From assembly GCA_039196715.1 (NCBI GenBank), contig JBCCUP010000023.1, positions 1 through 60,906 of the forward strand: 60,906 nt of DNA. The letters run 5' to 3'. This document shows positions 1 through 60,906 of the stretch, piece after piece; position 1 is the first letter of the stretch, and each line of letters opens with the position of its first letter. The notes beneath the pieces were generated by a model that saw nothing but the letters and a program-made list of their open reading frames with translations, was not told the origin of the DNA and searched no databases. The translations under genes were made by a program, and so were the position numbers. This DNA is from Pseudomonadota bacterium (lineage in GTDB: Bacteria > Pseudomonadota > Gammaproteobacteria > CALCKW01).

Positions 1-112
1 CGCTGGCGGCGAGCACGGCGCCGAGTACGGCGGCGCACAGGGGCAAGCGGCTGCGCCGCAGCGTGCTCGATGAGGGGGAAAAGCACGGGAACGGCCGCAA
101 TCGCATCAACAT
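1..112 (-). CDS. N-terminal fragment of a putative secreted protein (cut by window edge)
   Basis: A leftward reading frame starts with ATG at 112 (a second ATG lies at 106) and stays open to the window edge. The visible 37 codons give a basic N-region containing LRRSR, followed by a hydrophobic alanine/leucine-rich run (LCAAVLGAVLAAS), which is the shape of a Sec signal peptide. A GAGTGA-like ribosome site precedes the start. No family can be named because only the signal region is inside the window. It is divergent from the 5'-nucleotidase gene, so positions 113-317 would hold both promoters. Moderate to low confidence; it could be a chance frame. Confidence 0.45.
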   Translation of the reverse strand, partial: MLMRLRPFPCFSPSSSTLRRSRLPLCAAVLGAVLAAS

Positions 113-317
113 ATTCACTCGCTTGCGTAGCATTAAAGTAATACGTGGAGGTGCGGATCGGCAGCGCAGTGGAAACCTTGAGCGGAAATTGCTTTTTTTT
201 TCGCGCGCCTGTGAGCTTGGGTGAGGTGTGTCGCCAGTCGCCCCTGCCGCTGGCCTCGGGGCCGGAGTGGGCGGTACAGTGTGGGCACGCCGCGACACAG
301 ATGAACCGATAGCAGCC

Positions 318-1973
318 ATGCACAAACTGTTGTACGTCAGCGCCGTCTCGCTCGCCGTGCTGATGGGATGCAGTGGCACCGTGTCCACCGTGCCGCCAGC
401 CTGGGACGTGGACCGCGACTACCGCCTGACGATCCTGCACACCAACGACCACCACGGCCGGTTCTGGCCCAATCGGCACGGCGAATACGGCCTGGCGGCG
501 CGCAAGACGCTGGTGGATCGCCTGCGTGCCGAAGTCGCAGCTGAGGGCGGCAGTGTGTTGCTGCTGTCTGGCGGTGACATCAACACCGGCGTGCCCGAAT
601 CCGACTTGCAGAACGCCGAGCCGGATTTCAAGGGCATGTCCATGCTGGGCTACGACGCCATGGCCATTGGCAACCACGAGTTCGACAACCCGCTGTCGGT
701 GCTCGACGAGCAACAGGGCTGGGCAAACTTCCCGATGTTGTCGGCCAACATTTATGACGAGTCTGGCGATCGGCGTTACCAGGCCTACGAAATCTTCGAG
801 AAACAGGGTCTCAAGATTGCGGTCATCGGACTCACCACCGAAGACACCGCGCGCATCGGCAACCCCGAGTACATCAGCGAGCTCGAGTTTCGTGACCCCA
901 AACCCGAGGCTGCGACGCTGATCACGCAGCTACGCGCCGAGGAAAACCCGGACATCGTGCTCGCCGTAACGCACATGGGGCACTACGTGAACGCGTTCAG
1001 TGGCATCAACGCGCCGGGTGACGTCGCGCTGGCACGGTACCTCGAGCCCGGCATGCTCGACCTGATTGTCGGCGGACACTCGCAGGAACCGGTTTGCATG
1101 GTGCGCGAACTCAACGCCTACGCGGACTTCAAGCCCGGCGATGTGTGCCAGCCCGATCGGCAGAACGGCACCTGGATTGTCCAGGCCCACGAGTGGGGCA
1201 AGTACGTGGGCCGGGTCGATCTGGTGTTTCGCAACGGCGAACTCGCGCTCGAGAACTACGAGTTGATCCCGGTCAACCTGAAGAAGAAAGTCACGGTGAA
1301 CGGCGAAAGCACGCGCGTCCACATCCAGGACGAGATCGAGGCCGACACCGACGTCGCCGCGTTCCTCGCGCCCTACCAGGCGCGGGGCGAAGAGCTGATC
1401 GGGTTCAAGGTTGGCAGCAGCACGGGTCGCCTCGAGGGCGACCGCAACAAGGTCCGGTTCGGTCAGACCAACCTCGGTCGCCTGATCGCCACGGCGCAGG
1501 CGGCCAAGGCGCGGGCGGATTTCGGCGTGATGAACTCAGGCGGTGTGCGGGCGTCGATCGAAGCGGGCGACATCAGCTACCGCGATGTGTTGACGGTGCA
1601 CCCGTTCGGCAACAGCCTGACCTACACCAGCATGACCGGCTCCGAGGTCGTGGACTACCTGAATGTGGTCGCGGCAATGCCGGTCGATTCTGGCGCCTAC
1701 GCGCAGTTTGCCGGCATCAGCATGACGGTCACGCCCACCGGGGTGCGCAACGTGGTCATCGGCGGGGAACCGCTCGATCCGAAGCGCACGTACCGCTTCA
1801 CCGTGCCGAGCTTCAACGCGGCGGGCGGTGACGGCTACCCGAAACTGATCGAACACCCGGGCTACGTCGACACCGGTTTTGTCGATGCCGATGTGTTGAA
1901 GGAATTCATCGAGGTGAACAGCCCCGTGGACCCGGCGAGTTTCGAGCCCGCGGGCGAGATCGTCTACCGCTAG
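318..1973 (+). CDS. 5'-nucleotidase/2',3'-cyclic phosphodiesterase family lipoprotein (UshA-like)
   Basis: Predicted envelope metallophosphoesterase that hydrolyses nucleotides or nucleotide sugars outside the cytoplasm. I start it at the ATG at 318, because that gives a signal peptide with a lipobox (LMGC, Cys18). Metal-site motifs run in family order: HTNDHH near residue 38, SGGDINTG, GNHEFD near 118, then HMGH and GGHSQEP. The C-terminal 5'-nucleotidase domain (about residues 360-551) has the expected FGQTNLGRL and NSGGVRAS segments. The length of 551 residues is normal for the family. The DUF1801 gene follows after 2 bp, so the two may be co-transcribed. The exact substrate cannot be read from sequence. 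Confidence 0.9.
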   Translation: MHKLLYVSAVSLAVLMGCSGTVSTVPPAWDVDRDYRLTILHTNDHHGRFWPNRHGEYGLAARKTLVDRLRAEVAAEGGSVLLLSGGDINTGVPESDLQNAEPDFKGMSMLGYDAMAIGNHEFDNPLSVLDEQQGWANFPMLSANIYDESGDRRYQAYEIFEKQGLKIAVIGLTTEDTARIGNPEYISELEFRDPKPEAATLITQLRAEENPDIVLAVTHMGHYVNAFSGINAPGDVALARYLEPGMLDLIVGGHSQEPVCMVRELNAYADFKPGDVCQPDRQNGTWIVQAHEWGKYVGRVDLVFRNGELALENYELIPVNLKKKVTVNGESTRVHIQDEIEADTDVAAFLAPYQARGEELIGFKVGSSTGRLEGDRNKVRFGQTNLGRLIATAQAAKARADFGVMNSGGVRASIEAGDISYRDVLTVHPFGNSLTYTSMTGSEVVDYLNVVAAMPVDSGAYAQFAGISMTVTPTGVRNVVIGGEPLDPKRTYRFTVPSFNAAGGDGYPKLIEHPGYVDTGFVDADVLKEFIEVNSPVDPASFEPAGEIVYR

Positions 1974-1975
1974 GC

Positions 1976-2407
1976 GTGGCGACCGGCAACAAGACCGGGC
2001 CGACCACGGCGTCCGTCCCCGGCTTTCTGGCGGGTGTCGAGCCGCGGCGCCGTCGGGAGGATGCAACGGTGTTGCGGGCGCTGTTCGAGGAACTGACCGG
2101 GTGGCAGGGCGTGATGTGGGGCTCGAACATCGTCGGATTCGGCGCCTACCACGACGTCTACGCAAGCGGACGCGAGGGTGACTTCCTCGCGACCGGCTTC
2201 AGCCCGCGCAAAACGGGCTTGTCCATCTACATCTTGCCGGGCTACCAGGACGACAGCGCACTGCTCGCGCGCTTGGGCAAACACCGCGCGGGCGCATCGT
2301 GCCTGAGCGTGAACACGTTAGCTGACATCGACCTTGACGTGTTGCGCGAGTTGATCAAACGTGGACTCGCCGACCTCAGTGGGCAGTGGCCGGTCAGACC
2401 GTCGTGA
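1976..2407 (+). CDS. DUF1801 domain-containing protein
   Basis: A 143-residue cytoplasmic protein with a GTG start 2 bp after the stop of the upstream nucleotidase gene. The segment WQGVMWGSNIVGFGAYHDVYASGREG and the following FLATGFSPRK / LSIYILPGY stretch are typical of DUF1801 (YdhG-like) proteins, a small alpha/beta family of unknown biochemical role. The tail holds the usual ADIDLDVLRELI helix. It is convergent with the sulfatase gene, 28 bp away. I can assign only the family, not a function. Confidence 0.8.
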   Translation: MATGNKTGPTTASVPGFLAGVEPRRRREDATVLRALFEELTGWQGVMWGSNIVGFGAYHDVYASGREGDFLATGFSPRKTGLSIYILPGYQDDSALLARLGKHRAGASCLSVNTLADIDLDVLRELIKRGLADLSGQWPVRPS

Positions 2408-2435
2408 CAGGCTGAGCGGGTTGCAACGTCTGCCC

Positions 2436-3887
2436 TCAGTACCCGTACACCGGTGACCAATCGTCGCCCCAGGCGAGGCGCCAGAGTTCGCCGACCATGG
2501 TGTTTTGAATCGGACGCCCGCCGCGCCAGAGGTCGGCTTCGGGCCGGGCATGGGTGTCGAAATAGGCGTCGATGCGCGCCGCAAGGTGCTCTGCTGTGTC
2601 GCGGTGATCGGGGTCACCGACCAGGTTGTGCGTCTCCTGCGGGTCGGCGGTGGTGTCGAACAGCGCATCGCCGATGGGCACGTCGCCGCCGCTGAAGCGA
2701 CGGAAGTAGCACCAGTGGTCGGTGCGGATCACACGGGTTTCCTCCTGCTCGGCGTACACCTCGTCTGCGCCCCAGTGCCCGGGCTCCTCGGCACCCGCGA
2801 GCAGCGGGGCGAGCGAGCGGCTCGGCGCGCTCGCGTCGGGTTCGAGCCCCACGCTGTCGAGCACGGTCGCGAACAGGTCGAGGTTTGAGACACAGCGGTC
2901 TGAAGTCCGACCCGACGCGATTGCTCCGCTGCGACGGATGATCAGTGGCACCGAGTGGGCGGCGCGGTGGAGGTTGGACGGCCAGGTCGATGCGCCGTGC
3001 CCCCAGAAGCCGTGGTGGCCGAGTGACAATCCGTGGTCGGCAGAGAAGACGACCAGCGTGTCGCCCTTGTCATCACAGGCATCGAGCACCTGGGCGATGG
3101 CATCGTCAATCAGGGAAATCTGGCTGTAGTAGTCACGGTAGGTTGGCAGGTGGTTGGGTGCCCGCATCAGCATCGAGAAATCCAGCCCACCGCCGCTTTG
3201 CGACTTGACCCGGTCGTAGTTGTCGACCGCCACCCGCGAGATAGGGTTGCGTGGGATGGTCGCGATCGGGCTGTCGTCGTAGAGGTGCGAGAAGCGGTTT
3301 CGCTGGCCCGAGTTCGTCGCAGGCCAGTGCCCATAGGGTGAGGGCAGGGGGAGGTAGGCGAAAAAGGGTCGGTCGGCGTCGCGGATGAACCGGGTCGCGC
3401 GCTCGCAGAAGAAGTCCACCGAGTGGCCCGTGTGGTCGAAGTGCCGGCCGTTGTCGGTCATGCGGTTCTGGTAGAAGCTGCGAACGTGGCCGTGCTCCAT
3501 CGTGACCCAGTCGTGCCAGCCCGGCCCGGGTGTGGCCGTCTCCCCGAGGTGGTATTTCCCGAACAGCCCGGTGATGTAACCGTGCGCGGCCAGGCGCTCG
3601 GGCAGGGTGCGGTGCCCCGCCAGCGCGTGCCAGCCCGCGGGCCACGCCTGCCTGTTTCGATCGTCGATCCAGGAGTGCACACCGTGTTGGGACGGTAGCA
3701 AGCCGGTCAGGACCGAGGCGCGGCACGGCGAGCAGAACCCGTTCGGACAGAAGGCGCGGTCGAAACGCATGCCCTGCGCGGCCAGCCGGTCGAGGTTGGG
3801 TGTGTGGACTTCCGCATTGCCGTAACACCCGAGCGTCTCGGCCTGTTGGTTGTCGGTCAGGATCAGGACGACATTGGGTTGCGACAT
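2436..3887 (-). CDS. Sulfatase (formylglycine-dependent type I)
   Basis: Type I sulfatase of 483 residues that should hydrolyse sulfate esters after conversion of Cys52 to formylglycine. The maturation motif CSPCRASVLTG (Cys52 first) fits the C-x-P-x-R rule. Metal-ligand regions are LILTDNQ near the N-terminus, where the second Asp of the usual TDDQ is Asn, and FSADHGLSLGHHGFWGHG further on. I chose the ATG at 3887 (MSQPNVVLIL) because upstream codons are not family-like. No signal peptide is visible, so it is probably cytoplasmic. No anaerobic or FGE-type maturase is encoded nearby. The natural ester is unknown; algal polysaccharide or choline/aryl sulfates are all possible. Confidence 0.9.
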   Translation of the reverse strand: MSQPNVVLILTDNQQAETLGCYGNAEVHTPNLDRLAAQGMRFDRAFCPNGFCSPCRASVLTGLLPSQHGVHSWIDDRNRQAWPAGWHALAGHRTLPERLAAHGYITGLFGKYHLGETATPGPGWHDWVTMEHGHVRSFYQNRMTDNGRHFDHTGHSVDFFCERATRFIRDADRPFFAYLPLPSPYGHWPATNSGQRNRFSHLYDDSPIATIPRNPISRVAVDNYDRVKSQSGGGLDFSMLMRAPNHLPTYRDYYSQISLIDDAIAQVLDACDDKGDTLVVFSADHGLSLGHHGFWGHGASTWPSNLHRAAHSVPLIIRRSGAIASGRTSDRCVSNLDLFATVLDSVGLEPDASAPSRSLAPLLAGAEEPGHWGADEVYAEQEETRVIRTDHWCYFRRFSGGDVPIGDALFDTTADPQETHNLVGDPDHRDTAEHLAARIDAYFDTHARPEADLWRGGRPIQNTMVGELWRLAWGDDWSPVYGY

Positions 3888-3956
3888 GCTGTTGTCCTTG
3901 CTGCGCTGGGTGGGCGGATTCACTGCAGAGCCGACCTGCTTCGCATCAGTGTCGCT

Positions 3957-5762
3957 TCAGCAAACTGATGTCGTGACAACCGGTGCCAGCACTGCGACTG
4001 TCAACCAAGCCAGTCCGACAAGCAGTACCACCGGCAAGACATACTTGACCAGCAGCTTGTACTGGGCTGCGGCGAGCTGCCAACCCAACAACTGCATGGC
4101 AAGCCGCTCGACAATCGACTGCTTGAACTCGCCCTGTTCTGCGGCCGCGACGACCCGCGTGCCTTCGGTGCGCACGCGCGCGAGACCGAGGTCGGCAAGC
4201 GACCGGCGTCGGGTGCGCAGGCGCTTGGAGTACACCCAGGTGCCGAGGAACACGAACAACGAGATGAACAGGGCGAGGTTCTGGTGGGTGTTGATGTCGT
4301 TCGGGCAGGTGCGCCAGGGCCACCAGACGCCGGCGAGGTAGGCGAGGAACACGGTCAGTGCAATCACACAGACGTTGTGGTTGGCCTGGCTTAACAGCAC
4401 GTTTTCGTGGAGCCGCTGGCGCGCTTTGGTGTGCAGGGCAAACAGGTGTCCTATGTTGAGCGACACCGCGGCGGCGTCATCAGCTGATGCTGCACGCGCG
4501 TCGATGTGGATGGGTAACTGTCTGGTGGCGGAGCGCCCCCACGGTTTGGCCAGTGCCGTGGGTGCGTATTCGTCGTGGTTCGCCAGCAGTCTCGAGATGG
4601 CCGATTTGTGAATGACCGCTGCCGGTGCTCGCACCTCCACTTCGTCCAGGCTGTCCGTGACGCCCTGGTTGCACAGCATGTGGATGTTTCGTGGTTTGTA
4701 GCGGTAGAGCGCTGCGAGGCCGCGCCGGCTGTTGTGCAAGGGGCCGTCGAAGCGCGCCATGCCGCGGATCTGCGCTTCGTTCTCGGCTTTGAAACCGGCC
4801 TCGAAACCCTGCCGGGTGGCAGCGTGCTTGTATTCCTCGATCATCCATTGCAGCGCCTGGTTGGCCAGTGCGTCATCGGGGTAGCCGCCGCCGAGGTCGG
4901 CGTGCACGCCGGCGAACCACACCTGCTTGACGTCAGCGTTGCCGTGGGAAGCACATTCGTTCCAGATCAGCGGCTTGAAGGTTTGTCGTGCCTCGTCGAG
5001 TGCCAGGGCCTGGCGCGCACACTGCACCCGCGGGTTGATGTCGTGGTCGTTGAAACGCAAGGGTGTGATCAGGTTGTTGACCACCACAGCCAGCTCATCA
5101 ATGGGCAGGCCGTAGGCAGCCACCGTGTCCCAGACGCCGAGAAACTGAATCCGTGGACTGCAGTAGGCCTCGGCGGCGCCGCCGAGGTAGCGCGCCTGAA
5201 AGCGCGCCTGCGTGTGGTGCCGGTAGGCGAGACTGAACAACGGCCCATGCGGCAGTGTGTTCGGGGCGCGGTCCTCGGCGCGCCAACTCGATCGAAACCG
5301 GTAGGTCCGCCAGGCCTCTTTTGCGATCCTGACCGCGCGGCCGCGACGGTCCGGCGGCAACCGATGCCAGGCTTCGGGGTCGTGCGTCGCGGCGGCGGCC
5401 ATGTCGTCCTTGTCCGCCAGCGGCACGATGCCCAGCTTGCAGACCATGGCAGCCACCAGCCGCACGGTGAATGCACCGCGGCTGAAGCCGACCATGACGA
5501 TGCGATCTCCCGGCTTGTAGTGCAGACACAGCGACGCGTAAAGCTCCTGCACGTTGCCTGCGAGTCCGATGCCGAAGGCGCCCCCGGCGGCGCGAGCCAA
5601 CGGGAAATTGGAGGTGCCCACGCCATCGTCGTAGAACGCGAGTTGGTGACTGCCGTCGCCGAGGTGCAAGGCCTGGTAGAAGCGCCAGACGTTGCTGCGG
5701 TGCGAGGACGCCGCACTGTTGCCGGTACCGTCTGACAGCAGGTAAATCGTGCGTGGTGTCAT
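3957..5762 (-). CDS. DUF2235 alpha/beta hydrolase with C-terminal membrane segments
   Basis: A 601-residue member of DUF2235, the alpha/beta-hydrolase family that includes type VI secretion phospholipase effectors (Tle1/4-like). N-terminal LLSDGTGN and the nucleophile elbow GFSRGAFTVR (about residue 92) are diagnostic. The acidic/His region near AGVHADLGGGYPDDAL also matches. The last ~170 residues contain about three hydrophobic spans (around VCVIALTVFLAYLAGVWW, LALFISLFVFLGTWVY and VLPVVLLVGLAWLTVAV), so it is likely membrane-anchored. No T6SS genes (vgrG, hcp, tss) or immunity gene is adjacent, so an effector role is not supported here. A second, interrupted DUF2235 gene lies at 8803-9927. 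Confidence 0.85.
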   Translation of the reverse strand: MTPRTIYLLSDGTGNSAASSHRSNVWRFYQALHLGDGSHQLAFYDDGVGTSNFPLARAAGGAFGIGLAGNVQELYASLCLHYKPGDRIVMVGFSRGAFTVRLVAAMVCKLGIVPLADKDDMAAAATHDPEAWHRLPPDRRGRAVRIAKEAWRTYRFRSSWRAEDRAPNTLPHGPLFSLAYRHHTQARFQARYLGGAAEAYCSPRIQFLGVWDTVAAYGLPIDELAVVVNNLITPLRFNDHDINPRVQCARQALALDEARQTFKPLIWNECASHGNADVKQVWFAGVHADLGGGYPDDALANQALQWMIEEYKHAATRQGFEAGFKAENEAQIRGMARFDGPLHNSRRGLAALYRYKPRNIHMLCNQGVTDSLDEVEVRAPAAVIHKSAISRLLANHDEYAPTALAKPWGRSATRQLPIHIDARAASADDAAAVSLNIGHLFALHTKARQRLHENVLLSQANHNVCVIALTVFLAYLAGVWWPWRTCPNDINTHQNLALFISLFVFLGTWVYSKRLRTRRRSLADLGLARVRTEGTRVVAAAEQGEFKQSIVERLAMQLLGWQLAAAQYKLLVKYVLPVVLLVGLAWLTVAVLAPVVTTSVC

Positions 5763-5857
5763 CTTGTCCCCTCGGCAAACTCTCAGCGTCCGGCCCGGCC
5801 GTGCCTTTCAGAGGGCGCCGCCGTATCATGCAGACGCGCATCATCGGAGATTTGGCC

Positions 5858-6571
5858 GTGGACACCAAGACCCTTTTGGACGAATTGCTCAACGCCGGGC
5901 GCGAATTGGGCCAGCAGGCCAAGGCCAAGGGGAGTGGGCTCGCGGACTCGGTGCTGGACCTGCCGGACACCGGTCCGGAGCGCGACGCTGCTTTGGCCGG
6001 GCTCGGCAAGGGCGCGGCTGCTGCGGGTGTGCTCGCGCTGCTGCTCGGCACCGACGGCGGGCGCAAGTTGACCGGCACTGCGATCAAGCTCGGCAGTGTC
6101 GCGGCACTGGGTGGGGTTGCCTGGAAAGCGTGGCAGAACTGGCAGGCCAAGCAGGTGGCCACCCCGCCAACCGACGCCGACGCACCGGTGCCGAGGCCGG
6201 TTGATGCGCTGACCGGTGAGGCGGCCGATCTCCGTAGCCTGCGGCTGCTGCGCGCGATGATCGCCGCCGCGCGGGCCGACGGCCATGTTGACGACGAAGA
6301 GCAACGGCGCATCGAAGCCCGGCTCGGCGAGTTCGACCTGCCAGCCGACGCGATGGCGTTGCTTCAGGCCGAAATGCAGAAGCCCCTCCAGCCGAACGAT
6401 GTGGCTGACGGCGTCACCGACCCCGAGGAGGCGGCGGAGATCTACCTCGCCTCGTTGACCGTGATCGACCTCGACAACTTCCTCGAGCGCGCGTGGATGG
6501 ACGAACTGGCGCGGGCGCTGGCCTTGCCGGACGGTCTCGTGCAGGAGTTGTACGAACGCAGCCGCGCCTAG
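5858..6571 (+). CDS. DUF533 / YebE-like TerB-fold inner-membrane protein
   Basis: A 237-residue protein. I prefer the GTG at 5858 over the ATG at 5828: a GGAGA ribosome site lies 7 bp before the GTG, and the resulting start (DTKTLLDELLNAG) resembles DUF533 family N-termini. A glycine/alanine-rich hydrophobic stretch around GAAAAGVLALLLGTDGGRK and GSVAALGGVAWKAW (about residues 50-90) is the predicted membrane segment. The C-terminal half (from LRSLRLLRAMIAAARADGH to the end) is a helical TerB-like domain with the acidic DGHVDDEEQ motif. The role of the family is unclear (YebE is stress-associated in E. coli). Confidence 0.75.
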   Translation: MDTKTLLDELLNAGRELGQQAKAKGSGLADSVLDLPDTGPERDAALAGLGKGAAAAGVLALLLGTDGGRKLTGTAIKLGSVAALGGVAWKAWQNWQAKQVATPPTDADAPVPRPVDALTGEAADLRSLRLLRAMIAAARADGHVDDEEQRRIEARLGEFDLPADAMALLQAEMQKPLQPNDVADGVTDPEEAAEIYLASLTVIDLDNFLERAWMDELARALALPDGLVQELYERSRA

Positions 6572-6650
6572 CGGGCTGCGCCGACGGCTCGTCAGGCCTG
6601 CCGTTCTGATTGCGCCTTATTAGGTCGCAAACTGTCCATTTCAGGCGATT

Positions 6651-6664
6651 AACAGGCGCCTGTT
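6651..6664. promoter_or_regulatory. 14-bp perfect palindrome in the fhs leader
   Basis: AACAGGCGCCTGTT reads identically on both strands. It lies about 80 bp downstream of the DUF533 stop and 170 bp upstream of the fhs start. It could be a protein-binding dyad or part of a weak terminator for the upstream gene; there is no T-run after it. Confidence 0.35.
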
Positions 6665-6724
6665 GATAAGTCGCCGCGGGCACCTGCGCCCACAATCGCG
6701 CCCACCGCGCAGGCGTCCGAACGG

Positions 6725-6765
6725 CACTTCAGTGCACGTGAAACGATTTCACGTGAACACAAGTG
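6725..6765. promoter_or_regulatory. Operator-like dyad upstream of fhs (perfect 21-bp core)
   Basis: The core is a perfect inverted repeat at 6735-6755: CACGTGAAA, 3-bp centre CGA, TTTCACGTG. Symmetry continues outward, since CACTT at 6725-6729 pairs with AAGTG at 6761-6765 about the same centre. That makes 16 of 19 positions on each side matched in a 41-bp dyad. It sits 68 bp before the fhs start codon. The size and symmetry suggest a dimeric repressor site or a strong 5'-leader hairpin. No regulator gene is adjacent. Confidence 0.6.
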
Positions 6766-6833
6766 CGGTGCCGGGCCGCTTGTTCTGTTTCACCGCGCGT
6801 GGCCCCGCGCGCCCCAGCTGGACCCAAACGACC

Positions 6834-8513
6834 ATGGCTGTCAAATCCGACATTGAAATTGCGCGCGAAGCGTCGATGCACCCGATCACCGACGTGGGCG
6901 CCAAGCTCGACATCCCGGCTGATCAGCTTCTGCAGTACGGTCCACACAAAGCCAAGATTGCCTACGATTTCATCAACTCACTCGCCGACCGACCGGACGG
7001 CAAGCTGATCCTGGTGACCGCGATCTCACCGACACCGGCCGGTGAAGGCAAGACGACCACGACCGTCGGCCTCGGCGACGGCCTGAACCGCATCGGCAAG
7101 CGCGCCACGGTCTGCCTGCGCGAGCCGTCGCTCGGGCCCTGTTTCGGCATGAAGGGCGGAGCGGCTGGCGGCGGCTACGCGCAGGTGGTGCCGATGGAAG
7201 ACATCAACCTCCATTTCACCGGCGACTTCCACGCGATCGGCATTGCGCACAACCTGCTCTCGGCAATGATCGACAACCACGTCTATTGGGGCAACGCGAA
7301 CGCACTCGACACCCGGCGCATCGCATTCCGCCGCGTGGTCGACATGAACGACCGCTCGCTGCGGCAGATCACGTCGAGCCTCGGTGGTGTGTCCAACGGG
7401 TTTGCCCGTGAAGACGGCTTCGACATCACGGTGGCCTCCGAAATCATGGCGATCTTCTGTCTCGCGAAGGACCTGGACGACCTGACGGACCGCATCGGCA
7501 ACATCGTCGTGGGCTACACGCGCGAGCGCAAAGCGGTCCGCGCGCGCGACATCAAGGCGCACAGTGCCATGGCGGTGTTGCTCAAGGACGCGCTGATGCC
7601 GAACCTGGTGCAAACCCTTGAGAACAACCCGGCCTTCATCCACGGCGGACCCTTCGCCAACATCGCGCACGGATGCAACTCGGTGTCGGCCACCAAGACT
7701 GCGCTCAAGCTTGCGGATTACGTGGTCACTGAGGCGGGCTTCGGCGCCGACCTCGGCGCGGAGAAGTTCTTCGACATCAAATGCCGCAAAGCCGGGCTTG
7801 CGCCGGCGGCGGTGGTGGTGGTCGCGACCGTCCGTGCCCTCAAGATGCACGGCGGTGTGGCCAAGGCCGACCTCGGCGACGAGAATGTCGCGGCAGTTGA
7901 GGCCGGGTGCTCGAACCTCGCGCGGCACCTCGAAAACGTTAAGAAGTTCGGCGTGACGCCGGTGGTCGCAATCAACCAGTTCATCAACGACACCGATGCC
8001 GAGCTCGCGGCGGTCTCCAAAGTGGCCGAGGCGCTCGGTGCCAAAGCCATTGTCGCGTCGCACTGGGCCAACGGCGGCGCCGGCACCGAGGACCTCGCGC
8101 GCCACGTGGTCGAGGTGGTTGACGCCGCAGACACCAGCAGCTTCGCGCCGATCTACCCCGACGACATGCCGCTGTTCGACAAGATCAAGACCGTCTGCAC
8201 CGAGATCTACCGTGCCGAAGAGGTCACGGCGGATGCGAAAGTGCAGAAGCAGCTCGCCGACTGGGAGGCCGACGGCTATGGCGATCTGCCGGTGTGCATG
8301 GCCAAGACCCAGTACTCGTTCTCGACCAACCCCGATCTCAAGGGCGCACCGGAGGGTCACACGGTCAACATTCGGGAAGTGCGCCTGTCGGCCGGAGCCG
8401 GTTTCATCGTGGCGATTGCGGGCGACATCATGACCATGCCCGGTCTGCCCCGCGTGCCGGCGGCAGAGGCGATACACCTCGACGACGCGGGGCAGGTTCA
8501 GGGACTGTTCTGA
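6834..8513 (+). CDS. fhs: Formate--tetrahydrofolate ligase
   Basis: ATP-dependent ligase that makes 10-formyl-THF from formate and THF in one-carbon metabolism. It has 559 residues, normal for the family, starting at ATG 6834 ([10 protein letters not shown]). The P-loop [18 protein letters not shown] lies near residues 66-83. Downstream conserved blocks are [31 protein letters not shown]-like FTGDFHAIG, and the C-terminal [12 protein letters not shown]. It stands alone, with a stem-loop terminator after it and a dyad-rich 260-bp leader before it, so it probably has its own control. There are no folD, formate dehydrogenase or glycine-cleavage genes in the window to show which way the flux runs. 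Confidence 0.96.
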
Positions 8514-8571
8514 CCGTCCTGGTCGCAATCGGCGTCAGCCCCAGGGCGGTTGTCTCTCCGACAGGCGTCCA

Positions 8572-8604
8572 GCGAGGAGCGCGCACGTTGGCTCCTCGCG
8601 TTTT
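8572..8604 (+). terminator. Probable rho-independent terminator after fhs
   Basis: A perfect 9-bp stem, GCGAGGAGC (8572-8580) and GCTCCTCGC (8591-8599), with a 10-nt loop, is followed by GTTTT. It lies 58 bp after the fhs stop. The T-run is short, so termination may be partial. Confidence 0.65.
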
Positions 8605-8802
8605 CCCTGGCGGGCTACGCGCACGGGTGCCGTTTACCGTTGGCACTGCCCGCCGTGTGTGCCGGTGGCCTGCACCCGACGATCGGCCGACGTGCGCGGT
8701 GTGCGACCAGTCCAGGCCCCCTTCGGCTATTGCGCGGCGGTCGGGGAGGCGCGCGATGCTGTCCGCATCGTCTGATGCCATGCGAGCCGTGAGCGACATG
8801 CC

Positions 8803-9927
8803 GTGGGCAAGAACCTCATCGTGTGCTGCGATGGCACCGGTACCGAAATCACGACCAACGAATGGGACGTCCTGACGTTCCACCGTGTGCTCAAAGCCGG
8901 TGACGATCAGGTCGCGTTATATGGCCCCGGTGTGGGCACGCTGTCCGACAGCGACCGCTGGTCGACCTTCAAGAGCCGGGTTCGGGGCGTGTTCCGTCTG
9001 CTGACCGGTCACGGTCTGGACGCTAACGTGCTCGACGCCTACCGCTTCCTGATCCGGCACGACCGCGAAGGCGACCAGGTCTACCTGTTCGGGTTCAGCC
9101 GTGGCGCGGACACCGTGCGGGTGCTCGCCGGGCTGATCAACGTGATGGGCGTGCTGCGGCCCCACCAGTAGCACCTCAGCAGCTACGCGCTGGCAGCCTA
9201 CAAGCGGTCGAGAGAGCAGGACGACCTCAGCATTGCCTGGCGCGTGCTGGAGGTGCTCGATACGCCACGGGTGACCGTTCGCTTCATGGGCCGCTGGGAC
9301 ACGGTGGCCTCCGTCATCGTGCCGCGGCTCGACCGCCTGCGCCTGCCGTCCTTCGAGACTCTGCCGTTCACCCAATGCAACCCCTGTGTCCAGGTGTTCA
9401 GGCACGCGATGTCGATCGACGAGCGACGGTGCATGTTTCGCCCGGCCCGATGGGCAAAGCCCCAGGTCTTCAAGGCCAGTCCGTACCTGAAGGACGACCA
9501 GACGGTGCCGCAAGACTGCAAACAGGTCGCGCTCACCGGGGTGCATGCGGACGTTGGGGGCGGCTACCCGGAGCGTGAGAGCGCAGCCTCGAAGTGTCCG
9601 CCGGCGTGGATGGTGGACGAGGCGCGCGAGCGCGGGCTGGTGTTTCGCGAACGGCTGGTCAAACGCCTGGTGTTCGGGGACACGCCTGCGAATACAGTCA
9701 ACGGTGGACCGCGTGATTACCCGGCACCGGATGCCTGCAGCGTGCTGCACGACTCGATGTCGCCGAGTTGGCGCGTGTTGGAATACTGTCGCCGCCGGCG
9801 CCGTTTTCGCGACTACCCCGGCGGCGACGCGGAGACCGGCGTGTGTCTGCCGCGTGCCGAGCCACGGTACATCGCCGCAGACGCGCGCATCCACCCGTCG
9901 GTCTGGGACCGTATCGACGGCGACTAA
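8803..9927 (+). pseudogene. DUF2235 hydrolase gene interrupted by one in-frame TAG
   Basis: The frame opens with GTG 8803 (GKNLIVCCDGTGTEI), the DUF2235 N-terminus, and includes the nucleophile elbow LFGFSRGADTVR. It is stopped by TAG at 9169-9171, after LRPHQ. The same frame then continues without another stop to 9927. It resumes with HLSSYALAAYKRSREQ, which is what DUF2235 proteins carry directly after the LRP segment, and goes on through GRWDTVASV and GVHADVGGGYPERES to the C-terminus. No frameshift is needed: restoring one codon gives a 374-residue protein of normal length. As read, only 122 residues are made and the acid and His parts of the active site are lost. It is a recent pseudogene, a sequencing error or, less likely, amber readthrough. 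Confidence 0.8.
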
Positions 9928-10039
9928 CTGCCGCCGAATCTGCGAGCGCGCGGCTCGGGCGCGAGTCGGGGGCCGTCCGGTCCGCCGTGAGGCGGGGGCG
10001 GCGACTACACTCGGTGTTCGCTGAACGGCAGGGTTGCCT

Positions 10040-11137
10040 GTGGACACCATTGACTTGTCTGCGCTCGAAGGTCTGATACCGGCGTTGGCCGATTGGCCCG
10101 CGCGCGTCGTGGCCATCCTGTTCGCGACGGCTGTTCTCGCTCTCGTGGCCAACCTGGTGCTGCGTCGGTTGCACAGCGGTTCCCACTGGCTGCCAGGCGT
10201 GTGGGACGACGCACTGCTCGATGCGCTGCGCCGGCCGCTGCCGCTGTTGGTCTGGACCGTCGGGCTCGGCCTCAGCCTGCCGCACTGGCCCCTGTCGGCC
10301 GACGGCAAGCTGCTTGAAAACCTTTGGGCGGCGCACAACACCGCGATTGAAATCGTGGTGTTGTGGTTCGTGTACCGGCTGTTCGACCGCGCCAGCCGAC
10401 TGCACGTGGCAGCGCAGCAGGCGCGAGACAGCCGTTACGACGACAGCTCCGTGTACGCCGTGTCGCGGGTGCTGAAACTGCTGGTGGTGTTGGCAATCGT
10501 GTTGGTGGTTCTCAACGCGCTCGGCGTGTCCGTCACCGGTGCGCTCGCGTTCGGCGGGATCGGCGGAATCGCAGTCGGTTTTGCAGCCAAGGACCTCCTA
10601 TCCAACTTTTTCGGTGGCCTGATGATCTTCATCGAGAAGCCCTTTGTCGTCGGCGACTGGGTGCGCTCGCCGGACCGGGAGATCGAGGGCACCGTCGAGG
10701 ACATCGGCTGGCGTCTCACGCGGATCAGCACCTTCGACCGGCGTCCGATCTACGTCCCGAATGCGATCTTCAACACCATCGTGCTCGAGAACCCGTCGCG
10801 GATGGCCAACCGTCGACTCTCGCTGCAATTGCGGCTGCGATTGCAGGACCTGCACCGGGTCGAGGCGGTGGTGACCGACATTCGGCAGTACCTCGAGCAA
10901 TCCGAGGCCATCGACCAGACGCAAACGTTGATGGTCAACTTCGATGCGATCGGTGAATCGGCCCTGTCCGTGTCGGTCTACTGCTTCACGCGCACGACGA
11001 GCTGGGCCGCATTCCAGGATTGCAAACAAGCCGTGTTGTTCGCCATCGCCGACATTGTCGAGACCCACGGCGCCGCACTGGCGCTGCCGGCCCGCGAGCT
11101 CCACGTGACCTCGTCGCAGGGTGTCACCACCCCCTGA
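10040..11137 (+). CDS. Small-conductance mechanosensitive channel (MscS family)
   Basis: Inner-membrane channel that opens on membrane tension to release solutes at hypo-osmotic shock. The start is GTG 10040 (TTG 10034 is the alternative), giving 365 residues. Several hydrophobic helices precede the pore: about residues 18-43, 68-85, 108-125 and 148-170. The pore-lining TM3 region GALAFGGIGGIAVGFAAKDL is followed by LSNFFGGLMIFIEKPFVVGD and the beta domain with EDIGWRLTRI and YVPNAIFNTIV. That order is typical of MscS. Compared with E. coli MscS (286 residues) it has an extra N-terminal helix or two. It is monocistronic in appearance and convergent with the luciferase-like gene, 37 bp away. 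Confidence 0.92.
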   Translation: MDTIDLSALEGLIPALADWPARVVAILFATAVLALVANLVLRRLHSGSHWLPGVWDDALLDALRRPLPLLVWTVGLGLSLPHWPLSADGKLLENLWAAHNTAIEIVVLWFVYRLFDRASRLHVAAQQARDSRYDDSSVYAVSRVLKLLVVLAIVLVVLNALGVSVTGALAFGGIGGIAVGFAAKDLLSNFFGGLMIFIEKPFVVGDWVRSPDREIEGTVEDIGWRLTRISTFDRRPIYVPNAIFNTIVLENPSRMANRRLSLQLRLRLQDLHRVEAVVTDIRQYLEQSEAIDQTQTLMVNFDAIGESALSVSVYCFTRTTSWAAFQDCKQAVLFAIADIVETHGAALALPARELHVTSSQGVTTP

Positions 11138-11174
11138 GCGAGTGCCCGCGAACACCGGGTCGCAGCACGTGCGG

Positions 11175-12122
11175 TCAACCGGATGGAAACTCGGGCACCA
11201 CCTGCGTCGCAAGCGTCTCGAGCACCCAGTCGATCGACTCGGACGAAAAGCGCAGGTTGAAAGCCACGTGGTTCACGCCGATCCGCTGCAACCCGTCGAG
11301 GTGCTTGAGCAACGCCGAGAGCCCCAGGCGGTAGCCGAGGTGTATCGGTGAGGGTGGCGTGTCCGGGTTTCGGCACAGGTCGATGTACAGGCTCTGCGAG
11401 AACGGCTTCCACGGCGATTCGGTGTCCTCCAGTGCACGCAGCCACTGGGCAAACGCGGTGGCCTGCTGGGCGAGCGGCCGGGGGTAGGTCAGCCAGCCGT
11501 CGCTGTGCTCGGCAATCCACTCGAGCGGTTGTCGGCTGTGTCCGGTCACGATCAGCGGGATGTCGCCGGCGTGGCTTTTGGGCAGGAGTTCGACGCGGTG
11601 GCTGTGAGCAGCGTGTGTGTCCGCCCAACCGGACGGCCGGTGCGTCGCAGCGCGCAGTACCGGCAGGGCCGCACGAAACCGCTCACCACGCGGTTCGAAG
11701 GGCACTTCGTACACGCCGTATTCGATCGGTCGATCGCCCGATGCCACGCCCAGAATCAGGCGGCCTTCGGTCAGGCGGTCAACCGACGCCGCAGCTTTTG
11801 CAAGGTCGATCGGGTTGCGCAACGGCAGGATGATCGATCCGGTGCCGAGGGCCACGCGCTCGGTGTGCGCAGCGAGGTAGCCTAGCCACACAAAGGGGTC
11901 GTAGAGCTGGCCCCCGTCGCCGAAGCTCGGGTCGATCAGGGGCACGTCTCGGCACCACAACGCCGCAAAGCCACCGGAGTCGACCGCGCGTATGCGTGGC
12001 AACGGGTCGTGCATGGTCGGCACGGCGCTGCTGTAGGTTTCCAGCGGCACCCCGACGCCGAGTGTCAGGTGGCCCTTCTGGTAGGTGCGCTGAAAGCCAA
12101 GCCCGAATCGGCGGTCAGCCAT
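11175..12122 (-). CDS. LLM-class flavin-dependent oxidoreductase (luciferase-like)
   Basis: A bacterial-luciferase-fold (TIM-barrel) flavin-dependent monooxygenase of 315 residues, probably using F420 or FMN supplied by another protein. Family signatures are FAALWCRDVP near residue 53, RVALGTGSIILPLRNPIDLAKAAASVDRLTEGRLILGVASGDR in the middle, and PLIVTGHSRQPLEWIAEHSDGWLTYPR in the last third. Its start overlaps the stop of the VOC gene by 8 bp (12115-12122), so the two are translationally coupled. The substrate is unknown. The pair is divergent from the ABC-pseudoazurin operon. Confidence 0.88.
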   Translation of the reverse strand: MADRRFGLGFQRTYQKGHLTLGVGVPLETYSSAVPTMHDPLPRIRAVDSGGFAALWCRDVPLIDPSFGDGGQLYDPFVWLGYLAAHTERVALGTGSIILPLRNPIDLAKAAASVDRLTEGRLILGVASGDRPIEYGVYEVPFEPRGERFRAALPVLRAATHRPSGWADTHAAHSHRVELLPKSHAGDIPLIVTGHSRQPLEWIAEHSDGWLTYPRPLAQQATAFAQWLRALEDTESPWKPFSQSLYIDLCRNPDTPPSPIHLGYRLGLSALLKHLDGLQRIGVNHVAFNLRFSSESIDWVLETLATQVVPEFPSG

Positions 12123-12495
12123 CGAGTGGGAAGTCGACGTGGATGTGGTTGCCGTCCGGGTCCCAGAGGTTGTACAGCGCCAGCCCTGCTTCGGCCAGTG
12201 TGGACTGTTTGTAGCGTGTGCCGGTCGTATTCAACCGGGCCTCGAAAGCAGCGTGATCGGTGGCTGAAAATGCAAAGTGTTCGAGTTTCAACTCCACCTC
12301 GGACCCCACGGCGTGGGGGTTGTCAACCTCGACCAGGTGAACCACCGCGGTGTCGCCCGCGTAGAGCCAGGCGCCGGCGAATGGAAACGCCGGTCGCGGC
12401 CCGTCGACGAGACCCAGGACGTGCGTGTACCAGTGCACCATTGCCTGGAGTTGGCCGGTACGGAGGTTGACGTGGTTGAGCGCGGTGATCGGCAT
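12115..12495 (-). CDS. VOC (glyoxalase/bleomycin-resistance/dioxygenase) family protein
   Basis: A 126-residue vicinal-oxygen-chelate protein starting at ATG 12495 (MPITALNHVNLRTG). The N-terminal LNHVNL His and the mid-protein VVHLVEVDN segment are the usual metal-ligand regions, and the LEHFAFSATD and WDPDGNHIHVDF segments form the second beta-alpha-beta-beta-beta module. It is likely a small metal-dependent lyase, dioxygenase or resistance protein; the reaction cannot be chosen from sequence. It is first in a two-gene operon with the luciferase-like gene. Its promoter lies in the 12496-12661 divergent region, which also carries a Fur/Zur-like operator. Confidence 0.87.
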   Translation of the reverse strand: MPITALNHVNLRTGQLQAMVHWYTHVLGLVDGPRPAFPFAGAWLYAGDTAVVHLVEVDNPHAVGSEVELKLEHFAFSATDHAAFEARLNTTGTRYKQSTLAEAGLALYNLWDPDGNHIHVDFPLDG

Positions 12496-12598
12496 CGCTG
12501 TGGCCTCGGTCACGGTTCGCCAGCCATTGTAAGCCAGGCACACGACCTGAACGGCCCTTGCAGACGACGGGGAATCGGCATGAGTGCAACGTTGTAAT

Positions 12599-12623
12599 GT
12601 AAATGCTAACAATTCGCATTTAC
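12599..12623. promoter_or_regulatory. Fur-superfamily (Fur or Zur) operator candidate
   Basis: A perfect 8-bp inverted repeat, GTAAATGC (12599-12606) and GCATTTAC (12616-12623), flanks a 9-bp AT-rich centre. Read as a Fur 7-1-7 box centred on 12611, it matches 10 of 14 consensus positions. The outer AAATG/CATTT arms also fit the enterobacterial Zur consensus. A plausible rightward promoter (TTCGCA at 12613-12618, 16-bp gap, GATAAC at 12635-12640) overlaps it, so binding should repress the ABC operon and perhaps the divergent VOC gene. Which metal is sensed is unresolved. Confidence 0.6.
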
Positions 12624-12661
12624 TAGGTGAAACTGATAACATCTCCCCGTCTCAAATTTGA

Positions 12662-13819
12662 ATGGACCGACACATGCACATTTTCCAATCGCTGCGCGGC
12701 TGCGCACTCGGCGTGGTGGCCCTGGCCTCAGCGTCGATCTTCGGCGTCGCTCACGCGGCCCCCATGACAGTGACGGACATCGCGGGGCGCGAAGTGACGC
12801 TGCCCGAGATGCCCAGCCGGATCATCCTCGGTGAGGGCCGGATGATGTACGGCATCGCGCCGATCGTCGACGGCAACCCGTTCGAGAAGCTGATCGGCTG
12901 GAAGGACGATCTCGTCCTCTACGATCCGGATGCGTTTCGCAAGTTCGAGGGGGCCTATCCGGAAGACGCGGGTCGTATGGTCAACTTTGGCAACCCCTAC
13001 GCTGGCGATTTCAGCATCGAGGCGGTGCTGGAAAACGAGGCTGACCTCCTGATCCTGGACCTGGGCAACCTGTTCAAGGCCGAGGAAACCGGCCTCATTG
13101 AGAAGCTCGACAAGGCGGGCGTGCCGGTCGTGTTCATCGATTTTCGCCGTAACCCGACCGAAAACGCCGTGCCGTCCATGCTGTTGCTCGGCCGCCTGTT
13201 CGGCGAAGAGAAGAACGCCGCGACCTTCATCGATTTCTACATCTCGCAGATGCGCAAGGTGTCGAACGTCATCGATACCATCCCGGCCGAGGACAAGCCG
13301 CTCGTCGTGATCGAAAACGCCGCCGGCTGGCAGGCTGACTTCTGCTGCTGGTCCTTCGGACCTTACAACTACGGCCGCTTTGTCGAACTGGCCGGCGGAC
13401 TGAACTACGGCTCGACCCTGGCCAACGCCTACTCCGTGACCCTGAACCTCGAGGGGATCGTCGCGGCCGATCCGGATGTGATCGTTGGCACCGGTGCCAA
13501 TTGGGTGGAGGCGCGGCCCGAGGTCACCTCGACGTTGCTCGGCTACGAGGGCAACCCTGAAGAGAACGCTGCGCGCATGCAGGCGCTCGCTGACCGTGCC
13601 GGCTTCAAGGAACTGCGTGCCGTGAAGGAGGGCAGGTTGCACTCCATTTACCACCAGTTCTACAACAGCCCCTACCACTTTGTGGCAATTCAGCAGCTCG
13701 CCAAGTGGTTGCACCCCGAGGATTTCGAAGACCTCGACCCGCAGGCGACATTCGATGACCTGCACAACCGCTTCATGCCGTTCGAGAACAGCGGGCAATT
13801 CTGGCTCTCCGACAACTGA
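12662..13819 (+). CDS. ABC transporter periplasmic substrate-binding protein (metal-chelate/FecB-BtuF type)
   Basis: Periplasmic binding protein of 385 residues for the transporter encoded just downstream. The N-terminus has a signal peptide ending near GVAHA-AP (about residue 32). The mature start MTVTDIAGREVTLPEMPSRI is the standard opening of class III (siderophore, haem or cobalamin) binding proteins, and a long linker helix region follows FIDFYISQMRK. The segment ADFCCWSFGPYNYGRFVELAGG carries an unusual Cys-Cys-Trp. The gene lies just after a Fur/Zur-like box, so metal limitation should induce it. No TonB-dependent receptor or siderophore synthesis gene is nearby, so the ligand is open: iron chelate, haem, or another metal complex. 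Confidence 0.88.
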   Translation: MDRHMHIFQSLRGCALGVVALASASIFGVAHAAPMTVTDIAGREVTLPEMPSRIILGEGRMMYGIAPIVDGNPFEKLIGWKDDLVLYDPDAFRKFEGAYPEDAGRMVNFGNPYAGDFSIEAVLENEADLLILDLGNLFKAEETGLIEKLDKAGVPVVFIDFRRNPTENAVPSMLLLGRLFGEEKNAATFIDFYISQMRKVSNVIDTIPAEDKPLVVIENAAGWQADFCCWSFGPYNYGRFVELAGGLNYGSTLANAYSVTLNLEGIVAADPDVIVGTGANWVEARPEVTSTLLGYEGNPEENAARMQALADRAGFKELRAVKEGRLHSIYHQFYNSPYHFVAIQQLAKWLHPEDFEDLDPQATFDDLHNRFMPFENSGQFWLSDN

Positions 13820-13829
13820 TCGCCCCGCG

Positions 13830-13861
13830 GTGCAGTGGCCCGATGCATCGGGCCACTGCAC
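13830..13861 (+). repeat. 32-bp perfect palindrome between binding-protein and permease genes
   Basis: The arms are GTGCAGTGGCCCGATG (13830-13845) and its exact complement (13846-13861). It begins 11 bp after the binding-protein stop and ends 11 bp before the permease ATG. There is no T-run, so it is probably not a full terminator. In RNA it would form a very stable hairpin that could protect the upstream message and lower expression of the permease and ATPase relative to the binding protein. Confidence 0.8.
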
Positions 13862-13872
13862 GGTGACCCAGC

Positions 13873-14946
13873 ATGCTCGAAGCCGTTGACGCCAGCCATC
13901 ACCGCCGTGAAACCGCGGCAGGCTACAGGTTGCGCACACTCAAGCGCGTGGCGTTGGTGTGTGCCGCGCTTGTCGCGTTGTTCGCCAGCCTGATTGTCGA
14001 CATCACGACCGGCCCTGCAGACCTCAGCTTCTGGCGCACGTTCCAGGTGATCGTCCAACCGGCCGTTGCCAGTGTGCAGGAAGAGGTGATCATCTGGGAT
14101 CTCCGCTTGCCGGTGGCACTCATGGCGATCGCCGTTGGCGCCATGCTCGGAGTCGCGGGTGCCGAAATGCAAACCATCCTGAACAACCCGCTCGCCGATC
14201 CCTTCACCCTCGGCCTGTCGTCCGCGGCCAGCTTCGGTGCTGCACTCGCGATTGTCTTGGGCTGGTCGATCGTGCCAGGTATCGGGGGGTTGATCGTGAC
14301 AGTCAACGCGTTCGTCATGGCGATGCTGACCTCACTGGCGCTGTTCGGCTTCACGCGCATTCGCGGCGCGACGCCCGAGACCATGGTCTTGGTCGGCATC
14401 GCCATGTTGTTCACTTTCAATGCCCTGCTGGCATTCTTGCAGTACGGTGCGTCAGAGCTGCAACTCGCGCAGCTGATTTTCTGGCAGCTCGGCTCGCTGG
14501 CCAGAGCGTCGTGGGAAAAAGTGGCCTTGTGCGGGCTCGTGTTGCTCGTCGTGTTGCCGTACTTCGTCCGCATGGGCTGGCAGTTGACGGCGCTGCGCAT
14601 GGGCGAAGAAAAAGCAGCGAGTCTGGGAGTGAACGTTGTGGCCTTGCGCCTGGGCGTGCTCGCCGGCGTATCGTTGCTCGCCGCAGTCGCGGTGTCGTTT
14701 GTCGGCGCGATCGCCTTCGTTGGTTTGGTTGGACCCCACATTGCACGGTTGGTCGTGGGCGAGGATCAACGTGGCTTTTTGCCGATGTCGGCACTGGCCG
14801 GTGCGCTTATCCTGTCGGGCACGTCGATCGTCTCAAAAGCCATTACGCCGGGTATCGTGTACCCGATCGGCATGATCACATCGTTGGTCGGCATACCCTT
14901 TTTCATCAGCCTGATTCTGAGCCAGCGCAAGAGACACTGGCAGTGA
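13873..14946 (+). CDS. FecCD-family ABC transporter permease
   Basis: Inner-membrane permease of 357 residues with roughly ten hydrophobic helices. Characteristic blocks are IIWDLRLPVALMAIAVGAMLGVAGAEMQTILNNPLADPFTLGLSSAASFGAA near residues 75-125, and the C-terminal VSFVGAIAFVGLVGPHIARL, which is the ATPase-contact loop of BtuC/FhuB/FecD-type permeases. It probably works as a homodimer, since only one permease gene is present. It is separated from the binding-protein gene by the 32-bp palindrome and overlaps the ATPase start by 4 bp (GTGA at 14943). Confidence 0.93.
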   Translation: MLEAVDASHHRRETAAGYRLRTLKRVALVCAALVALFASLIVDITTGPADLSFWRTFQVIVQPAVASVQEEVIIWDLRLPVALMAIAVGAMLGVAGAEMQTILNNPLADPFTLGLSSAASFGAALAIVLGWSIVPGIGGLIVTVNAFVMAMLTSLALFGFTRIRGATPETMVLVGIAMLFTFNALLAFLQYGASELQLAQLIFWQLGSLARASWEKVALCGLVLLVVLPYFVRMGWQLTALRMGEEKAASLGVNVVALRLGVLAGVSLLAAVAVSFVGAIAFVGLVGPHIARLVVGEDQRGFLPMSALAGALILSGTSIVSKAITPGIVYPIGMITSLVGIPFFISLILSQRKRHWQ

Positions 14947-15716
14947 GCGGGCTGGTATTGGACGCCGTCAGTTTCGCCTACGGCAAGACGACCGTGCTGC
15001 ACGACGCGACGGCGGGGGGTATGCCGCGCCGCAGTTTGACCGCGCTGGTTGGTCCCAACGCCTCAGGCAAATCGACTCTGTTTAAATGCGTGTCCGGCTT
15101 GCTCAAGGCCCGGTCTGGAGCAGTTAGGCTGGACGACGCAGACCTCGCCGCTCTGCACCTGCGGGCGCGCCTGCAAACGGTGTGCTTCATGCCTCAGTAC
15201 TTCGCGTCCAACGCGGCGCTGAGTGTGTTTGATGTGGTGCTCATGGCTTGCAAGAATTTGTCGGGTTGGACCGTCTCCGATGGCGATATCAAGCGGGTCG
15301 CTGCCGTGCTCGAATCCTGCGGTATAAGCCACCTGGCAGACTCCTACATCGGTGAATTGTCCGGAGGGCAGTCGCAGTTGGTTTCCATTGCACAGTCTCT
15401 TGTGCGACAGGCCGACGTTTACCTCTTCGACGAGCCAACCTCTGCGTTGGACCTGCGTCACCAGCTTGCGGTCCTGCACCGTATCAAGACACATGTGGCG
15501 GCCTACAACGCGGTCGGCATCGTCGCCCTGCACGATCTCAACCTGGCTGCCCGTTTTGCTGACCAGTTGATCCTGCTCGGCAATGGACGCGTCCGCGCAA
15601 CAGGCGCACCACAAGCGGTGCTATCCACACCCGAACTGGCAGACACCTATGGCGTGGAAATCGCTCTCGCCACGGGCCCTCAACAGGAGATTAGTGTTCA
15701 TGCGTACTCGATTTAG
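14943..15716 (+). CDS. ABC transporter ATP-binding protein (FecE/BtuD type)
   Basis: Cytoplasmic ATPase subunit of 257 residues. The GTG at 14943 overlaps the permease stop, and the protein reads SGLVLDAVSFAYGKTTVL from there. The Walker A is GPNASGKST (near residue 42), the signature is LSGGQSQL, the Walker B is VYLFDEPTSALD, and the H-loop is in ALHDLNLAARFAD. All catalytic motifs are intact. The 3' end runs 17 bp past the start codon of the pseudoazurin gene, so the fourth gene is tightly coupled to this transporter. Confidence 0.93.
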   Translation: MSGLVLDAVSFAYGKTTVLHDATAGGMPRRSLTALVGPNASGKSTLFKCVSGLLKARSGAVRLDDADLAALHLRARLQTVCFMPQYFASNAALSVFDVVLMACKNLSGWTVSDGDIKRVAAVLESCGISHLADSYIGELSGGQSQLVSIAQSLVRQADVYLFDEPTSALDLRHQLAVLHRIKTHVAAYNAVGIVALHDLNLAARFADQLILLGNGRVRATGAPQAVLSTPELADTYGVEIALATGPQQEISVHAYSI

Positions 15717-16158
15717 TGCAAGCCTGTTCTTGTTCAGTCTGTTCATCGCCCTGCCTGTTGCTGCAGCGGACCACAAGGTCAAAATGCTCAATGCGGCCAC
15801 GGGTGATGCGCAGCACACCAATGTCTTCGAGCCCCGGATTCTCTTCGTTGAGCCAGGTGACACCGTGACCTTCATTCCGTCCGACGCAGGCCACAATGCG
15901 GCGTCGAAGCGGGGTATGTTGCCTCAAGGTGCAGAACCCTGGAACAGTCCAATGGATGCAGAATTCACCGTGACGCTGACGGAACCGGGCGTGTACGGCT
16001 ACATCTGTGTGCCGCACTACGAAATGGGTATGGTCGGGTTGATCGTTGTCGGTTCCGCTGAAACGAATTTGAAAGCGGCCAAGAAGGTGCGCCACCCGGG
16101 CTCGGCGCGCAAGGCCTTTCGTACGTTGTTCAAGGAGTTGGAAAGCAGCTTGCAATAA
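15700..16158 (+). CDS. Pseudoazurin (type 1 blue copper protein), ABC-operon copy
   Basis: Periplasmic cupredoxin of 152 residues with a signal peptide ending near VAAA-DHK. Copper ligands are visible in family spacing: His in SDAGHNAAS, then Cys and His in ICVPH, and Met five residues after that His. The ATG at 15700 has a good AGGAG site and lies inside the end of the ATPase gene. Pseudoazurins normally shuttle electrons to nitrite or nitrous-oxide reductases, but none is nearby. A basic 33-residue C-terminal tail (AKKVRHPGSARKAF) is unusual. It is a paralogue of the gene at 21857. Confidence 0.9.
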   Translation: MRTRFSASLFLFSLFIALPVAAADHKVKMLNAATGDAQHTNVFEPRILFVEPGDTVTFIPSDAGHNAASKRGMLPQGAEPWNSPMDAEFTVTLTEPGVYGYICVPHYEMGMVGLIVVGSAETNLKAAKKVRHPGSARKAFRTLFKELESSLQ

Positions 16159-16172
16159 CGCGAGCCGCGAGT

Positions 16173-16211
16173 GCGCCTGGGTGGCCAGCCAGGCGCCCCA
16201 CGCATGCGTGG
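16173..16211. terminator. Back-to-back hairpins in the pseudoazurin/hpaC convergent gap
   Basis: Stem 1 is GCGCCTGG (16173-16180) and CCAGGCGC (16189-16196) with an 8-nt loop. It is followed at 16198-16211 by the perfect 14-bp palindrome CCACGCATGCGTGG. The 82-bp gap separates two genes transcribed toward each other, so a bidirectional terminator role is reasonable, although no T-run is present. Confidence 0.5.
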
Positions 16212-16240
16212 CGTGTTGGGGCCACCGTCAGTCGCTCAGC

Positions 16241-17191
16241 TCAGCGGTCGGTGTTGACGACGACTTTTCGAAGCAGTCTGTCCAACGTGCTGCGGTCGTG
16301 CTCGTCCGTGCCCTCGAGCGCCGTTTTCTCGAGCGATTTACTCATGCTGACGAGGTGCGCCACGCGCGACTCGCCTTGAGGTGTGCCGGTCGCGCGCAGC
16401 GTACGGCCCGATCCGTCGAGCGCACAGAGGTTGTCAGCCGCAAGGCTGGCCAACATGTCCGGCAGGGCGTGTGGCTCGACGAAGGTGCGCCCGGAGAGGT
16501 CACCGAGGGTGCGCCACGTGCCCTGTTCGAGCGAGGCGAGGATCCGCCACTCCGGCAGCGTGAGGCCACACTCGAGCACGGCGGCGTGCACCTGCCGCGC
16601 CATCTGGCGGTAGGAGCGGGATATCTGGTAGAAAAGCAGGCTGTCGATTTCGCCCTCGGCGTCGCTGACGGCGTCGACGTCGGGACTGCGCGGCGGACGG
16701 ATTGGCGTCGAGGTCGCGTAGCCACCGTTGCAAAACACCAGACCCTCTCGTTTCTGCCGCTCGAAGTGCAACACCTCGCCGACGATGATCCAGTGGTCGC
16801 CGCCTTCGTACACTGCCCATTGTCGGCAATCGAATCGCGCCGCCGTGTCGGCGAGCACCGGCACGCCGTGCGCGTTGTCGGTGACCCTGACCTGACCGAA
16901 TTTGTCCTCGCCCGGACGGGCGAAGGTGTTCGACAAACCACTCTGATCGCTGGCGAGCACGTGCACGGCAAAGTGGTCTGCGGCGCGAAAGGCGTCGCCG
17001 GACCACGCTGTCTTGGTCACACTCCAGAGGACCAGCGGGGGCTCCATCGAAACCGAGTTGAAGCTGCTTGCCGTCATCCCGATGGGCTCGCCCTGACCGT
17101 CGCGCGCCGTGATGATGGTGACGCCGGTGGCAAACGCGGAGAGCGCGTCGCGCAAGGCGCGCCCGGTGTCCGCTGAAGTGTCGTTGGCCAT
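16241..17191 (-). CDS. hpaC: 4-hydroxyphenylacetate 3-monooxygenase reductase component, C1 type with C-terminal MarR domain
   Basis: NADH:flavin oxidoreductase that feeds reduced flavin to the adjacent oxygenase. Residues about 8-165 form a flavin-reductase domain (ALSAFATGVTIITA, GMTASSFNSVSMEPPLVLWSV, FAVHVLASDQ). Residues about 190-310 form a MarR-like winged-helix domain (FYQISRSYRQMARQVHAAVLE, LTLPEWRILASLEQG). This two-domain layout and the 316-residue length match the Acinetobacter C1 reductase, in which the MarR-like part binds 4-hydroxyphenylacetate and stimulates the reductase. It lies 12 bp after hpaB, so it is co-transcribed with it. Confidence 0.9.
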   Translation of the reverse strand: MANDTSADTGRALRDALSAFATGVTIITARDGQGEPIGMTASSFNSVSMEPPLVLWSVTKTAWSGDAFRAADHFAVHVLASDQSGLSNTFARPGEDKFGQVRVTDNAHGVPVLADTAARFDCRQWAVYEGGDHWIIVGEVLHFERQKREGLVFCNGGYATSTPIRPPRSPDVDAVSDAEGEIDSLLFYQISRSYRQMARQVHAAVLECGLTLPEWRILASLEQGTWRTLGDLSGRTFVEPHALPDMLASLAADNLCALDGSGRTLRATGTPQGESRVAHLVSMSKSLEKTALEGTDEHDRSTLDRLLRKVVVNTDR

Positions 17192-17203
17192 CTCGAGACT
17201 CCG

Positions 17204-18715
17204 TCAGTTGGTGCCCTCAAGCATGGCATCTACCCGCGCAATCATCTCCTCTCGCGGATACAGATCGAAGTAAGCCGCGTGCATCAGGTGGGGCGGTCCG
17301 AAGAAGAAGCGCTCGTAGAGCGTCTGCCGGCTGCCGAACCCGGACACGGCGGCGTCGTGCGCAAGCCGGTACAGGGAGACCCGTTCGCGTGCGTCGAGGT
17401 TCGCGACCTGGAAATAGGTTTCGACGTCGGCGGTCATGCCGTTGTCGAAGTCGAGTTCGCAGGGGGTGGCCATCAGCGACGAGCTGCCGAGCTGCTGGAG
17501 AATCTCCATCATGCGCGGGTAGAACTTCGGGAATAGGTTGCGGCAGGTGTCCAGTGGGCGGCGCAGCGGAATCACGTTGCCGTACTGGTCCTCGTGCGCC
17601 TCGTGTTCGGCCTGGTAGAGCAGTGCGCGGACGGTTTCAGTCATGAACATCACCTCCGACACCATGCCCTTGAGCGCGAGGTCCTTGTCCCGCCCGGTGG
17701 CCTTGACGATGGCACACAGCAGGCCCGTGATGAATTCCGCCTTGGCCAGCTTGCCGCACGCCACCTGATGCGCCATGTGAACAACCGCGTTGGTTGCGCC
17801 GAAGGCCTGGTTGCAGAGCTCGGGTTGGCGGTACATGAAGATGCGCTCCCAGGGCACCAACACGTTGTCGAAAATGACGACCGCGTCCATCTCCTCGAAT
17901 TGCGAGGCCAGGGGCGCGTCGAAGCGCGACTTGCCGTGGTCGTAGGTGTCGCGGCAGATCAGCTTCAGTCCGGGGGTGGCAATCGGCAGTGCGAAGGCGA
18001 AGGCGAATGGCAGGTTGTCTTCGCTCGCGCGCAGCACGGTCGAGGGGAACACCTCGATCTCGTCGGCTGACGGCCCGAGCGTCGCCAACAACCGGGCCCC
18101 GCTGACGACGATGCCCGCGTCGGTCTCCTTCACCACGTGCAGTGCGACTTCCTGGCTGAACTTGCCCTCGCTTGCAAGCTTGTGGTTCACCGTGGGGTTG
18201 ACCAGGGTGTGCGTGAGCACCTTGTCGTGGGTGCGCACGTAGTTGTAAAAGCCCGTCATGTTCGCGGCAAAGTCGGCCTGCCCCTCAGTACCCTGGGCCA
18301 GAAACGCCGTGGCGTGGGCGAACGCCATCAGGGAGGCGTTCTTGTAGTCTGGTGTGCGGCCAAACATGCCGGCGGACCACTTGGCCCACTCGTAGTAGGC
18401 CTTGCCGCGCGCGACGACATCTTCGCGCGTCTTGCTCGGCTTGAACGCCATGGCACTGCGGACACCGTCGTCGTGCGTGTAGGTGATGGTGTTCTGCCAC
18501 TTCGGGTCGTGCTGCCGGTCCATGAACCGGCCGAGGGTGTCGATGCCGCGCGCGATGCCGGGTTCGGTCGTGACATCTGCAACGCGCTTGCCCTGGGTCC
18601 ACACTTCGCGGTCGTCTCTCAGGCCGGCTTTGTATTGTTCGCCGGTGCGTATACCGTTGCCGATCGGGTAGGGCGTGGGGTTGGGGGTGTTCAACGATGC
18701 TTCACGGGTTGCCAT
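17204..18715 (-). CDS. hpaB: 4-hydroxyphenylacetate 3-monooxygenase oxygenase component
   Basis: Flavin-dependent hydroxylase of 503 residues that converts 4-hydroxyphenylacetate to 3,4-dihydroxyphenylacetate with reduced flavin from HpaC. Family blocks include RTGEQYKAGLRDDREVW at the N-terminus, NTITYTHDDG, FDNVLVPWERIFMYRQPE in the middle, and a C-terminal NGMTADVETYFQVANLDARERVSLYRLAHD. Its ATG directly follows the hpaR stop codon (TAG-ATG). The ring-cleavage genes (hpaD, E, F, G, H) are not in the window, so this module only does the first step here, or acts on other phenols. PvcC-like or chlorophenol monooxygenase functions are alternatives. Confidence 0.9.
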   Translation of the reverse strand: MATREASLNTPNPTPYPIGNGIRTGEQYKAGLRDDREVWTQGKRVADVTTEPGIARGIDTLGRFMDRQHDPKWQNTITYTHDDGVRSAMAFKPSKTREDVVARGKAYYEWAKWSAGMFGRTPDYKNASLMAFAHATAFLAQGTEGQADFAANMTGFYNYVRTHDKVLTHTLVNPTVNHKLASEGKFSQEVALHVVKETDAGIVVSGARLLATLGPSADEIEVFPSTVLRASEDNLPFAFAFALPIATPGLKLICRDTYDHGKSRFDAPLASQFEEMDAVVIFDNVLVPWERIFMYRQPELCNQAFGATNAVVHMAHQVACGKLAKAEFITGLLCAIVKATGRDKDLALKGMVSEVMFMTETVRALLYQAEHEAHEDQYGNVIPLRRPLDTCRNLFPKFYPRMMEILQQLGSSSLMATPCELDFDNGMTADVETYFQVANLDARERVSLYRLAHDAAVSGFGSRQTLYERFFFGPPHLMHAAYFDLYPREEMIARVDAMLEGTN

Positions 18716-19198
18716 CTAGACGGCCTCCTGAGTCAGTGCAGCCTCGGGTTCGCCGAGCACGTCGGCGAGAGAGACCGCTTGGGTAGCGTGTGACAGGGTA
18801 TCGAGTGTGGCCTGCAGGTCGCGCCACTGCGCCGCGCTGACCTGGCTCTGAATGAAGTGGTGAATGCATTCGACCTCCGGCATGACGGTGTCGCCGAGGC
18901 GTTTGCCTGCTTCGGTTGCCGTGACGTTGACCAACCGTCGGTCGGTTTCGGAGCGCTGCCGTGCTATCAGGCCTTTTCGCGTCAGGCGGTCGAGCACGCC
19001 GACCAGGCTGGGCGCGGGGATCAGGGTCTGCCGGGCGAGTTCGACCGACGAGACCGCGTCGGTCTCCCAGAGCACGCGCAGAACCCGCCACTGCGTCTCG
19101 GTCAGGTCGTAGCGGGCAAAGAGCTCGCGGTACACCGGCATCACACCGTCGAGCGCGGTGTTCAGCAGCATCGGCAGGGAAGCGTGGAAGCTCAGCAT
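18716..19198 (-). CDS. hpaR: MarR-family regulator (HpaR-like)
   Basis: Winged-helix regulator of 160 residues. The protein has LTETQWRVLRVLWETDAVSS (helices 2-3), the recognition helix PAPSLVGVLDRLTRKGLI, and the wing RQRSETDRRLVNVTATEAG, all standard for MarR. It is the first gene of the hpaRBC operon and probably represses it until 4-hydroxyphenylacetate is present, by analogy with HpaR/HpcR. The symbol is by context; it could respond to another phenolic. Confidence 0.82.
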   Translation of the reverse strand: MLSFHASLPMLLNTALDGVMPVYRELFARYDLTETQWRVLRVLWETDAVSSVELARQTLIPAPSLVGVLDRLTRKGLIARQRSETDRRLVNVTATEAGKRLGDTVMPEVECIHHFIQSQVSAAQWRDLQATLDTLSHATQAVSLADVLGEPEAALTQEAV

Positions 19199-19204
19199 GA
19201 TTCA

Positions 19205-19240
19205 ATCACATCTAAATCGTTAACATATTAATGACATGTG
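19205..19240. promoter_or_regulatory. AT-rich divergent control region with a candidate MarR site
   Basis: In this otherwise GC-rich DNA the hpaR/hydrolase gap contains a short AT-rich patch with the near-symmetric TTAACATATTAA (about 19220-19231). MarR proteins favour such AT-rich dyads close to their own promoter. The symmetry is imperfect in the centre, so this is only a candidate. Confidence 0.35.
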
Positions 19241-19303
19241 CCAGAGTGCCTGTCAAGGCGATAAAGTGCCGAGCAGGGACGCGACGCGCACACCGAGACA
19301 CCG

Positions 19304-20200
19304 ATGACCGACACCGACCTCTTTCCCGGATTCGAGACCCACCGCGTCGCGCAGGGTGAGTCGGAGTTGCACGTGCGGTGTGGCGGAGCGGGGCCACCCC
19401 TGCTGCTGTTGCACGGCTACCCGCAGACGCACGTGGCGTGGCACGCGGTGGCGCCGCGCCTGGCAACCCGGTTCACCCTCGTGATCCCCGACTTGCCTGG
19501 CTACGGGGACAGCGCGGGCCCGCCGGTCGACTCCGCCCATCGCAACCAGGCCAAACGCACGACGGCGGCAACGCTGGTCGAGCTCATGGCCTCCTTGGGC
19601 CATGCTGCGTTCCACGTGGCGGCGCACGATCGGGGTGCGCGCGTCGGCTATCGAATGGCGCTCGACCACCCGGACCGGGTTCGGCGGCTGGCCAGCCTCG
19701 ACACCGTGCCGACGCTCGATATCTGGGAGGCCGCGGACAAGGCCTTCGCGTTGGACGCCTTCCACTGGCCCTTGTTGGCGCAACCCGCACCCTTCCCTGA
19801 AACGCTGATCGCCGGCAACCCGGACGTCTTTCTCGATCAGCTGCTCTCGACCTGGGCCGGCTCGACTGGCGCGCTCGACCCGCGCGCTGTGGCCGAGTAC
19901 CGGCGGTGTTTTCGCCGCCTCAGCGTGTTGCAGGCGATGAGCGAGGACTACCGCGCGGGCGCAACGGTGGATGTCGCGCACGATCTCGCCGACCGCAACG
20001 CGGGGCGGCGGTTGCGGTGCCCGGTGTATGTGCCTTACGGAACGCGATACACAACGAGCTCGCCAGAACCGATCTGGCGGCGTTGGGCGGACGACGTGCG
20101 GGTCGAAGCGATCGACTGTGGCCACTTCATCGCCGAGGAGGCCCCCGCCCGTTGTGCGGACCGGTTGATCGATTTTTTCGAGGACACGTTCTTGGCTTGA
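19304..20200 (+). CDS. Alpha/beta hydrolase resembling haloacetate (fluoroacetate) dehalogenase
   Basis: A 298-residue hydrolase. Residues line up with the known fluoroacetate dehalogenase set, mostly one position lower: nucleophile Asp109 followed by Arg110 and Arg113 in HDRGARVGYR; Asp133 in ASLDTVPTLD; His154-Trp155 in FHWPLLAQP (halide site); Tyr216 in EDYRAG; catalytic His274 in CGHFIAEE. The oxyanion HGYPQTH motif is also present. Asp rather than Ser at the nucleophile rules out an ordinary esterase. It is divergent from hpaR. Activity on fluoroacetate versus chloroacetate or an epoxide cannot be settled from sequence. Confidence 0.82.
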   Translation: MTDTDLFPGFETHRVAQGESELHVRCGGAGPPLLLLHGYPQTHVAWHAVAPRLATRFTLVIPDLPGYGDSAGPPVDSAHRNQAKRTTAATLVELMASLGHAAFHVAAHDRGARVGYRMALDHPDRVRRLASLDTVPTLDIWEAADKAFALDAFHWPLLAQPAPFPETLIAGNPDVFLDQLLSTWAGSTGALDPRAVAEYRRCFRRLSVLQAMSEDYRAGATVDVAHDLADRNAGRRLRCPVYVPYGTRYTTSSPEPIWRRWADDVRVEAIDCGHFIAEEAPARCADRLIDFFEDTFLA

Positions 20201-20638
20201 TTCGAGCCACGCGTGATCAGCGGCACGCCAGACAAAACCGAATCATCAAAACACACGTTGCATTGTGCAGGGCATGTCCAAGGCAGTGTCGGCTGGACGA
20301 GCGCGGCCATGTCAGTCTGGTGTTTGTCCGCTTCTTGGGCGACGTTACGACGTTTGCCTGAATCCGAGTAGAGACCACACGGGCCCCTGCACGAATAAAC
20401 ACCGTTGCCATGGCTGAGTGATCTTGTCGCATGCACCACTGCCCTCGGGATGCACGGAGTGGTACCGGCCTGCTTGTCTGGTTTCAATATCGTGTGCCGA
20501 CGGCATAATGTGTGTAAATGCACAGGCAACCTGTGCTCAGACGGGTGCTTGTCATTGCAAGAGGCGCAGTTGGACCAGCGTGGGGAGTGCTCGCACGCGA
20601 CATCGGTTGTGCCGCCACTCTATTTCAGGGATTCCCCC
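20201..20638. other. Gene-free stretch before the ArsR-type gene
   Basis: There is no credible coding frame in 438 bp. A 7-bp perfect inverted repeat, GCACAGG (20520-20526) and CCTGTGC (20530-20536), lies about 100 bp before the regulator start. A weak promoter (TTTCAA at 20482-20487, 16-bp gap, CATAAT at 20504-20509) lies just upstream of it, so the repeat is well placed to be an autoregulatory operator. Confidence 0.4.
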
Positions 20639-20974
20639 ATGGCCAGCGAGCCTTTGTTCGATTTTGACAGCGTTGAGGCCCTTGAAGCAGTGGGCCAGGA
20701 TGTGCGCAACGCGACCGAGTTCATCAAAGCACTTGCACACGAGGGCCGGCTGCTGATCTTGTGCCGACTCCACCAAGGCGAGTGCTCGGTCAGCGAACTC
20801 GAGGCATTGACCTCGGCCAGGCAATCCGCCGTGTCACAACAACTTGCACGGCTTCGCCAGGAAAACCTTGTCGTTACGCGTCGTGATGGCAAAACGGTGT
20901 ACTACTCGATCTCCGACGAGCGTGTCCATCGCATGATCGGCGTGCTGCACAACCTGTTTTGCTCGCGGCCTTGA
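20639..20974 (+). CDS. ArsR-family repressor with BigR/SqrR-type cysteine pair
   Basis: A 111-residue winged-helix protein starting at ATG 20639. The DNA-binding helix is SARQSAVSQQLARLRQ and the wing is RRDGKTVYYSISDERV. It carries Cys42 (ILCRLHQ) and Cys108 (HNLFCSRP), the same positions that form the (per)sulfide-sensing disulfide or tetrasulfide in BigR and SqrR. A third Cys at 49 is extra. The protein therefore probably senses reactive sulfur rather than metal. No sulfur-oxidation genes (blh/pdo, sqr, yeeE) adjoin it; the nearest gene downstream is a pseudoazurin 880 bp away. Confidence 0.82.
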   Translation: MASEPLFDFDSVEALEAVGQDVRNATEFIKALAHEGRLLILCRLHQGECSVSELEALTSARQSAVSQQLARLRQENLVVTRRDGKTVYYSISDERVHRMIGVLHNLFCSRP

Positions 20975-21856
20975 TGCAGGCCCGCGCCGTTGTGAACGTG
21001 TCGAGGGTGGTTGATGCCACAGGTTGCGTGGCCGAGCGTGGTCGAAGCCAAGGTCGTCAGCGATTGCCGGTCTAACGGGGTTTTGCTGTTGGCCTTGTGA
21101 TCGGGCGACTTCGGCCTTGTCACCCTTTTTCAGCAGGATACAGCTCGACACCCGTTTGCTTTATCGCAATGGCGCGTGGCGGACGTGCACGTGACGGCGA
21201 ACCGGCTGTGTCAGTCGCAAGCCTGCACGAACCTGACACAAGTGAGCCGGTTGTCGGCAGTCACTGGCCAACACGCGTGTTTCTGAAATCGGGTGCGTGA
21301 GCCTTGCGGACGTGACGCTCACAGGTCGACCAGGCAGTGCAACGTCAACCTGCGTTGTTGTTTGCGATCGCTGTGGGTGGCGCCGACACAGGCCGCGTCG
21401 CGCTCTCGATTCCGGTTCGGTGCGCCGTATCCGGTGGGCGGACAGGGGTAGGTTGCCAGCCCGATGTCTTGCTGCCCTTCAGATGACCTGCCACTGCGCG
21501 AGGTGCTGTTGGCACCGGACTCCCGCGCCGGGATCTCGTGGATGTGAATGTCGCTCGGGACGCGCCGACGCGAAAACGAAATGTGCACCTTCCGCGCAGG
21601 ACGGTGTCCCGTCCTCGAGCTGTCAATGCGCACGTCAGGTTGGCGTCTGCCGACAGTGGACCGGCCACCACAGACAAACAACGGCCTCTCCGAGCTTGGT
21701 AAAATCACGGAACCTCCAGGCGTTCTGGTCGCTCTCAGCGGAGCGAGATGCGCGCGCGCTTGAGCAGCCGAGCAACCAACCGTTTTCCGTTGGTGGGCTG
21801 GGAGCTGACAGCTCTGTAGCCTGCTGGCATTTTTTTGTCACATTGAAGCGATTATT
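20975..21856. other. Long stretch with no supportable gene upstream of pseudoazurin 2
   Basis: There are open frames on both strands (for example + 21297-21860 and - 21319-21708), but their products are Arg/Cys/Ser-rich, resemble no family and lack good start sites. Near the 3' end are GAGCTG-A-CAGCTC (21802-21814, perfect 6-1-6) and a run of seven T at 21830-21836, shortly before the pseudoazurin start. A 14-bp word, TGTGAACGTGTCGA, at 20991-21004 recurs at 22344-22357. The region may hold an sRNA or a decayed gene; I see nothing firmer. Confidence 0.4.
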
Positions 21857-22303
21857 ATGAAAAATACTGCAAAACAACTCTTGTCTGCGCTTGCATTTGC
21901 TGCGATCTCGAACGTGGCGATCGCCGCTGATCACACCGTGAAAATGTTGAACAACGGGGCCGATGGCTTGATGGTGTTCGAGCCTGGTTTCATCCGAGCA
22001 GAACCGGGTGACACCGTGACCTTTGTCGCCACTGACGCAGGGCACAACACGGCCTCTGTGGTCGTGCCGGACGGCGCCACGGCGTGGAACGGAGCGATGG
22101 GCGAGGAAGTGACCATCACCCTCGACAAGGAAGGCGTGTACGTCTATCAGTGCACACCCCATCTCGTGATGGCGATGGTTGGCGTTATTCAAGTGGGCAG
22201 TGCTGTCAACAAGGCAGACGCAGAAGCCGCCGCGAGCACGCTGACAAGCACCATGGCGATGAATCAGGATCGCCTCGCCGGTTACCTTTCTCAAATTCAG
22301 TGA
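21857..22303 (+). CDS. Pseudoazurin (type 1 blue copper protein), stand-alone copy
   Basis: Periplasmic cupredoxin of 148 residues with a signal peptide cleaved near AIA-ADH. Counting from ADHTVK as residue 1, the copper ligands are His40 (DAGHNT), Cys76, His79 (QCTPH) and Met84. That is the pseudoazurin His-Cys-His-Met set with a two-residue deletion before the Cys. It would carry electrons between c-type cytochromes or bc1 and a periplasmic reductase; none is encoded nearby. It is a paralogue of the gene at 15700, sharing AADH-VKMLN, EPGDTVTF and AGHN. Confidence 0.92.
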   Translation: MKNTAKQLLSALAFAAISNVAIAADHTVKMLNNGADGLMVFEPGFIRAEPGDTVTFVATDAGHNTASVVVPDGATAWNGAMGEEVTITLDKEGVYVYQCTPHLVMAMVGVIQVGSAVNKADAEAAASTLTSTMAMNQDRLAGYLSQIQ

Positions 22304-22309
22304 CGAACC

Positions 22310-22333
22310 CGGGGCGTGCACGAGCGCGCCCCG
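22310..22333 (+). terminator. Stem-loop after pseudoazurin 2
   Basis: CGGGGCG (22310-22316) and CGCCCCG (22327-22333) form a perfect 7-bp GC stem with a 10-nt loop, 6 bp after the stop codon. There is no T-run; it may be a weak or Rho-assisted terminator. Confidence 0.45.
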
Positions 22334-22504
22334 CTCTCGGCTCTGTGAACGTGTCGATCACTCCGCGCGTTGGCACACCGGTGGACCCCGCAGCGGTAGC
22401 GCAGCTGCGGTTATCAGACGAGCGTGCCGAAGTCACCGTCGGTTGCGTTGCGCAAGGCGTGCGCCCCGTGGCCCTGAAACGCTGTGTCGCGTGATTGCCG
22501 GCTG

Positions 22505-23833
22505 TCACTGACCCTGGCGACGCCACTCGAATCGCATGCCTTTTGCGCTTCGGCTGGGGAAACCCGGCCAATGGGTGTGTTTGTCGGTAAAGGCCCCCTC
22601 GGACTCGTCGTACACACCGTCGTTGGCGTTCGGTACCAGGTCGAGGTAGGCATCGGCCTCGGTGTCGCCCTTGAGGTATTTGCTGAGCCAGGCGGTGACA
22701 AAGTGCTGTGACACGTTGTTCATGCGGACGGAGTCCCACACGGCGTCGCTGTAGTGCTCGGACACGTTGAAGCCGAGGCGCTCGTTGACGTAGAAGCTCT
22801 CCGCAGGAGCCGGCATCGGTGCGCCGGCGTTGTGATTGGCGTTGTCGAACGTCAACAGCGCGCGTTCGACGGCTGTCGCGCCTTCCCACAGGGCGCGTAC
22901 ACCGTTCTCGTAGCCAGACACGTCATCCTGAGAACCGGCCACGAACAGCATCGGTATGCGGATGCCCGCGAGGCCGGTGGCGTCCCAGAACCCCGTGTTC
23001 ATGCCCCACGGCGCAAAGGCGACCGCGGTCTTGATACGTGAATCGAACAGCGCATCGTGTGCCTCGCTCCCGGCCCTGTGGGCTGCCAGGGTCCCGTGTG
23101 GGGCGGCCCAAGGGTAGTCGATGGCGGTTTGCGTGACGCCGCCACCGGCCGTGATCACTGCGCCGTAGCCGCCCATGGAGTAGCCGATAACGGCGGTGTT
23201 TTCCGTGTCCACACGGCCGGCGAGGACGTGCGAAGCGGTCGCGTTGAGGCGTGCCATCTCGTTCAACACGAAAAGCTGATCCAGCGACCGGTTCACCAGT
23301 GTGGACCCGAATGCCGCCTGGGTGCGGTAGGTCGAGTCGGTGTGATCAATCGACACCACCACGTAGCCCTTTGACGCCATGTTCTCTGCCAGGTGCGAGA
23401 GCAGGAAGCGGTTGCCCGGGTATCCGTGCGACACGATGACGAGCGGAAACGCGTCGCCGTCGGCGTGCACCTCGGCGTTCCGGATCGCCCGTCCGTGCAG
23501 CTCGACTTCGGTCGTGGCGTCGCGCAGAAACACGTTCAGCACAGTGTCGCCGTCACTGCCGGGCACCGCGGGGTACCAGACCTCGAGTGTCAGCGGTCGG
23601 TCGTAGCGCGGCAGTGGGTCCGGTCTCGGTGCGTCGTTGCTCAGCGCGAGGATATCGAGCTGATTGGAGTTGACCACCTCGAGGGTTCGCACGCCGATGG
23701 CGTGGTCACCGTACGCGGCCAGGGCAGGGGCATCGGGCCGTTGGGTGTCTATGCGGTTTTGTGCCATGAGGGGAGCGAGCGTCAGGCTCAGCAACGCGAG
23801 CGTTGCCGTGCGAATCAAGAGAAGTGCAGTCAT
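22505..23833 (-). CDS. Secreted alpha/beta hydrolase (dienelactone/PAF-acetylhydrolase-like)
   Basis: A 442-residue exported serine hydrolase. The ATG at 23833 gives a signal peptide (LLIRTATLALLSLTLAPLMAQ). The oxyanion region VIVSHGYPGNRFL and the nucleophile elbow GYSMGGYGA place it with dienelactone-hydrolase or platelet-activating-factor-acetylhydrolase-like proteins. PMLFVAGSQDDVSGY supplies the acid and FDNANHNAG the His. The physiological ester is unknown. It is 121 bp downstream of the LytTR regulator gene on the same strand, so it may be part of that transcript or its target. Confidence 0.85.
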   Translation of the reverse strand: MTALLLIRTATLALLSLTLAPLMAQNRIDTQRPDAPALAAYGDHAIGVRTLEVVNSNQLDILALSNDAPRPDPLPRYDRPLTLEVWYPAVPGSDGDTVLNVFLRDATTEVELHGRAIRNAEVHADGDAFPLVIVSHGYPGNRFLLSHLAENMASKGYVVVSIDHTDSTYRTQAAFGSTLVNRSLDQLFVLNEMARLNATASHVLAGRVDTENTAVIGYSMGGYGAVITAGGGVTQTAIDYPWAAPHGTLAAHRAGSEAHDALFDSRIKTAVAFAPWGMNTGFWDATGLAGIRIPMLFVAGSQDDVSGYENGVRALWEGATAVERALLTFDNANHNAGAPMPAPAESFYVNERLGFNVSEHYSDAVWDSVRMNNVSQHFVTAWLSKYLKGDTEADAYLDLVPNANDGVYDESEGAFTDKHTHWPGFPSRSAKGMRFEWRRQGQ

Positions 23834-23954
23834 TGCCGTGCCGTCCGTGCGTGGGTGCGTCCCAACCACCGTACGGGTTGCATGCAGTCGGCGCCAGTGT
23901 TGGCGGGTGTTGCGTTCGGCACGGACGGGTCGCACCGCGTGGCAGCGCCACCTG

Positions 23955-24755
23955 CTACATGGCCTGAAACAGGTGGCGGTACACCCGGCTGACGCTCGGT
24001 TGTTTGTCACAGCCATCGAGTTGCAGCGTGACCTTGCCCGAGTCATCCCGGGTGGCGGACCGGATGGCCAGCAGGTTGACGATGGCACTGCGGTGTATCT
24101 GTTGAAAACGGTCCGGGTCGAGTTGCGGTAACAGCGACTTCAACGGCTCACGTATCAACGCCTCACCGTCCGCGGTGTGGACTGTGACGTACTTGTCCGC
24201 GGATTCGAACAGGATGACGTCCTCGACCGGGATGACCCGGACCGTGCTGCCCGAGCTCGCACGAATGATCTGCAACCGGGTCTGCTGCGGGGTGTCGGCG
24301 CGTGGGACGGCGTGAAGCAACTGCTGCAACTGCGTGGTCAGGGCGGTGTCGTCGCGTGAGGTGATCCGCACCCGTTCACGCAGACGGCGTACGGTTTCCG
24401 TCAGTCGGGCTGCCGTCACCGGCTTGAGCAGGTAGTCACACGCTGCCGCTTCAAAGGCCGCCACCGCGTACTGGTCGAACGCGGTCGTGAACACCACGAG
24501 CGGCGCCGGGGTGCTGTCTCTGTCCGGCCAGTCTTCGACGATCGACTGGGCGATCTCGATGCCGCTGGCCCCGGGCATGTTGATATCGAGAAAGGCGACG
24601 GTGGGTTTGTGGCGGAAGATCGCGTTGCGCGCGGCCTCGCCACTGGACTCGGCCGCGACGACCTGCAGCGCGGGCCAGGCCGTGGCCAGCTCGACGCGCA
24701 GCGCGTCGAGCAGCAGTGGCTCATCGTCGGCAATGATGGCGGTGTACGGGCTCAT
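23955..24755 (-). CDS. LytTR-family response regulator
   Basis: A 266-residue regulator. Residues 4-125 form a receiver domain with acidic pocket ADDE, phospho-acceptor Asp57 (FLDINMPGASG) and Lys in YLLKPVTA. Residues about 165-263 form a LytTR DNA-binding domain (VEDVILFESADKYVTVHTADG, LDPDRFQQIHRSAIVNLLAI). It is of the AlgR/LytR type. Its start overlaps the kinase stop by 4 bp (ATGA), so the two form one transcript and one signalling pair. Targets may include the neighbouring hydrolase or carotenoid oxygenase. Confidence 0.93.
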   Translation of the reverse strand: MSPYTAIIADDEPLLLDALRVELATAWPALQVVAAESSGEAARNAIFRHKPTVAFLDINMPGASGIEIAQSIVEDWPDRDSTPAPLVVFTTAFDQYAVAAFEAAACDYLLKPVTAARLTETVRRLRERVRITSRDDTALTTQLQQLLHAVPRADTPQQTRLQIIRASSGSTVRVIPVEDVILFESADKYVTVHTADGEALIREPLKSLLPQLDPDRFQQIHRSAIVNLLAIRSATRDDSGKVTLQLDGCDKQPSVSRVYRHLFQAM

Positions 24756-25813
24756 GACGGTTGTGCCGTGTCAGGCCTCGGCAACGTGAGCGTCACCCGA
24801 GTGCGCGCTGCGCCGTCTTCGGGACGGGTGTCGATCTCGACTACAGCACGCCCTGCGTAGAGCGCGGCGAGGCGTTCCTCGACATGGGCGAGCCCGAATC
24901 CGCCGCCGTGGTGGGCGCCGGGGCCTGGCGCGTAGGGTGCACCGGTGTTCGCCACGCAAAGCTGCAGCTCGGTCGCCGTGACCGTGGCGATCAACGACAC
25001 GGTGCCGCCGTCCAGCGCCGGCTCGACACCGTGTTTCACTGCGTTCTCGACCAGCGGTTGCAACAACAGCGAGGGCACCTCGAGCGACAGTGCCTCTGGC
25101 GGTATCGACTTGGTCACGGCCAGGCGGTCGCCGAAACGCACCTGTACCAGGGCGAGGTAGTCTTCGATCAAGGCGAGCTCCGATGCCAGCGTGTGGAAGG
25201 GTTGCTGGGATGACGTCAGCGAGGCGCGCAGGAAACCGTCGAGGTGGTCCAGCATGGCCAGCGCGCGGTCGGTGTCGCTTCGGATCAGCGCCCGCAGGTT
25301 GGCGAGCGTGTTGAACAGCATGTGCGGCTCAAGTTGCGCTTGCAGCAGGGCGGTCTTGGCCCGTTCGGCCTGCCGCGCGTGTTCGGAGGCTTCGAGCTTC
25401 AGCGACACCATCTTGTGTTCGCTGCTGAAGTACCAGTTCAATCCCGTGCTGGCGACAATCGCTGTGACGACCGTGACGGCGAGTGTGCTGTCTTCGAAGG
25501 CGTGGCTGCCCGCTGTCGAGGGGATGTCCAGCACCCAGGCGGACAGCGTCAGCCCGCAGACCAGCCCCAGCCCGGTGGCGAGCGCCAGTGCGACGCCGCG
25601 GTAGGCCAAGGTGTCACGGTTGCGCCGCACAAGCCATCCCATCGAAACGGTGACAAGTGTCGCGATGCACAATCCGATGGCCTGTGAGTGCACGAAAGAC
25701 GCCCAGAGGCCATGTTGGCCGATGGCAGGCACGCACAGCCACAGCACGACCGCAATGACGGTGCAGAACGCCGAGGTCTGCAGCAGTACACGGGCGGTAT
25801 ACAAGCTTGTCAT
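24752..25813 (-). CDS. LytS-like sensor histidine kinase (His_kinase family)
   Basis: Inner-membrane kinase of 353 residues with about four hydrophobic helices in residues 10-125 and a short coiled segment before the catalytic part. The phospho-acceptor His164 sits in LEPHMLFNTLANLRAL, a variant of the family PHFLFN motif with Met replacing Phe. The ATP-binding part has PSLLLQPLVENAVKHGVEP (N-box) and HHGGGFGLAHVEERLAALY (G-box). It has no periplasmic sensor domain, so it probably senses through the membrane. It is paired with the LytTR regulator by a 4-bp overlap, and lies 40 bp downstream of the carotenoid oxygenase gene. Confidence 0.9.
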   Translation of the reverse strand: MTSLYTARVLLQTSAFCTVIAVVLWLCVPAIGQHGLWASFVHSQAIGLCIATLVTVSMGWLVRRNRDTLAYRGVALALATGLGLVCGLTLSAWVLDIPSTAGSHAFEDSTLAVTVVTAIVASTGLNWYFSSEHKMVSLKLEASEHARQAERAKTALLQAQLEPHMLFNTLANLRALIRSDTDRALAMLDHLDGFLRASLTSSQQPFHTLASELALIEDYLALVQVRFGDRLAVTKSIPPEALSLEVPSLLLQPLVENAVKHGVEPALDGGTVSLIATVTATELQLCVANTGAPYAPGPGAHHGGGFGLAHVEERLAALYAGRAVVEIDTRPEDGAARTRVTLTLPRPDTAQPS

Positions 25814-25853
25814 GATATCGAACCTGGGTCAGTGGCAAACAGCCGAATTCGAT

Positions 25854-27371
25854 TCAACGGGAGACAAACTGGCCGTGCAAACCCATCGGCAGGCCGTATG
25901 TCAGCGTCGCCTCGGCGACAGGGCCGTCTTCGACGTGTGCCGCGTTGAACACCGAGATACCCGTTCGGCGCGTTTTCCAATTGTAGTGGGTGCCAATCAC
26001 CCACCCGACACCGGCCGTGCCGTGCGGCGCAGGCACGAACAGATGTTCCTCGGCCAGGGTGTTGCTGCCGTAGTCGTACAGCGCCTCTGTCCCACGTGCG
26101 CGGTCGAACACGGTGACCGTGTTGAAGCCGAAGGCCGCAGGTGGCAGGGATGCCGCGCGCCCCATCATCACCAGCGCATTGGTGCGGCGGCCGGTGAATC
26201 GCTGGTCGAATCGAGGAAAATCGATGCCCGAGGTGGGCAGAGTGTCAATCTCTGCGGTGCCGGTCAGCAAATTCAGGCGGATCTCGGCGGCTTGTGCGCG
26301 GCCAACGGTCGCCGGCAGACGCTGACCGCGTGTCGCGGCCTCGATGTCGGCCATGAGCGAGTGAAAGTCGGGCGCTGTTGCCACTTCCACGCGCAGGCTG
26401 CCGCCATCACGCCAGGCGTTGCCGAGGTGGAAGGCAAAGAACGCGGGCAGTTCGAAGCGGTGGCTGACCGACAGTGTGTCCTTGTCCACCAACAACACGT
26501 GCACAGCGCCGTCGCTGTCCCACCGGAGCCTGTCCAGAAACGGGCTTGCGGGATCGCCCTGGCGGTCGAATCGAATGGGTTGAAGCACAAAGACGAGGTG
26601 CTCTTCGGTGATGGCGAAATCGTGCACCATGTCGGCGTTCGGCGCGTCGATCAGGGTGACCCGGTGCATCGAGCCATCGGCGTTCAGGTCGTAGAGCACC
26701 AACTTGCCGCTGCCACTGAGGTAACCGAAATTCCAGATGCGGCCCGTTGGGTCAACGCGCGGATGGGCAGAAAACGGCAAGCCATCGGTGTCTGTCGAGA
26801 ACACGTGGCGTTCGAGCGTTTCCAGGGTCTCCGCGTGCAGGCGGTATGGTGATCCGGCCTCCCACAACGCGAGGATATCGTCGCCGACGGGCAGCACGTT
26901 GATGTTCGCGACGTTCACGTCGTCCGGGTGCGCAACGGTACGACCGTCGTCAAAACCGGTGCCGAAACCGCTCCAGAGAAACCTGCCGGCCTGCGCCTCT
27001 ATGGCCGAGCGGGCCGTGTCCACCATGCGCGCTCGGTGCGTGAGGTGGTCGCCGTCCAGGGCGAAGGCATGCACCATACCGTCGCCGTCAAACCAGTGGT
27101 TGTAGCGGGTATCTCCGCGTTGCATGCGCGCGGGGCCGTTGCGGTACAAGGTGCCGCGCAATCCGGCCGGTAACGGTGCGTTGAACCGCACGCGCGTCGG
27201 CCCGTAGGTGTCGGGCACGTCGCGAAAACTACTCGCGAAGGCCTGCTGCGCATCAGGGACACGGTCCACGGCGCCGGCCCGTGGTGAACAACCGAACGCG
27301 TAGGCGAAACCGCCTGCGACCGCCGATTGGCAAAACGCGCGGCGATTGAGCTGGGGTTGGGCGGTTGACAT
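25854..27371 (-). CDS. Carotenoid oxygenase family protein (Tat-exported)
   Basis: Non-haem iron dioxygenase of the RPE65/lignostilbene-dioxygenase family, which cleaves a C=C bond in carotenoids, apocarotenoids or stilbenes. The 505 residues include the family blocks YNHWFDGDGMVHAFALDGDHLTHRARMV, AHPRVDPTGRIWNFGY, DAPNADMVHDFAITEEHLVFV and a C-terminal GLPMGLHGQF. The N-terminus is NRRAFCQSAVAGGFAYAFGC, a twin-arginine signal with a possible lipobox Cys. Export of such an enzyme is less common. It follows the DUF2141 gene by 9 bp, and the kinase gene follows it by 40 bp. No carotenoid biosynthesis genes are present. Confidence 0.9.
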   Translation of the reverse strand: MSTAQPQLNRRAFCQSAVAGGFAYAFGCSPRAGAVDRVPDAQQAFASSFRDVPDTYGPTRVRFNAPLPAGLRGTLYRNGPARMQRGDTRYNHWFDGDGMVHAFALDGDHLTHRARMVDTARSAIEAQAGRFLWSGFGTGFDDGRTVAHPDDVNVANINVLPVGDDILALWEAGSPYRLHAETLETLERHVFSTDTDGLPFSAHPRVDPTGRIWNFGYLSGSGKLVLYDLNADGSMHRVTLIDAPNADMVHDFAITEEHLVFVLQPIRFDRQGDPASPFLDRLRWDSDGAVHVLLVDKDTLSVSHRFELPAFFAFHLGNAWRDGGSLRVEVATAPDFHSLMADIEAATRGQRLPATVGRAQAAEIRLNLLTGTAEIDTLPTSGIDFPRFDQRFTGRRTNALVMMGRAASLPPAAFGFNTVTVFDRARGTEALYDYGSNTLAEEHLFVPAPHGTAGVGWVIGTHYNWKTRRTGISVFNAAHVEDGPVAEATLTYGLPMGLHGQFVSR

Positions 27372-27380
27372 GTCAGGCCC

Positions 27381-27809
27381 TCAACGCATCGTGATGGACA
27401 GGGCGTAGCCATCGGTCGGCACCGTGAACCGGGCGTCCTCCCACCCCGGCGGGCCGAAGACCCGCTTGCCCTGCAGTGATGCCCCCCAGGGCTCTCGCGG
27501 CAGGCCGAGCAGGTTCGTGTCGAGTTCACCGTTGCCGTTCCGGTCGTGCATCACCATCACCGCGTAGTCGCCCGGTGCGAGGTTGCTGAAGGTGAACTGC
27601 ATGGTGCCAGCGACGGCCGGTGCCTGCTGTGCGGCGTGCACGGTCTCGCGGAAGCTCGATGCACTGCTGTATAACGCCAGCATCACCATGCCGTCGTTGT
27701 CAGCGACGGGATCGAGCGTGATTGTGAGGTCGGCGGCGGTGGCGGTGCCCGTGCAAACGGCGGCGAGAAGGGCCGCGCGCAACGCGCGGTGAGGGCGGTG
27801 TGTGTTCAT
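27381..27809 (-). CDS. DUF2141 domain-containing secreted protein
   Basis: A 142-residue exported protein with a signal peptide ending near GTATA-ADL. The segment GDYAVMVMHDRNGNGELDTNLLGLPREPWGAS is the hallmark of DUF2141, a beta-sandwich family of unknown function often found beside carotenoid-cleavage or carotenoid-modifying genes. It is 9 bp upstream of the carotenoid oxygenase gene and surely co-transcribed with it. No catalytic residues can be assigned. Confidence 0.9.
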   Translation of the reverse strand: MNTHRPHRALRAALLAAVCTGTATAADLTITLDPVADNDGMVMLALYSSASSFRETVHAAQQAPAVAGTMQFTFSNLAPGDYAVMVMHDRNGNGELDTNLLGLPREPWGASLQGKRVFGPPGWEDARFTVPTDGYALSITMR

Positions 27810-27839
27810 GCTGTCGTGGCTCCTGTCTCAGGGTGGTCT

Positions 27840-27862
27840 GGGTGCGGGGGTGTTCCGCACCC
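27840..27862 (-). terminator. GC-rich hairpin between MFS gene and DUF2141 gene
   Basis: GGGTGCGG (27840-27847) and CCGCACCC (27855-27862) form a perfect 8-bp stem with a 7-nt loop, 170 bp after the MFS stop and 31 bp before the DUF2141 start (leftward). It could end the MFS transcript; there is no T-run. Confidence 0.4.
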
Positions 27863-28032
27863 GCTCGAAGGCTATCGTCGGCCGGCCTGGGTTGACGTGC
27901 GAGCGCGACGCGACGAAGCGCGCGAGCGGGCGACCGGCGGTGAGTACGGTGCGTGAACGGGACGATCGAGCGTCCGTCCCGCCGGCGGGGGTGGGGTCTT
28001 CGGAACGACAGGCCCTGCTGCGGCCGGGTGGA

Positions 28033-29259
28033 TCAGCGCTGTGCGGGGTCGATGCGCAGCAGCAGGCCGGTGGCCAGCGCCAACAGCCCGGCGGTGATCA
28101 GAAACGGTGCACCGGGCATGTCCAGACCGCCGCCCGGCCGGGTTGCGAGGTAGAAGGCACCGGTGGCGATCGGGGGTGTCAGCACGGCCGTCAGCGCCGT
28201 GATGGCGCTGAGGATGCCTTGCAGTTCGCCCTGCGCGTCGGCACCGACACGCCCTGACAGCGTTGCGGTCAGCGCAGGCGGGGCCAGATCGGACAGGGCG
28301 GCCAAACAGATGAGCACAAACACCAGCCACGGGGCCGCGACAAGCGCAAAACCCAATGCCGCCAAGCTGCCGGCGACACACCCCCACAAGGCAATCCGCC
28401 ACTCGCCAAAGCGCGACACTGCGGGCCCGACGAGCACACCTTGGACCAGTGCCAGCAGGATGCCGTAGGCGGCGAGCGACGCGCCGATCAGCCCGGGTGA
28501 CCAGCCGAACTGCGCCGTGCTCCAGTAGGCCCACAACGTCGGGTAGATGTGGTTGCCGAGGTGGAACAAGGCGACCACGATGAGCAGCGGAGCGATGCCG
28601 GGTAGCGTGAACGCCGCCGCCAGGGCGCGAAACGGGTTTGTGACCCGCCAGTCGATCGGTCGACGGCGATGTTGCGGCAGGGTTTCGGGAAAGGCGAGGG
28701 CGCCAAACAGCAGGTTCGTGCCGGCGAGCACCGCGGCGAGCATGAACGGTGCGCGGATGTGCCAGCTGGCCACCAGGCCGCCGAGCGCCGGCCCGAGCAC
28801 GAAGCCGATGCCGAACATCGCGCCGATCAAGCCAAAGCGTGCGGCGCGGCCGGATTCCGGGGTGATGTCGGCAATCACGGCGCTCGCGGTCGCGTACGTG
28901 GCCCCGGCCGCGCCGGCGATCGCCCGCCCCGCCAGCAGCACAACGAGGCCGCCAGCGAGGCTCAGGATCACGTAGTCAACCGTGAGTGCCGCGAGGCCGA
29001 CGAGCAAAACCACGCGCCGCCCGAACCGATCCGACAACGCTCCCAGCAGCGGGGCGCAGAGGAACTGCATCGCGGCGTAGAGCATGCCAAGGACACCGCC
29101 CCAGAGCGCCGCGTCGCTCACACTGTCGAGGCCCAGGGACTGCAGCAGCGCGGGCATCACGGGGAAAATCAAGCCGATGCCCATGGCATCAATGCACACG
29201 GTGGCCAGGGCAAAGCCAAGTGCGGCACGTTCGCCACGCGCGGGGCGGGAGTGGGTCAT
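28033..29259 (-). CDS. TetA-like MFS drug/H+ antiporter
   Basis: Inner-membrane exporter of 408 residues with 12 predicted helices. TM1 LATVCIDAMGIGLIFPVMPALLQ and the loop 2-3 motif A GALSDRFGRRVVLL are typical of the tetracycline-efflux (TetA class) branch, as are GPALGGL at the end of TM5 and ASAVIADITP. Environmental members of this branch often carry no tetracycline resistance, so the substrate is left open. It is divergent from sucC, with a 7-bp perfect inverted repeat in the shared gap. No TetR-type regulator is adjacent. Confidence 0.88.
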   Translation of the reverse strand: MTHSRPARGERAALGFALATVCIDAMGIGLIFPVMPALLQSLGLDSVSDAALWGGVLGMLYAAMQFLCAPLLGALSDRFGRRVVLLVGLAALTVDYVILSLAGGLVVLLAGRAIAGAAGATYATASAVIADITPESGRAARFGLIGAMFGIGFVLGPALGGLVASWHIRAPFMLAAVLAGTNLLFGALAFPETLPQHRRRPIDWRVTNPFRALAAAFTLPGIAPLLIVVALFHLGNHIYPTLWAYWSTAQFGWSPGLIGASLAAYGILLALVQGVLVGPAVSRFGEWRIALWGCVAGSLAALGFALVAAPWLVFVLICLAALSDLAPPALTATLSGRVGADAQGELQGILSAITALTAVLTPPIATGAFYLATRPGGGLDMPGAPFLITAGLLALATGLLLRIDPAQR

Positions 29260-29347
29260 GGCGTGGCGCGGTCGGTCGGGTGCTCAGTGTCGCACGCCAC
29301 GGCTTCGGTGTCTGTGGGGCATTTTGCTGCACAGTGAACTGCGCCTT

Positions 29348-29374
29348 TGCGCCATAGTACCGTGCTCTGGCGCA
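29348..29374. promoter_or_regulatory. Inverted repeat in the MFS/sucC divergent region
   Basis: TGCGCCA (29348-29354) and TGGCGCA (29368-29374) are exact complements separated by 13 bp, about 87 bp before sucC. It is a candidate regulator site for either gene; no consensus is recognised. Confidence 0.35.
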
Positions 29375-29460
29375 GAGATTCGATACGCCCTGCGTGACAT
29401 GGCGGACTGCGTTATGCTTGTCCGTTACCCGATACACGCAGAAAGCGGAACTTCGATCAC

Positions 29461-30660
29461 ATGAACATTCACGAGTACCAGGCCAAGGCGGTGCTGAAAG
29501 GGTTCGGCGCACCTGTCGCCGAAGGCATGGCCATCCTTGACAAATCGGACGTCGACGCGGCGCTCGCAGCGGTTCCCGGCCCTGTACGCGTCGTCAAGAG
29601 CCAGATCCACGCAGGTGGGCGCGGCAAAGGCAAATTCAAGGAGCTCTCGGCAGACGCCGCGGGCGGTGTGCGGCTTGCCAAATCCGACGACGAGGTGCGT
29701 GCGCACGTCGAGGAGATGTTCGGCAACACGCTCGTGACCAAACAAACCGGTGCGTCGGGCAAACAGGTGAACCGTCTGTACCTCGAGGCCGGTGCGGACA
29801 TCGCACGGGAGCTCTACTGCTCGATTCTGGTCAACCGCGAAACCGGCAAGGTGGCGTTTGTTGCGTCGACCGAGGGTGGCATGGACATCGAAGCGGTGGC
29901 CGAGGCCACGCCCGAGAAAATCCACACGATCGACGTCGACGCAGCGGCCGGCGTGGACGCGACGACCGCGGCGAAGCTCGTCGCCGCGTTTGAACTCGAG
30001 GGCGCAGCGGCCGAGCAGGGACCGGCCCTGTTCAACTGCCTCTACACCGCCTTCACCGAGACGGACATGAGCCTGCTCGAGGTCAACCCGCTCGTGGTGC
30101 TCGGCGACGGTGGCCTGCGCGTGCTCGACGCGAAGGTCTCGTTCGACGGCAACGCGCTGTTTCGGCACCCGGAAATTGCCGAGTTGCGCGACGAAACCGA
30201 AATGGATTCAAAGGAGGTCGAAGCGGCCGAGCACGACCTGGCCTACATCGCCCTCGACGGCAACATCGGTTGCATGGTCAACGGTGCCGGGCTTGCCATG
30301 GCGACCATGGACATCATCAAGTTGTACGGCGCAGAGCCGGCCAACTTTCTCGACGTGGGCGGTGGTGCGACCACCGAGAAGGTGACGGCGGCGTTCAAGC
30401 TGATCACGTCCGACCCCAACGTCCAGGGCATTCTGGTCAACATCTTCGGCGGCATCATGCGCTGCGACGTTATCGCTGAAGGTGTGGTGGCGGCCGTCAA
30501 GCAGGTCGGCCTGGAAGTGCCGCTGGTCGTCCGACTCGAGGGCACGCGCGTGGAAGCCGGCAAGACCATCATCAACGAGAGCGATGTGGCTGCGGTGGCC
30601 GCAGATGACCTCGACGACGCCGCACAGAAAATTGTCGCGGCCATCAAGGGAGCTGCCTGA
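29461..30660 (+). CDS. sucC: Succinyl-CoA ligase [ADP-forming] subunit beta
   Basis: TCA-cycle enzyme subunit that, with SucD, converts succinyl-CoA, ADP and phosphate to succinate, CoA and ATP. The 399 residues begin [19 protein letters not shown]. An ATP-grasp domain ([16 protein letters not shown]) is followed by a CoA-ligase domain with [20 protein letters not shown] and [16 protein letters not shown]. It is slightly longer than the E. coli protein (388), from a few insertions. Its TGA shares one base with the sucD ATG, so the two are translated as a pair. No sucAB lies upstream. Confidence 0.97.
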
Positions 30661-31571
30661 TGTCGATCATCGTAGACGCCAACACCAAGATCCTGGTTCA
30701 GGGACTGACCGGCGGCACCGGCACCTTTCACACCGAGCAGGCGCTTGCCTACTACGGCACGCAGATGGTCGGCGGCATCCACCCGAAGAAAGGCGGTACC
30801 GACTGGGTCGGCAACGTCGACGGCACGGAAACCACGCTACCCGTGTTTGCCTCGGTTGCCGAGGGTGTCGAGCGCACCGGCGCCAACGCCTCGGTCATTT
30901 ACGTGCCGCCTGCGGGCGCAGCGGCAGCGATCATCGAAGCCATTGACGCCGAGGTGCCGTTCATCACCTGTATCACCGAGGGCATTCCGGTGCTCGACAT
31001 GGTCAAGGTGAACGCGCGCCTCGCCAGTTCGAACTCCAGGCTGCTCGGGCCGAACTGCCCCGGCATCCTGACCCCTGAAGCCTGCAAGATCGGCATCATG
31101 CCGGGCTCGATTTTCCGCAAGGGTTCGGTGGGTGTGGTCTCGCGCTCCGGCACCCTGACCTACGAGGCGGTCTACCAGACCAGCCAGGCGGGTCTCGGGC
31201 AGACGACGGCTGTGGGCATCGGCGGTGACCCGGTCAAGGGCACCGAATTCATTGACGTGCTCGAGATGTTTCTCGCGGACGAGGCGACCGAGTCGATCAT
31301 CATGATCGGTGAGATCGGTGGCAGCGCCGAGGAAGACGCGGCGCAGTTCCTGGCGGACGAAGCCAAGAAGGGGCGCAGCAAACCCACCGTCGGGTTCATC
31401 GCCGGCCGCACCGCCCCGCCCGGACGCACCATGGGGCACGCAGGTGCGGTGATCTCCGGTGGCAAGGGCGGCGCGGAAGACAAGATCGACGCGCTGGAAG
31501 CAGCGGGTGTCTCGGTCTCACCGTCGCCGGCCAAACTCGGCGAAACACTCGTCGCCCGACTCAAGGGCTGA
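30660..31571 (+). CDS. sucD: Succinyl-CoA ligase [ADP-forming] subunit alpha
   Basis: Catalytic partner of SucC (303 residues). The CoA-binding Rossmann segment [21 protein letters not shown]-like region opens the protein. [18 protein letters not shown] and [18 protein letters not shown] follow. The phospho-His lies in [21 protein letters not shown]. All are intact and of normal length. It is followed by a hairpin at 31603-31627 and a convergent pilin gene. Confidence 0.97.
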
Positions 31572-31602
31572 CTGTCCTGCGGGCTGCGGCCCGGGACTGT
31601 GT

Positions 31603-31627
31603 CGGTGTGCCCATTCGGGGCACGCCG
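31603..31627. terminator. Hairpin between sucD and the convergent pilin gene
   Basis: CGGTGTGCCC (31603-31612) and GGGCACGCCG (31618-31627) pair over 10 positions, one of them a G-U, around a 5-nt loop, 32 bp after the sucD stop. It probably works for both directions; no T-run is present. Confidence 0.5.
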
Positions 31628-31669
31628 AACGCAAGCTACCGTTCCCCGGGGCGTCGACCGACGCCCGAT

Positions 31670-32119
31670 TCACACGGGTGAGCACTCACCCGGCAGTGCG
31701 CTCACCGGCACGGCAGCAGAACCGCTGCTCGGCGTTCGGCAGTGCCAGCGCATCATCATCCCGTCACTCAGATCCAGCGCCAGCCACAGCTCGGTCTGGT
31801 CCAGCGAGCCGGTCGCCGGGCCGAAGGTCGCAACCAGGCGCTCGCGGCCCGCTTCGTTGGCAAAGTGAACCCGGGCAATCTCGGCGTCGCGGTTGCCGTC
31901 GAAAACGTACTCCGTGTCGTTTGCCGGCAGTGAGCCGGTGACCGCGTAAGTCTCGGCCACACGGTTCTTGGTCTCCTGCAACACGGTGAAGGCGTTGGAC
32001 ACCAACGACTTGCGCACCGAGTTGCCGTACTGCGGCGCCGCGATGGCGGCGAGGATACCGACAATGGCAAAAACGATGAGGAGTTCGATCAAGGTAAAAC
32101 CCGTCTGGTGGCGACGCAT
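31670..32119 (-). CDS. Type IV pilin (PilA/PilE-like), copy 1
   Basis: Prepilin of 149 residues. The ATG at 32119 gives a short leader MRRHQTG followed by FTLIELLIVFAIVGILAAIAAPQY, the classic prepilin-peptidase (PilD) site with Glu at +5. The C-terminus has two cysteines (WHCRTP and PGEC) that would close the pilin disulfide loop. The body shares LVATFGPATG-like and LWLALD segments with the neighbouring pilin at 32486, so the two are tandem duplicates. Convergent with sucD. It could be a major pilin or a minor one; pilF and fimV elsewhere in the window supply assembly factors. Confidence 0.9.
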   Translation of the reverse strand: MRRHQTGFTLIELLIVFAIVGILAAIAAPQYGNSVRKSLVSNAFTVLQETKNRVAETYAVTGSLPANDTEYVFDGNRDAEIARVHFANEAGRERLVATFGPATGSLDQTELWLALDLSDGMMMRWHCRTPSSGSAAVPVSALPGECSPV

Positions 32120-32485
32120 GGCACTGTCCTGTGTTGTGTTTTTGTGAACTGGCGCGTGTGTGCCAGCCACTTTGCCAACGCGTTCGAGGAAAAGGTGTGC
32201 GGCAGTTCTCGTTTTGTGTGTCGTAACCGAAACACGTCGACGTCCGGGTTTTGGGGAGTGTGAGGTGCGTCACGTGCCACTGCGGCGTGGCCGCGGGCGC
32301 AGGCGGGCGGCGTTGCGGCTCAGCTCACCCGCGTGCGCAGTGCGGCCGGCGGGTCTCGGCGGCAGCCGGCGCGCAGTCGGGATCGGGGGGCGCAGGCCGC
32401 GGGTCGGCAGATGGCGCCGTACGGGCGCGGGCGGGGCACGCGGACGGTCTGTGGGAACGTGGCCGCCAGCTGCGCTGATCAGGCC
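32120..32485. other. Gene-free, very GC-rich spacer between the two pilin genes
   Basis: 366 bp with no credible reading frame. The right two-thirds is exceptionally GC-rich, and the 32170-32230 part nearest the downstream pilin is more AT-rich and presumably holds its promoter. No clear hairpin with a T-run was found. Confidence 0.4.
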
Positions 32486-32938
32486 TTATCGGCACTCGCT
32501 CGGCAGCGCATCTTCGGGCAGCGCGTGGCCGCCAGAACCGCCGTTGAAGTTCATGCAGGTCCAGCCGAGCATGCCTGGTGTCGACTCGTCCATGACCAAC
32601 CAGAGCCGCTTGTTGTTGAGGCCCGGCGAACCGGGCCCGAAGTGCGCCACGATGCGTGAGCCCCAAGGCGCTGCCGTGTACCAGTGGACGTAGGCGATTT
32701 CGGCGTCGGGGTCGTTGTCCTCGTAGAAGCGGTCGCTGTTCGACGGCATGGCGCCGCCCAGCGCGTGGTTTTCCATGATCTGCAGCTTCGCCGATTGCAT
32801 CAGCCCGAAGGCCGTCGAGACCGTGGCCTGTTGCACGTAGGTGCGGTAGCTTGGCACGGCGATGGACGCGAGGATGCCGATGATCGCAATGACGATCATC
32901 AGCTCGATCAGCGTGAACCCGGATTGGCGTCGCATCAT
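32486..32938 (-). CDS. Type IV pilin (PilA/PilE-like), copy 2
   Basis: Prepilin of 150 residues (start 32938, or the adjacent ATG at 32935). The leader MMRRQSG is followed by [24 protein letters not shown], again a PilD site with Glu at +5. A C-terminal disulfide pair (WTCMNF, PSEC) is present. The segment [24 protein letters not shown] parallels LVATFGPATGSLDQTELWLALD in copy 1, showing common descent despite divergent middles. Separate promoters are likely given the 366-bp gap. Confidence 0.91.
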
Positions 32939-33028
32939 GGTGTGACCTTCATCGGTGTGATCGGACTAGCGGCAGTGTCAGTGCACGCTTGAGCACACCG
33001 GCGCGTCAGCGCAAGGCGATGGACCGGC

Positions 33029-33850
33029 TCAGATTCCGGTTTTGTGTCCTGCGGTCATCACAGCGGCGTGCGGCAGCAAGGTCGCCAGCAGTTCGGGCAG
33101 CAGTTTCGGCGTGGCAGCCACGATCGAACCGGATTGCAGCCAGTTCTCGCCACCCGCGAGGTCGGTGACCAGGCCGCCGGCTTCGCGCACCAACAGGGCG
33201 CCTGCGGCGATGTCCCACGCTTGTAAACGGCTTTCATAGAAGCCGTCGAACTGCCCGGCGGCCACCGACGCGAGGTCGAGCGCGGCGGCGCCCGGCCGGC
33301 GGATACCCACGGTCTTCTCGGCGAAGGTGCGCAGCACCGCGAACTCGGCATCGAAATCGTCGCCCTCGCGAAAGGGCAAACCCGTGCCGAGCAGCGCCGT
33401 GTTGAGCGAACGACAGTTGCTGACGCGGATGCGGCGGTTGTTGAGCTCGGCGCCAGCGCCGCGGGAGGCGGTGTAGATGTCCTGCGAGACGGGGTTGTAC
33501 ACCACGGCCTGTTCCAGGCGGTTGCGGTAGGCCAGGGCAATCGACACGGCGAACTGCGGAAAGCCGTGCAGAAAGTTGGTCGTGCCGTCGAGCGGGTCGA
33601 TGATCCAGCGGTAGCCGTCGTCCGCCTTGCCAGCCAGCTCGCCGCTCTCCTCGGCCAGAAAACCGTGGTCGGGGTAGGCCTTGTGGAGCACGTGGACGAT
33701 TTCCGCTTCCGCTTGCCGGTCGACGTCGCTGACGAAGTCCTTGGCGCTTTTTTCGGTGACGCGCACCCGGTCGAGCCGGTCAAAGTTGCGCATGATAATC
33801 TTGCCGCCCGCGCGCGCAGCGCGCACGGCGATATTGAGCATGGGGTGCAT
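33029..33850 (-). CDS. suhB: Inositol-1-monophosphatase family protein
   Basis: Mg-dependent phosphatase of 273 residues, start at ATG 33850 (MHPMLNIAVRAARAGG, nearly the E. coli SuhB N-terminus). Metal-site motifs are EAIVH..FLAEESGE, WIIDPLDGTTNFLHGFPQFAVSIA and WDIAAGALLVREAGG. In enterobacteria SuhB also joins the Nus rRNA antitermination complex; the same may hold here. Divergent from trmJ by 47 bp, a pairing conserved in gammaproteobacteria. Confidence 0.95.
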   Translation of the reverse strand: MHPMLNIAVRAARAGGKIIMRNFDRLDRVRVTEKSAKDFVSDVDRQAEAEIVHVLHKAYPDHGFLAEESGELAGKADDGYRWIIDPLDGTTNFLHGFPQFAVSIALAYRNRLEQAVVYNPVSQDIYTASRGAGAELNNRRIRVSNCRSLNTALLGTGLPFREGDDFDAEFAVLRTFAEKTVGIRRPGAAALDLASVAAGQFDGFYESRLQAWDIAAGALLVREAGGLVTDLAGGENWLQSGSIVAATPKLLPELLATLLPHAAVMTAGHKTGI

Positions 33851-33897
33851 GGCTGAAGCAGGTAAAGAGCGTCGACAGCAGGATAGAGTAGCGAACA

Positions 33898-34680
33898 ATG
33901 ACTGAGCGCGCGACCACACCGGGGTCGGCGGTGCCGGCCGGCGGCGCGTTGGATCGGCTGCGTTTCGTGTTGGTTGAGACGTCACACCCAGGCAACATCG
34001 GGGCGGCAGCACGCGCGCTGAAAACGATGGGCTTCGGCGAGCTCGTGCTGGTCTCGCCACGCCACTTTCCGAGCGCAGAGGCGACCGTGCGGGCTTCAGG
34101 CGCCGACGACATTCTGCAGCGTGCGCTGGTGTTCGATTCATTGGCCGAGGCGATTGCCGATTGCAGTGCCGTGTTCGGCACCAGTGCGCGATCCCGCAGC
34201 ATCGAGTGGCCGACCCACACGCCCTGGGCGCTCGCTGCCGAAATCGCCGAGCGCCCGGCCGAATCCGCGGCAGGCCCCGTGGCCGTGGTGTTCGGTCGGG
34301 AGAGCAGTGGCCTGACCAACGACGAATTGATGCTCTGTTCGGCGCGTGTGCACATTCCGGCGAACCCGGACTACAGCTCGTTGAACGTGGCGTCTGCCGT
34401 GCAGATCCTCGCCTACGAGATCGCCAGCCACAGCGCACGCCACGGCGGCACAACAGCGCCGACGAGCGACGCAGATCCCCGGGCCGATCAGGACGACATG
34501 AACCGCTTCTACCGGCACCTGGAGTCGGTGTTGGTCGAGATCGGCTATTACGACCCGGAGAAGCCCCGCCAGCTCATGCGTCGTCTGCGCCGGCTGTTCA
34601 ACCGCTCGGCACTCAGCCGGTCGGAGTTGCAGATCCTGCGTGGCGTGTTGGTTGCGGTCGAGCGGGCGAAGCGCGCCTGA
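33898..34680 (+). CDS. trmJ: tRNA (cytidine/uridine-2'-O-)-methyltransferase
   Basis: SPOUT-class methyltransferase of 260 residues that methylates the ribose at tRNA position 32. FVLVETSHPGNIGAAARALKTMGFGELVLVSPR, VFGRESSGLTNDEL and IPANPDYSSLNVASAVQILAYEI are the AdoMet-knot motifs. The N-terminus has a short Ala/Pro/Gly-rich extension of about 15 residues. Its last 68 bp overlap the convergent methyltransferase gene on the other strand. Confidence 0.95.
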   Translation: MTERATTPGSAVPAGGALDRLRFVLVETSHPGNIGAAARALKTMGFGELVLVSPRHFPSAEATVRASGADDILQRALVFDSLAEAIADCSAVFGTSARSRSIEWPTHTPWALAAEIAERPAESAAGPVAVVFGRESSGLTNDELMLCSARVHIPANPDYSSLNVASAVQILAYEIASHSARHGGTTAPTSDADPRADQDDMNRFYRHLESVLVEIGYYDPEKPRQLMRRLRRLFNRSALSRSELQILRGVLVAVERAKRA

Positions 34681-35416
34681 CCGGGCAGGCGGTGACCGAG
34701 TCGTCACACCAGTACCGGGCGAACGGGGATCGCGGGTCGGGGGCGGCGCAAGCGCGTTGACGCGCAAACACCACAAGGTTCTGACAGCCCGGCACCGTCG
34801 CGAGCCAGACGTGGGCAAAGGCCGCGCGGACAGCACCAACCAGCGCGATGGCGTGACGCTGGTCCGTCGGCAACAGGTTGACGACGCAGACACCGTCCTC
34901 GCCCAGGTGCTCGGCCAGCACGCCGTGAAAGGCTGGATCCGCTGCCGGCCCCGACCCGTCCCGGGTGCTGTGCAAATCGCAGAACACGGCGTCGGATGGC
35001 GCTTGGCTCCGGTGCACATACCGCTCCGCACTCGCCATGACGACGTGGTCGGGGTGCGTGCCACCAAACCACCGGTGCGCGATCCGCACCACGGCGTGTT
35101 CCCGTTCGACCGAGGTCACACAGGCGTCGGGCACGTGTTGTCGCAGTGCGCCGGCGAGCGTGCCGCAGCCGTAGCCGAGGTCCAGTACCCGGAGGGGTCG
35201 TTCGGCGAGGCAGAGGCCCGACAACATGGTCCGGATGTAGCCGAGCGCCGGGGTGTCTGGCGTACGCCGGTCGATGGCGGCGTGGATCGCCCCGTCAGGC
35301 GTCTCCAACCAACGCCACCGAGCCTGCTCGAAGACGCGCCACTCCGCGCTTTCGCCGGCCTCCTGGTGAACTAAGGTGGCCCGATTCGTGTCCGGGTAGT
35401 CAGTATCGGCAAACAT
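34613..35416 (-). CDS. Spermidine-synthase-like SAM-dependent methyltransferase fold protein
   Basis: A 267-residue protein starting at ATG 35416 ([17 protein letters not shown]). The AdoMet/dcAdoMet-binding segment [22 protein letters not shown], acidic [15 protein letters not shown] and later [13 protein letters not shown] place it in the spermidine-synthase-like Rossmann family. The catalytic Asp region of true spermidine synthases (GGGDG, PL-DLY) is not conserved. The C-terminal 40 residues, rich in Arg/Pro, lie over the end of trmJ and are probably an extension. The substrate is unknown. Confidence 0.75.
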
Positions 35417-35581
35417 CGGTGTCGGTCGTGCGGTGCATGCGGTTTGTGTGTGCGAATACCGTTCCGCCGTGGGTCGGGGCGCTGCGTTGACACCCGCGCG
35501 GCCGGTGCGGGACACTGGTGGGTCGAAAGCGGCGTGCGTTGCGCACGCGGCAAAACGGCCTCAACAAGCGGGGTGGTACCC

Positions 35582-36430
35582 ATGTGGCAATTGATCAAAG
35601 AAGACGTCAACAGCGTGTTTGGCCGTGATCCGGCGGCACGTAACGTGTTCGAGATCGTTACCTGTTACCCAGGTGTCCACGCCATCCTGTTTCACCGCGT
35701 CAACCACTGGCTGTGGGGGCGGGGGTTCAAATGGCTCGCGCGCTGGTTGTCGTCGGTTGCGCGGTGGTTGACCTCCATCGAGATTCACCCCGGTGCCGAG
35801 ATCGGACGCCGCTTTTTCATTGACCACGGCATTGGCGTTGTCATCGGCGAAACCTCGCAGATCGGCGACGACGTGACGCTGTACCACGGTGTCACGCTTG
35901 GCGGGGTGGCAAGTTTCGAGGGCGAAGGGGGCAAACGGCACCCGACCCTCGGCAACGACGTGGTCGTGGGTGCCGGCGCGAAAATCCTCGGTCCGTTCAC
36001 CGTCGAGGACGGCGCGCGCATCGGGTCGAACGCGGTGGTGCTCAAGCCGGTAAGCCCTGGTGCCACGGTCGTCGGTATCCCCGGGCGCGAGGTGGCCCGC
36101 AAGCGCGGTCTGGACGCCGAACGCGCCGATTTCGCGCGGCAGATCGGTTTCGACGCCTACGGTCAGACCGCCGACATGCCGGACCCGGTCGCCCAGACCA
36201 TCAACGGCATGCTCGATCACATGCGGGACATGCACGGTCGCATGGATCAGATGTGTCACGCGATGCGCGCCATGGGACGTCAGGTCGACACGCTGAAACC
36301 CCTGGAGATCGACTTTCCGTGCGACGAGCTCGCCGAGACAGCCACAGCGCAGACACCGGACGAGGCGAACGACGGCGCGATCGCGTCTGACGCACCCCCC
36401 GAACCGCCGTCGAAGGCCGCCAACGCCTAG
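35582..36430 (+). CDS. cysE: Serine O-acetyltransferase
   Basis: Hexapeptide-repeat acyltransferase of 282 residues that makes O-acetylserine for cysteine synthesis. ATG 35582 ([21 protein letters not shown]) is chosen because upstream residues are not family-like. The left-handed beta-helix spans about residues 60-160 ([51 protein letters not shown]). It is the shorter EpsC-type CysE. The last 120 residues are a helical, Met-rich and then acidic tail of unknown role. It leads into iscR with a 20-bp gap, a common arrangement. Confidence 0.95.
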
Positions 36431-36450
36431 CGCGGGCGGGGAGCACACCC

Positions 36451-36918
36451 ATGCGACTGACGACACGAGGCCGCTACGCGGTCGCGGCCATGTTCGACCT
36501 GGCGCTGCAGCCGGCGAGTCAGCCGGTTGCGCTGGCCGACATTGCCGGTCGGCAGGACATTTCCCTGTCCTACCTCGAACAGCTGTTCGGCCGCCTCCGG
36601 CGTGCGGGCCTGGTCGAGAGCGTGCGTGGGCCCGGCGGCGGATACCGGCTCGCACGCGAGACCGATGCGATTTCGGTGGCCGAGATCCTCAGCGCGGTCG
36701 ATGAACTGCTCGACGCGACCCACCGCGGTAGCCACAAGACGTGCCAGCGAGAACAGCGTTGTCCGACGCACAACCTGTGGCAGGCGCTGACCGTGCAGAT
36801 CGAGCACTTTCTCAGCCGGGTTACCTTGGCCGATCTGCTGGTCGAGCCCGGCAACGCCGAGCAGCCGCTGCGGCACATGAAGCTGCCCAGCGCGACCGGC
36901 TCGACCCCGGCCCCTTGA
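36451..36918 (+). CDS. iscR: Rrf2-family Fe-S cluster regulator IscR, first Cys ligand replaced
   Basis: A 155-residue IscR. The winged helix (MRLTTRGRYAVAAMFDLAL, DISLSYLEQLFGRLRRAGLV, GPGGGYRLAR) is well conserved, including Glu43 at YLEQL. Cluster ligands: Cys98, Cys104 and His107 (TCQREQRCPTH) occupy exactly the E. coli positions, but residue 92 is Arg instead of Cys (DATHRGSHKTC). The holo form may be unstable, use another ligand (His91 or His95), or be lost. It precedes iscS with a 4-bp overlap, but no iscU-iscA-hscBA-fdx follow. Confidence 0.92.
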   Translation: MRLTTRGRYAVAAMFDLALQPASQPVALADIAGRQDISLSYLEQLFGRLRRAGLVESVRGPGGGYRLARETDAISVAEILSAVDELLDATHRGSHKTCQREQRCPTHNLWQALTVQIEHFLSRVTLADLLVEPGNAEQPLRHMKLPSATGSTPAP

Positions 36919-38075
36919 GCGGCCTGTGCTACCTCGATAACGCTGCGACCACGCCGGTTGACCCGCGCGTGGCCGATGCCATGGCCGCGTGCCTGACTGT
37001 CGACGGGGTGTTCGCCAACCCGGCCTCTTTCAGCCACGCCCACGGCTTGGCGGCGGCCGACCGGGTCGACGCCGCGCGCGATGCCGTTGCCGCCCTGGTG
37101 GGCGCGTACCCGGAGGAAGTCGTCTTCTGTTCGGGTGCCACCGAGGCCAACAACCTCGCGTTGCTCGGGGTGGCGGGTCGCCTTTCGAACCCCGCTCACA
37201 TGGTCAGTGTCAAGACCGAACACAAGGCCGTGCTCGACCCGCTCGCGCGGCTTGCCAAGGCCGGCTGGCACATCGACCTGCTCGACGTCGACGCGGCGGG
37301 CCGTGTCGATCTTGGCGCGCTCACGGCAGCGATGCGCCCCGACACGGCGCTCGTCTCCGTGATGCACGCCAACAACGAAATCGGGACCGTGCAGGACATT
37401 GGCGCGATCGGCGCGGTGACGCGCGCGCGCGGCGTGCTCTTGCACGTGGACGCGGCCCAGAGCGTCGGCAAGATCCCCGTCGACATGCACGCCATGCAGG
37501 TCGACCTCCTGAGCGTCTGTGCGCACAAGTTTCACGGCCCCAAAGGCGTCGGTGCGCTGTGTGTGCGGGGTCGGCCTCCGGTGCGCCTGCAACCGCAGAT
37601 CCTCGGCGGTGGCCACGAACGCGGGCTGCGCTCGGGCACCCTGGCAACGCACCAGATTGTCGGCCTCGGGACCGCGTGTGCGGTGGCAGCGGACGCGCTC
37701 GCCACCGAGTCGGCACGGCTGGCTGGGCTCAGGGATGCCCTCTGGTCACGCCTGCAGCGGTTGCCTGGCGTGCGCTTGAACGGGGCGATGACCGAACGCC
37801 TGCCGGGTAACCTGAACGTCTCGATCGACGGGGTCGAGGGCGAGAGCCTGTTGCTTGCACTCGAGCACGTTGCCGTTTCCAGCGGCAGCGCCTGCACCAG
37901 CGCCGACCTGACCCCGTCGCACGTGCTGCGGGCGATCGGGTGCACCCCCGAGCAGGCGCAGGGGTCGCTGCGTATCAGCTTCGGGCGTTTCAACAGCGAC
38001 GCTGACGTCGACCTGGCCGCGCGCGACATCGAACAGGCGGTGCAGCGGTTGCGCGCGCTGTCCCCCGGTGGCTGA
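36915..38075 (+). CDS. iscS: Cysteine desulfurase
   Basis: PLP enzyme of 386 residues that takes sulfur from cysteine for Fe-S and thiolation pathways. TTG 36915 overlaps the iscR stop (TTGA) and gives SGLCYLDNAATTPVDPRVADAMAAC, an IscS N-terminus. PLP Lys205 sits in SVCAHKFHGPKG and the persulfide Cys327 in SSGSACTSADLTPSHVLRAIG. Both are intact, so it should be active. It is followed with 8 bp overlap by a scaffold relic rather than iscU. Confidence 0.94.
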   Translation: MSGLCYLDNAATTPVDPRVADAMAACLTVDGVFANPASFSHAHGLAAADRVDAARDAVAALVGAYPEEVVFCSGATEANNLALLGVAGRLSNPAHMVSVKTEHKAVLDPLARLAKAGWHIDLLDVDAAGRVDLGALTAAMRPDTALVSVMHANNEIGTVQDIGAIGAVTRARGVLLHVDAAQSVGKIPVDMHAMQVDLLSVCAHKFHGPKGVGALCVRGRPPVRLQPQILGGGHERGLRSGTLATHQIVGLGTACAVAADALATESARLAGLRDALWSRLQRLPGVRLNGAMTERLPGNLNVSIDGVEGESLLLALEHVAVSSGSACTSADLTPSHVLRAIGCTPEQAQGSLRISFGRFNSDADVDLAARDIEQAVQRLRALSPGG

Positions 38076-38433
38076 GCGCCTGTCCGAGGCCGTGCGGTCG
38101 CGGTTCCGCGCGCCGCGGTTCGCGCTGACTGGCGCGTTGGCGGGGGGCGGCGCCACGGGTGCCAGCGGCGCGCGCGCCGCGGGTGCCCTGGTCGAGGTGC
38201 ACCTCGGTGTGGGTGGCGACGGCGCGCTGCACGCCCGGTTTCGAGCGTACGGTGACCCGGCGACGATCGCCGCAGCGGAGTGGGTGTGCGAACAGGTTGA
38301 CGGTGCGCTGCCGCCCGTCTCGCCGCCTGCGGTTGCCGCCGTCTCGCGAGCGCTGGCGCTCCCGGCCAGCCGGCAGCACGCCGCGCAGCACGCGGTCGAT
38401 GCCTTGCGGGCCGCGCTTGGCCGCCTCGACTGA
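38068..38433 (+). CDS. Degenerate NifU/IscU-like scaffold relic
   Basis: A 121-residue protein with a GTG start inside the end of iscS. The segment HARFRAYGDPATIAAAEWVCEQVDG aligns by eye with the IscU/NifU_N motif where a cluster-binding Cys follows the glycine (YGC..AIA), but here it is Asp. Only one Cys is present (WVCEQ), so the three-Cys scaffold site is gone. Length and position (where iscU belongs) support descent from a NifU-like protein. It may regulate IscS or be decaying; cluster assembly on it is doubtful. Confidence 0.6.
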   Translation: MAERLSEAVRSRFRAPRFALTGALAGGGATGASGARAAGALVEVHLGVGGDGALHARFRAYGDPATIAAAEWVCEQVDGALPPVSPPAVAAVSRALALPASRQHAAQHAVDALRAALGRLD

Positions 38434-38517
38434 CGTGCGCCTCAGCTGGTCAATCTGACAACTGAATCACGCAGCGGACGGGCCATTGCGGTACACTTGT
38501 GGGTTTACCTAACCCGT

Positions 38518-38536
38518 GGCTGGCGTGACGCCAGCC
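38518..38536 (+). promoter_or_regulatory. Leader hairpins before ndk
   Basis: A perfect 8-bp stem GGCTGGCG (38518-38525), loop TGA, CGCCAGCC (38529-38536) ends 22 bp before the ndk ATG. A smaller one, GGGTT-tacct-AACCC, lies at 38501-38515. They may be a terminator for the isc remnant (no T-run) or a leader structure affecting ndk. Confidence 0.4.
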
Positions 38537-38558
38537 GCCCCTGACGAGGCACCAGACC

Positions 38559-38990
38559 ATGGCCGTTGAGCGGACCCTCTCCATCATCAAACCCGACGCC
38601 GTCGCCAAGAACGTGATCGGCAAGATCTACCAGCGTTTTGAGGATGCCGGCTTGCAGATTGTCGCTGCCCGCATGATGCACCTGAGCGCTGAGCAGGCAG
38701 GCGAATTCTATGCGGTCCACAAGGAGCGGCCGTTCTACAACGACCTGGTCAGCTTCATGACATCCGGCCCCGTGATCGTGCAGGTGCTCGAGGGCGAGAA
38801 CGCCATTGCCGCGCACCGTGACGTGATGGGTGCCACCAACCCGGCCGAAGCGGCCTCGGGCACCATCCGCGCCGACTTCGCGAGCTCGATCGACGAGAAC
38901 GCCTGCCACGGCTCCGATGCCGCCGAAACCGCCGCGGTCGAGATCGCGTTCTTCTTCGGCGACGACGGCGTCTGTCCGCGGACCCGCTGA
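38559..38990 (+). CDS. ndk: Nucleoside-diphosphate kinase
   Basis: A 143-residue cytoplasmic enzyme that transfers gamma-phosphate from ATP to NDPs. N-terminus [21 protein letters not shown] and the nucleotide-binding [12 protein letters not shown] are present. The phospho-His lies in [12 protein letters not shown]. Normal length, all catalytic residues intact. The first gene of the ndk-rlmN-pilF cluster, 7 bp before rlmN. Confidence 0.97.
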
Positions 38991-38997
38991 CGGACCC

Positions 38998-40155
38998 ATG
39001 TCTGCCCTGTCCCCCAGCGTGACCGTCACCGGTGCGCCGGTGATCACCGGGCGCACCAATCTGCTCGGCCTCGACGAGGGCGGCATGGTGGCCTTTGTCG
39101 AGTCGTTGGGGGAGAAGCGGTTCAGGGCTCGGCAATTGTTGAAGTGGCTGTACCACCAGGACGTCCGCCAGTTCGACAACATGACCGACCTGAGCAAGGC
39201 GTTCCGGGCGGCGTTGCGCGAACACGCCGAAGTGCGTCTGCCCGAGGTCGAGCATGCACACGTGTCGCAGGATGGCACCTGCAAGTGGCTGTTCAAGGTC
39301 GACAGCGCGAACGCGGTGGAGACGGTGTTCATTCCCTCCGAGGACCGCGGCACCCTGTGCGTGAGCTCGCAGGTCGGCTGTGCGTTGGATTGTTCCTTCT
39401 GCGCCACCGCGCGGCAGGGCTTCAACCGCAACCTGAGCACAGCCGAGATCGTCGCCCAGGTCTACCTCGCGTCCGAGCTGCTGCGCAGTGACGCCTACCG
39501 GGCGGTGGGCTTTCGGCGGATCACGAACATCGTGATGATGGGCATGGGGGAGCCGCTGGCGAACTTTCGCCAGTTGGTCCCGGCGCTCAACCTGATGCTC
39601 GACGACAACGCCTGGGGCCTGTCCAAGCGGCGGGTCACGGTCAGCACCTCGGGCATCGTGCCGGCGATCGACCGCCTGCGAGAGGCGGTCGACTGCTCGC
39701 TGGCGGTGTCGTTGCACGCGCCCGACGACGCGTTGCGCGACGAACTCGTGCCGATCAACCGCAAATACCCGATCAAGGATCTCATGGCGGCCTGCCGTCG
39801 CTATGTCGAGCGGGACCACAAAACCCACATCATGTTCGAGTACGTGATGCTCGCCGGTGTCAACGACTCGCCTGAACACGCCCGTGCATTGGCTAAACTT
39901 GTCAAATCCGTGCCGTGCAAGGTCAACATGATTCCGTTCAACCCCTTTCCGGGCTCCGGTTACACCGTCTCCTCCGAGACGGCAATCAATCGGTTCTGGG
40001 ATGTCCTCAACCGCCAACGGGTGCGCACAATCAAGCGCCGCACGCGCGGTGACGACATTGACGCTGCCTGTGGGCAGTTGGCTGGGGATGTGACGGACAA
40101 GAGCCGGCGCGCGGCCAAATTTGCTGAACCTCGATTTGGAGAGTCGCGCCCGTGA
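38998..40155 (+). CDS. rlmN: Dual-specificity 23S rRNA/tRNA adenine-C2 methyltransferase
   Basis: Radical-SAM enzyme of 385 residues that methylates A2503 of 23S rRNA and A37 of some tRNAs. I use ATG 38998 ([12 protein letters not shown]). Cluster motif [15 protein letters not shown], then [11 protein letters not shown] and [27 protein letters not shown] are all typical. Its stop overlaps the pilF GTG. Confidence 0.96.
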
Positions 40156-40919
40156 ACCCCATCATCACCAAGCTTGTCCGCGCCTGTGTCGCATGCCTTG
40201 TAGCCACCGTGGTCCTTGCAGGGTGCGCCTCGAACCGCGAAGCGGCGAACGCCAACATGGCGCGCGCCTCGCAGCTCAACGCCGAGCTGGCGCTCGGCTA
40301 CCTGAACCAGGGCGACCTGCAGCAGGCGAAAGCGAAGGTCGAGAAGGCCCTGGTCCAGAACCCGCGCAACCCGCTGGCGAACAACCTGCAGGGCGTGGTG
40401 TTCCAGCGCCTGGACGAGCCGACCCGGGCCGGTGCGCATTTCCGCCGCGCTGTGGAGTTGGCCCCGGACGAGCCGGAGTACGCCAACGCGTACGGCGTCT
40501 TCCTGTGCGAGCGCAAGCAGTACGAAGAGGGCATCCTCCAGTTCCTCGACGTTGCCGAGAACCCGCTCTACCGCACCCCGGCGCTCGCCTTCGAAAACGC
40601 GGCCAACTGCGCGCTGCAGGCCGGCAAGACCGGTATCGCCGAGAGCAATCTCGTGCGCGCGCTCGAGATTCGCCCGCGTTTCGCCACTGCGCAGTTGAGC
40701 CTCGCCAAGTTGCAGGCGGATGAGGGGCGCCCCGATGACGCCATGGATTCCCTTCAGGCGCTCGAGCGCTACGCGCCGAGCAGTGCAGAGAGCCTCGCTC
40801 TGGGTGCCCGGGTTGCGCGTCGGCTCGGCAACCGGGACGTCGCCAACAGCTACGTTCGGAAACTGCAGCTGAGCTTCCCGAACTCCTATCAGGCCAAGGT
40901 CCTGGCAAACGAGAGCTGA
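40152..40919 (+). CDS. pilF: Type IV pilus biogenesis/stability lipoprotein PilF (PilW)
   Basis: Outer-membrane lipoprotein pilotin of 255 residues that helps PilQ secretin assemble. GTG 40152 overlaps the rlmN stop. Lipobox LAGC gives Cys25. TPR-type repeats run from about residue 45 to 230 ([56 protein letters not shown]). In relatives the next genes are rodZ and ispG; here hisS follows directly. Confidence 0.93.
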
Positions 40920-40969
40920 CGCACCGCGTCACCGATTCAACGAGGCCGCCCGTACGGCACACGGCAGAC

Positions 40970-42244
40970 ATGAGCATAAACAGCCTGCGCGGTATGCACG
41001 ACATACTTCCGTCCCAGTCGAGCGAGTGGCAGCGGCTTGAGCGCGCGGTGCGCACGCTGATGAACGCCTACGGCTACGGCGAAATGCGCACACCGGCGCT
41101 CGAAAAGACCGCGCTGTTCGCGCGCGGCATCGGTGAGGCAACCGACATCGTCGAAAAGGAGATGTACGCCTTCGACGACCGCAACGGTGAATCGATCGCG
41201 TTGCGCCCCGAGAACACTGCGGGTTGTGTCAGGGCGGCGATTCAGCACGGTCTGCTCGGCCAAGGCGTGCAACGGGTGTGGTACAGCGGCCCGATGTTCC
41301 GCTACGAGCGGCCGCAGAAGGGCCGCTATCGGCAGTTTCACCAGATCGGTGCGGAAGTCTATGGCGCCGCTGGCGCGCTCATCGAAGCCGAGCTGATCTG
41401 CCTCAGCGCGCGGCTTTGGCGCGAGCTCGGTATCGACACGGCCGTCTCGCTGGAACTCAACAGCCTGGGTACGCTCGAAGAACGGCAGGCGTTTCGGGCC
41501 CAGTTGGTGGCCTATTTCGACGCCCACCGCGCTGCGCTCGACGACGACAGCGAGCGCCGCCTGGCCTCGAACCCGCTGCGCATCCTCGACAGCAAGAACC
41601 CGGATATGCAGGAGCTGATTGCCGGCGCGCCGTCTTTGGAGGCGTGTTTCGGTGACGACTCTCGGGCCCACTTCGAGGCGGTGCAGTCGGCGTTGAGCGA
41701 GGCCGGCATTGCGTTTTCGCTGAACCCGCGCCTGGTTCGGGGCCTCGACTACTACTCGCACACGGTGTTCGAGTGGACCACCGACCGACTCGGTGCACAG
41801 GCGGCGGTGTGTGGTGGCGGGCGCTACGACGGGCTGGTCACCCTGCTCGGTGGCAAGTCGAGTCCGGCCGTGGGGTGGGCGATCGGCATGGAACGCCTGC
41901 TCGAGCTGGTGTCGGAGTTGCGGGGCGCCGCCCCGACCGTGGCGCCGCAGGTGTTCGTGGTTGCGGCAGCAGGCCAGGCGGAATCCAGGGCGCTGGCGCT
42001 TGGAGAGCGTCTGCTGGACAGCGTTCCAGGCTTGCGCTTGCAGTACAATGCGGTGGGGGGCAGCTTCAAGGCCCAGTTCAAACGGGCTGACAAGAGCGGC
42101 GCCGAGGTCGCGCTGATCCTGGCCGACCAGGAACTGGCGGACGGCACCGTCACGCTCAAGCCGCTGCGCGGCGTGGGCGAACAGCAAACCGTCTCCGTCG
42201 ACCAGCTGATCGAGCAGGTGACACACATGATTTCAGGAGAATAG
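40970..42244 (+). CDS. hisS: Histidyl-tRNA synthetase
   Basis: Class II aminoacyl-tRNA synthetase of 424 residues. Motif 2 YERPQKGRYRQFHQIGAEVYG, the histidine-site RGLDYYSHTVFEW, and motif 3 AVGWAIGMERLLEL are intact. A normal-sized anticodon-binding C-terminal domain follows. It begins 50 bp after pilF, and yfgM follows by 4 bp. Confidence 0.97.
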   Translation: MSINSLRGMHDILPSQSSEWQRLERAVRTLMNAYGYGEMRTPALEKTALFARGIGEATDIVEKEMYAFDDRNGESIALRPENTAGCVRAAIQHGLLGQGVQRVWYSGPMFRYERPQKGRYRQFHQIGAEVYGAAGALIEAELICLSARLWRELGIDTAVSLELNSLGTLEERQAFRAQLVAYFDAHRAALDDDSERRLASNPLRILDSKNPDMQELIAGAPSLEACFGDDSRAHFEAVQSALSEAGIAFSLNPRLVRGLDYYSHTVFEWTTDRLGAQAAVCGGGRYDGLVTLLGGKSSPAVGWAIGMERLLELVSELRGAAPTVAPQVFVVAAAGQAESRALALGERLLDSVPGLRLQYNAVGGSFKAQFKRADKSGAEVALILADQELADGTVTLKPLRGVGEQQTVSVDQLIEQVTHMISGE

Positions 42245-42248
42245 GCGC

Positions 42249-42881
42249 GTGGCCTACGAAACAGACGAACAACAGGTAGAGGCGCTCAAGGCCTGGTGGG
42301 ACGAAAACGGAACGTCGATCATCGTCGCCGTGGTCGTCGCGTTGGCTGTGGTGGGCGGCTGGCGTGGTTGGCAGGCCTGGCAGGGCAAGCAGGCGCAGCT
42401 GGCCTCGCGCGTGTACGCGGAACTCATCGAAACGGTTGAGCGCAACGACGCGGCGGCGGCGGGCCACTTCGACACCTTGAGAGCGGACTACGCTGGCACA
42501 CCGTACGCGACTCTCGGCGCCTTTCACGAGGCGAAACGTCTGGTCGAGGCGAGCGACCTGGGCGGCGCGGCGACGGCCTTGCGCTACGCGGTCGACAACG
42601 CAGACGACGCGGACCTGAAGGCGGTTGCCGCCCTTCGCCTGGCGCGTGTGCTGTTGGAGCAGGGCGACCACGCGGCGGCGCTGGACGCGCTGCCGGCCGA
42701 GGCGCCCGCGTCGTTCGAGGCGCTGACCGAAACGGTGCGTGGTGACGTGTTGCTCGCCCAGAACAAAACCGCTGAAGCCCGCGCGGCCTACGAGCGTGCG
42801 CGGGAATCGAGTGCCGACGTGGCGGACGAATCGCTGCTCGACATGCAGATCCTCGACCTCGCCGGGCGCGCCAACCCGTGA
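42249..42881 (+). CDS. yfgM: YfgM-like SecYEG-associated TPR protein
   Basis: A 210-residue single-pass membrane protein, GTG start. The N-terminus TDEQQVEALKAWWDENGTSII leads into one transmembrane helix (VAVVVALAVVGGWRGW, about residues 22-40), then TPR-like periplasmic helices. In E. coli YfgM associates with SecYEG and periplasmic chaperones. Its TGA overlaps the bamB GTG. Confidence 0.93.
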   Translation: MAYETDEQQVEALKAWWDENGTSIIVAVVVALAVVGGWRGWQAWQGKQAQLASRVYAELIETVERNDAAAAGHFDTLRADYAGTPYATLGAFHEAKRLVEASDLGGAATALRYAVDNADDADLKAVAALRLARVLLEQGDHAAALDALPAEAPASFEALTETVRGDVLLAQNKTAEARAAYERARESSADVADESLLDMQILDLAGRANP

Positions 42882-44032
42882 GACCCTGGCGCGCCATCGC
42901 TGCGTCGGTCTGTGTTGCCCTCGGTGTGACGGCCTGCGCGTCGAAGCCCGCGGTGCCGCCGACCGAACTCGAGCCGATCGCGGCGCCCAGTGTGTCTTTC
43001 GATCTTGTCTGGCAGGCCGGGTTGCCGGGTGAGGCGCGGTTTGACGGCGCGTCCTTTGCGCCGGCGCTTGCGGATGGCGTTGTTTATGCGGCGAGTGCGT
43101 CGGGTGCGTTGAAATCGTTCAGTTTCAACGAGGGCAAGACGCTCTGGGAGCGAGACCTCGACCGCCCGCTTTCGAGCGGCACCAGCGTCGACACGCAGAG
43201 CCTCTACGTCAGCACGCGCGACGGCTCACTGCTGGCGCTCGACCGCGAATTCGGCACCGTGCGCTGGGAGGCCATGCTCGACCGCGAGGTGCTGCGGGCG
43301 CCGCTTGTCGACGCAGGGCAGGTGTTGATCAGCACGACCTCGGGCGAACTGTACGCGCTCGACGTCGTCGATGGCAGTGTGCTCTGGCAGTACCGCTACC
43401 AGGCGCCGAGCCTGACCGTCCGCGGCGCGGGCTACAACGTGTACGTTCCGGGCGGGTACCTTGCTTCACTCGACGACGGGCGGCTCGTGGCGCTCGAGGA
43501 GCGCAACGGTCGGGTGATCTGGGAGAGCTACATTTCGACACCGCGCGGCCGCACGGCAGTGCAGCGCATCGTCGACGTCGACGCGCCGCCTGTGGTGGTC
43601 GGGGGGGCGGTGGTGGTCGGCTCTCGGCGCGGTGATGTCACGGCGCTGGATGGGCGCACGGGCGAACAGAAATGGTCCCAGGTGCTCGATTCCGTGGCCG
43701 GGCTGGCCGGGGATGACGACGCTCTGGTTGTGGTCGAACGCGACAGCACGCTGGTTGGCCTCAACGCGACGACCGGCGAGCGGCTGTGGACCACCGAGGC
43801 GCTGCGCGGGCGGCAGTTGAGCGACCCGGTCAACCACCGCGGTGCCATCCTGCTCGGCGATTTCGATGGCTACATTCACGCCGTGAGCCCGCGCACCGGC
43901 GCACTGGTTGGCCGGTACCGGGTCAGTGACACAGCCGTGCGGGCACAGATCATCTCCGCCGGGACGGACGTGCTGGTGCAGAGCCGCAACGGCGACCTGG
44001 CGCGACTGGCGGTGGTCGGCGGCGCACGGTGA
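42878..44032 (+). CDS. bamB: Outer-membrane protein assembly factor BamB
   Basis: Eight-bladed beta-propeller lipoprotein of the BAM complex, 384 residues. Signal peptide with acylation Cys20 (GVTACAS). Propeller repeats such as SFNEGKTLWERDL, DREFGTVRWEAML, ALDVVDGSVLWQYRY, and GLNATTGERLWTTEAL recur every 40-45 residues. Overlaps yfgM and der by 4 bp on each side. Confidence 0.95.
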   Translation: MRPWRAIAASVCVALGVTACASKPAVPPTELEPIAAPSVSFDLVWQAGLPGEARFDGASFAPALADGVVYAASASGALKSFSFNEGKTLWERDLDRPLSSGTSVDTQSLYVSTRDGSLLALDREFGTVRWEAMLDREVLRAPLVDAGQVLISTTSGELYALDVVDGSVLWQYRYQAPSLTVRGAGYNVYVPGGYLASLDDGRLVALEERNGRVIWESYISTPRGRTAVQRIVDVDAPPVVVGGAVVVGSRRGDVTALDGRTGEQKWSQVLDSVAGLAGDDDALVVVERDSTLVGLNATTGERLWTTEALRGRQLSDPVNHRGAILLGDFDGYIHAVSPRTGALVGRYRVSDTAVRAQIISAGTDVLVQSRNGDLARLAVVGGAR

Positions 44033-45543
44033 CCGACGAGCAGGCCGGTGGCACGCCACCAGGCGCCGCCACGCCAGTGGACACCACGCCAATGGGTGCC
44101 ACTCCAGTGGGTGCCACACCTGTCATTGCCCTGGTCGGCCGCCCCAACGTGGGCAAATCGACCCTGTTCAACCGCTTGACGCGCTCGCGAGACGCGTTGG
44201 TCGCTGACATCCCCGGGCTGACCCGCGACCGCCGCTACGGCGACGGCGTGGTCGGCGGCTTCCCCTACATCGTGATCGACACCGGTGGTTTGCAGGACCT
44301 GGAAAACCCGCTGGGTGGCGACGTCGGTCGGCAGGCGTGGCAAGCCGTGGACGAAGCTGATCTCGTGCTCTTTCTGGTGGACGGTCGCAGTGGCCCAACG
44401 GCCGACGATGACGACATCCTGAGGGCGTTGCGGGGCCGCAAGGCGCCGACGCTGTTGGTGGTCAACAAGATCGACGGCATCGGCGAAGACCGGGCGGTGG
44501 CGGACTACTACAGCTTCGGGCTCGGCGAGCCGGTGCCGATCGCGGCTGCGCAGAACCGCGGCATGAGTCACTTGCTGGCGACGGTGGCCGACGCGCTCGC
44601 CGTCACGCCGTTGGCAGAGGGCGAGCCCCGAGAGGCGGCCGCGGCTCGGCCCAAGCGGCGCGGGCCGCCGCGCATCGCCATCATCGGGCGCCCCAATGTG
44701 GGCAAATCCACCTTGATCAACCAACTGATCGGCGAGGAACGCCTGGTGGCCTCCGACATCGCCGGCACCACGCGCGACAGCATCACGGTGCCGTTTGACC
44801 GGGGCGGCCGTCGCTACGATCTCATCGACACCGCGGGTGTGCGCCGCCGCGGCAAGGTCCGCGACGTGGTCGAGAAATTCAGCGTGGTCAAGACCCTGCA
44901 ATCGGTTGATGCCTGCGAAGTCGCCGTCGTCCTGATCGATGCCACCGAGGGGCTCACCGAGCAGGATCTGCACGTGCTCGGGTACGCGTTCGACGCCGGA
45001 CGCGCCATGGTGCTCGGGGTCAACAAGAGCGACACCCTGGACAAGGCCGCGCGGGACGGCCTCAAGGCGGAACTGGCTCGGCGGCTCGGCTTTGCCCGCT
45101 TTGCCACGACGCATTTCATCTCGGCGAGCAAGGGGACGGGCCTGGGCCAATTGCTGCGCGCCATCGACCGGGCCTACGCCTCCGCGACGACCGACCTCGC
45201 GACGCCGCAGTTGACCCGCTTGCTCGAGCACGCGGTGACCCAGCACCAACCGCCGTTGGTCCACGGGCGGCGGATCAAGCTGCGCTATGCCCACCAGGGT
45301 GGCAGCAACCCGCCGGTGATCGTCGTCCACGGCAAACAGGTCACACAGGTGCCCGCCGCCTACCGCCGATACCTCGCCAATTTCTTCATCGAGCACCTGA
45401 TGCTCGAGGGCACGCCGCTGCGGATCGAATTCCAGGGCGGTGACAACCCGTTTGCCCACCGCGCGACCGGCGGCGGACCGGCGCCGGTCAAGTCGCGGAA
45501 ACGCCCGGGCAAGGGAGCAGGGTCTCGGCAGCAACGCCGCTGA
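44029..45543 (+). CDS. der: Ribosome biogenesis GTPase Der (EngA)
   Basis: Tandem-GTPase of 504 residues for 50S assembly. G1 motifs GRPNVGKSTLFNRL (first) and GRPNVGKSTLINQL (second), DTGG/DTAG switch II, NKID and NKSD are intact, with a KH-like C-terminal domain. The coupled GTG 44029 gives a 30-residue extension before the usual start, containing four near-repeats of a pentapeptide (ATPVD, TTPMG, ATPVG, ATPVI). Later GTG/ATG codons within it could be the true start. Confidence 0.95.
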   Translation: MTDEQAGGTPPGAATPVDTTPMGATPVGATPVIALVGRPNVGKSTLFNRLTRSRDALVADIPGLTRDRRYGDGVVGGFPYIVIDTGGLQDLENPLGGDVGRQAWQAVDEADLVLFLVDGRSGPTADDDDILRALRGRKAPTLLVVNKIDGIGEDRAVADYYSFGLGEPVPIAAAQNRGMSHLLATVADALAVTPLAEGEPREAAAARPKRRGPPRIAIIGRPNVGKSTLINQLIGEERLVASDIAGTTRDSITVPFDRGGRRYDLIDTAGVRRRGKVRDVVEKFSVVKTLQSVDACEVAVVLIDATEGLTEQDLHVLGYAFDAGRAMVLGVNKSDTLDKAARDGLKAELARRLGFARFATTHFISASKGTGLGQLLRAIDRAYASATTDLATPQLTRLLEHAVTQHQPPLVHGRRIKLRYAHQGGSNPPVIVVHGKQVTQVPAAYRRYLANFFIEHLMLEGTPLRIEFQGGDNPFAHRATGGGPAPVKSRKRPGKGAGSRQQRR

Positions 45544-45659
45544 GGACGGCCCGCGCGCGCCCCAAGGTAGTAATTTAGTACTTTATTTTCTCCTGAGCCG
45601 GTCGATTCCGTCTGAAACCGCGGCCGCACCGGCGTGCGCGGTTCGCATCGGGAGTCTCA

Positions 45660-46241
45660 ATGGACGGATCGGTACTGGCTTTCTCTGCCCTCTGCGTCGC
45701 CTGCGTGGTGCACGGCGGGTGCTACGTGGCACGACGGCTGCTGTTGCGCGCTGCGGTGACCGACGGTTGGGATCTGCTGTCCCGCGCCTTGCACAACCGT
45801 CACGACATGCTCGACAGCGTGCGCCGAATCGTGCGCCGGGACGGCCTCGAGCAATCGCTCGGTTTTCACGCCGTAACCGAGGCTCAGTCCGCGGCGCGCG
45901 AGGCACTCAAGGGTGATGACTTCCAGCGGATCGTCGGCGCCGAACACCGCCTCGGGGCACGCCTGGAGGCGGTGATGGCGCTGATCGCCGACCACCGGTC
46001 ACCGGACACCGACGCCGGTGCCGGCGGTTTGGACGATCTGCACGCCTGCTTGACGGTCGCCAACACCGCGGTGGACATCGCGGCGTTGCGGTACAACACC
46101 GCGGTCGAACGGAACAACGCGGAGGTGAACGCGGCGCGTTTCGACTGGATCGTCGCCTTCAGCGGGCCGGCATACGCGCTCGCGTTCCGGCCCGCCGGTC
46201 AGCGCATCGAAACCGATGAACCCTATGTGCTGATCGCGTGA
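45660..46241 (+). CDS. LemA-like membrane protein, divergent
   Basis: A 193-residue protein. An N-terminal hydrophobic segment (VLAFSALCVACVVHGGCYVA, about residues 5-24) is followed by a helical domain. RHDMLDSVRRIVRRDG, VTEAQSAAREAL, and DIAALRYNTAVERNNAEVNAARF correspond to LemA landmarks (RRHDLIPNLV, TEARSAA, ARRYYNAAVRDYN). LemA proteins are of unclear role. It has its own AT-rich promoter patch (about 45570-45596) after der and is convergent with the TRAP permease, 11 bp away. Confidence 0.65.
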   Translation: MDGSVLAFSALCVACVVHGGCYVARRLLLRAAVTDGWDLLSRALHNRHDMLDSVRRIVRRDGLEQSLGFHAVTEAQSAAREALKGDDFQRIVGAEHRLGARLEAVMALIADHRSPDTDAGAGGLDDLHACLTVANTAVDIAALRYNTAVERNNAEVNAARFDWIVAFSGPAYALAFRPAGQRIETDEPYVLIA

Positions 46242-46252
46242 ACCGGAGAGGG

Positions 46253-48391
46253 TCAGGTCGCCGAGGCGCTGTCGAGGCGGTGCTGTCGGCGTCGCGCGAG
46301 CAGCATCACGCCGACGATGACAGCGGCGCCGGTGAGGTTGTAGAGCGTCTCCAGCGGCCAGTAGGCGCCGACCGCGCCGAGGGCCATCAATGGGTAGTCG
46401 AGCGGGGTCAACGGGCCTTCGGAGAACATCTGCAGCAGCGTGTTGGTGGCGTAGATGCCGAAGAGCGAGAAGACCGCGATCTGGGTGACCTCGAGCGCAC
46501 TGCCGGTCAGTAGCGGTGTGTACGCGAACAGCAGCGGCACGATATAGAGCCCCTTCGCCACTTTCCAGGCCTCGAATCCCGTGGCCATCGGCCGTGAACC
46601 CGCGATACCGGCGGCAGTGAACGCCGCAAGGCACACCGGCGGTGTCACGTTGCTGTCCTGGCTCAGCCAGAACACGATCAGGTGTGCGGTGAGCAGGAAG
46701 CCGGTCATCAGCGCCGGGTCGACGATCATCGGGCGAAGGGCGATGGCGATATCAAAGGGCAGGGCGGCCATCAGCGCGGCCGCCGCTTCGGGCGTGAGCC
46801 CGTCGGCGAGGCCGGCCACGTGGGGCGAGTCCAACAGGCTCAATGTCGCCAGGGCCATCGGGTCCGACACGCCGGCGACCAGGTGCTGGAGGATGACGGC
46901 GTCGGCGAGCAGCCCGGCCAGCGCCGGGGCTGACAGGATCGATAGCACGATGTAGGCGGCGGTCACGGGCAGGCCCATGCCGAGCACCAGCGACGCGATC
47001 GTCACCAGCGCCAGTGCGAGCAACATCGACCCTTGTGACCACTGCGTGATCATCAAGGCGAAGGTGTTCGCCAGGCCAGAGGTTGTCACGGCGTTGTTGA
47101 TCAGGCCGACAGCGACCAACAGAATCGCGGTCATGACGGACGTCTTGATGCCGAGCGACAGCGCGCGCAGGATTTTCTCTGGCGTCATCTTGTTCGGTGT
47201 GAGCCAGCTCACTGCGATCAGGCTGAAGATCGCGAGGCAGGCCGCGTAGTTCGGCGTTCGCCCCATGACCAGCAAGGTCGTCATCAACGCGAGCGGAAAG
47301 AGAAAATTCAGCACGCCCGCGACGATCTTCTGGCGATCCACGGGTTCGACGTTTTCGGTGCCTATGTTGTATTTTATAGCTTCGATACGGACGACGAAAG
47401 CCACCGACAGGAAGTACAGCAGCGCGGGAATGATCGAGACCAGTACGATGTCGGCATAGGGGATGCCGGTGTAGCTCGCCATGATAAAGGCGCCTGCGCC
47501 CATGATCGGCGGCATCAACTGGCCACCGGTCGAGGCCGACGCCTCGACTCCTGCGGCGAATTGTGGCCGAAAGCCGTTGGCTTTCATCAAGGGGATGGTG
47601 ATCACGCCGGTTGACGCGGTGTTGGCGATTGCCGACCCGGAAATCGTGCCGGTCAGCGCCGACGAAATCACGGCCACGAATGCCGCGCCGCCGCGGAAGC
47701 GGCTGGCGACCGATTTCGACATTTCAATGACGAAGTCAGACGCCCCGGAGACGACCAGAAAAGCGCCGAAAATCATGAACAGCGTGATGTTCGATGACGA
47801 GATGCTGGTGATGATGCCGAACATGCCCTCGTCGTTGTACAACGACCGGAACAGCACATCGTCGAGCGGCAGCGACGCCGCGCGGAACGCGCCGGGCAGC
47901 CACTGGCCGAGAAACAGGATGTACGCGATGGCGAGCACGATCAGCGCGGGGATGATCCACCCTGTCAGCCGCCTCGACAGCTCGATGGCGCCGACGATCA
48001 CCAGCAGGCCCGCGGTCCAGTCCAGCACCGACAACTGCCAGCTCTGGCCGGTCTTCGCGAGTGTGGCTGCGTAAATGCCGTTTTCGGCGGCAGCGACCCA
48101 GAGCGCGGCGAGCGCCAGCGCGACCGCGAACGCGCGGTTCAGCCAGACCGCCCAGGGCTTGCCACCCGTAAAGGTCGTCAGGGTCGCGAGCAATGCAAAC
48201 CCGGCGTAGTGAATGCAGTTTTGCCAGCGGTCCGACTCGGTGATCACCAGGTTGGTCGCGATGTGCCAGAGCGCAAAGGCGCACACGCCGAGGTACAGCA
48301 GCGTGTTGAACCGGTTGCGGTCTCGCAGGGCGTTGGGATCGAAGAACGCGGGCAGCGTTTCGTCGTTTGCGTTGGGTGACGTGGTTGCCAT
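46253..48391 (-). CDS. TRAP transporter fused permease, TAXI type
   Basis: Fused small and large membrane subunits in one 712-residue chain: about four N-terminal helices then about twelve of the DctM type. Landmarks are LTGTISGSAIANTASTGVITIPLMKANGF, PPIMGAGAFIMASYTGIPYADI and GLPVTAAYIVLSILSAPAL, which is the second pseudo-symmetric hairpin. Uses a Na+ gradient with a periplasmic binding protein, encoded 83 bp upstream. Fusion is normal for TAXI systems. C4-dicarboxylate or other organic acid is suggested by the DctB-like kinase beside it. Confidence 0.95.
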   Translation of the reverse strand: MATTSPNANDETLPAFFDPNALRDRNRFNTLLYLGVCAFALWHIATNLVITESDRWQNCIHYAGFALLATLTTFTGGKPWAVWLNRAFAVALALAALWVAAAENGIYAATLAKTGQSWQLSVLDWTAGLLVIVGAIELSRRLTGWIIPALIVLAIAYILFLGQWLPGAFRAASLPLDDVLFRSLYNDEGMFGIITSISSSNITLFMIFGAFLVVSGASDFVIEMSKSVASRFRGGAAFVAVISSALTGTISGSAIANTASTGVITIPLMKANGFRPQFAAGVEASASTGGQLMPPIMGAGAFIMASYTGIPYADIVLVSIIPALLYFLSVAFVVRIEAIKYNIGTENVEPVDRQKIVAGVLNFLFPLALMTTLLVMGRTPNYAACLAIFSLIAVSWLTPNKMTPEKILRALSLGIKTSVMTAILLVAVGLINNAVTTSGLANTFALMITQWSQGSMLLALALVTIASLVLGMGLPVTAAYIVLSILSAPALAGLLADAVILQHLVAGVSDPMALATLSLLDSPHVAGLADGLTPEAAAALMAALPFDIAIALRPMIVDPALMTGFLLTAHLIVFWLSQDSNVTPPVCLAAFTAAGIAGSRPMATGFEAWKVAKGLYIVPLLFAYTPLLTGSALEVTQIAVFSLFGIYATNTLLQMFSEGPLTPLDYPLMALGAVGAYWPLETLYNLTGAAVIVGVMLLARRRQHRLDSASAT

Positions 48392-48474
48392 GTCAGCGTC
48401 CGGACACGCGTGTGGAGTTCAACGGAGCAGAGTGCCCGCGCAGCGAAATGGCTGCGCGGGCGAGGGTGACCGGG

Positions 48475-49482
48475 TCAGTCGGCCAGCAGGCGCTCGGGCA
48501 GGTCGATGCCCATTTCGCTGTAGTAGCGTGCCGCGCCCGGGTGCAGTGCCACCGGCAGGCCCGCCGTCGCTTTCTCGACAGCCATGGCTTTGGTCGCCGG
48601 GTGGATGGCCTGCAGGAAGGGCAGGTTCTCGTAGATCGACTTGGTCAGCAGGTACACGTGCTCTTCGTCGACGCTCGCGTTCACCGCCAGAAAGTTCGGC
48701 TGTGCGATGGTCTGGATCGGCGCGTCCTGGTTCGGGTAGGTGCCTGCTTCGATGGTGTAGGGAACCCAGAGGTTGCGGCCGCCGTCCATCTTCGCCGCTT
48801 GCTCAGCGGTCACGTCCAGCACGGTGAAGCCGTCGCCGTTGGTTGACATCAACTTGGTGATGGCGCTGGTTGGCGGGCCGGAAGGCAGCCCGGCACCGAC
48901 CACCTGGCCGTTGGCCAGCGCATCCGCGGACGGGCCGTAGCCTGCGTGGTAGAGCTCGTAGTCTGCCTCGATGTCGAGGCCGAGGCCGGCGAGGAGGACG
49001 GTGTTCGATCCGATCGTTCCGGAGTTCTGCTTGCCAAAGGCCATGGTGCTGCCCTTGACGCCCATGAGGTCGTCGACGGTGCCAGTGGCGGCCTTGTCTG
49101 CGGCGAGGACGAACTGCTCGACGTTCTGCCAGAGCATCGTGACCGAGCGCATGCCGGTCTGCGGCTCGCTGACCGGGCCGGTGCCGGTGGCGGCGTAGTG
49201 GCCGTAGAGGCCCTGAATGATCGCGAACTGTGCGGTGTCGGCGGCGAGTGCCTGGACGTTGGCGCCGGAGCCAGCCGAGTTCACTGCCGTGAGGCTGAAC
49301 TTCTGCTTGGGCAGCAGCTTCACCTTGCTCAACGTGGCAATGGCGGTGCCGACGGGGTGGTAGGTGCCACCGGTCGAGGCGGTGTTGAGGATGTAGTCCG
49401 TGTCGGCGTGTGCCAGGGTGGACGCGGCCAGCGCCGCGCCCAGGGCAACCGACTTGAGCGTGCGGGAGAGGGGGCTCGTCAT
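48475..49482 (-). CDS. TAXI-family TRAP solute-binding protein
   Basis: Periplasmic binding subunit of 335 residues with a signal peptide cleaved near TLAHA-DTD. TASTGGTYHPVGTAIATL and NSAGSGANVQALAADTAQFAIIQG are TAXI family signatures; AGLGLDIEADYELYHAGYGPSADALANGQVVGAG is the ligand-cleft region. Works with the fused permease downstream. Ligands of TAXI proteins include glutamate and 2-oxoglutarate; not decided here. Confidence 0.95.
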   Translation of the reverse strand: MTSPLSRTLKSVALGAALAASTLAHADTDYILNTASTGGTYHPVGTAIATLSKVKLLPKQKFSLTAVNSAGSGANVQALAADTAQFAIIQGLYGHYAATGTGPVSEPQTGMRSVTMLWQNVEQFVLAADKAATGTVDDLMGVKGSTMAFGKQNSGTIGSNTVLLAGLGLDIEADYELYHAGYGPSADALANGQVVGAGLPSGPPTSAITKLMSTNGDGFTVLDVTAEQAAKMDGGRNLWVPYTIEAGTYPNQDAPIQTIAQPNFLAVNASVDEEHVYLLTKSIYENLPFLQAIHPATKAMAVEKATAGLPVALHPGAARYYSEMGIDLPERLLAD

Positions 49483-49641
49483 GAGAGCAGGCTCCAGTAT
49501 GTGAAATGGGGCCTGCTATTTTTTGCTACTGCGCGCCGATGATCAATTTGATCTATCCATTTGATAATTGTGGATAAACTGATCGGTTGGCAAGGGCCTC
49601 GTTCAGCTGTGGAGCAGGGATAGGCAATTTTTTGCCGAAAT
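49483..49641 (-). promoter_or_regulatory. TRAP operon control region with dyads
   Basis: AT-rich for this genome. It contains a perfect GATCAA-T-TTGATC palindrome at 49541-49553, with half-like TTGATAATT (49561-49569) and CTGATC (49579-49584) nearby, and a GGCAA-tttt-TTGCC stem at 49623-49636 just after the regulator stop. The dyads are candidate sites for the adjacent DctD-like regulator. I saw no clear sigma-54 (TGGCAC-N5-TTGC) promoter. Confidence 0.45.
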
Positions 49642-50244
49642 TCACTCGCCGCCTTTGAGCTGTTTGCGGGAGAGGCCGAGCTTGGACATCTTGTCGTTCA
49701 ATGTGCGGCGGTTGATTTGCAAGCGAGCCAGGACGGCACCGACCTGACCGTCACAGGCGATCAGTGCCTGCTCGATGAGGTACCGCTCGTAGGCCTGCAC
49801 CCGCGCCTTGTAGGGCACGTCGAGGTCGTCGAGCTCGAAGGCGATGCGCTGAGACGCCGCCGAGCGCTGCGACATCGAGACGACGCGTGAGACGTGCGCC
49901 AGCAGGGTGTCGGGCTCGACGGGCTTCTCGAGAAAGTCGATGGCCCCCAGGCGCATTGCCGCCACCACGTCGCTGAGTTTCGCGTAACCCGAGATGAAGA
50001 GGATCGGCAGCAGCGGGCGGTGCATGCGCACGGCCTCGGCGAACGCGAGGCCACCCATGCCCGGCATGCGCAGGTCGGTGATCACAAGGTCCGGCGCCAC
50101 GTCGGCCAGAATCGAGAGCGCGTGGGCGGGGTGGTCGGCGACGGTCACACTCTGGCCGTTGAGCCGCAGGAAACGGGCGTAGGCGCCGAGCACGTCGTGA
50201 TCGTCGTCGACCAGCAGCAGGCGTGCGGTGGGTGTGTCGCTCAC
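49642..50244 (-). CDS. DctD-like response regulator lacking the AAA+ domain
   Basis: A 200-residue two-domain regulator: receiver (residues about 7-120, LLVDDDHDV, Asp57 in ITDLRMPGMGG, FLEKPVEP) and C-terminal Fis-type helix-turn-helix (about 150-195). The tail ERYLIEQALIACDGQVGAVL / NRRTLNDKMSKLGL is typical of DctD, but the sigma-54-activating ATPase between the two domains is absent, with no frame or stop scar. So it resembles DctD lineage in ActR/RegA format. Start GTG overlaps the kinase stop by 4 bp (50241-50244). Confidence 0.88.
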   Translation of the reverse strand: MSDTPTARLLLVDDDHDVLGAYARFLRLNGQSVTVADHPAHALSILADVAPDLVITDLRMPGMGGLAFAEAVRMHRPLLPILFISGYAKLSDVVAAMRLGAIDFLEKPVEPDTLLAHVSRVVSMSQRSAASQRIAFELDDLDVPYKARVQAYERYLIEQALIACDGQVGAVLARLQINRRTLNDKMSKLGLSRKQLKGGE

Positions 50245-51995
50245 GGTGTGTCGGCGGCGTCCAGCGGCAGCCGCAGGGCGAATCGGGTGGTGTGCTCGGG
50301 GGTGCGCTCGTGTGACAGACGGCCGTGGTGATGAAAAGCGATCTGGCGCGCCAGGGCCAGCCCGAGTCCGAGCCCTCGGGTGTTGTCCTGGCCTTGCACG
50401 AAGGGTTCGAACAGCGCGTCGGAGAGGTCCGCGCCCACGCCGGGCCCGTTGTCCTCCACTGCCAGTTCAACCCAGCCGTCGGTCACGGTCGCAGTCAGCG
50501 TGACGCAGGGGGCGGCGGTGTCGGCGACAGCCGTCTCGGCGTTGTGCAGCAGGTTCAGCAGGGCTTGTTGCAGCAGCACCGGGTTGCCGTTGACGCGCTG
50601 GACCCCGACGTCGCCGTGCGTGCTGACGAGATCGGCCACGGGGGATTGCTCTCGGCGCAGCGTGTCCACCACGTCAGCGACCAGGTCGGTCACGCCGATC
50701 TCGGTGAACCGGGTGTCACCCGGCCGCGCCAGCGTGCGCAGCGCCGTCACCACTCGGCTGATGCGCTTCGTCGTGCGCTCGCAATCGCGCACAGTGCGCA
50801 CCATTTCGTCGTGGTTGCCGCCCGGCTTGTCGAGCAGGGTGTGCAGGCTTGCCAGGTTCAACCGCAGGCTCGCCAGCGGCTGATTGACCTCGTGGTTGAT
50901 CGCGCTCGACATGCGGCCCAGTGCGGCCAGGTTGGAGTTTTCGATCAGGGCGCGCTGCGCGCGCTCGAGCTCACGGGATTGCGCCTCGACCTGTTGGGTC
51001 AGGTAGCGGGCATGGTGCTGCTCGGCATTGGCCAGGTTGCGTTGGCGCCACCAGTCGCGCATGAGCAGCAACAGCAGGCTGAGCAGCGCCATCACGCTGA
51101 TGAAATCGCGCACGACGGAGCCGAGTACGTGCTGCTGAGCCTGCAGGACGCCCACCCGCCAGTCCTCGGTTTCCAACTGTGCGCTGGCGGCAAAATACCG
51201 GTTGCCGCGCCAGTTCGCACGGCCGGCCTGCCAGTGTACGTCGGGCTCGGCCTGCGTTGTGATCGGGTAGTGTCGAACCTGCTGCAGGGTGCGCACGGCG
51301 TCGGTGGAGAGCGATCGTGTGGTGCGGTAGAGCAGGGCGGGGTCGCTCGCGAGGATGGTGATGCCGGCATCGTCGACGAGCACGGTGTCCTCGGCACGCG
51401 CCGACCAGATGTCGGCAAGGTGTGACAGCGACAGTTTGAACACCAGTGCCCCGATCACGCGGCTGCCGCCGAGCACGGGCTGGCTGACGAAGTAGCCCGG
51501 CTCGCCGGTGGTGGCGCCAACCGCGTACTGGGTGCCGCGCCGGCCCGCCATCGCGTCGGCAAAGTACGGCCTGAACCCGTAGTTGCGCCCGATGAAGCTG
51601 TGCGGTGTCGCGTGGTTGCTCGAGGCGACCGTGAGGCCGCTCCGGTCCATCAGGAACGCGTGTTCGATGTCGGTCTGCTGCTGGACTCGGCTGAGCAGGG
51701 TGTTGGCCTGGTCGGTGGCCTGCGGCGTCGGCTGCTCCAGTGTGCCCACCAGCCTCGGGTCGCCGGAGAGCACCGTCGGTAGCTCGGCCAGGCGGACCAG
51801 TTGGCTGTCGATCTCACGGGCGTGCAGCGTGGCCAGCGCTTCGAGGTCGATGTGTTGCTGGCGGGCAGCGTAGGCCCACAACGCGGCGGCGACGAGTGCG
51901 GACAGGGCCACCACGAAACCGACCTGGGCTGCGCCGACCCGTGACAACGGGGGCGTGGCGCTGTGACCCGCAGCGCCGAGCGGTGACTCAGACAC
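50241..51995 (-). CDS. DctB-like sensor histidine kinase
   Basis: Inner-membrane kinase of 584 residues from GTG 51995 (a TTG at 52046 would add 17). Two membrane helices (about residues 22-44 and 294-312) enclose a periplasmic double-PAS domain with [15 protein letters not shown] and [11 protein letters not shown], as in the C4-dicarboxylate sensor DctB. Phospho-His is in [19 protein letters not shown]; the ATPase part has [19 protein letters not shown] and [10 protein letters not shown]. It is paired with the DctD-like regulator and the TAXI transporter genes, so it probably controls uptake of an organic acid. Confidence 0.92.
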
Positions 51996-52114
51996 CAGCC
52001 CGCCGTCGCGTTTGCGCGGGAGCGGGCGACGGCATCGCGAGACCAAGGCTCGCGCACCGTCGCAGCACTGGCGTACAATGGTGGGCTTTTCTGTTACGAC
52101 GCCCGGTGCAGTCC

Positions 52115-53182
52115 ATGAAGAAACTCGCAGTCTTGCCTGGGGACGGTATCGGTCCCGAGATCATGACGCAAACCGTGCGCGTCGTCGACGCGCTCAACGC
52201 GCGTTTCGGCTTGCAACTCGAGACCGCATCGCACGCGTTCGGTGGCGCCGGCTACGACCACGCCGGCACCCCGTTGCCGGACGACACCCTCGAGGCCTGC
52301 CGCGCCGCCGATGCGGTGTTGATGGGCGCAGTCGGTGGCCCGCAATACGACGGGTTGGAGCGTGCGTTGCGCCCCGAGCGCGGACTGCTCGGCCTGCGCT
52401 CCGCGCTCGACATGTTCAGCAACCTGCGGCCGGCGATGCTCTACCCGGAGCTCGCGGACGCGTCGTCGCTGCGGCCCGAGCTGGTGGCCGGGCTCGACAT
52501 TCTCATCGTGCGTGAACTGACCGGCGGCATCTACTTCGGTCACCCGCGGGGCATCGAGGTGCGCGACGGTGTGCGCACGGGCTTCAACACCATGGTGTAC
52601 AACGAAACGGAAATCGAACGCATCGCGCGCTCGGCGTTCGACGTCGCCATGGCACGCGACAAGCGCTTGTGCTCGGTCGACAAGGCCAACGTGCTCGAAG
52701 TGTCCGAGCTGTGGCGCGAGGTCGTGACCCGGGTGGGCGCGGACTACCCGGACGTCGAGCTGTCGCACATGTACGTCGACAACGCAGCCATGCAACTGGT
52801 GCGCGACCCGCGTCAATTCGACGTGATGGTCACTGGCAACCTGTTTGGCGACGTCCTGTCCGACTGCGCTGCCATGCTCACCGGGTCCATCGGTATGTTG
52901 CCCTCGGCCTCGCTGAACAGCGACGGCCGTGGTTTGTACGAGCCTGTCCACGGCTCGGCGCCCGACATCGCCGGTCAGGACATCGCGAACCCGCTCGCGG
53001 CGATCCTGTCGCTGGCAATGGCGTTGCGGTACTCGCTTGGCGAGGCCGACCAGGCCGACCGCGTCGAACGGGCCGTCGGCGCGGTGTTGGCCCAAGGCTT
53101 GCGCACCGCGGACATCGCACGCGGCGCTGACGCTGTTGGAACACAGGCAATGGGAGAGGCTGTGATCGCAGCCCTCGCGTAA
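52115..53182 (+). CDS. leuB: 3-isopropylmalate dehydrogenase
   Basis: NAD-dependent decarboxylating dehydrogenase of leucine synthesis, 355 residues. [85 protein letters not shown] and [24 protein letters not shown] are the family blocks. leuC and leuD are not in the window; asd follows by 41 bp, as in pseudomonads. Divergent from the sensor kinase. Confidence 0.97.
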
Positions 53183-53223
53183 CCGCCGCACAGCGCTGCG
53201 GCTTCACTCTGGATGGGAGACTC

Positions 53224-54333
53224 ATGAAAACTGGATTGGTGGGATGGCGTGGCATGGTGGGTTCCGTGCTCCTCGAGCGCATGCGTGCTGAAAACGACTT
53301 CGCGACCATCACCCCGACCTTTTTCACCACCTCCCAGACCGGCCTGCCGGCCCCCGCCGAGGCCGGGGCCGGGGCGGTCCTGCAGGACGCACACGACCTC
53401 GCGGCGCTGGCCGAGATGGACGTGGTCATTTCCTGCCAGGGCGGCGACTACACCAAGGCCGTGCATGGCCCGCTGCGGGCCACCGGCTGGGACGGCTACT
53501 GGATCGACGCGGCGTCGGCACTGCGCATGAGCGACGACGCGGTCATCGTGCTCGACCCGGTCAACCACGAGGTCATCGATCGGGCACTGAACGGCCAGGT
53601 GCGTGACTTCATCGGCGGAAACTGCACCGTGAGCCTGATGATGATGGCGGTCGGTGGGCTGCTGAACGCCGGCCTGGTCGAGTGGATGTCGGTCATGTCC
53701 TACCAGGCTGCAAGCGGCGGCGGTGCGCGCCACATGCGCGAATTGGTCGCGCAGATGGGCGCCTGCCACGATCTGGTCGCGGATCAGCTGGCCGACCCCG
53801 ACAGCGGCATCTTCGACATCGACCGCGCGCTGACCGAAGGCATGCGCTCGGGTGCGTTGCCGTGTGAGGTGTGGCCGGTGCCGCTCGCGGGCAGTCTGAT
53901 CCCCTGGATCGACACCGATGTCGGCGGCGGACAGAGCCGAGAAGAGTGGAAGGGGCAGGCCGAGACCAACAAGATCCTCGGGCTTGGCTCCGACCCGATT
54001 CCCGTCGACGGCACCTGCGTGCGGATCGGGGCGATGCGTTGCCACAGCCAGGCACTGACCATCAAGCTCACCCGCGACGTCCCGCTGGACGAGATCGAAC
54101 AGCTGATCGCCTCGAGCAACGACTGGGTGCAGGTGGTCGAGAACGGCCGTGATGTCACCACCGAGCGGCTGACACCCACCGCCGTGACCGGCACGCTGGA
54201 CATCGCGGTCGGGCGTCTGCGCAAGCTGTCGCTCGGGCCGCAGTACCTCAACGCCTTCACCGTGGGTGACCAATTGCTCTGGGGTGCGGCGGAGCCGCTG
54301 CGCCGGATGCTGCGTATCCTCGTCGCCCGCTAG
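53224..54333 (+). CDS. asd: Aspartate-semialdehyde dehydrogenase
   Basis: Makes aspartate semialdehyde for Lys, Thr, Met and diaminopimelate synthesis; 369 residues. Rossmann start [20 protein letters not shown], catalytic Cys134 in [17 protein letters not shown], and [18 protein letters not shown] with the acid-base His. Close to the E. coli-type enzyme. A terminator-like hairpin follows. Confidence 0.97.
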
Positions 54334-54359
54334 GGCCGATGCTGCAAGTCGGGTTGCGT

Positions 54360-54382
54360 GCCCCGACCGCACAGGTCGGGGC
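54360..54382 (+). terminator. Hairpin after asd
   Basis: GCCCCGACC (54360-54368) and GGTCGGGGC (54374-54382) form a perfect 9-bp stem with a 5-nt loop, 26 bp past the asd stop. There is no T-run, so termination may be Rho-assisted. Confidence 0.5.
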
Positions 54383-54547
54383 CGACGGTGCCCAGCTGGC
54401 GGCACGTTGTAAATCATTGTCTATCATCAACAGGTAAGAGACCCGGCCGGTGACTGGCGCGTGTGCGCACGCTTGCGCTTACACGGTTGTTGGCGAGGTG
54501 TGCATTCCCAGCCAGGTTGTTCGGTTCACTAACACGGTGCCTGAAAA

Positions 54548-57500
54548 GTGAAAAAGGAATCCTCAAACGTGCGGAGTTTCGCAGGCGCGACTGCCGTGTC
54601 CATGGCCCTTGCGAGCGGTGGCGCGCAGGCACTTGGACTGGGCAGTATTCAGCTCAACTCGTCGTTGAATCAGCCACTGAGTGCCGACATCGAAGTGGTG
54701 ACCGACTCGGCTGAGGAAGCACAGGGTCTGGTCGCAAGACTTGCCTCGCAGGAAGCGTTCATCAAGGCGGGCATCGATCGCCCCTTTCGCCTCACCGAAC
54801 TCGATTTCGAGCTGCGCGAGAGCGATGGGCGCACCGTCATTCACGTCAGCAGTGCACAACCGATCAACGAGCCGTTTCTGAACTTCCTGGTCGAGGTGGG
54901 TTGGGAGCGGGGCAGCCTGGTTCGGGAATACACCGTGTTGCTTGACCCGCCGGTGTTCCTCGCCGAACTCGACGGCAGCGACGCGGTGACGGCAAGTGAA
55001 TCGGGTGGGGCCGACGACCCCAGTCTGCCGCAGCGCATCGAGCGCGCCGAGGCCGGGGTGCTGAGCGAGGACGAGCTCAAGGCCGAACTCGAAGCCGTCA
55101 ATGCGGTGATCGAACTCGACGAGACCGCCGACACCGACGGCGCTCAGATCGTCGAGCTCGAGGAAGTCGGCGACTTGCTGGTGGCAGCCCCGGCCCCGGC
55201 GCCAGCCGACACCGTGGCGGCTGTCGAGGCGTCGACCGACGGGGCCGAGTCCGCGGTGGTGACACCCGTCGCCGAGTCGGAAGGCAACAGTCAGCAGTAC
55301 ACCGAAACCATTCTCGAGGACATCGATTCGGTTGTCGCCGAGCTCGATCAACTCTTCGAACAGTCGCAGGGGGCGGGTGCGGCTGCGCCGTCGCAGCCGG
55401 ACACGGTTGTGGTTGCCACACCCGAACCGACACCTGCGCCCACCACAGCGGCGCCGTCATCGTCCCCGACGGCTTCCGAGGTGGGACCGGTACGAAACGG
55501 CCAGACGCTCTGGAGCCTCGCCAAGGCGAACCTGCCCGCTGGCGCCACCATCGAACAGACCATGGTGGCCATGCTGCGCGCCAACCCGGCGGCCTTTGAC
55601 GGTGACAACGTCAACGCCCTGCGTCGCGGTTCGATCCTGCGCATGCCCGACGCCGACACCGTCCAGGGGATCAGCGAGGCCGAGGCACGTCAGCTGGTCA
55701 ACGCGCAACACACGGCGTGGCGTGCCCTGCGCGGCACTGAGGCGCCGAGCCAGGTCACCGCACGCATCGAGGCCGGTGAGGAAAGCGGGTCGGGAGCCGA
55801 TGCTGCGGCGGCCGACGCTTCGGCAGCCGATGCTGCGGCAGCCGGGTCGGACAGCGAAGCCACTGCCGTGGCGGATCTCGCGGCCAGCGACGACGGGGAC
55901 ACTGCAGCCTCTGACGCCTCAGCGTCGACCGGCGAAGACACTGCGACCGACCTTGCTGCGTCGGCGACAGGCGAAGCCACAGCTGCAGGTGAGGCCACAG
56001 CCGGCGAATCGGCCTCGGACGATGGTTCGCTGTCGATCGTGGCGGGTGAGGCCAGTGACGGCGCCAGCGACGGCACACAGACAGACACCGCCTCGACCGC
56101 GCGCATCGCATCGCTCGAGCAGGAGCTCGCGGTGGCCCTCGAGGACATCGAGAGCGAGCGTCAAAACGCCGAAGAGATGCAGTCCCGGGTCCTCGACCTC
56201 GAGAGCGCAGTCGAGAAGATGAACCGGCTGCTAGAAGTGCGTAACGCTGAACTCGAGCGGTTGCAGAACCTGGGTCAGGCGCAAACCGCCGTCGAGGACG
56301 CTGCCAACGCCCAGATCGACGGGCTGAAGGCCGAGCTCGACGCAGCCAACGAGCAGCTCCAGTCGCTTGTGGCCGACGGCGACCTGCGCCAGGCGGAAGC
56401 CAGCGCTCGGATCACGGCCCTCCAGGCCGAGCTCAGCGCCGCCAAAGCGGCGGCCGAAGCCGAAGTCGCCCGTCTGACGGGCGAGGCGGAAGCGGCGAAG
56501 GCCGCAGCCGACGCTGAGGCGGCAGCCGCGGCCGAAGCAGCCGCAGCTGCAGACGCCGCCCGTGAGGCGCGGTTGGCAGCCGAGGCCAAAGCAGCAGCTG
56601 AGGCCGAAGCGGCTGCTGAAGCCGCTGCCGAGGCCGAGGCATCCGCCGCGGCACGGCTCGAAGCCGAAGCCAAGGCGGCTGCAGAAGCCGAGGCGGCCGC
56701 CGCAGCCGAGGCCGAAGCTCAGCGAGTCGCGGCAGAACAGGCCGAGGCGGCCCGGCTGGTGGCCGAGGCCGACGCGGCGCAGCCCTGGTACGCGCCGTTG
56801 CTCAACCCACGCAACGCTGCGCTGATCGGCGCGGGCTTCGCGGGCCTCTTGTTCCTCTGGTTCCTGTTGGCACGACGAGGGCGCAACCGTGACGAGGATC
56901 CCGAGCTCGCCGATGAGCTGGCCGACACCGTCATGGAGGAGCCGGCCGACGAGCTGGCCGATCAGACGCGCTACGACGCCGATCAGATCGACGACGAGCT
57001 CAGCGCCGACGCCACCACTGACGCGACCGTGGTCGCAGCGGCGGCCGGTGGGCTTGGTGCGGCTGGCGTGGCGGCGGGCTACGCCACTGACGATGCCGAT
57101 GAAACCGTGGTCACTGATGGCCCGGACACGGAAACGTCGGAAGATGAATCGCCGCATGCGGACGTGTTGGCCGAGGCCGACGTCTACCTCTCCTACGGCC
57201 TGGCTGACCGTGCAGAAGAGCTGCTCGATGACGCTATCGACAAGGGCGCGGACGACGAGACACTGCACAACAAACGCCTCGAGGCGCTGTTTTCAAAGCA
57301 GGACGCCGAGACCTTCGCTGCGCGCGCGCAAACCTACAAGGATACCTTCGGTGACGGGACGGCCAACTGGTCGCAAATCGCCGGGTGGGGGGCTGCCCTT
57401 GCGCCCGCCAGCGCCTTGTTTGCAGGCGCGACACCGGACGCGCCTGCGGCGGTCGAGGAGGCGCTCGAGGCCACTGAGGTGGTCGAGGTGGTTGATGAAG

Positions 57501-58222
57501 GTGGTCTCAGCAGTCAGCTCGGTGACGACCTGGGCGACACGGCGCTCAGCACCGGCGATGGCCTGATCAGCGAACTCGAGAGTTTCGAGGAGACCGTTTC
57601 CGCCGATGTCGTGCAGGCGCCTGACCTGGCGTCCGATACGCTGGCGGACATCGCCGCCGGCGGCGAACTGGACAACACAGCCGTGGTGTCCAGCTTTGAG
57701 CAGGACGTCGATCCGCTCGACAGCACGGCCGAGCTGACGTTGGCCGACGACAACCTCGGACCCGGCGGTGCGTCGTCGCTCGAGGGCCTCGAGCTGCCGC
57801 CGTTGAGCGACCTTGACGCCACCGGGGACCTGTCCGACGGCACGCTGGTCGACGGCACGGCGACGGGTGAGTTCGAGCAGGTCCTGGACGCAACGGACGC
57901 AGACGGCACCGAACTGGGCGACCAGACGCTCGACATGGAACGGCTCGAGGCAGAGTTGCTCGAGACTGACCTCAGCGGCGACATCGGTGGCCTCTCGGAC
58001 GAACTGGACTTCGACGCCGCGGGGCTCTCGATCATCGAAGAGGACGAGTCGGCCGACATGACAGCAACCGGTGATGAAGTCGACACAATGCTCGATCTCG
58101 CGCGTGCGTACATTGACATGGGTGACCTCGACAGCGCCGGCAGCACGCTCAAGGAAGTCGTGGCCAGCGGAAACTCGAACCAGGTCGAGGCAGCGCGGGT
58201 GCTGCAAAAGCAGCTTGGCTGA
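54548..58222 (+). CDS. fimV: FimV/HubP-type polar pilus assembly protein
   Basis: A 1224-residue polar hub protein for type IV pili and twitching. GTG start, signal peptide ending near GGAQA-LGLG, then the FimV N-domain (LGSIQLNSSLNQPLSADIEV, PFLNFLVEVGWERGSLVREYTVLLDPP). A LysM-like peptidoglycan segment (VRNGQTLWSLAKANLP) lies near residues 314-368, then an Ala/Asp/Glu-rich region and a coiled coil to residue 755. One TM helix follows (about 758-780), then an acidic cytoplasmic part ending in the FimV C-terminal TPR-like motif MLDLARAYIDMGDLDSAGSTLKEV. It sits between asd and truA as in Pseudomonas. Confidence 0.93.
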   Translation: MKKESSNVRSFAGATAVSMALASGGAQALGLGSIQLNSSLNQPLSADIEVVTDSAEEAQGLVARLASQEAFIKAGIDRPFRLTELDFELRESDGRTVIHVSSAQPINEPFLNFLVEVGWERGSLVREYTVLLDPPVFLAELDGSDAVTASESGGADDPSLPQRIERAEAGVLSEDELKAELEAVNAVIELDETADTDGAQIVELEEVGDLLVAAPAPAPADTVAAVEASTDGAESAVVTPVAESEGNSQQYTETILEDIDSVVAELDQLFEQSQGAGAAAPSQPDTVVVATPEPTPAPTTAAPSSSPTASEVGPVRNGQTLWSLAKANLPAGATIEQTMVAMLRANPAAFDGDNVNALRRGSILRMPDADTVQGISEAEARQLVNAQHTAWRALRGTEAPSQVTARIEAGEESGSGADAAAADASAADAAAAGSDSEATAVADLAASDDGDTAASDASASTGEDTATDLAASATGEATAAGEATAGESASDDGSLSIVAGEASDGASDGTQTDTASTARIASLEQELAVALEDIESERQNAEEMQSRVLDLESAVEKMNRLLEVRNAELERLQNLGQAQTAVEDAANAQIDGLKAELDAANEQLQSLVADGDLRQAEASARITALQAELSAAKAAAEAEVARLTGEAEAAKAAADAEAAAAAEAAAAADAAREARLAAEAKAAAEAEAAAEAAAEAEASAAARLEAEAKAAAEAEAAAAAEAEAQRVAAEQAEAARLVAEADAAQPWYAPLLNPRNAALIGAGFAGLLFLWFLLARRGRNRDEDPELADELADTVMEEPADELADQTRYDADQIDDELSADATTDATVVAAAAGGLGAAGVAAGYATDDADETVVTDGPDTETSEDESPHADVLAEADVYLSYGLADRAEELLDDAIDKGADDETLHNKRLEALFSKQDAETFAARAQTYKDTFGDGTANWSQIAGWGAALAPASALFAGATPDAPAAVEEALEATEVVEVVDEGGLSSQLGDDLGDTALSTGDGLISELESFEETVSADVVQAPDLASDTLADIAAGGELDNTAVVSSFEQDVDPLDSTAELTLADDNLGPGGASSLEGLELPPLSDLDATGDLSDGTLVDGTATGEFEQVLDATDADGTELGDQTLDMERLEAELLETDLSGDIGGLSDELDFDAAGLSIIEEDESADMTATGDEVDTMLDLARAYIDMGDLDSAGSTLKEVVASGNSNQVEAARVLQKQLG

Positions 58223-58238
58223 ACGGGTAGCCGCTCGG

Positions 58239-58265
58239 AAAAGGGCGCCCATGGCGCCCTTTTTT
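58239..58265 (+). terminator. Rho-independent terminator after fimV
   Basis: GGGCGCC (58243-58249), loop CAT, GGCGCCC (58253-58259), then six T, preceded by a run of four A at 58239-58242 that can pair with the T-run. The clearest intrinsic terminator in the window. truA starts 17 bp later, so truA may rely on readthrough or its own promoter in this sequence. Confidence 0.9.
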
Positions 58266-58282
58266 GATGCCGCAGAGGGTCC

Positions 58283-59074
58283 GTGGTGAGGCTGGCGGCC
58301 GCCATCGAGTACAACGGGGCCGGTTTTGCCGGTTGGCAACGCCAGGGACACGCACCCAGTGTCCAGGCGGCACTGGAAGGGGCGCTCTCACGCGTCGCCG
58401 ACACTGCTGTCGAGGTGGTGGCGTCCGGCCGCACCGACGCCGGTGTACACGCGCTCGCACAGGTTGTGCACTTTGACACGACGGTCGCGCGTCCCTCGCA
58501 CGGTTGGCGCATGGGCGCCAACACGCATTTGCCGGACAGTGTCTGCGTGCACTGGATCGACCGGGTGCCCGACGACTTTCACGCGCGCTACGACACTCTC
58601 GACCGCTGCTATCGGTACGTCATTCTGAACCGCGACACGCGACCGGCAGTCGGGGCCGGCGCCGTGACCTGGTTCCGCAAACCGCTCGACGTGGCGCGCA
58701 TGGAGGCCGGCGCTCAGGCGCTGATCGGCGAGCACGATTTCTCGGCCTTTCGCGCCGCCGGCTGCCAGGCCAAGCACGCGCGCCGGAGCCTCGACCGCCT
58801 GACTGTCGCGCGACAGGGCGAGTACGTGGTCGTCGAGGTGGTCGGCAACGCGTTTCTGCATAACATGGTACGCATCATCGTCGGTTGCCTGCTCGATGTG
58901 GGCACCGGTGCGCAAGCCGAGGGCTACCCGGGCGAGCTGCTCGCGTCTCGGGACCGCACCCGGGGCAGTGTGACCGCGGTGCCCGACGGGCTCTACTTCG
59001 TCGGGCCCCGGTACGCCGACGAGATCGGCGTGCCGAGCTGGCGCAAACGCAGCCCTTTTTTGCTGGCGGTGTAA
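58283..59074 (+). CDS. truA: tRNA pseudouridine(38-40) synthase
   Basis: Modifies uridines 38-40 of the tRNA anticodon arm; 263 residues, GTG start (VRLAAAIEYNGAGFAGWQRQ). Catalytic Asp is in SGRTDAGVHALAQVVHF; FRAAGCQAKHARRSL and GNAFLHNMVRIIVG are further family blocks. In the standard fimV-truA-trpF-accD-folC order; the trpF gene follows after 38 bp. Confidence 0.96.
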   Translation: MVRLAAAIEYNGAGFAGWQRQGHAPSVQAALEGALSRVADTAVEVVASGRTDAGVHALAQVVHFDTTVARPSHGWRMGANTHLPDSVCVHWIDRVPDDFHARYDTLDRCYRYVILNRDTRPAVGAGAVTWFRKPLDVARMEAGAQALIGEHDFSAFRAAGCQAKHARRSLDRLTVARQGEYVVVEVVGNAFLHNMVRIIVGCLLDVGTGAQAEGYPGELLASRDRTRGSVTAVPDGLYFVGPRYADEIGVPSWRKRSPFLLAV

Positions 59075-59112
59075 GCGCGCGCAGGCACGGCATCCGATAT
59101 ACTTCGCACCCC

Positions 59113-59774
59113 ATGACCACCAGCCAACCGCGCCGCACCCGGATCAAAGTGTGTGGCTTTACGCGAGCCGACCACGCTGTCGCGGCGGCGGAACTCGGCG
59201 TGGACGCCCTCGGCCTCACCTTCTACCCCAAGAGTCCGCGCGCCGTCGATCTCGGCCAGGCCGAGGCGGTGTGCCGTGCGTTACCGCCCTTTGTCACGGT
59301 GGTCGCGCTGTTTCTGGACGCCGACGCGGCCGAGGTCGACGAGGTACTGCGGTCCCTGCCCGTGTCGCTGCTGCAATTCCACGGCACCGAGAGTCCTGCC
59401 TATTGCAGTCAGTTCGATCGGCCCTACATTCGAGCGGTACCGCGCGATCAGCACGCGACAGCCGCGGCGTTTGAACGCGACTTCCCGGACGCTCGGGGCT
59501 TCCTGTACGACAGTAACGTCGCCGGCCAGGCCGGCGGCCTGGGTGAAACCTTCAACTGGGCAGGTGTTCAGGCCAGTGACGCGCGCCCGCGGATACTCGC
59601 CGGCGGATTGACGCCGGACAACGTGGCCGAGGGCATCCATGCCTTTCGACCGCATGCGGTGGATGTCAGCAGCGGTGTCGAGCGGACCCGCGGCCAGAAG
59701 GACATCGACAAGATCGCGCGTTTTGTTGCGGCCGTCGCCAACGCCGACGCCGCCCACCATTCGGAATCTGGATC

Positions 59775-59778
<4 letters not shown>
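59113..59778 (+). CDS. trpF: Phosphoribosylanthranilate isomerase
   Basis: TIM-barrel enzyme of tryptophan synthesis, 221 residues, single-domain (not fused to trpC). [35 protein letters not shown] contains the catalytic Cys; LLQFHGTES and later [14 protein letters not shown] form the phosphate site and catalytic Asp. trpB and trpA do not follow; accD overlaps the stop by 4 bp. Confidence 0.96.
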
Positions 59779-60677
<899 letters not shown>

Positions 60678-60683
60678 CGCCGC

Positions 60684-60906
60684 ATGGCTCCGCAATCCCT
60701 TGGCGAGTGGCTGAGCTACCTGGAACGCTTGCATCCCACGCCGATGGAGCTCGGACTCGACCGCGTGAGCGCGGTCGCGGTGGCGATGGGGCTCGAGCAC
60801 TTCGCGTGCCCGGTGATCACGGTTGGCGGCACCAACGGCAAAGGGTCGACTGTCAGCTACCTGGACGCGGTGTACCGCGCTGCCGGGTACCGAACGGCCC
60901 TTCAGA
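60684..60906 (+). CDS. folC: Bifunctional folylpolyglutamate/dihydrofolate synthase, N-terminal part (cut by window edge)
   Basis: From ATG 60684 the frame reads MAPQSLGEWLSYLERLHPTP and stays open to the edge (about 74 codons). The P-loop VGGTNGKGSTVSYLDAVYRAAGY is the FolC ATP-binding motif. Six bp after the accD stop, in the conserved accD-folC order. Too short for a full check. Confidence 0.9.
   Translation, partial: MAPQSLGEWLSYLERLHPTPMELGLDRVSAVAVAMGLEHFACPVITVGGTNGKGSTVSYLDAVYRAAGYRTALQ

Follow-up and report, generated by a model that had tools for sequence, protein, structure and literature searches.

A pseudoazurin gene co-inherited with a predicted ferric-chelate importer operon of the YiuA type

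It has long been asked how bacteria handle ferric chelates in the periplasm. In EfeUOB, which has a cupredoxin domain, in P19/FetMP and in yeast Fet3-Ftr1, a copper protein is expressed together with an iron importer. These systems take up Fe(II) through other transporter families, and to our knowledge copper proteins are known as partners of iron uptake only there. In the FpvCDEF-FpvG and FoxB systems, siderophores are reduced by way of PepSY membrane reductases. Canonical pseudoazurins are electron donors in denitrification, and their lysines serve in docking with partner proteins.

The locus described here lies in a stretch of 60,906 nucleotides, which was analysed as a whole (the window). 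It shares with YiuABC (Yersinia iron uptake), whose binding protein belongs to cluster A-2, the binding-protein family and fold, a FecCD-type permease and an ATPase, as well as equivalents of R64, R165, H331 and Y334, a Cys pair and probable Fur-type control. It differs in that the binding protein is only about 35% identical, R223 is replaced, a pseudoazurin is encoded by a fourth gene and a receptor gene is absent from the operon. Unlike EfeUOB, P19/FetMP and Fet3-Ftr1, it combines an ABC importer of the ferric-chelate type with a blue copper carrier that is free and has no oxidase activity. As for FpvCDEF-FpvG and FoxB, a periplasmic redox step is proposed beside a siderophore importer, but the operon contains no PepSY reductase, and a single PepSY gene was found near it in P. 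gallaeciensis only.

Operon layout and binding protein

Four genes on the forward strand at 12662–16158 support a metal-chelate ABC operon with a terminal pseudoazurin that is probably co-translated. The first gene (12662–13819; 385 aa, signal peptide) encodes a periplasmic metal-chelate binding protein of the YiuA type (Peripla_BP_2, PF01497). It is followed by genes for a FecCD-family permease (13873–14946; 357 aa; PF01032, 1.5e-78), which is 74–84% identical to its Roseobacter and Roseibium homologues, and for an ABC ATPase (14943–15716; 257 aa; PF00005, 2.7e-25), whose homologues are adjacent in all intact relatives. The GTG start codon of the ATPase gene overlaps the permease stop codon. 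The pseudoazurin gene (15700–16158; 152 aa, Sec-like signal) begins with an ATG located 17 bp within the ATPase gene and is preceded on the same strand by a Shine-Dalgarno-like AGGAG at 15685–15689, which also sits within the ATPase gene. A longer reading frame starting at 15583 is unnecessary. This confirms the initial annotation, which had described a binding protein, FecCD permease and ATPase followed by a blue-copper protein starting inside the ATPase gene. The genes flanking the operon are syntenic with a congener, and a contaminating contig is unlikely.

The binding protein matched YiuA of Y. pestis (6b2x) over residues 25–383 (phmmer, 2.6e-80). Foldseek returned YiuA structures for all of the top 15 matches (rank 1, TM 0.89 by target), and the nearest structures are those of Y. 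pestis and Y. ruckeri YiuA; the Y. ruckeri structures contain iron, Fe-NTA or Fe with DHB-L-Arg-L-Ser. Roles in YiuA have been proposed for conserved Arg residues, H331, Y334 and the Cys pair, and the basic triad R64/R165/R223 likewise has only the status of a proposal (PMC5683015). H331, Y334 and the Cys pair C228-C229 are invariant in 15 sequences. R64 and R165 are kept as R60 and R162, but the position of R223 is occupied by A220 throughout the close clade, which weighs against identity with YiuA. Because the basic triad is kept at two of three positions, we call the protein YiuA-like rather than YiuA.

Gene neighbourhoods bear on the substrate. A plasmid of P. gallaeciensis carries the same four genes with AraC, TonB-receptor and DUF2218 genes downstream, an arrangement known from siderophore loci. 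Apart from a receptor gene beside the decayed locus L093, P. gallaeciensis is the only member of the close clade in which a linked TonB receptor, PepSY, AraC or DUF2218 gene was found, and the window operon itself has no adjoining TonB receptor, which weighs against a siderophore-type system. Several relatives have the iron-cluster neighbours bfr and imelysin. Judged from these sequence comparisons, the operon very probably imports a ferric chelate under Fur control during iron starvation. We infer a catecholate xenosiderophore, or a product of its breakdown, as the probable substrate.

Putative Fur-type operator

A Fur-box-like operator with perfect 8-bp arms was located upstream of the operon at 12599–12623 (21-bp core, 12601–12621). 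The dyad GTAAATGC-N9-GCATTTAC is exact at this position, and the perfect 8-bp inverted repeat reported in the initial annotation is therefore present. On its own the dyad is only mildly unusual, because shuffling the 166-bp intergenic region produced a perfect 8-bp dyad with a spacer of 3–13 nt in about 2% of cases. Much stronger support for an operator comes from the genome-wide search with the 21-bp core, which found, at up to three mismatches, seven distinct sites besides reverse readings and none with the reversed pattern; at least five of the seven adjoin iron genes. When a matrix derived from the genome was applied to the 60.9-kb window, 12599–12623 was the top site (32.6; next site, 9.7). 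Similar sites in the host genome adjoin TonB-receptor, exbB, bacterioferritin (bfr), siderophore-reductase and imelysin genes, and this family of Fur-like sites is represented at each of the genome's four TonB-receptor loci or at their exbB. No site similar to the dyad was found at the zur-znuCBA locus of the host. Thus, of the Fur/Zur-like assignment made earlier, Fur is retained, as the operator matches the genome's own boxes next to iron genes, and Zur is not. By resemblance to the genome's own Fur boxes, the operator is a predicted Fur-type site.

The plausible promoter that had been placed over the dyad is unsupported, as no sigma-70 consensus was found there. The dyad was also not found in the upstream regions of relatives, which contain other elements instead; it is not conserved, and its role as a conserved element of the operon can be ruled out. 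It is best regarded as an iron box belonging to the host and not as a conserved part of the operon. An Rfam search of the operon leader gave no element. Motifs resembling TTGAC..AGTC (compare the Iron-Rhodo-box of IscR, a 19-bp palindrome) occur upstream of many relatives among the Rhodobacteraceae. A strong Iron-Rhodo-box-like motif is seen in L017 and L025 only, and a moderate one in L026, L027 and L029. Genome-wide, the assumed Iron-Rhodo-box pattern was no commoner than the control, and one matching site adjoins heme-uptake genes. Control of relatives by an Iron-Rhodo-box is suggestive only.

Pseudoazurin subfamily and its inheritance

The pseudoazurin of the window passes the curated TIGR02375 cut-off of 109.85 bits with 133.2 bits and matches 3tu6 (2.9e-34), and its matches in Foldseek are pseudoazurins. 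The fold and the type-1 copper ligands (H65, C103, H106 and M111) are common to this protein and the canonical pseudoazurins of A. faecalis (1paz) and P. pantotrophus (1adw), and the ligands are intact in all operon copies except one. In the tree, it is monophyletic with the operon homologues (support 100/97). This importer-linked type differs from canonical pseudoazurins at Lys 10, 38, 57, 59 and 77. None of these five positions is basic in the window protein, and on average 0.06 of the five lysines are kept in 17 operon copies versus 4.1 in 52 other pseudoazurins. Nearly all operon-type copies carry the motif GHNxASKRGM, and most of those in relatives have a twin-arginine signal. Loss of the lysines argues against the usual partners in denitrification. 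The operon type is not alone in this loss, as other pseudoazurins of the host genome likewise lack them. The window also contains a second pseudoazurin gene (21857–22303), which has no Fur-like site.

The initial annotation regarded the cupredoxin as built into the transporter operon, and a neighbourhood survey bears this out. We compared 24 loci encoding a close homologue of the binding protein (66–77% identity; Roseobacters, Roseibium, two plasmid types and the window), and in 19 of them an intact pseudoazurin gene of one subfamily follows the ATPase gene. The main refuting condition named in the initial annotation, that homologous transporters never carry a pseudoazurin, therefore does not hold. 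Among 293 Rhodobacterales genomes, the operon-type pseudoazurin was found seven times, each time behind this transporter, whereas 77 other pseudoazurin-like places were at most 52% identical and located elsewhere. It was thus present in 7 of 10 transporter carriers and in none of the 283 other genomes (Fisher p 3.5e-12, uncorrected for relatedness). These distributions argue that the pairing is not due to chance. The 17-bp overlap between the ATPase and pseudoazurin genes recurs often among relatives.

The transporter tree suggests a single gain of the pseudoazurin and several losses. It was lost at least four times with retention of the transporter, and one decayed pseudogene is present (L092). 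The pseudoazurin was never present beside sister transporters at 47–51% and 37–44% identity, which together with these losses indicates that import can proceed without it. No substitute redox gene (cytochrome) was found in loci lacking it, nor is any gene for a redox partner, such as a reductase or oxidase, consistently linked to the operon. The window operon looks horizontally acquired because three congeners lack it and its place in the tree is among Roseobacter operons. In this case the pseudoazurin travelled together with the transporter into another class. The pairing recurs in marine bacteria as well as on plasmids, apparently with transfer between distant groups.

A parallel is found in A. 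pleuropneumoniae, where an uncharacterised operon (APPSER1_09785–09810) encodes an iron substrate-binding protein, permease, ATPase and annotated pseudoazurin (PMC12507848). Compared by order and annotation only, its gene order is that of the window operon, but it includes a second binding protein and a glutathione synthetase. Its proteins were increased in iron starvation, the pseudoazurin with a log2FC of 2.38 (approximately fivefold); its transcripts moved in the opposite direction (PMC12507848), which weighs against an iron-starvation operon. That paper does not discuss its pseudoazurin, and in the literature searched we found no discussion of an importer-pseudoazurin combination and one table listing such an operon (PMC12507848). 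The combination, described earlier as unusual, is so for the family at large, but within this group it is a recurrent, co-inherited unit with a same-order operon annotated in Actinobacillus.

Possible roles of the pseudoazurin

Iron scarcity would release Fur from the dyad, and the four genes would be expressed together. The YiuA-type binding protein would capture a ferric chelate, with its own His331 and Tyr334 near the iron, for import by the FecCD permease and ATPase, and the exported pseudoazurin would serve this uptake state as a one-electron carrier in the periplasm. We hold this overall reading, an iron-starvation importer operon with the pseudoazurin as its redox carrier, to be about as likely as not. 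That the role is tied specifically to this importer falls just short of an even chance. We favour a putative role in handling the redox state of iron at the binding protein. Reduction of the imported metal in the periplasm, as proposed in the initial annotation, is doubtful because the potentials of blue copper carriers (near +0.25 to +0.3 V) lie far above those of ferric siderophores. The pseudoazurin would more likely accept electrons from Fe(II), keeping or returning iron in the Fe(III) form taken by the binding protein, and pass them on to the respiratory chain; this Fe(II)-oxidising direction is itself a conjecture that we rate as rather unlikely.

Alternatively, the pseudoazurin might be an iron-free periplasmic electron carrier that replaces c-type cytochromes in respiration at low iron and shares the operon only for its iron control; pseudoazurins are known to serve as carriers in place of cytochromes c. 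Such substitution under iron limitation, also raised in the initial annotation, is possible, if somewhat unlikely. It fits the Fur-type control, the independent losses with the transporter kept, as expected of a dispensable spare carrier, and the induction of the A. pleuropneumoniae protein in iron starvation (PMC12507848). A general spare carrier would, however, be expected under other iron promoters or alone, and this one is found only behind one transporter subtype, with the canonical docking positions replaced. The single gain, the several losses and the pseudogene L092 are what would be seen if the gene had joined one ancestral operon by chance and persisted with no functional link. Such a passenger is improbable given that 19 of 24 loci retain it, spanning two families and a move into another class, and given the often retained overlap, the GHNxASKRGM motif in nearly all copies and the similar gene order in Actinobacillus (PMC12507848).

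Two further explanations centre on copper or zinc. The pseudoazurin might bind copper that leaks in along with the chelator or competes for it, and so guard the periplasm or the binding protein against mismetallation. Siderophores can carry copper, and the copper ligands are intact in all operon copies but one; nevertheless, the regulation is iron-like and the neighbourhoods read contained no copper-responsive regulator or copper efflux gene, making this quite improbable. Import of copper or zinc in chelated form instead of iron, to supply the cuproprotein, would account for a cupredoxin within the operon and for the partial Zur resemblance of the dyad noted in the initial annotation. It is very improbable in view of the iron-type operator with sister sites next to TonB receptors and bfr, the zur-znu locus without a similar site, the ferric ligands in YiuA structures and the bfr and imelysin neighbours of several relatives.

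Returning to the preferred reading, we tentatively propose that a blue copper protein may serve a ferric-chelate ABC importer as its dedicated redox partner, with copper-iron electron transfer in the periplasm, and that this four-gene cassette has spread horizontally among marine bacteria. The annotation of a pseudoazurin in a genome need not imply denitrification. The conserved mobile cassette, in which a YiuA-type importer is joined by a pseudoazurin of its own, suggests a tie between copper redox chemistry and iron uptake of this kind, and it opens a copper-iron link in siderophore-type uptake to experiment.

Layout of the operon and its upstream site

As proposed in the initial annotation, a metal-uptake ABC operon ending in a pseudoazurin occupies the forward strand (12662-16158). 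Gene calls and family matches place the binding protein at 12662-13819, the FecCD permease at 13873-14946, the ATPase at 14943-15716 and the pseudoazurin at 15700-16158. The permease stop is overlapped by the ATPase start (14943 versus 14946), and the pseudoazurin indeed starts inside the ATPase gene, overlapping it by 17 bp behind an AGGAG at 15685-15689. Many relatives share the 17-bp overlap, and others overlap by 11-20 bp; because the overlap recurs in this way, translational coupling is an old feature. Farther downstream, the reverse strand carries a PETase-like alpha/beta hydrolase frame (22505-24088) and an RPE65-family protein (carotenoid or lignostilbene cleavage; 25854-27371).

The perfect inverted repeat noted earlier upstream of the operon, GTAAATGC-N9-GCATTTAC, is exact at 12599-12623. 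Searching the window's own genome with its core (up to three mismatches) returned this site and six or seven other distinct sites, which were chosen by likeness and are in that respect partly circular, but whose genomic positions are not; the reversed core, used as a control, gave none. Most sites adjoin iron genes. At L037/L054 the neighbours are a TonB receptor and an FecCD importer; at L055 the neighbour is of exbB type, with another TonB receptor nearby; L050 has bacterioferritin together with its ferredoxin, L052 a siderophore-interacting reductase and L049 a gene of imelysin type. No obvious iron gene adjoins the sites at L051 and L053. With a matrix built from five of the genome's sites, the window dyad scored 32.6 and the next best site in the 60.9 kb 9.7; the matrix added sites at two further TonB-receptor genes (L035, L036) missed by the pattern. 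The genome encodes one Fur and one Zur, and its zur-znuCBA locus contains no site resembling the dyad. Because similar sites adjoin iron genes and none lies at zur-znuCBA, we read the dyad, from its sequence, as a predicted Fur box; of the Fur/Zur-like operator suggested initially, the Fur part is retained and the Zur part is not.

Co-inheritance and origin

A neighbourhood survey of the binding protein, suggested as a check in the initial annotation, covered 24 loci with a 66-77% identical binding protein (17 from a genome scan, four from an order survey, two plasmid types and the window), and 19 of these have an intact pseudoazurin behind the ATPase. The pseudoazurin is truncated in the decaying copy L092, the operon itself has decayed at L093 (no permease left, and a large part of the binding protein missing), and L021, L022 and L024 have no pseudoazurin. 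None accompanies transporters at 47-51% identity (0/8 loci), at 37-44% identity (0/11, two from one genome) or in the window's own class (0/5). Among 293 Rhodobacterales genomes, all seven pseudoazurins 57-70% identical to the window's lie at this transporter, and none of the other 77 pseudoazurin places (52% identity or less) does; the operon type occurs in 7 of 10 transporter carriers versus 0 of 283 others (Fisher p = 3.5e-12, kinship ignored). Operon-linked pseudoazurins form one clade (support 100/97). On the transporter tree, with loci L093 and L023 left out of the count, their presence needs five changes, which we interpret as a single gain and four losses.

The window operon branches within the Roseobacter clade (transporter tree, SH-aLRT 99). 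Its binding protein is absent from all three congeners. Of 369 genomes in the class, just five, counting that of the window, have any relative at E 1e-25, and identity in the other four is 31-37%. In G001, one of the congeners, a different large gene sits between the same flanking genes. GC content is 61% in the operon versus 66% in the window, and the operon is plasmid-borne in Phaeobacter gallaeciensis and Tateyamaria. The simplest explanation is that the operon was acquired horizontally. The place between the shared flanking genes is a variable site, filled in G001 by a 1071-aa open frame (L191, 5034-8249).

The importer and its copper protein

In sequence searches the binding protein matched YiuA, the binding protein of a Yersinia ABC importer, from Y. 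pestis (2.6e-80) and Y. ruckeri. YiuA structures took ranks 1-15 in a structure search with the predicted model (mean pLDDT 72.7), some of them solved with iron, Fe-NTA or Fe with DHB-L-Arg-L-Ser. Of the YiuA residues singled out in PMC5683015, the binding protein keeps R64, R165, H331, Y334 and both cysteines of the pair, whereas R223 is replaced by alanine throughout the close clade. A ferric chelate is therefore the probable substrate, and it may be a catecholate that is only partly coordinated; it need not match the substrate of YiuA. On plasmid pGal_A255 of P. gallaeciensis (L169), the four-gene operon precedes AraC, TonB-receptor and DUF2218 genes, a set also found around the more distant homologues L044 and L045, and bacterioferritin and imelysin-type genes lie near the operon in several Roseobacters. 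About 1 kb upstream of the L169 operon, and there only, is a PepSY-domain membrane protein gene (9515-10903), which adjoins a nirK/nor cluster; proteins of this kind include siderophore reductases.

The predicted pseudoazurin model (pLDDT 88) matches solved pseudoazurins, and the copper ligands are retained in all operon copies except L014 (Met-to-Ile). At five positions of A. faecalis pseudoazurin, checked against 1paz (10, 38, 57, 59 and 77), operon copies carry a mean of 0.06 basic residues, versus 4.1 in 52 other Rhodobacterales pseudoazurins; we take the A. faecalis lysines at these positions to be docking sites for denitrification partners. They are missing, too, from other pseudoazurins that the window's genome encodes. 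One of these, a second gene in the window (21857-22303, forward strand; TIGR02375, 142.6 bits), stands alone, has no Fur-like site and groups with the others of its genome. That genome has a total of seven Copper-bind matches, and a 500-aa frame (L003/L005/L041, G000:C76:19254-19982) contains two tandem copper-binding domains.

Operon-type pseudoazurins carry a GHNxASKRGM motif. By inspection, 14 of 18 relatives carry a twin-arginine signal where translation likely starts; a motif scan found one in 3 of 53 other pseudoazurins, and in its own count for the relatives (16 of 19) two matches lie upstream of that start. Operon-linked Roseobacter copies are mostly of this type (L017, L019, L029, L090, L091, L169, L170 and others). 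Such a signal would mean that a small copper protein is exported folded. The window copy has a Sec-like signal. It also lacks a cysteine pair (ACPAP...NA[AD]CG), possibly a disulfide, added at the mature N-terminus in L016, L017, L018, L029 and L030.

Possible role of the pseudoazurin

The sequence data show the operon, its protein families, their co-inheritance and a Fur-type site. In the mechanism inferred for it, the importer would take up a ferric chelate under iron starvation, while the pseudoazurin would carry single electrons in the same compartment. As to the direction of transfer, the potentials are such that a blue copper protein oxidises stray Fe(II) more easily than it reduces a tight ferric siderophore. 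The main rival explanation, close in probability, is iron sparing. We favour a role tied to the importer because the pseudoazurin is linked exclusively to it; its repeated loss marks it as an aid to the importer, not a requirement.

An Actinobacillus pleuropneumoniae operon, whose products are tabulated with the proteins that increase under iron starvation, comprises in this order a binding protein, permease, ATPase, pseudoazurin, second binding protein and glutathione synthetase (PMC12507848). Judged by order and annotation, its first four genes are arranged as in the window, the last two being its own extras. Its pseudoazurin, which the authors do not discuss, showed a log2FC under iron starvation of 2.38 in the proteome and -1.85 in the transcriptome (PMC12507848). 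Our literature search found no paper describing the pairing of importer and pseudoazurin as such. We therefore regard this as a new form of a known kind of importer, with the pseudoazurin as a partner gene that is well supported but of putative role.
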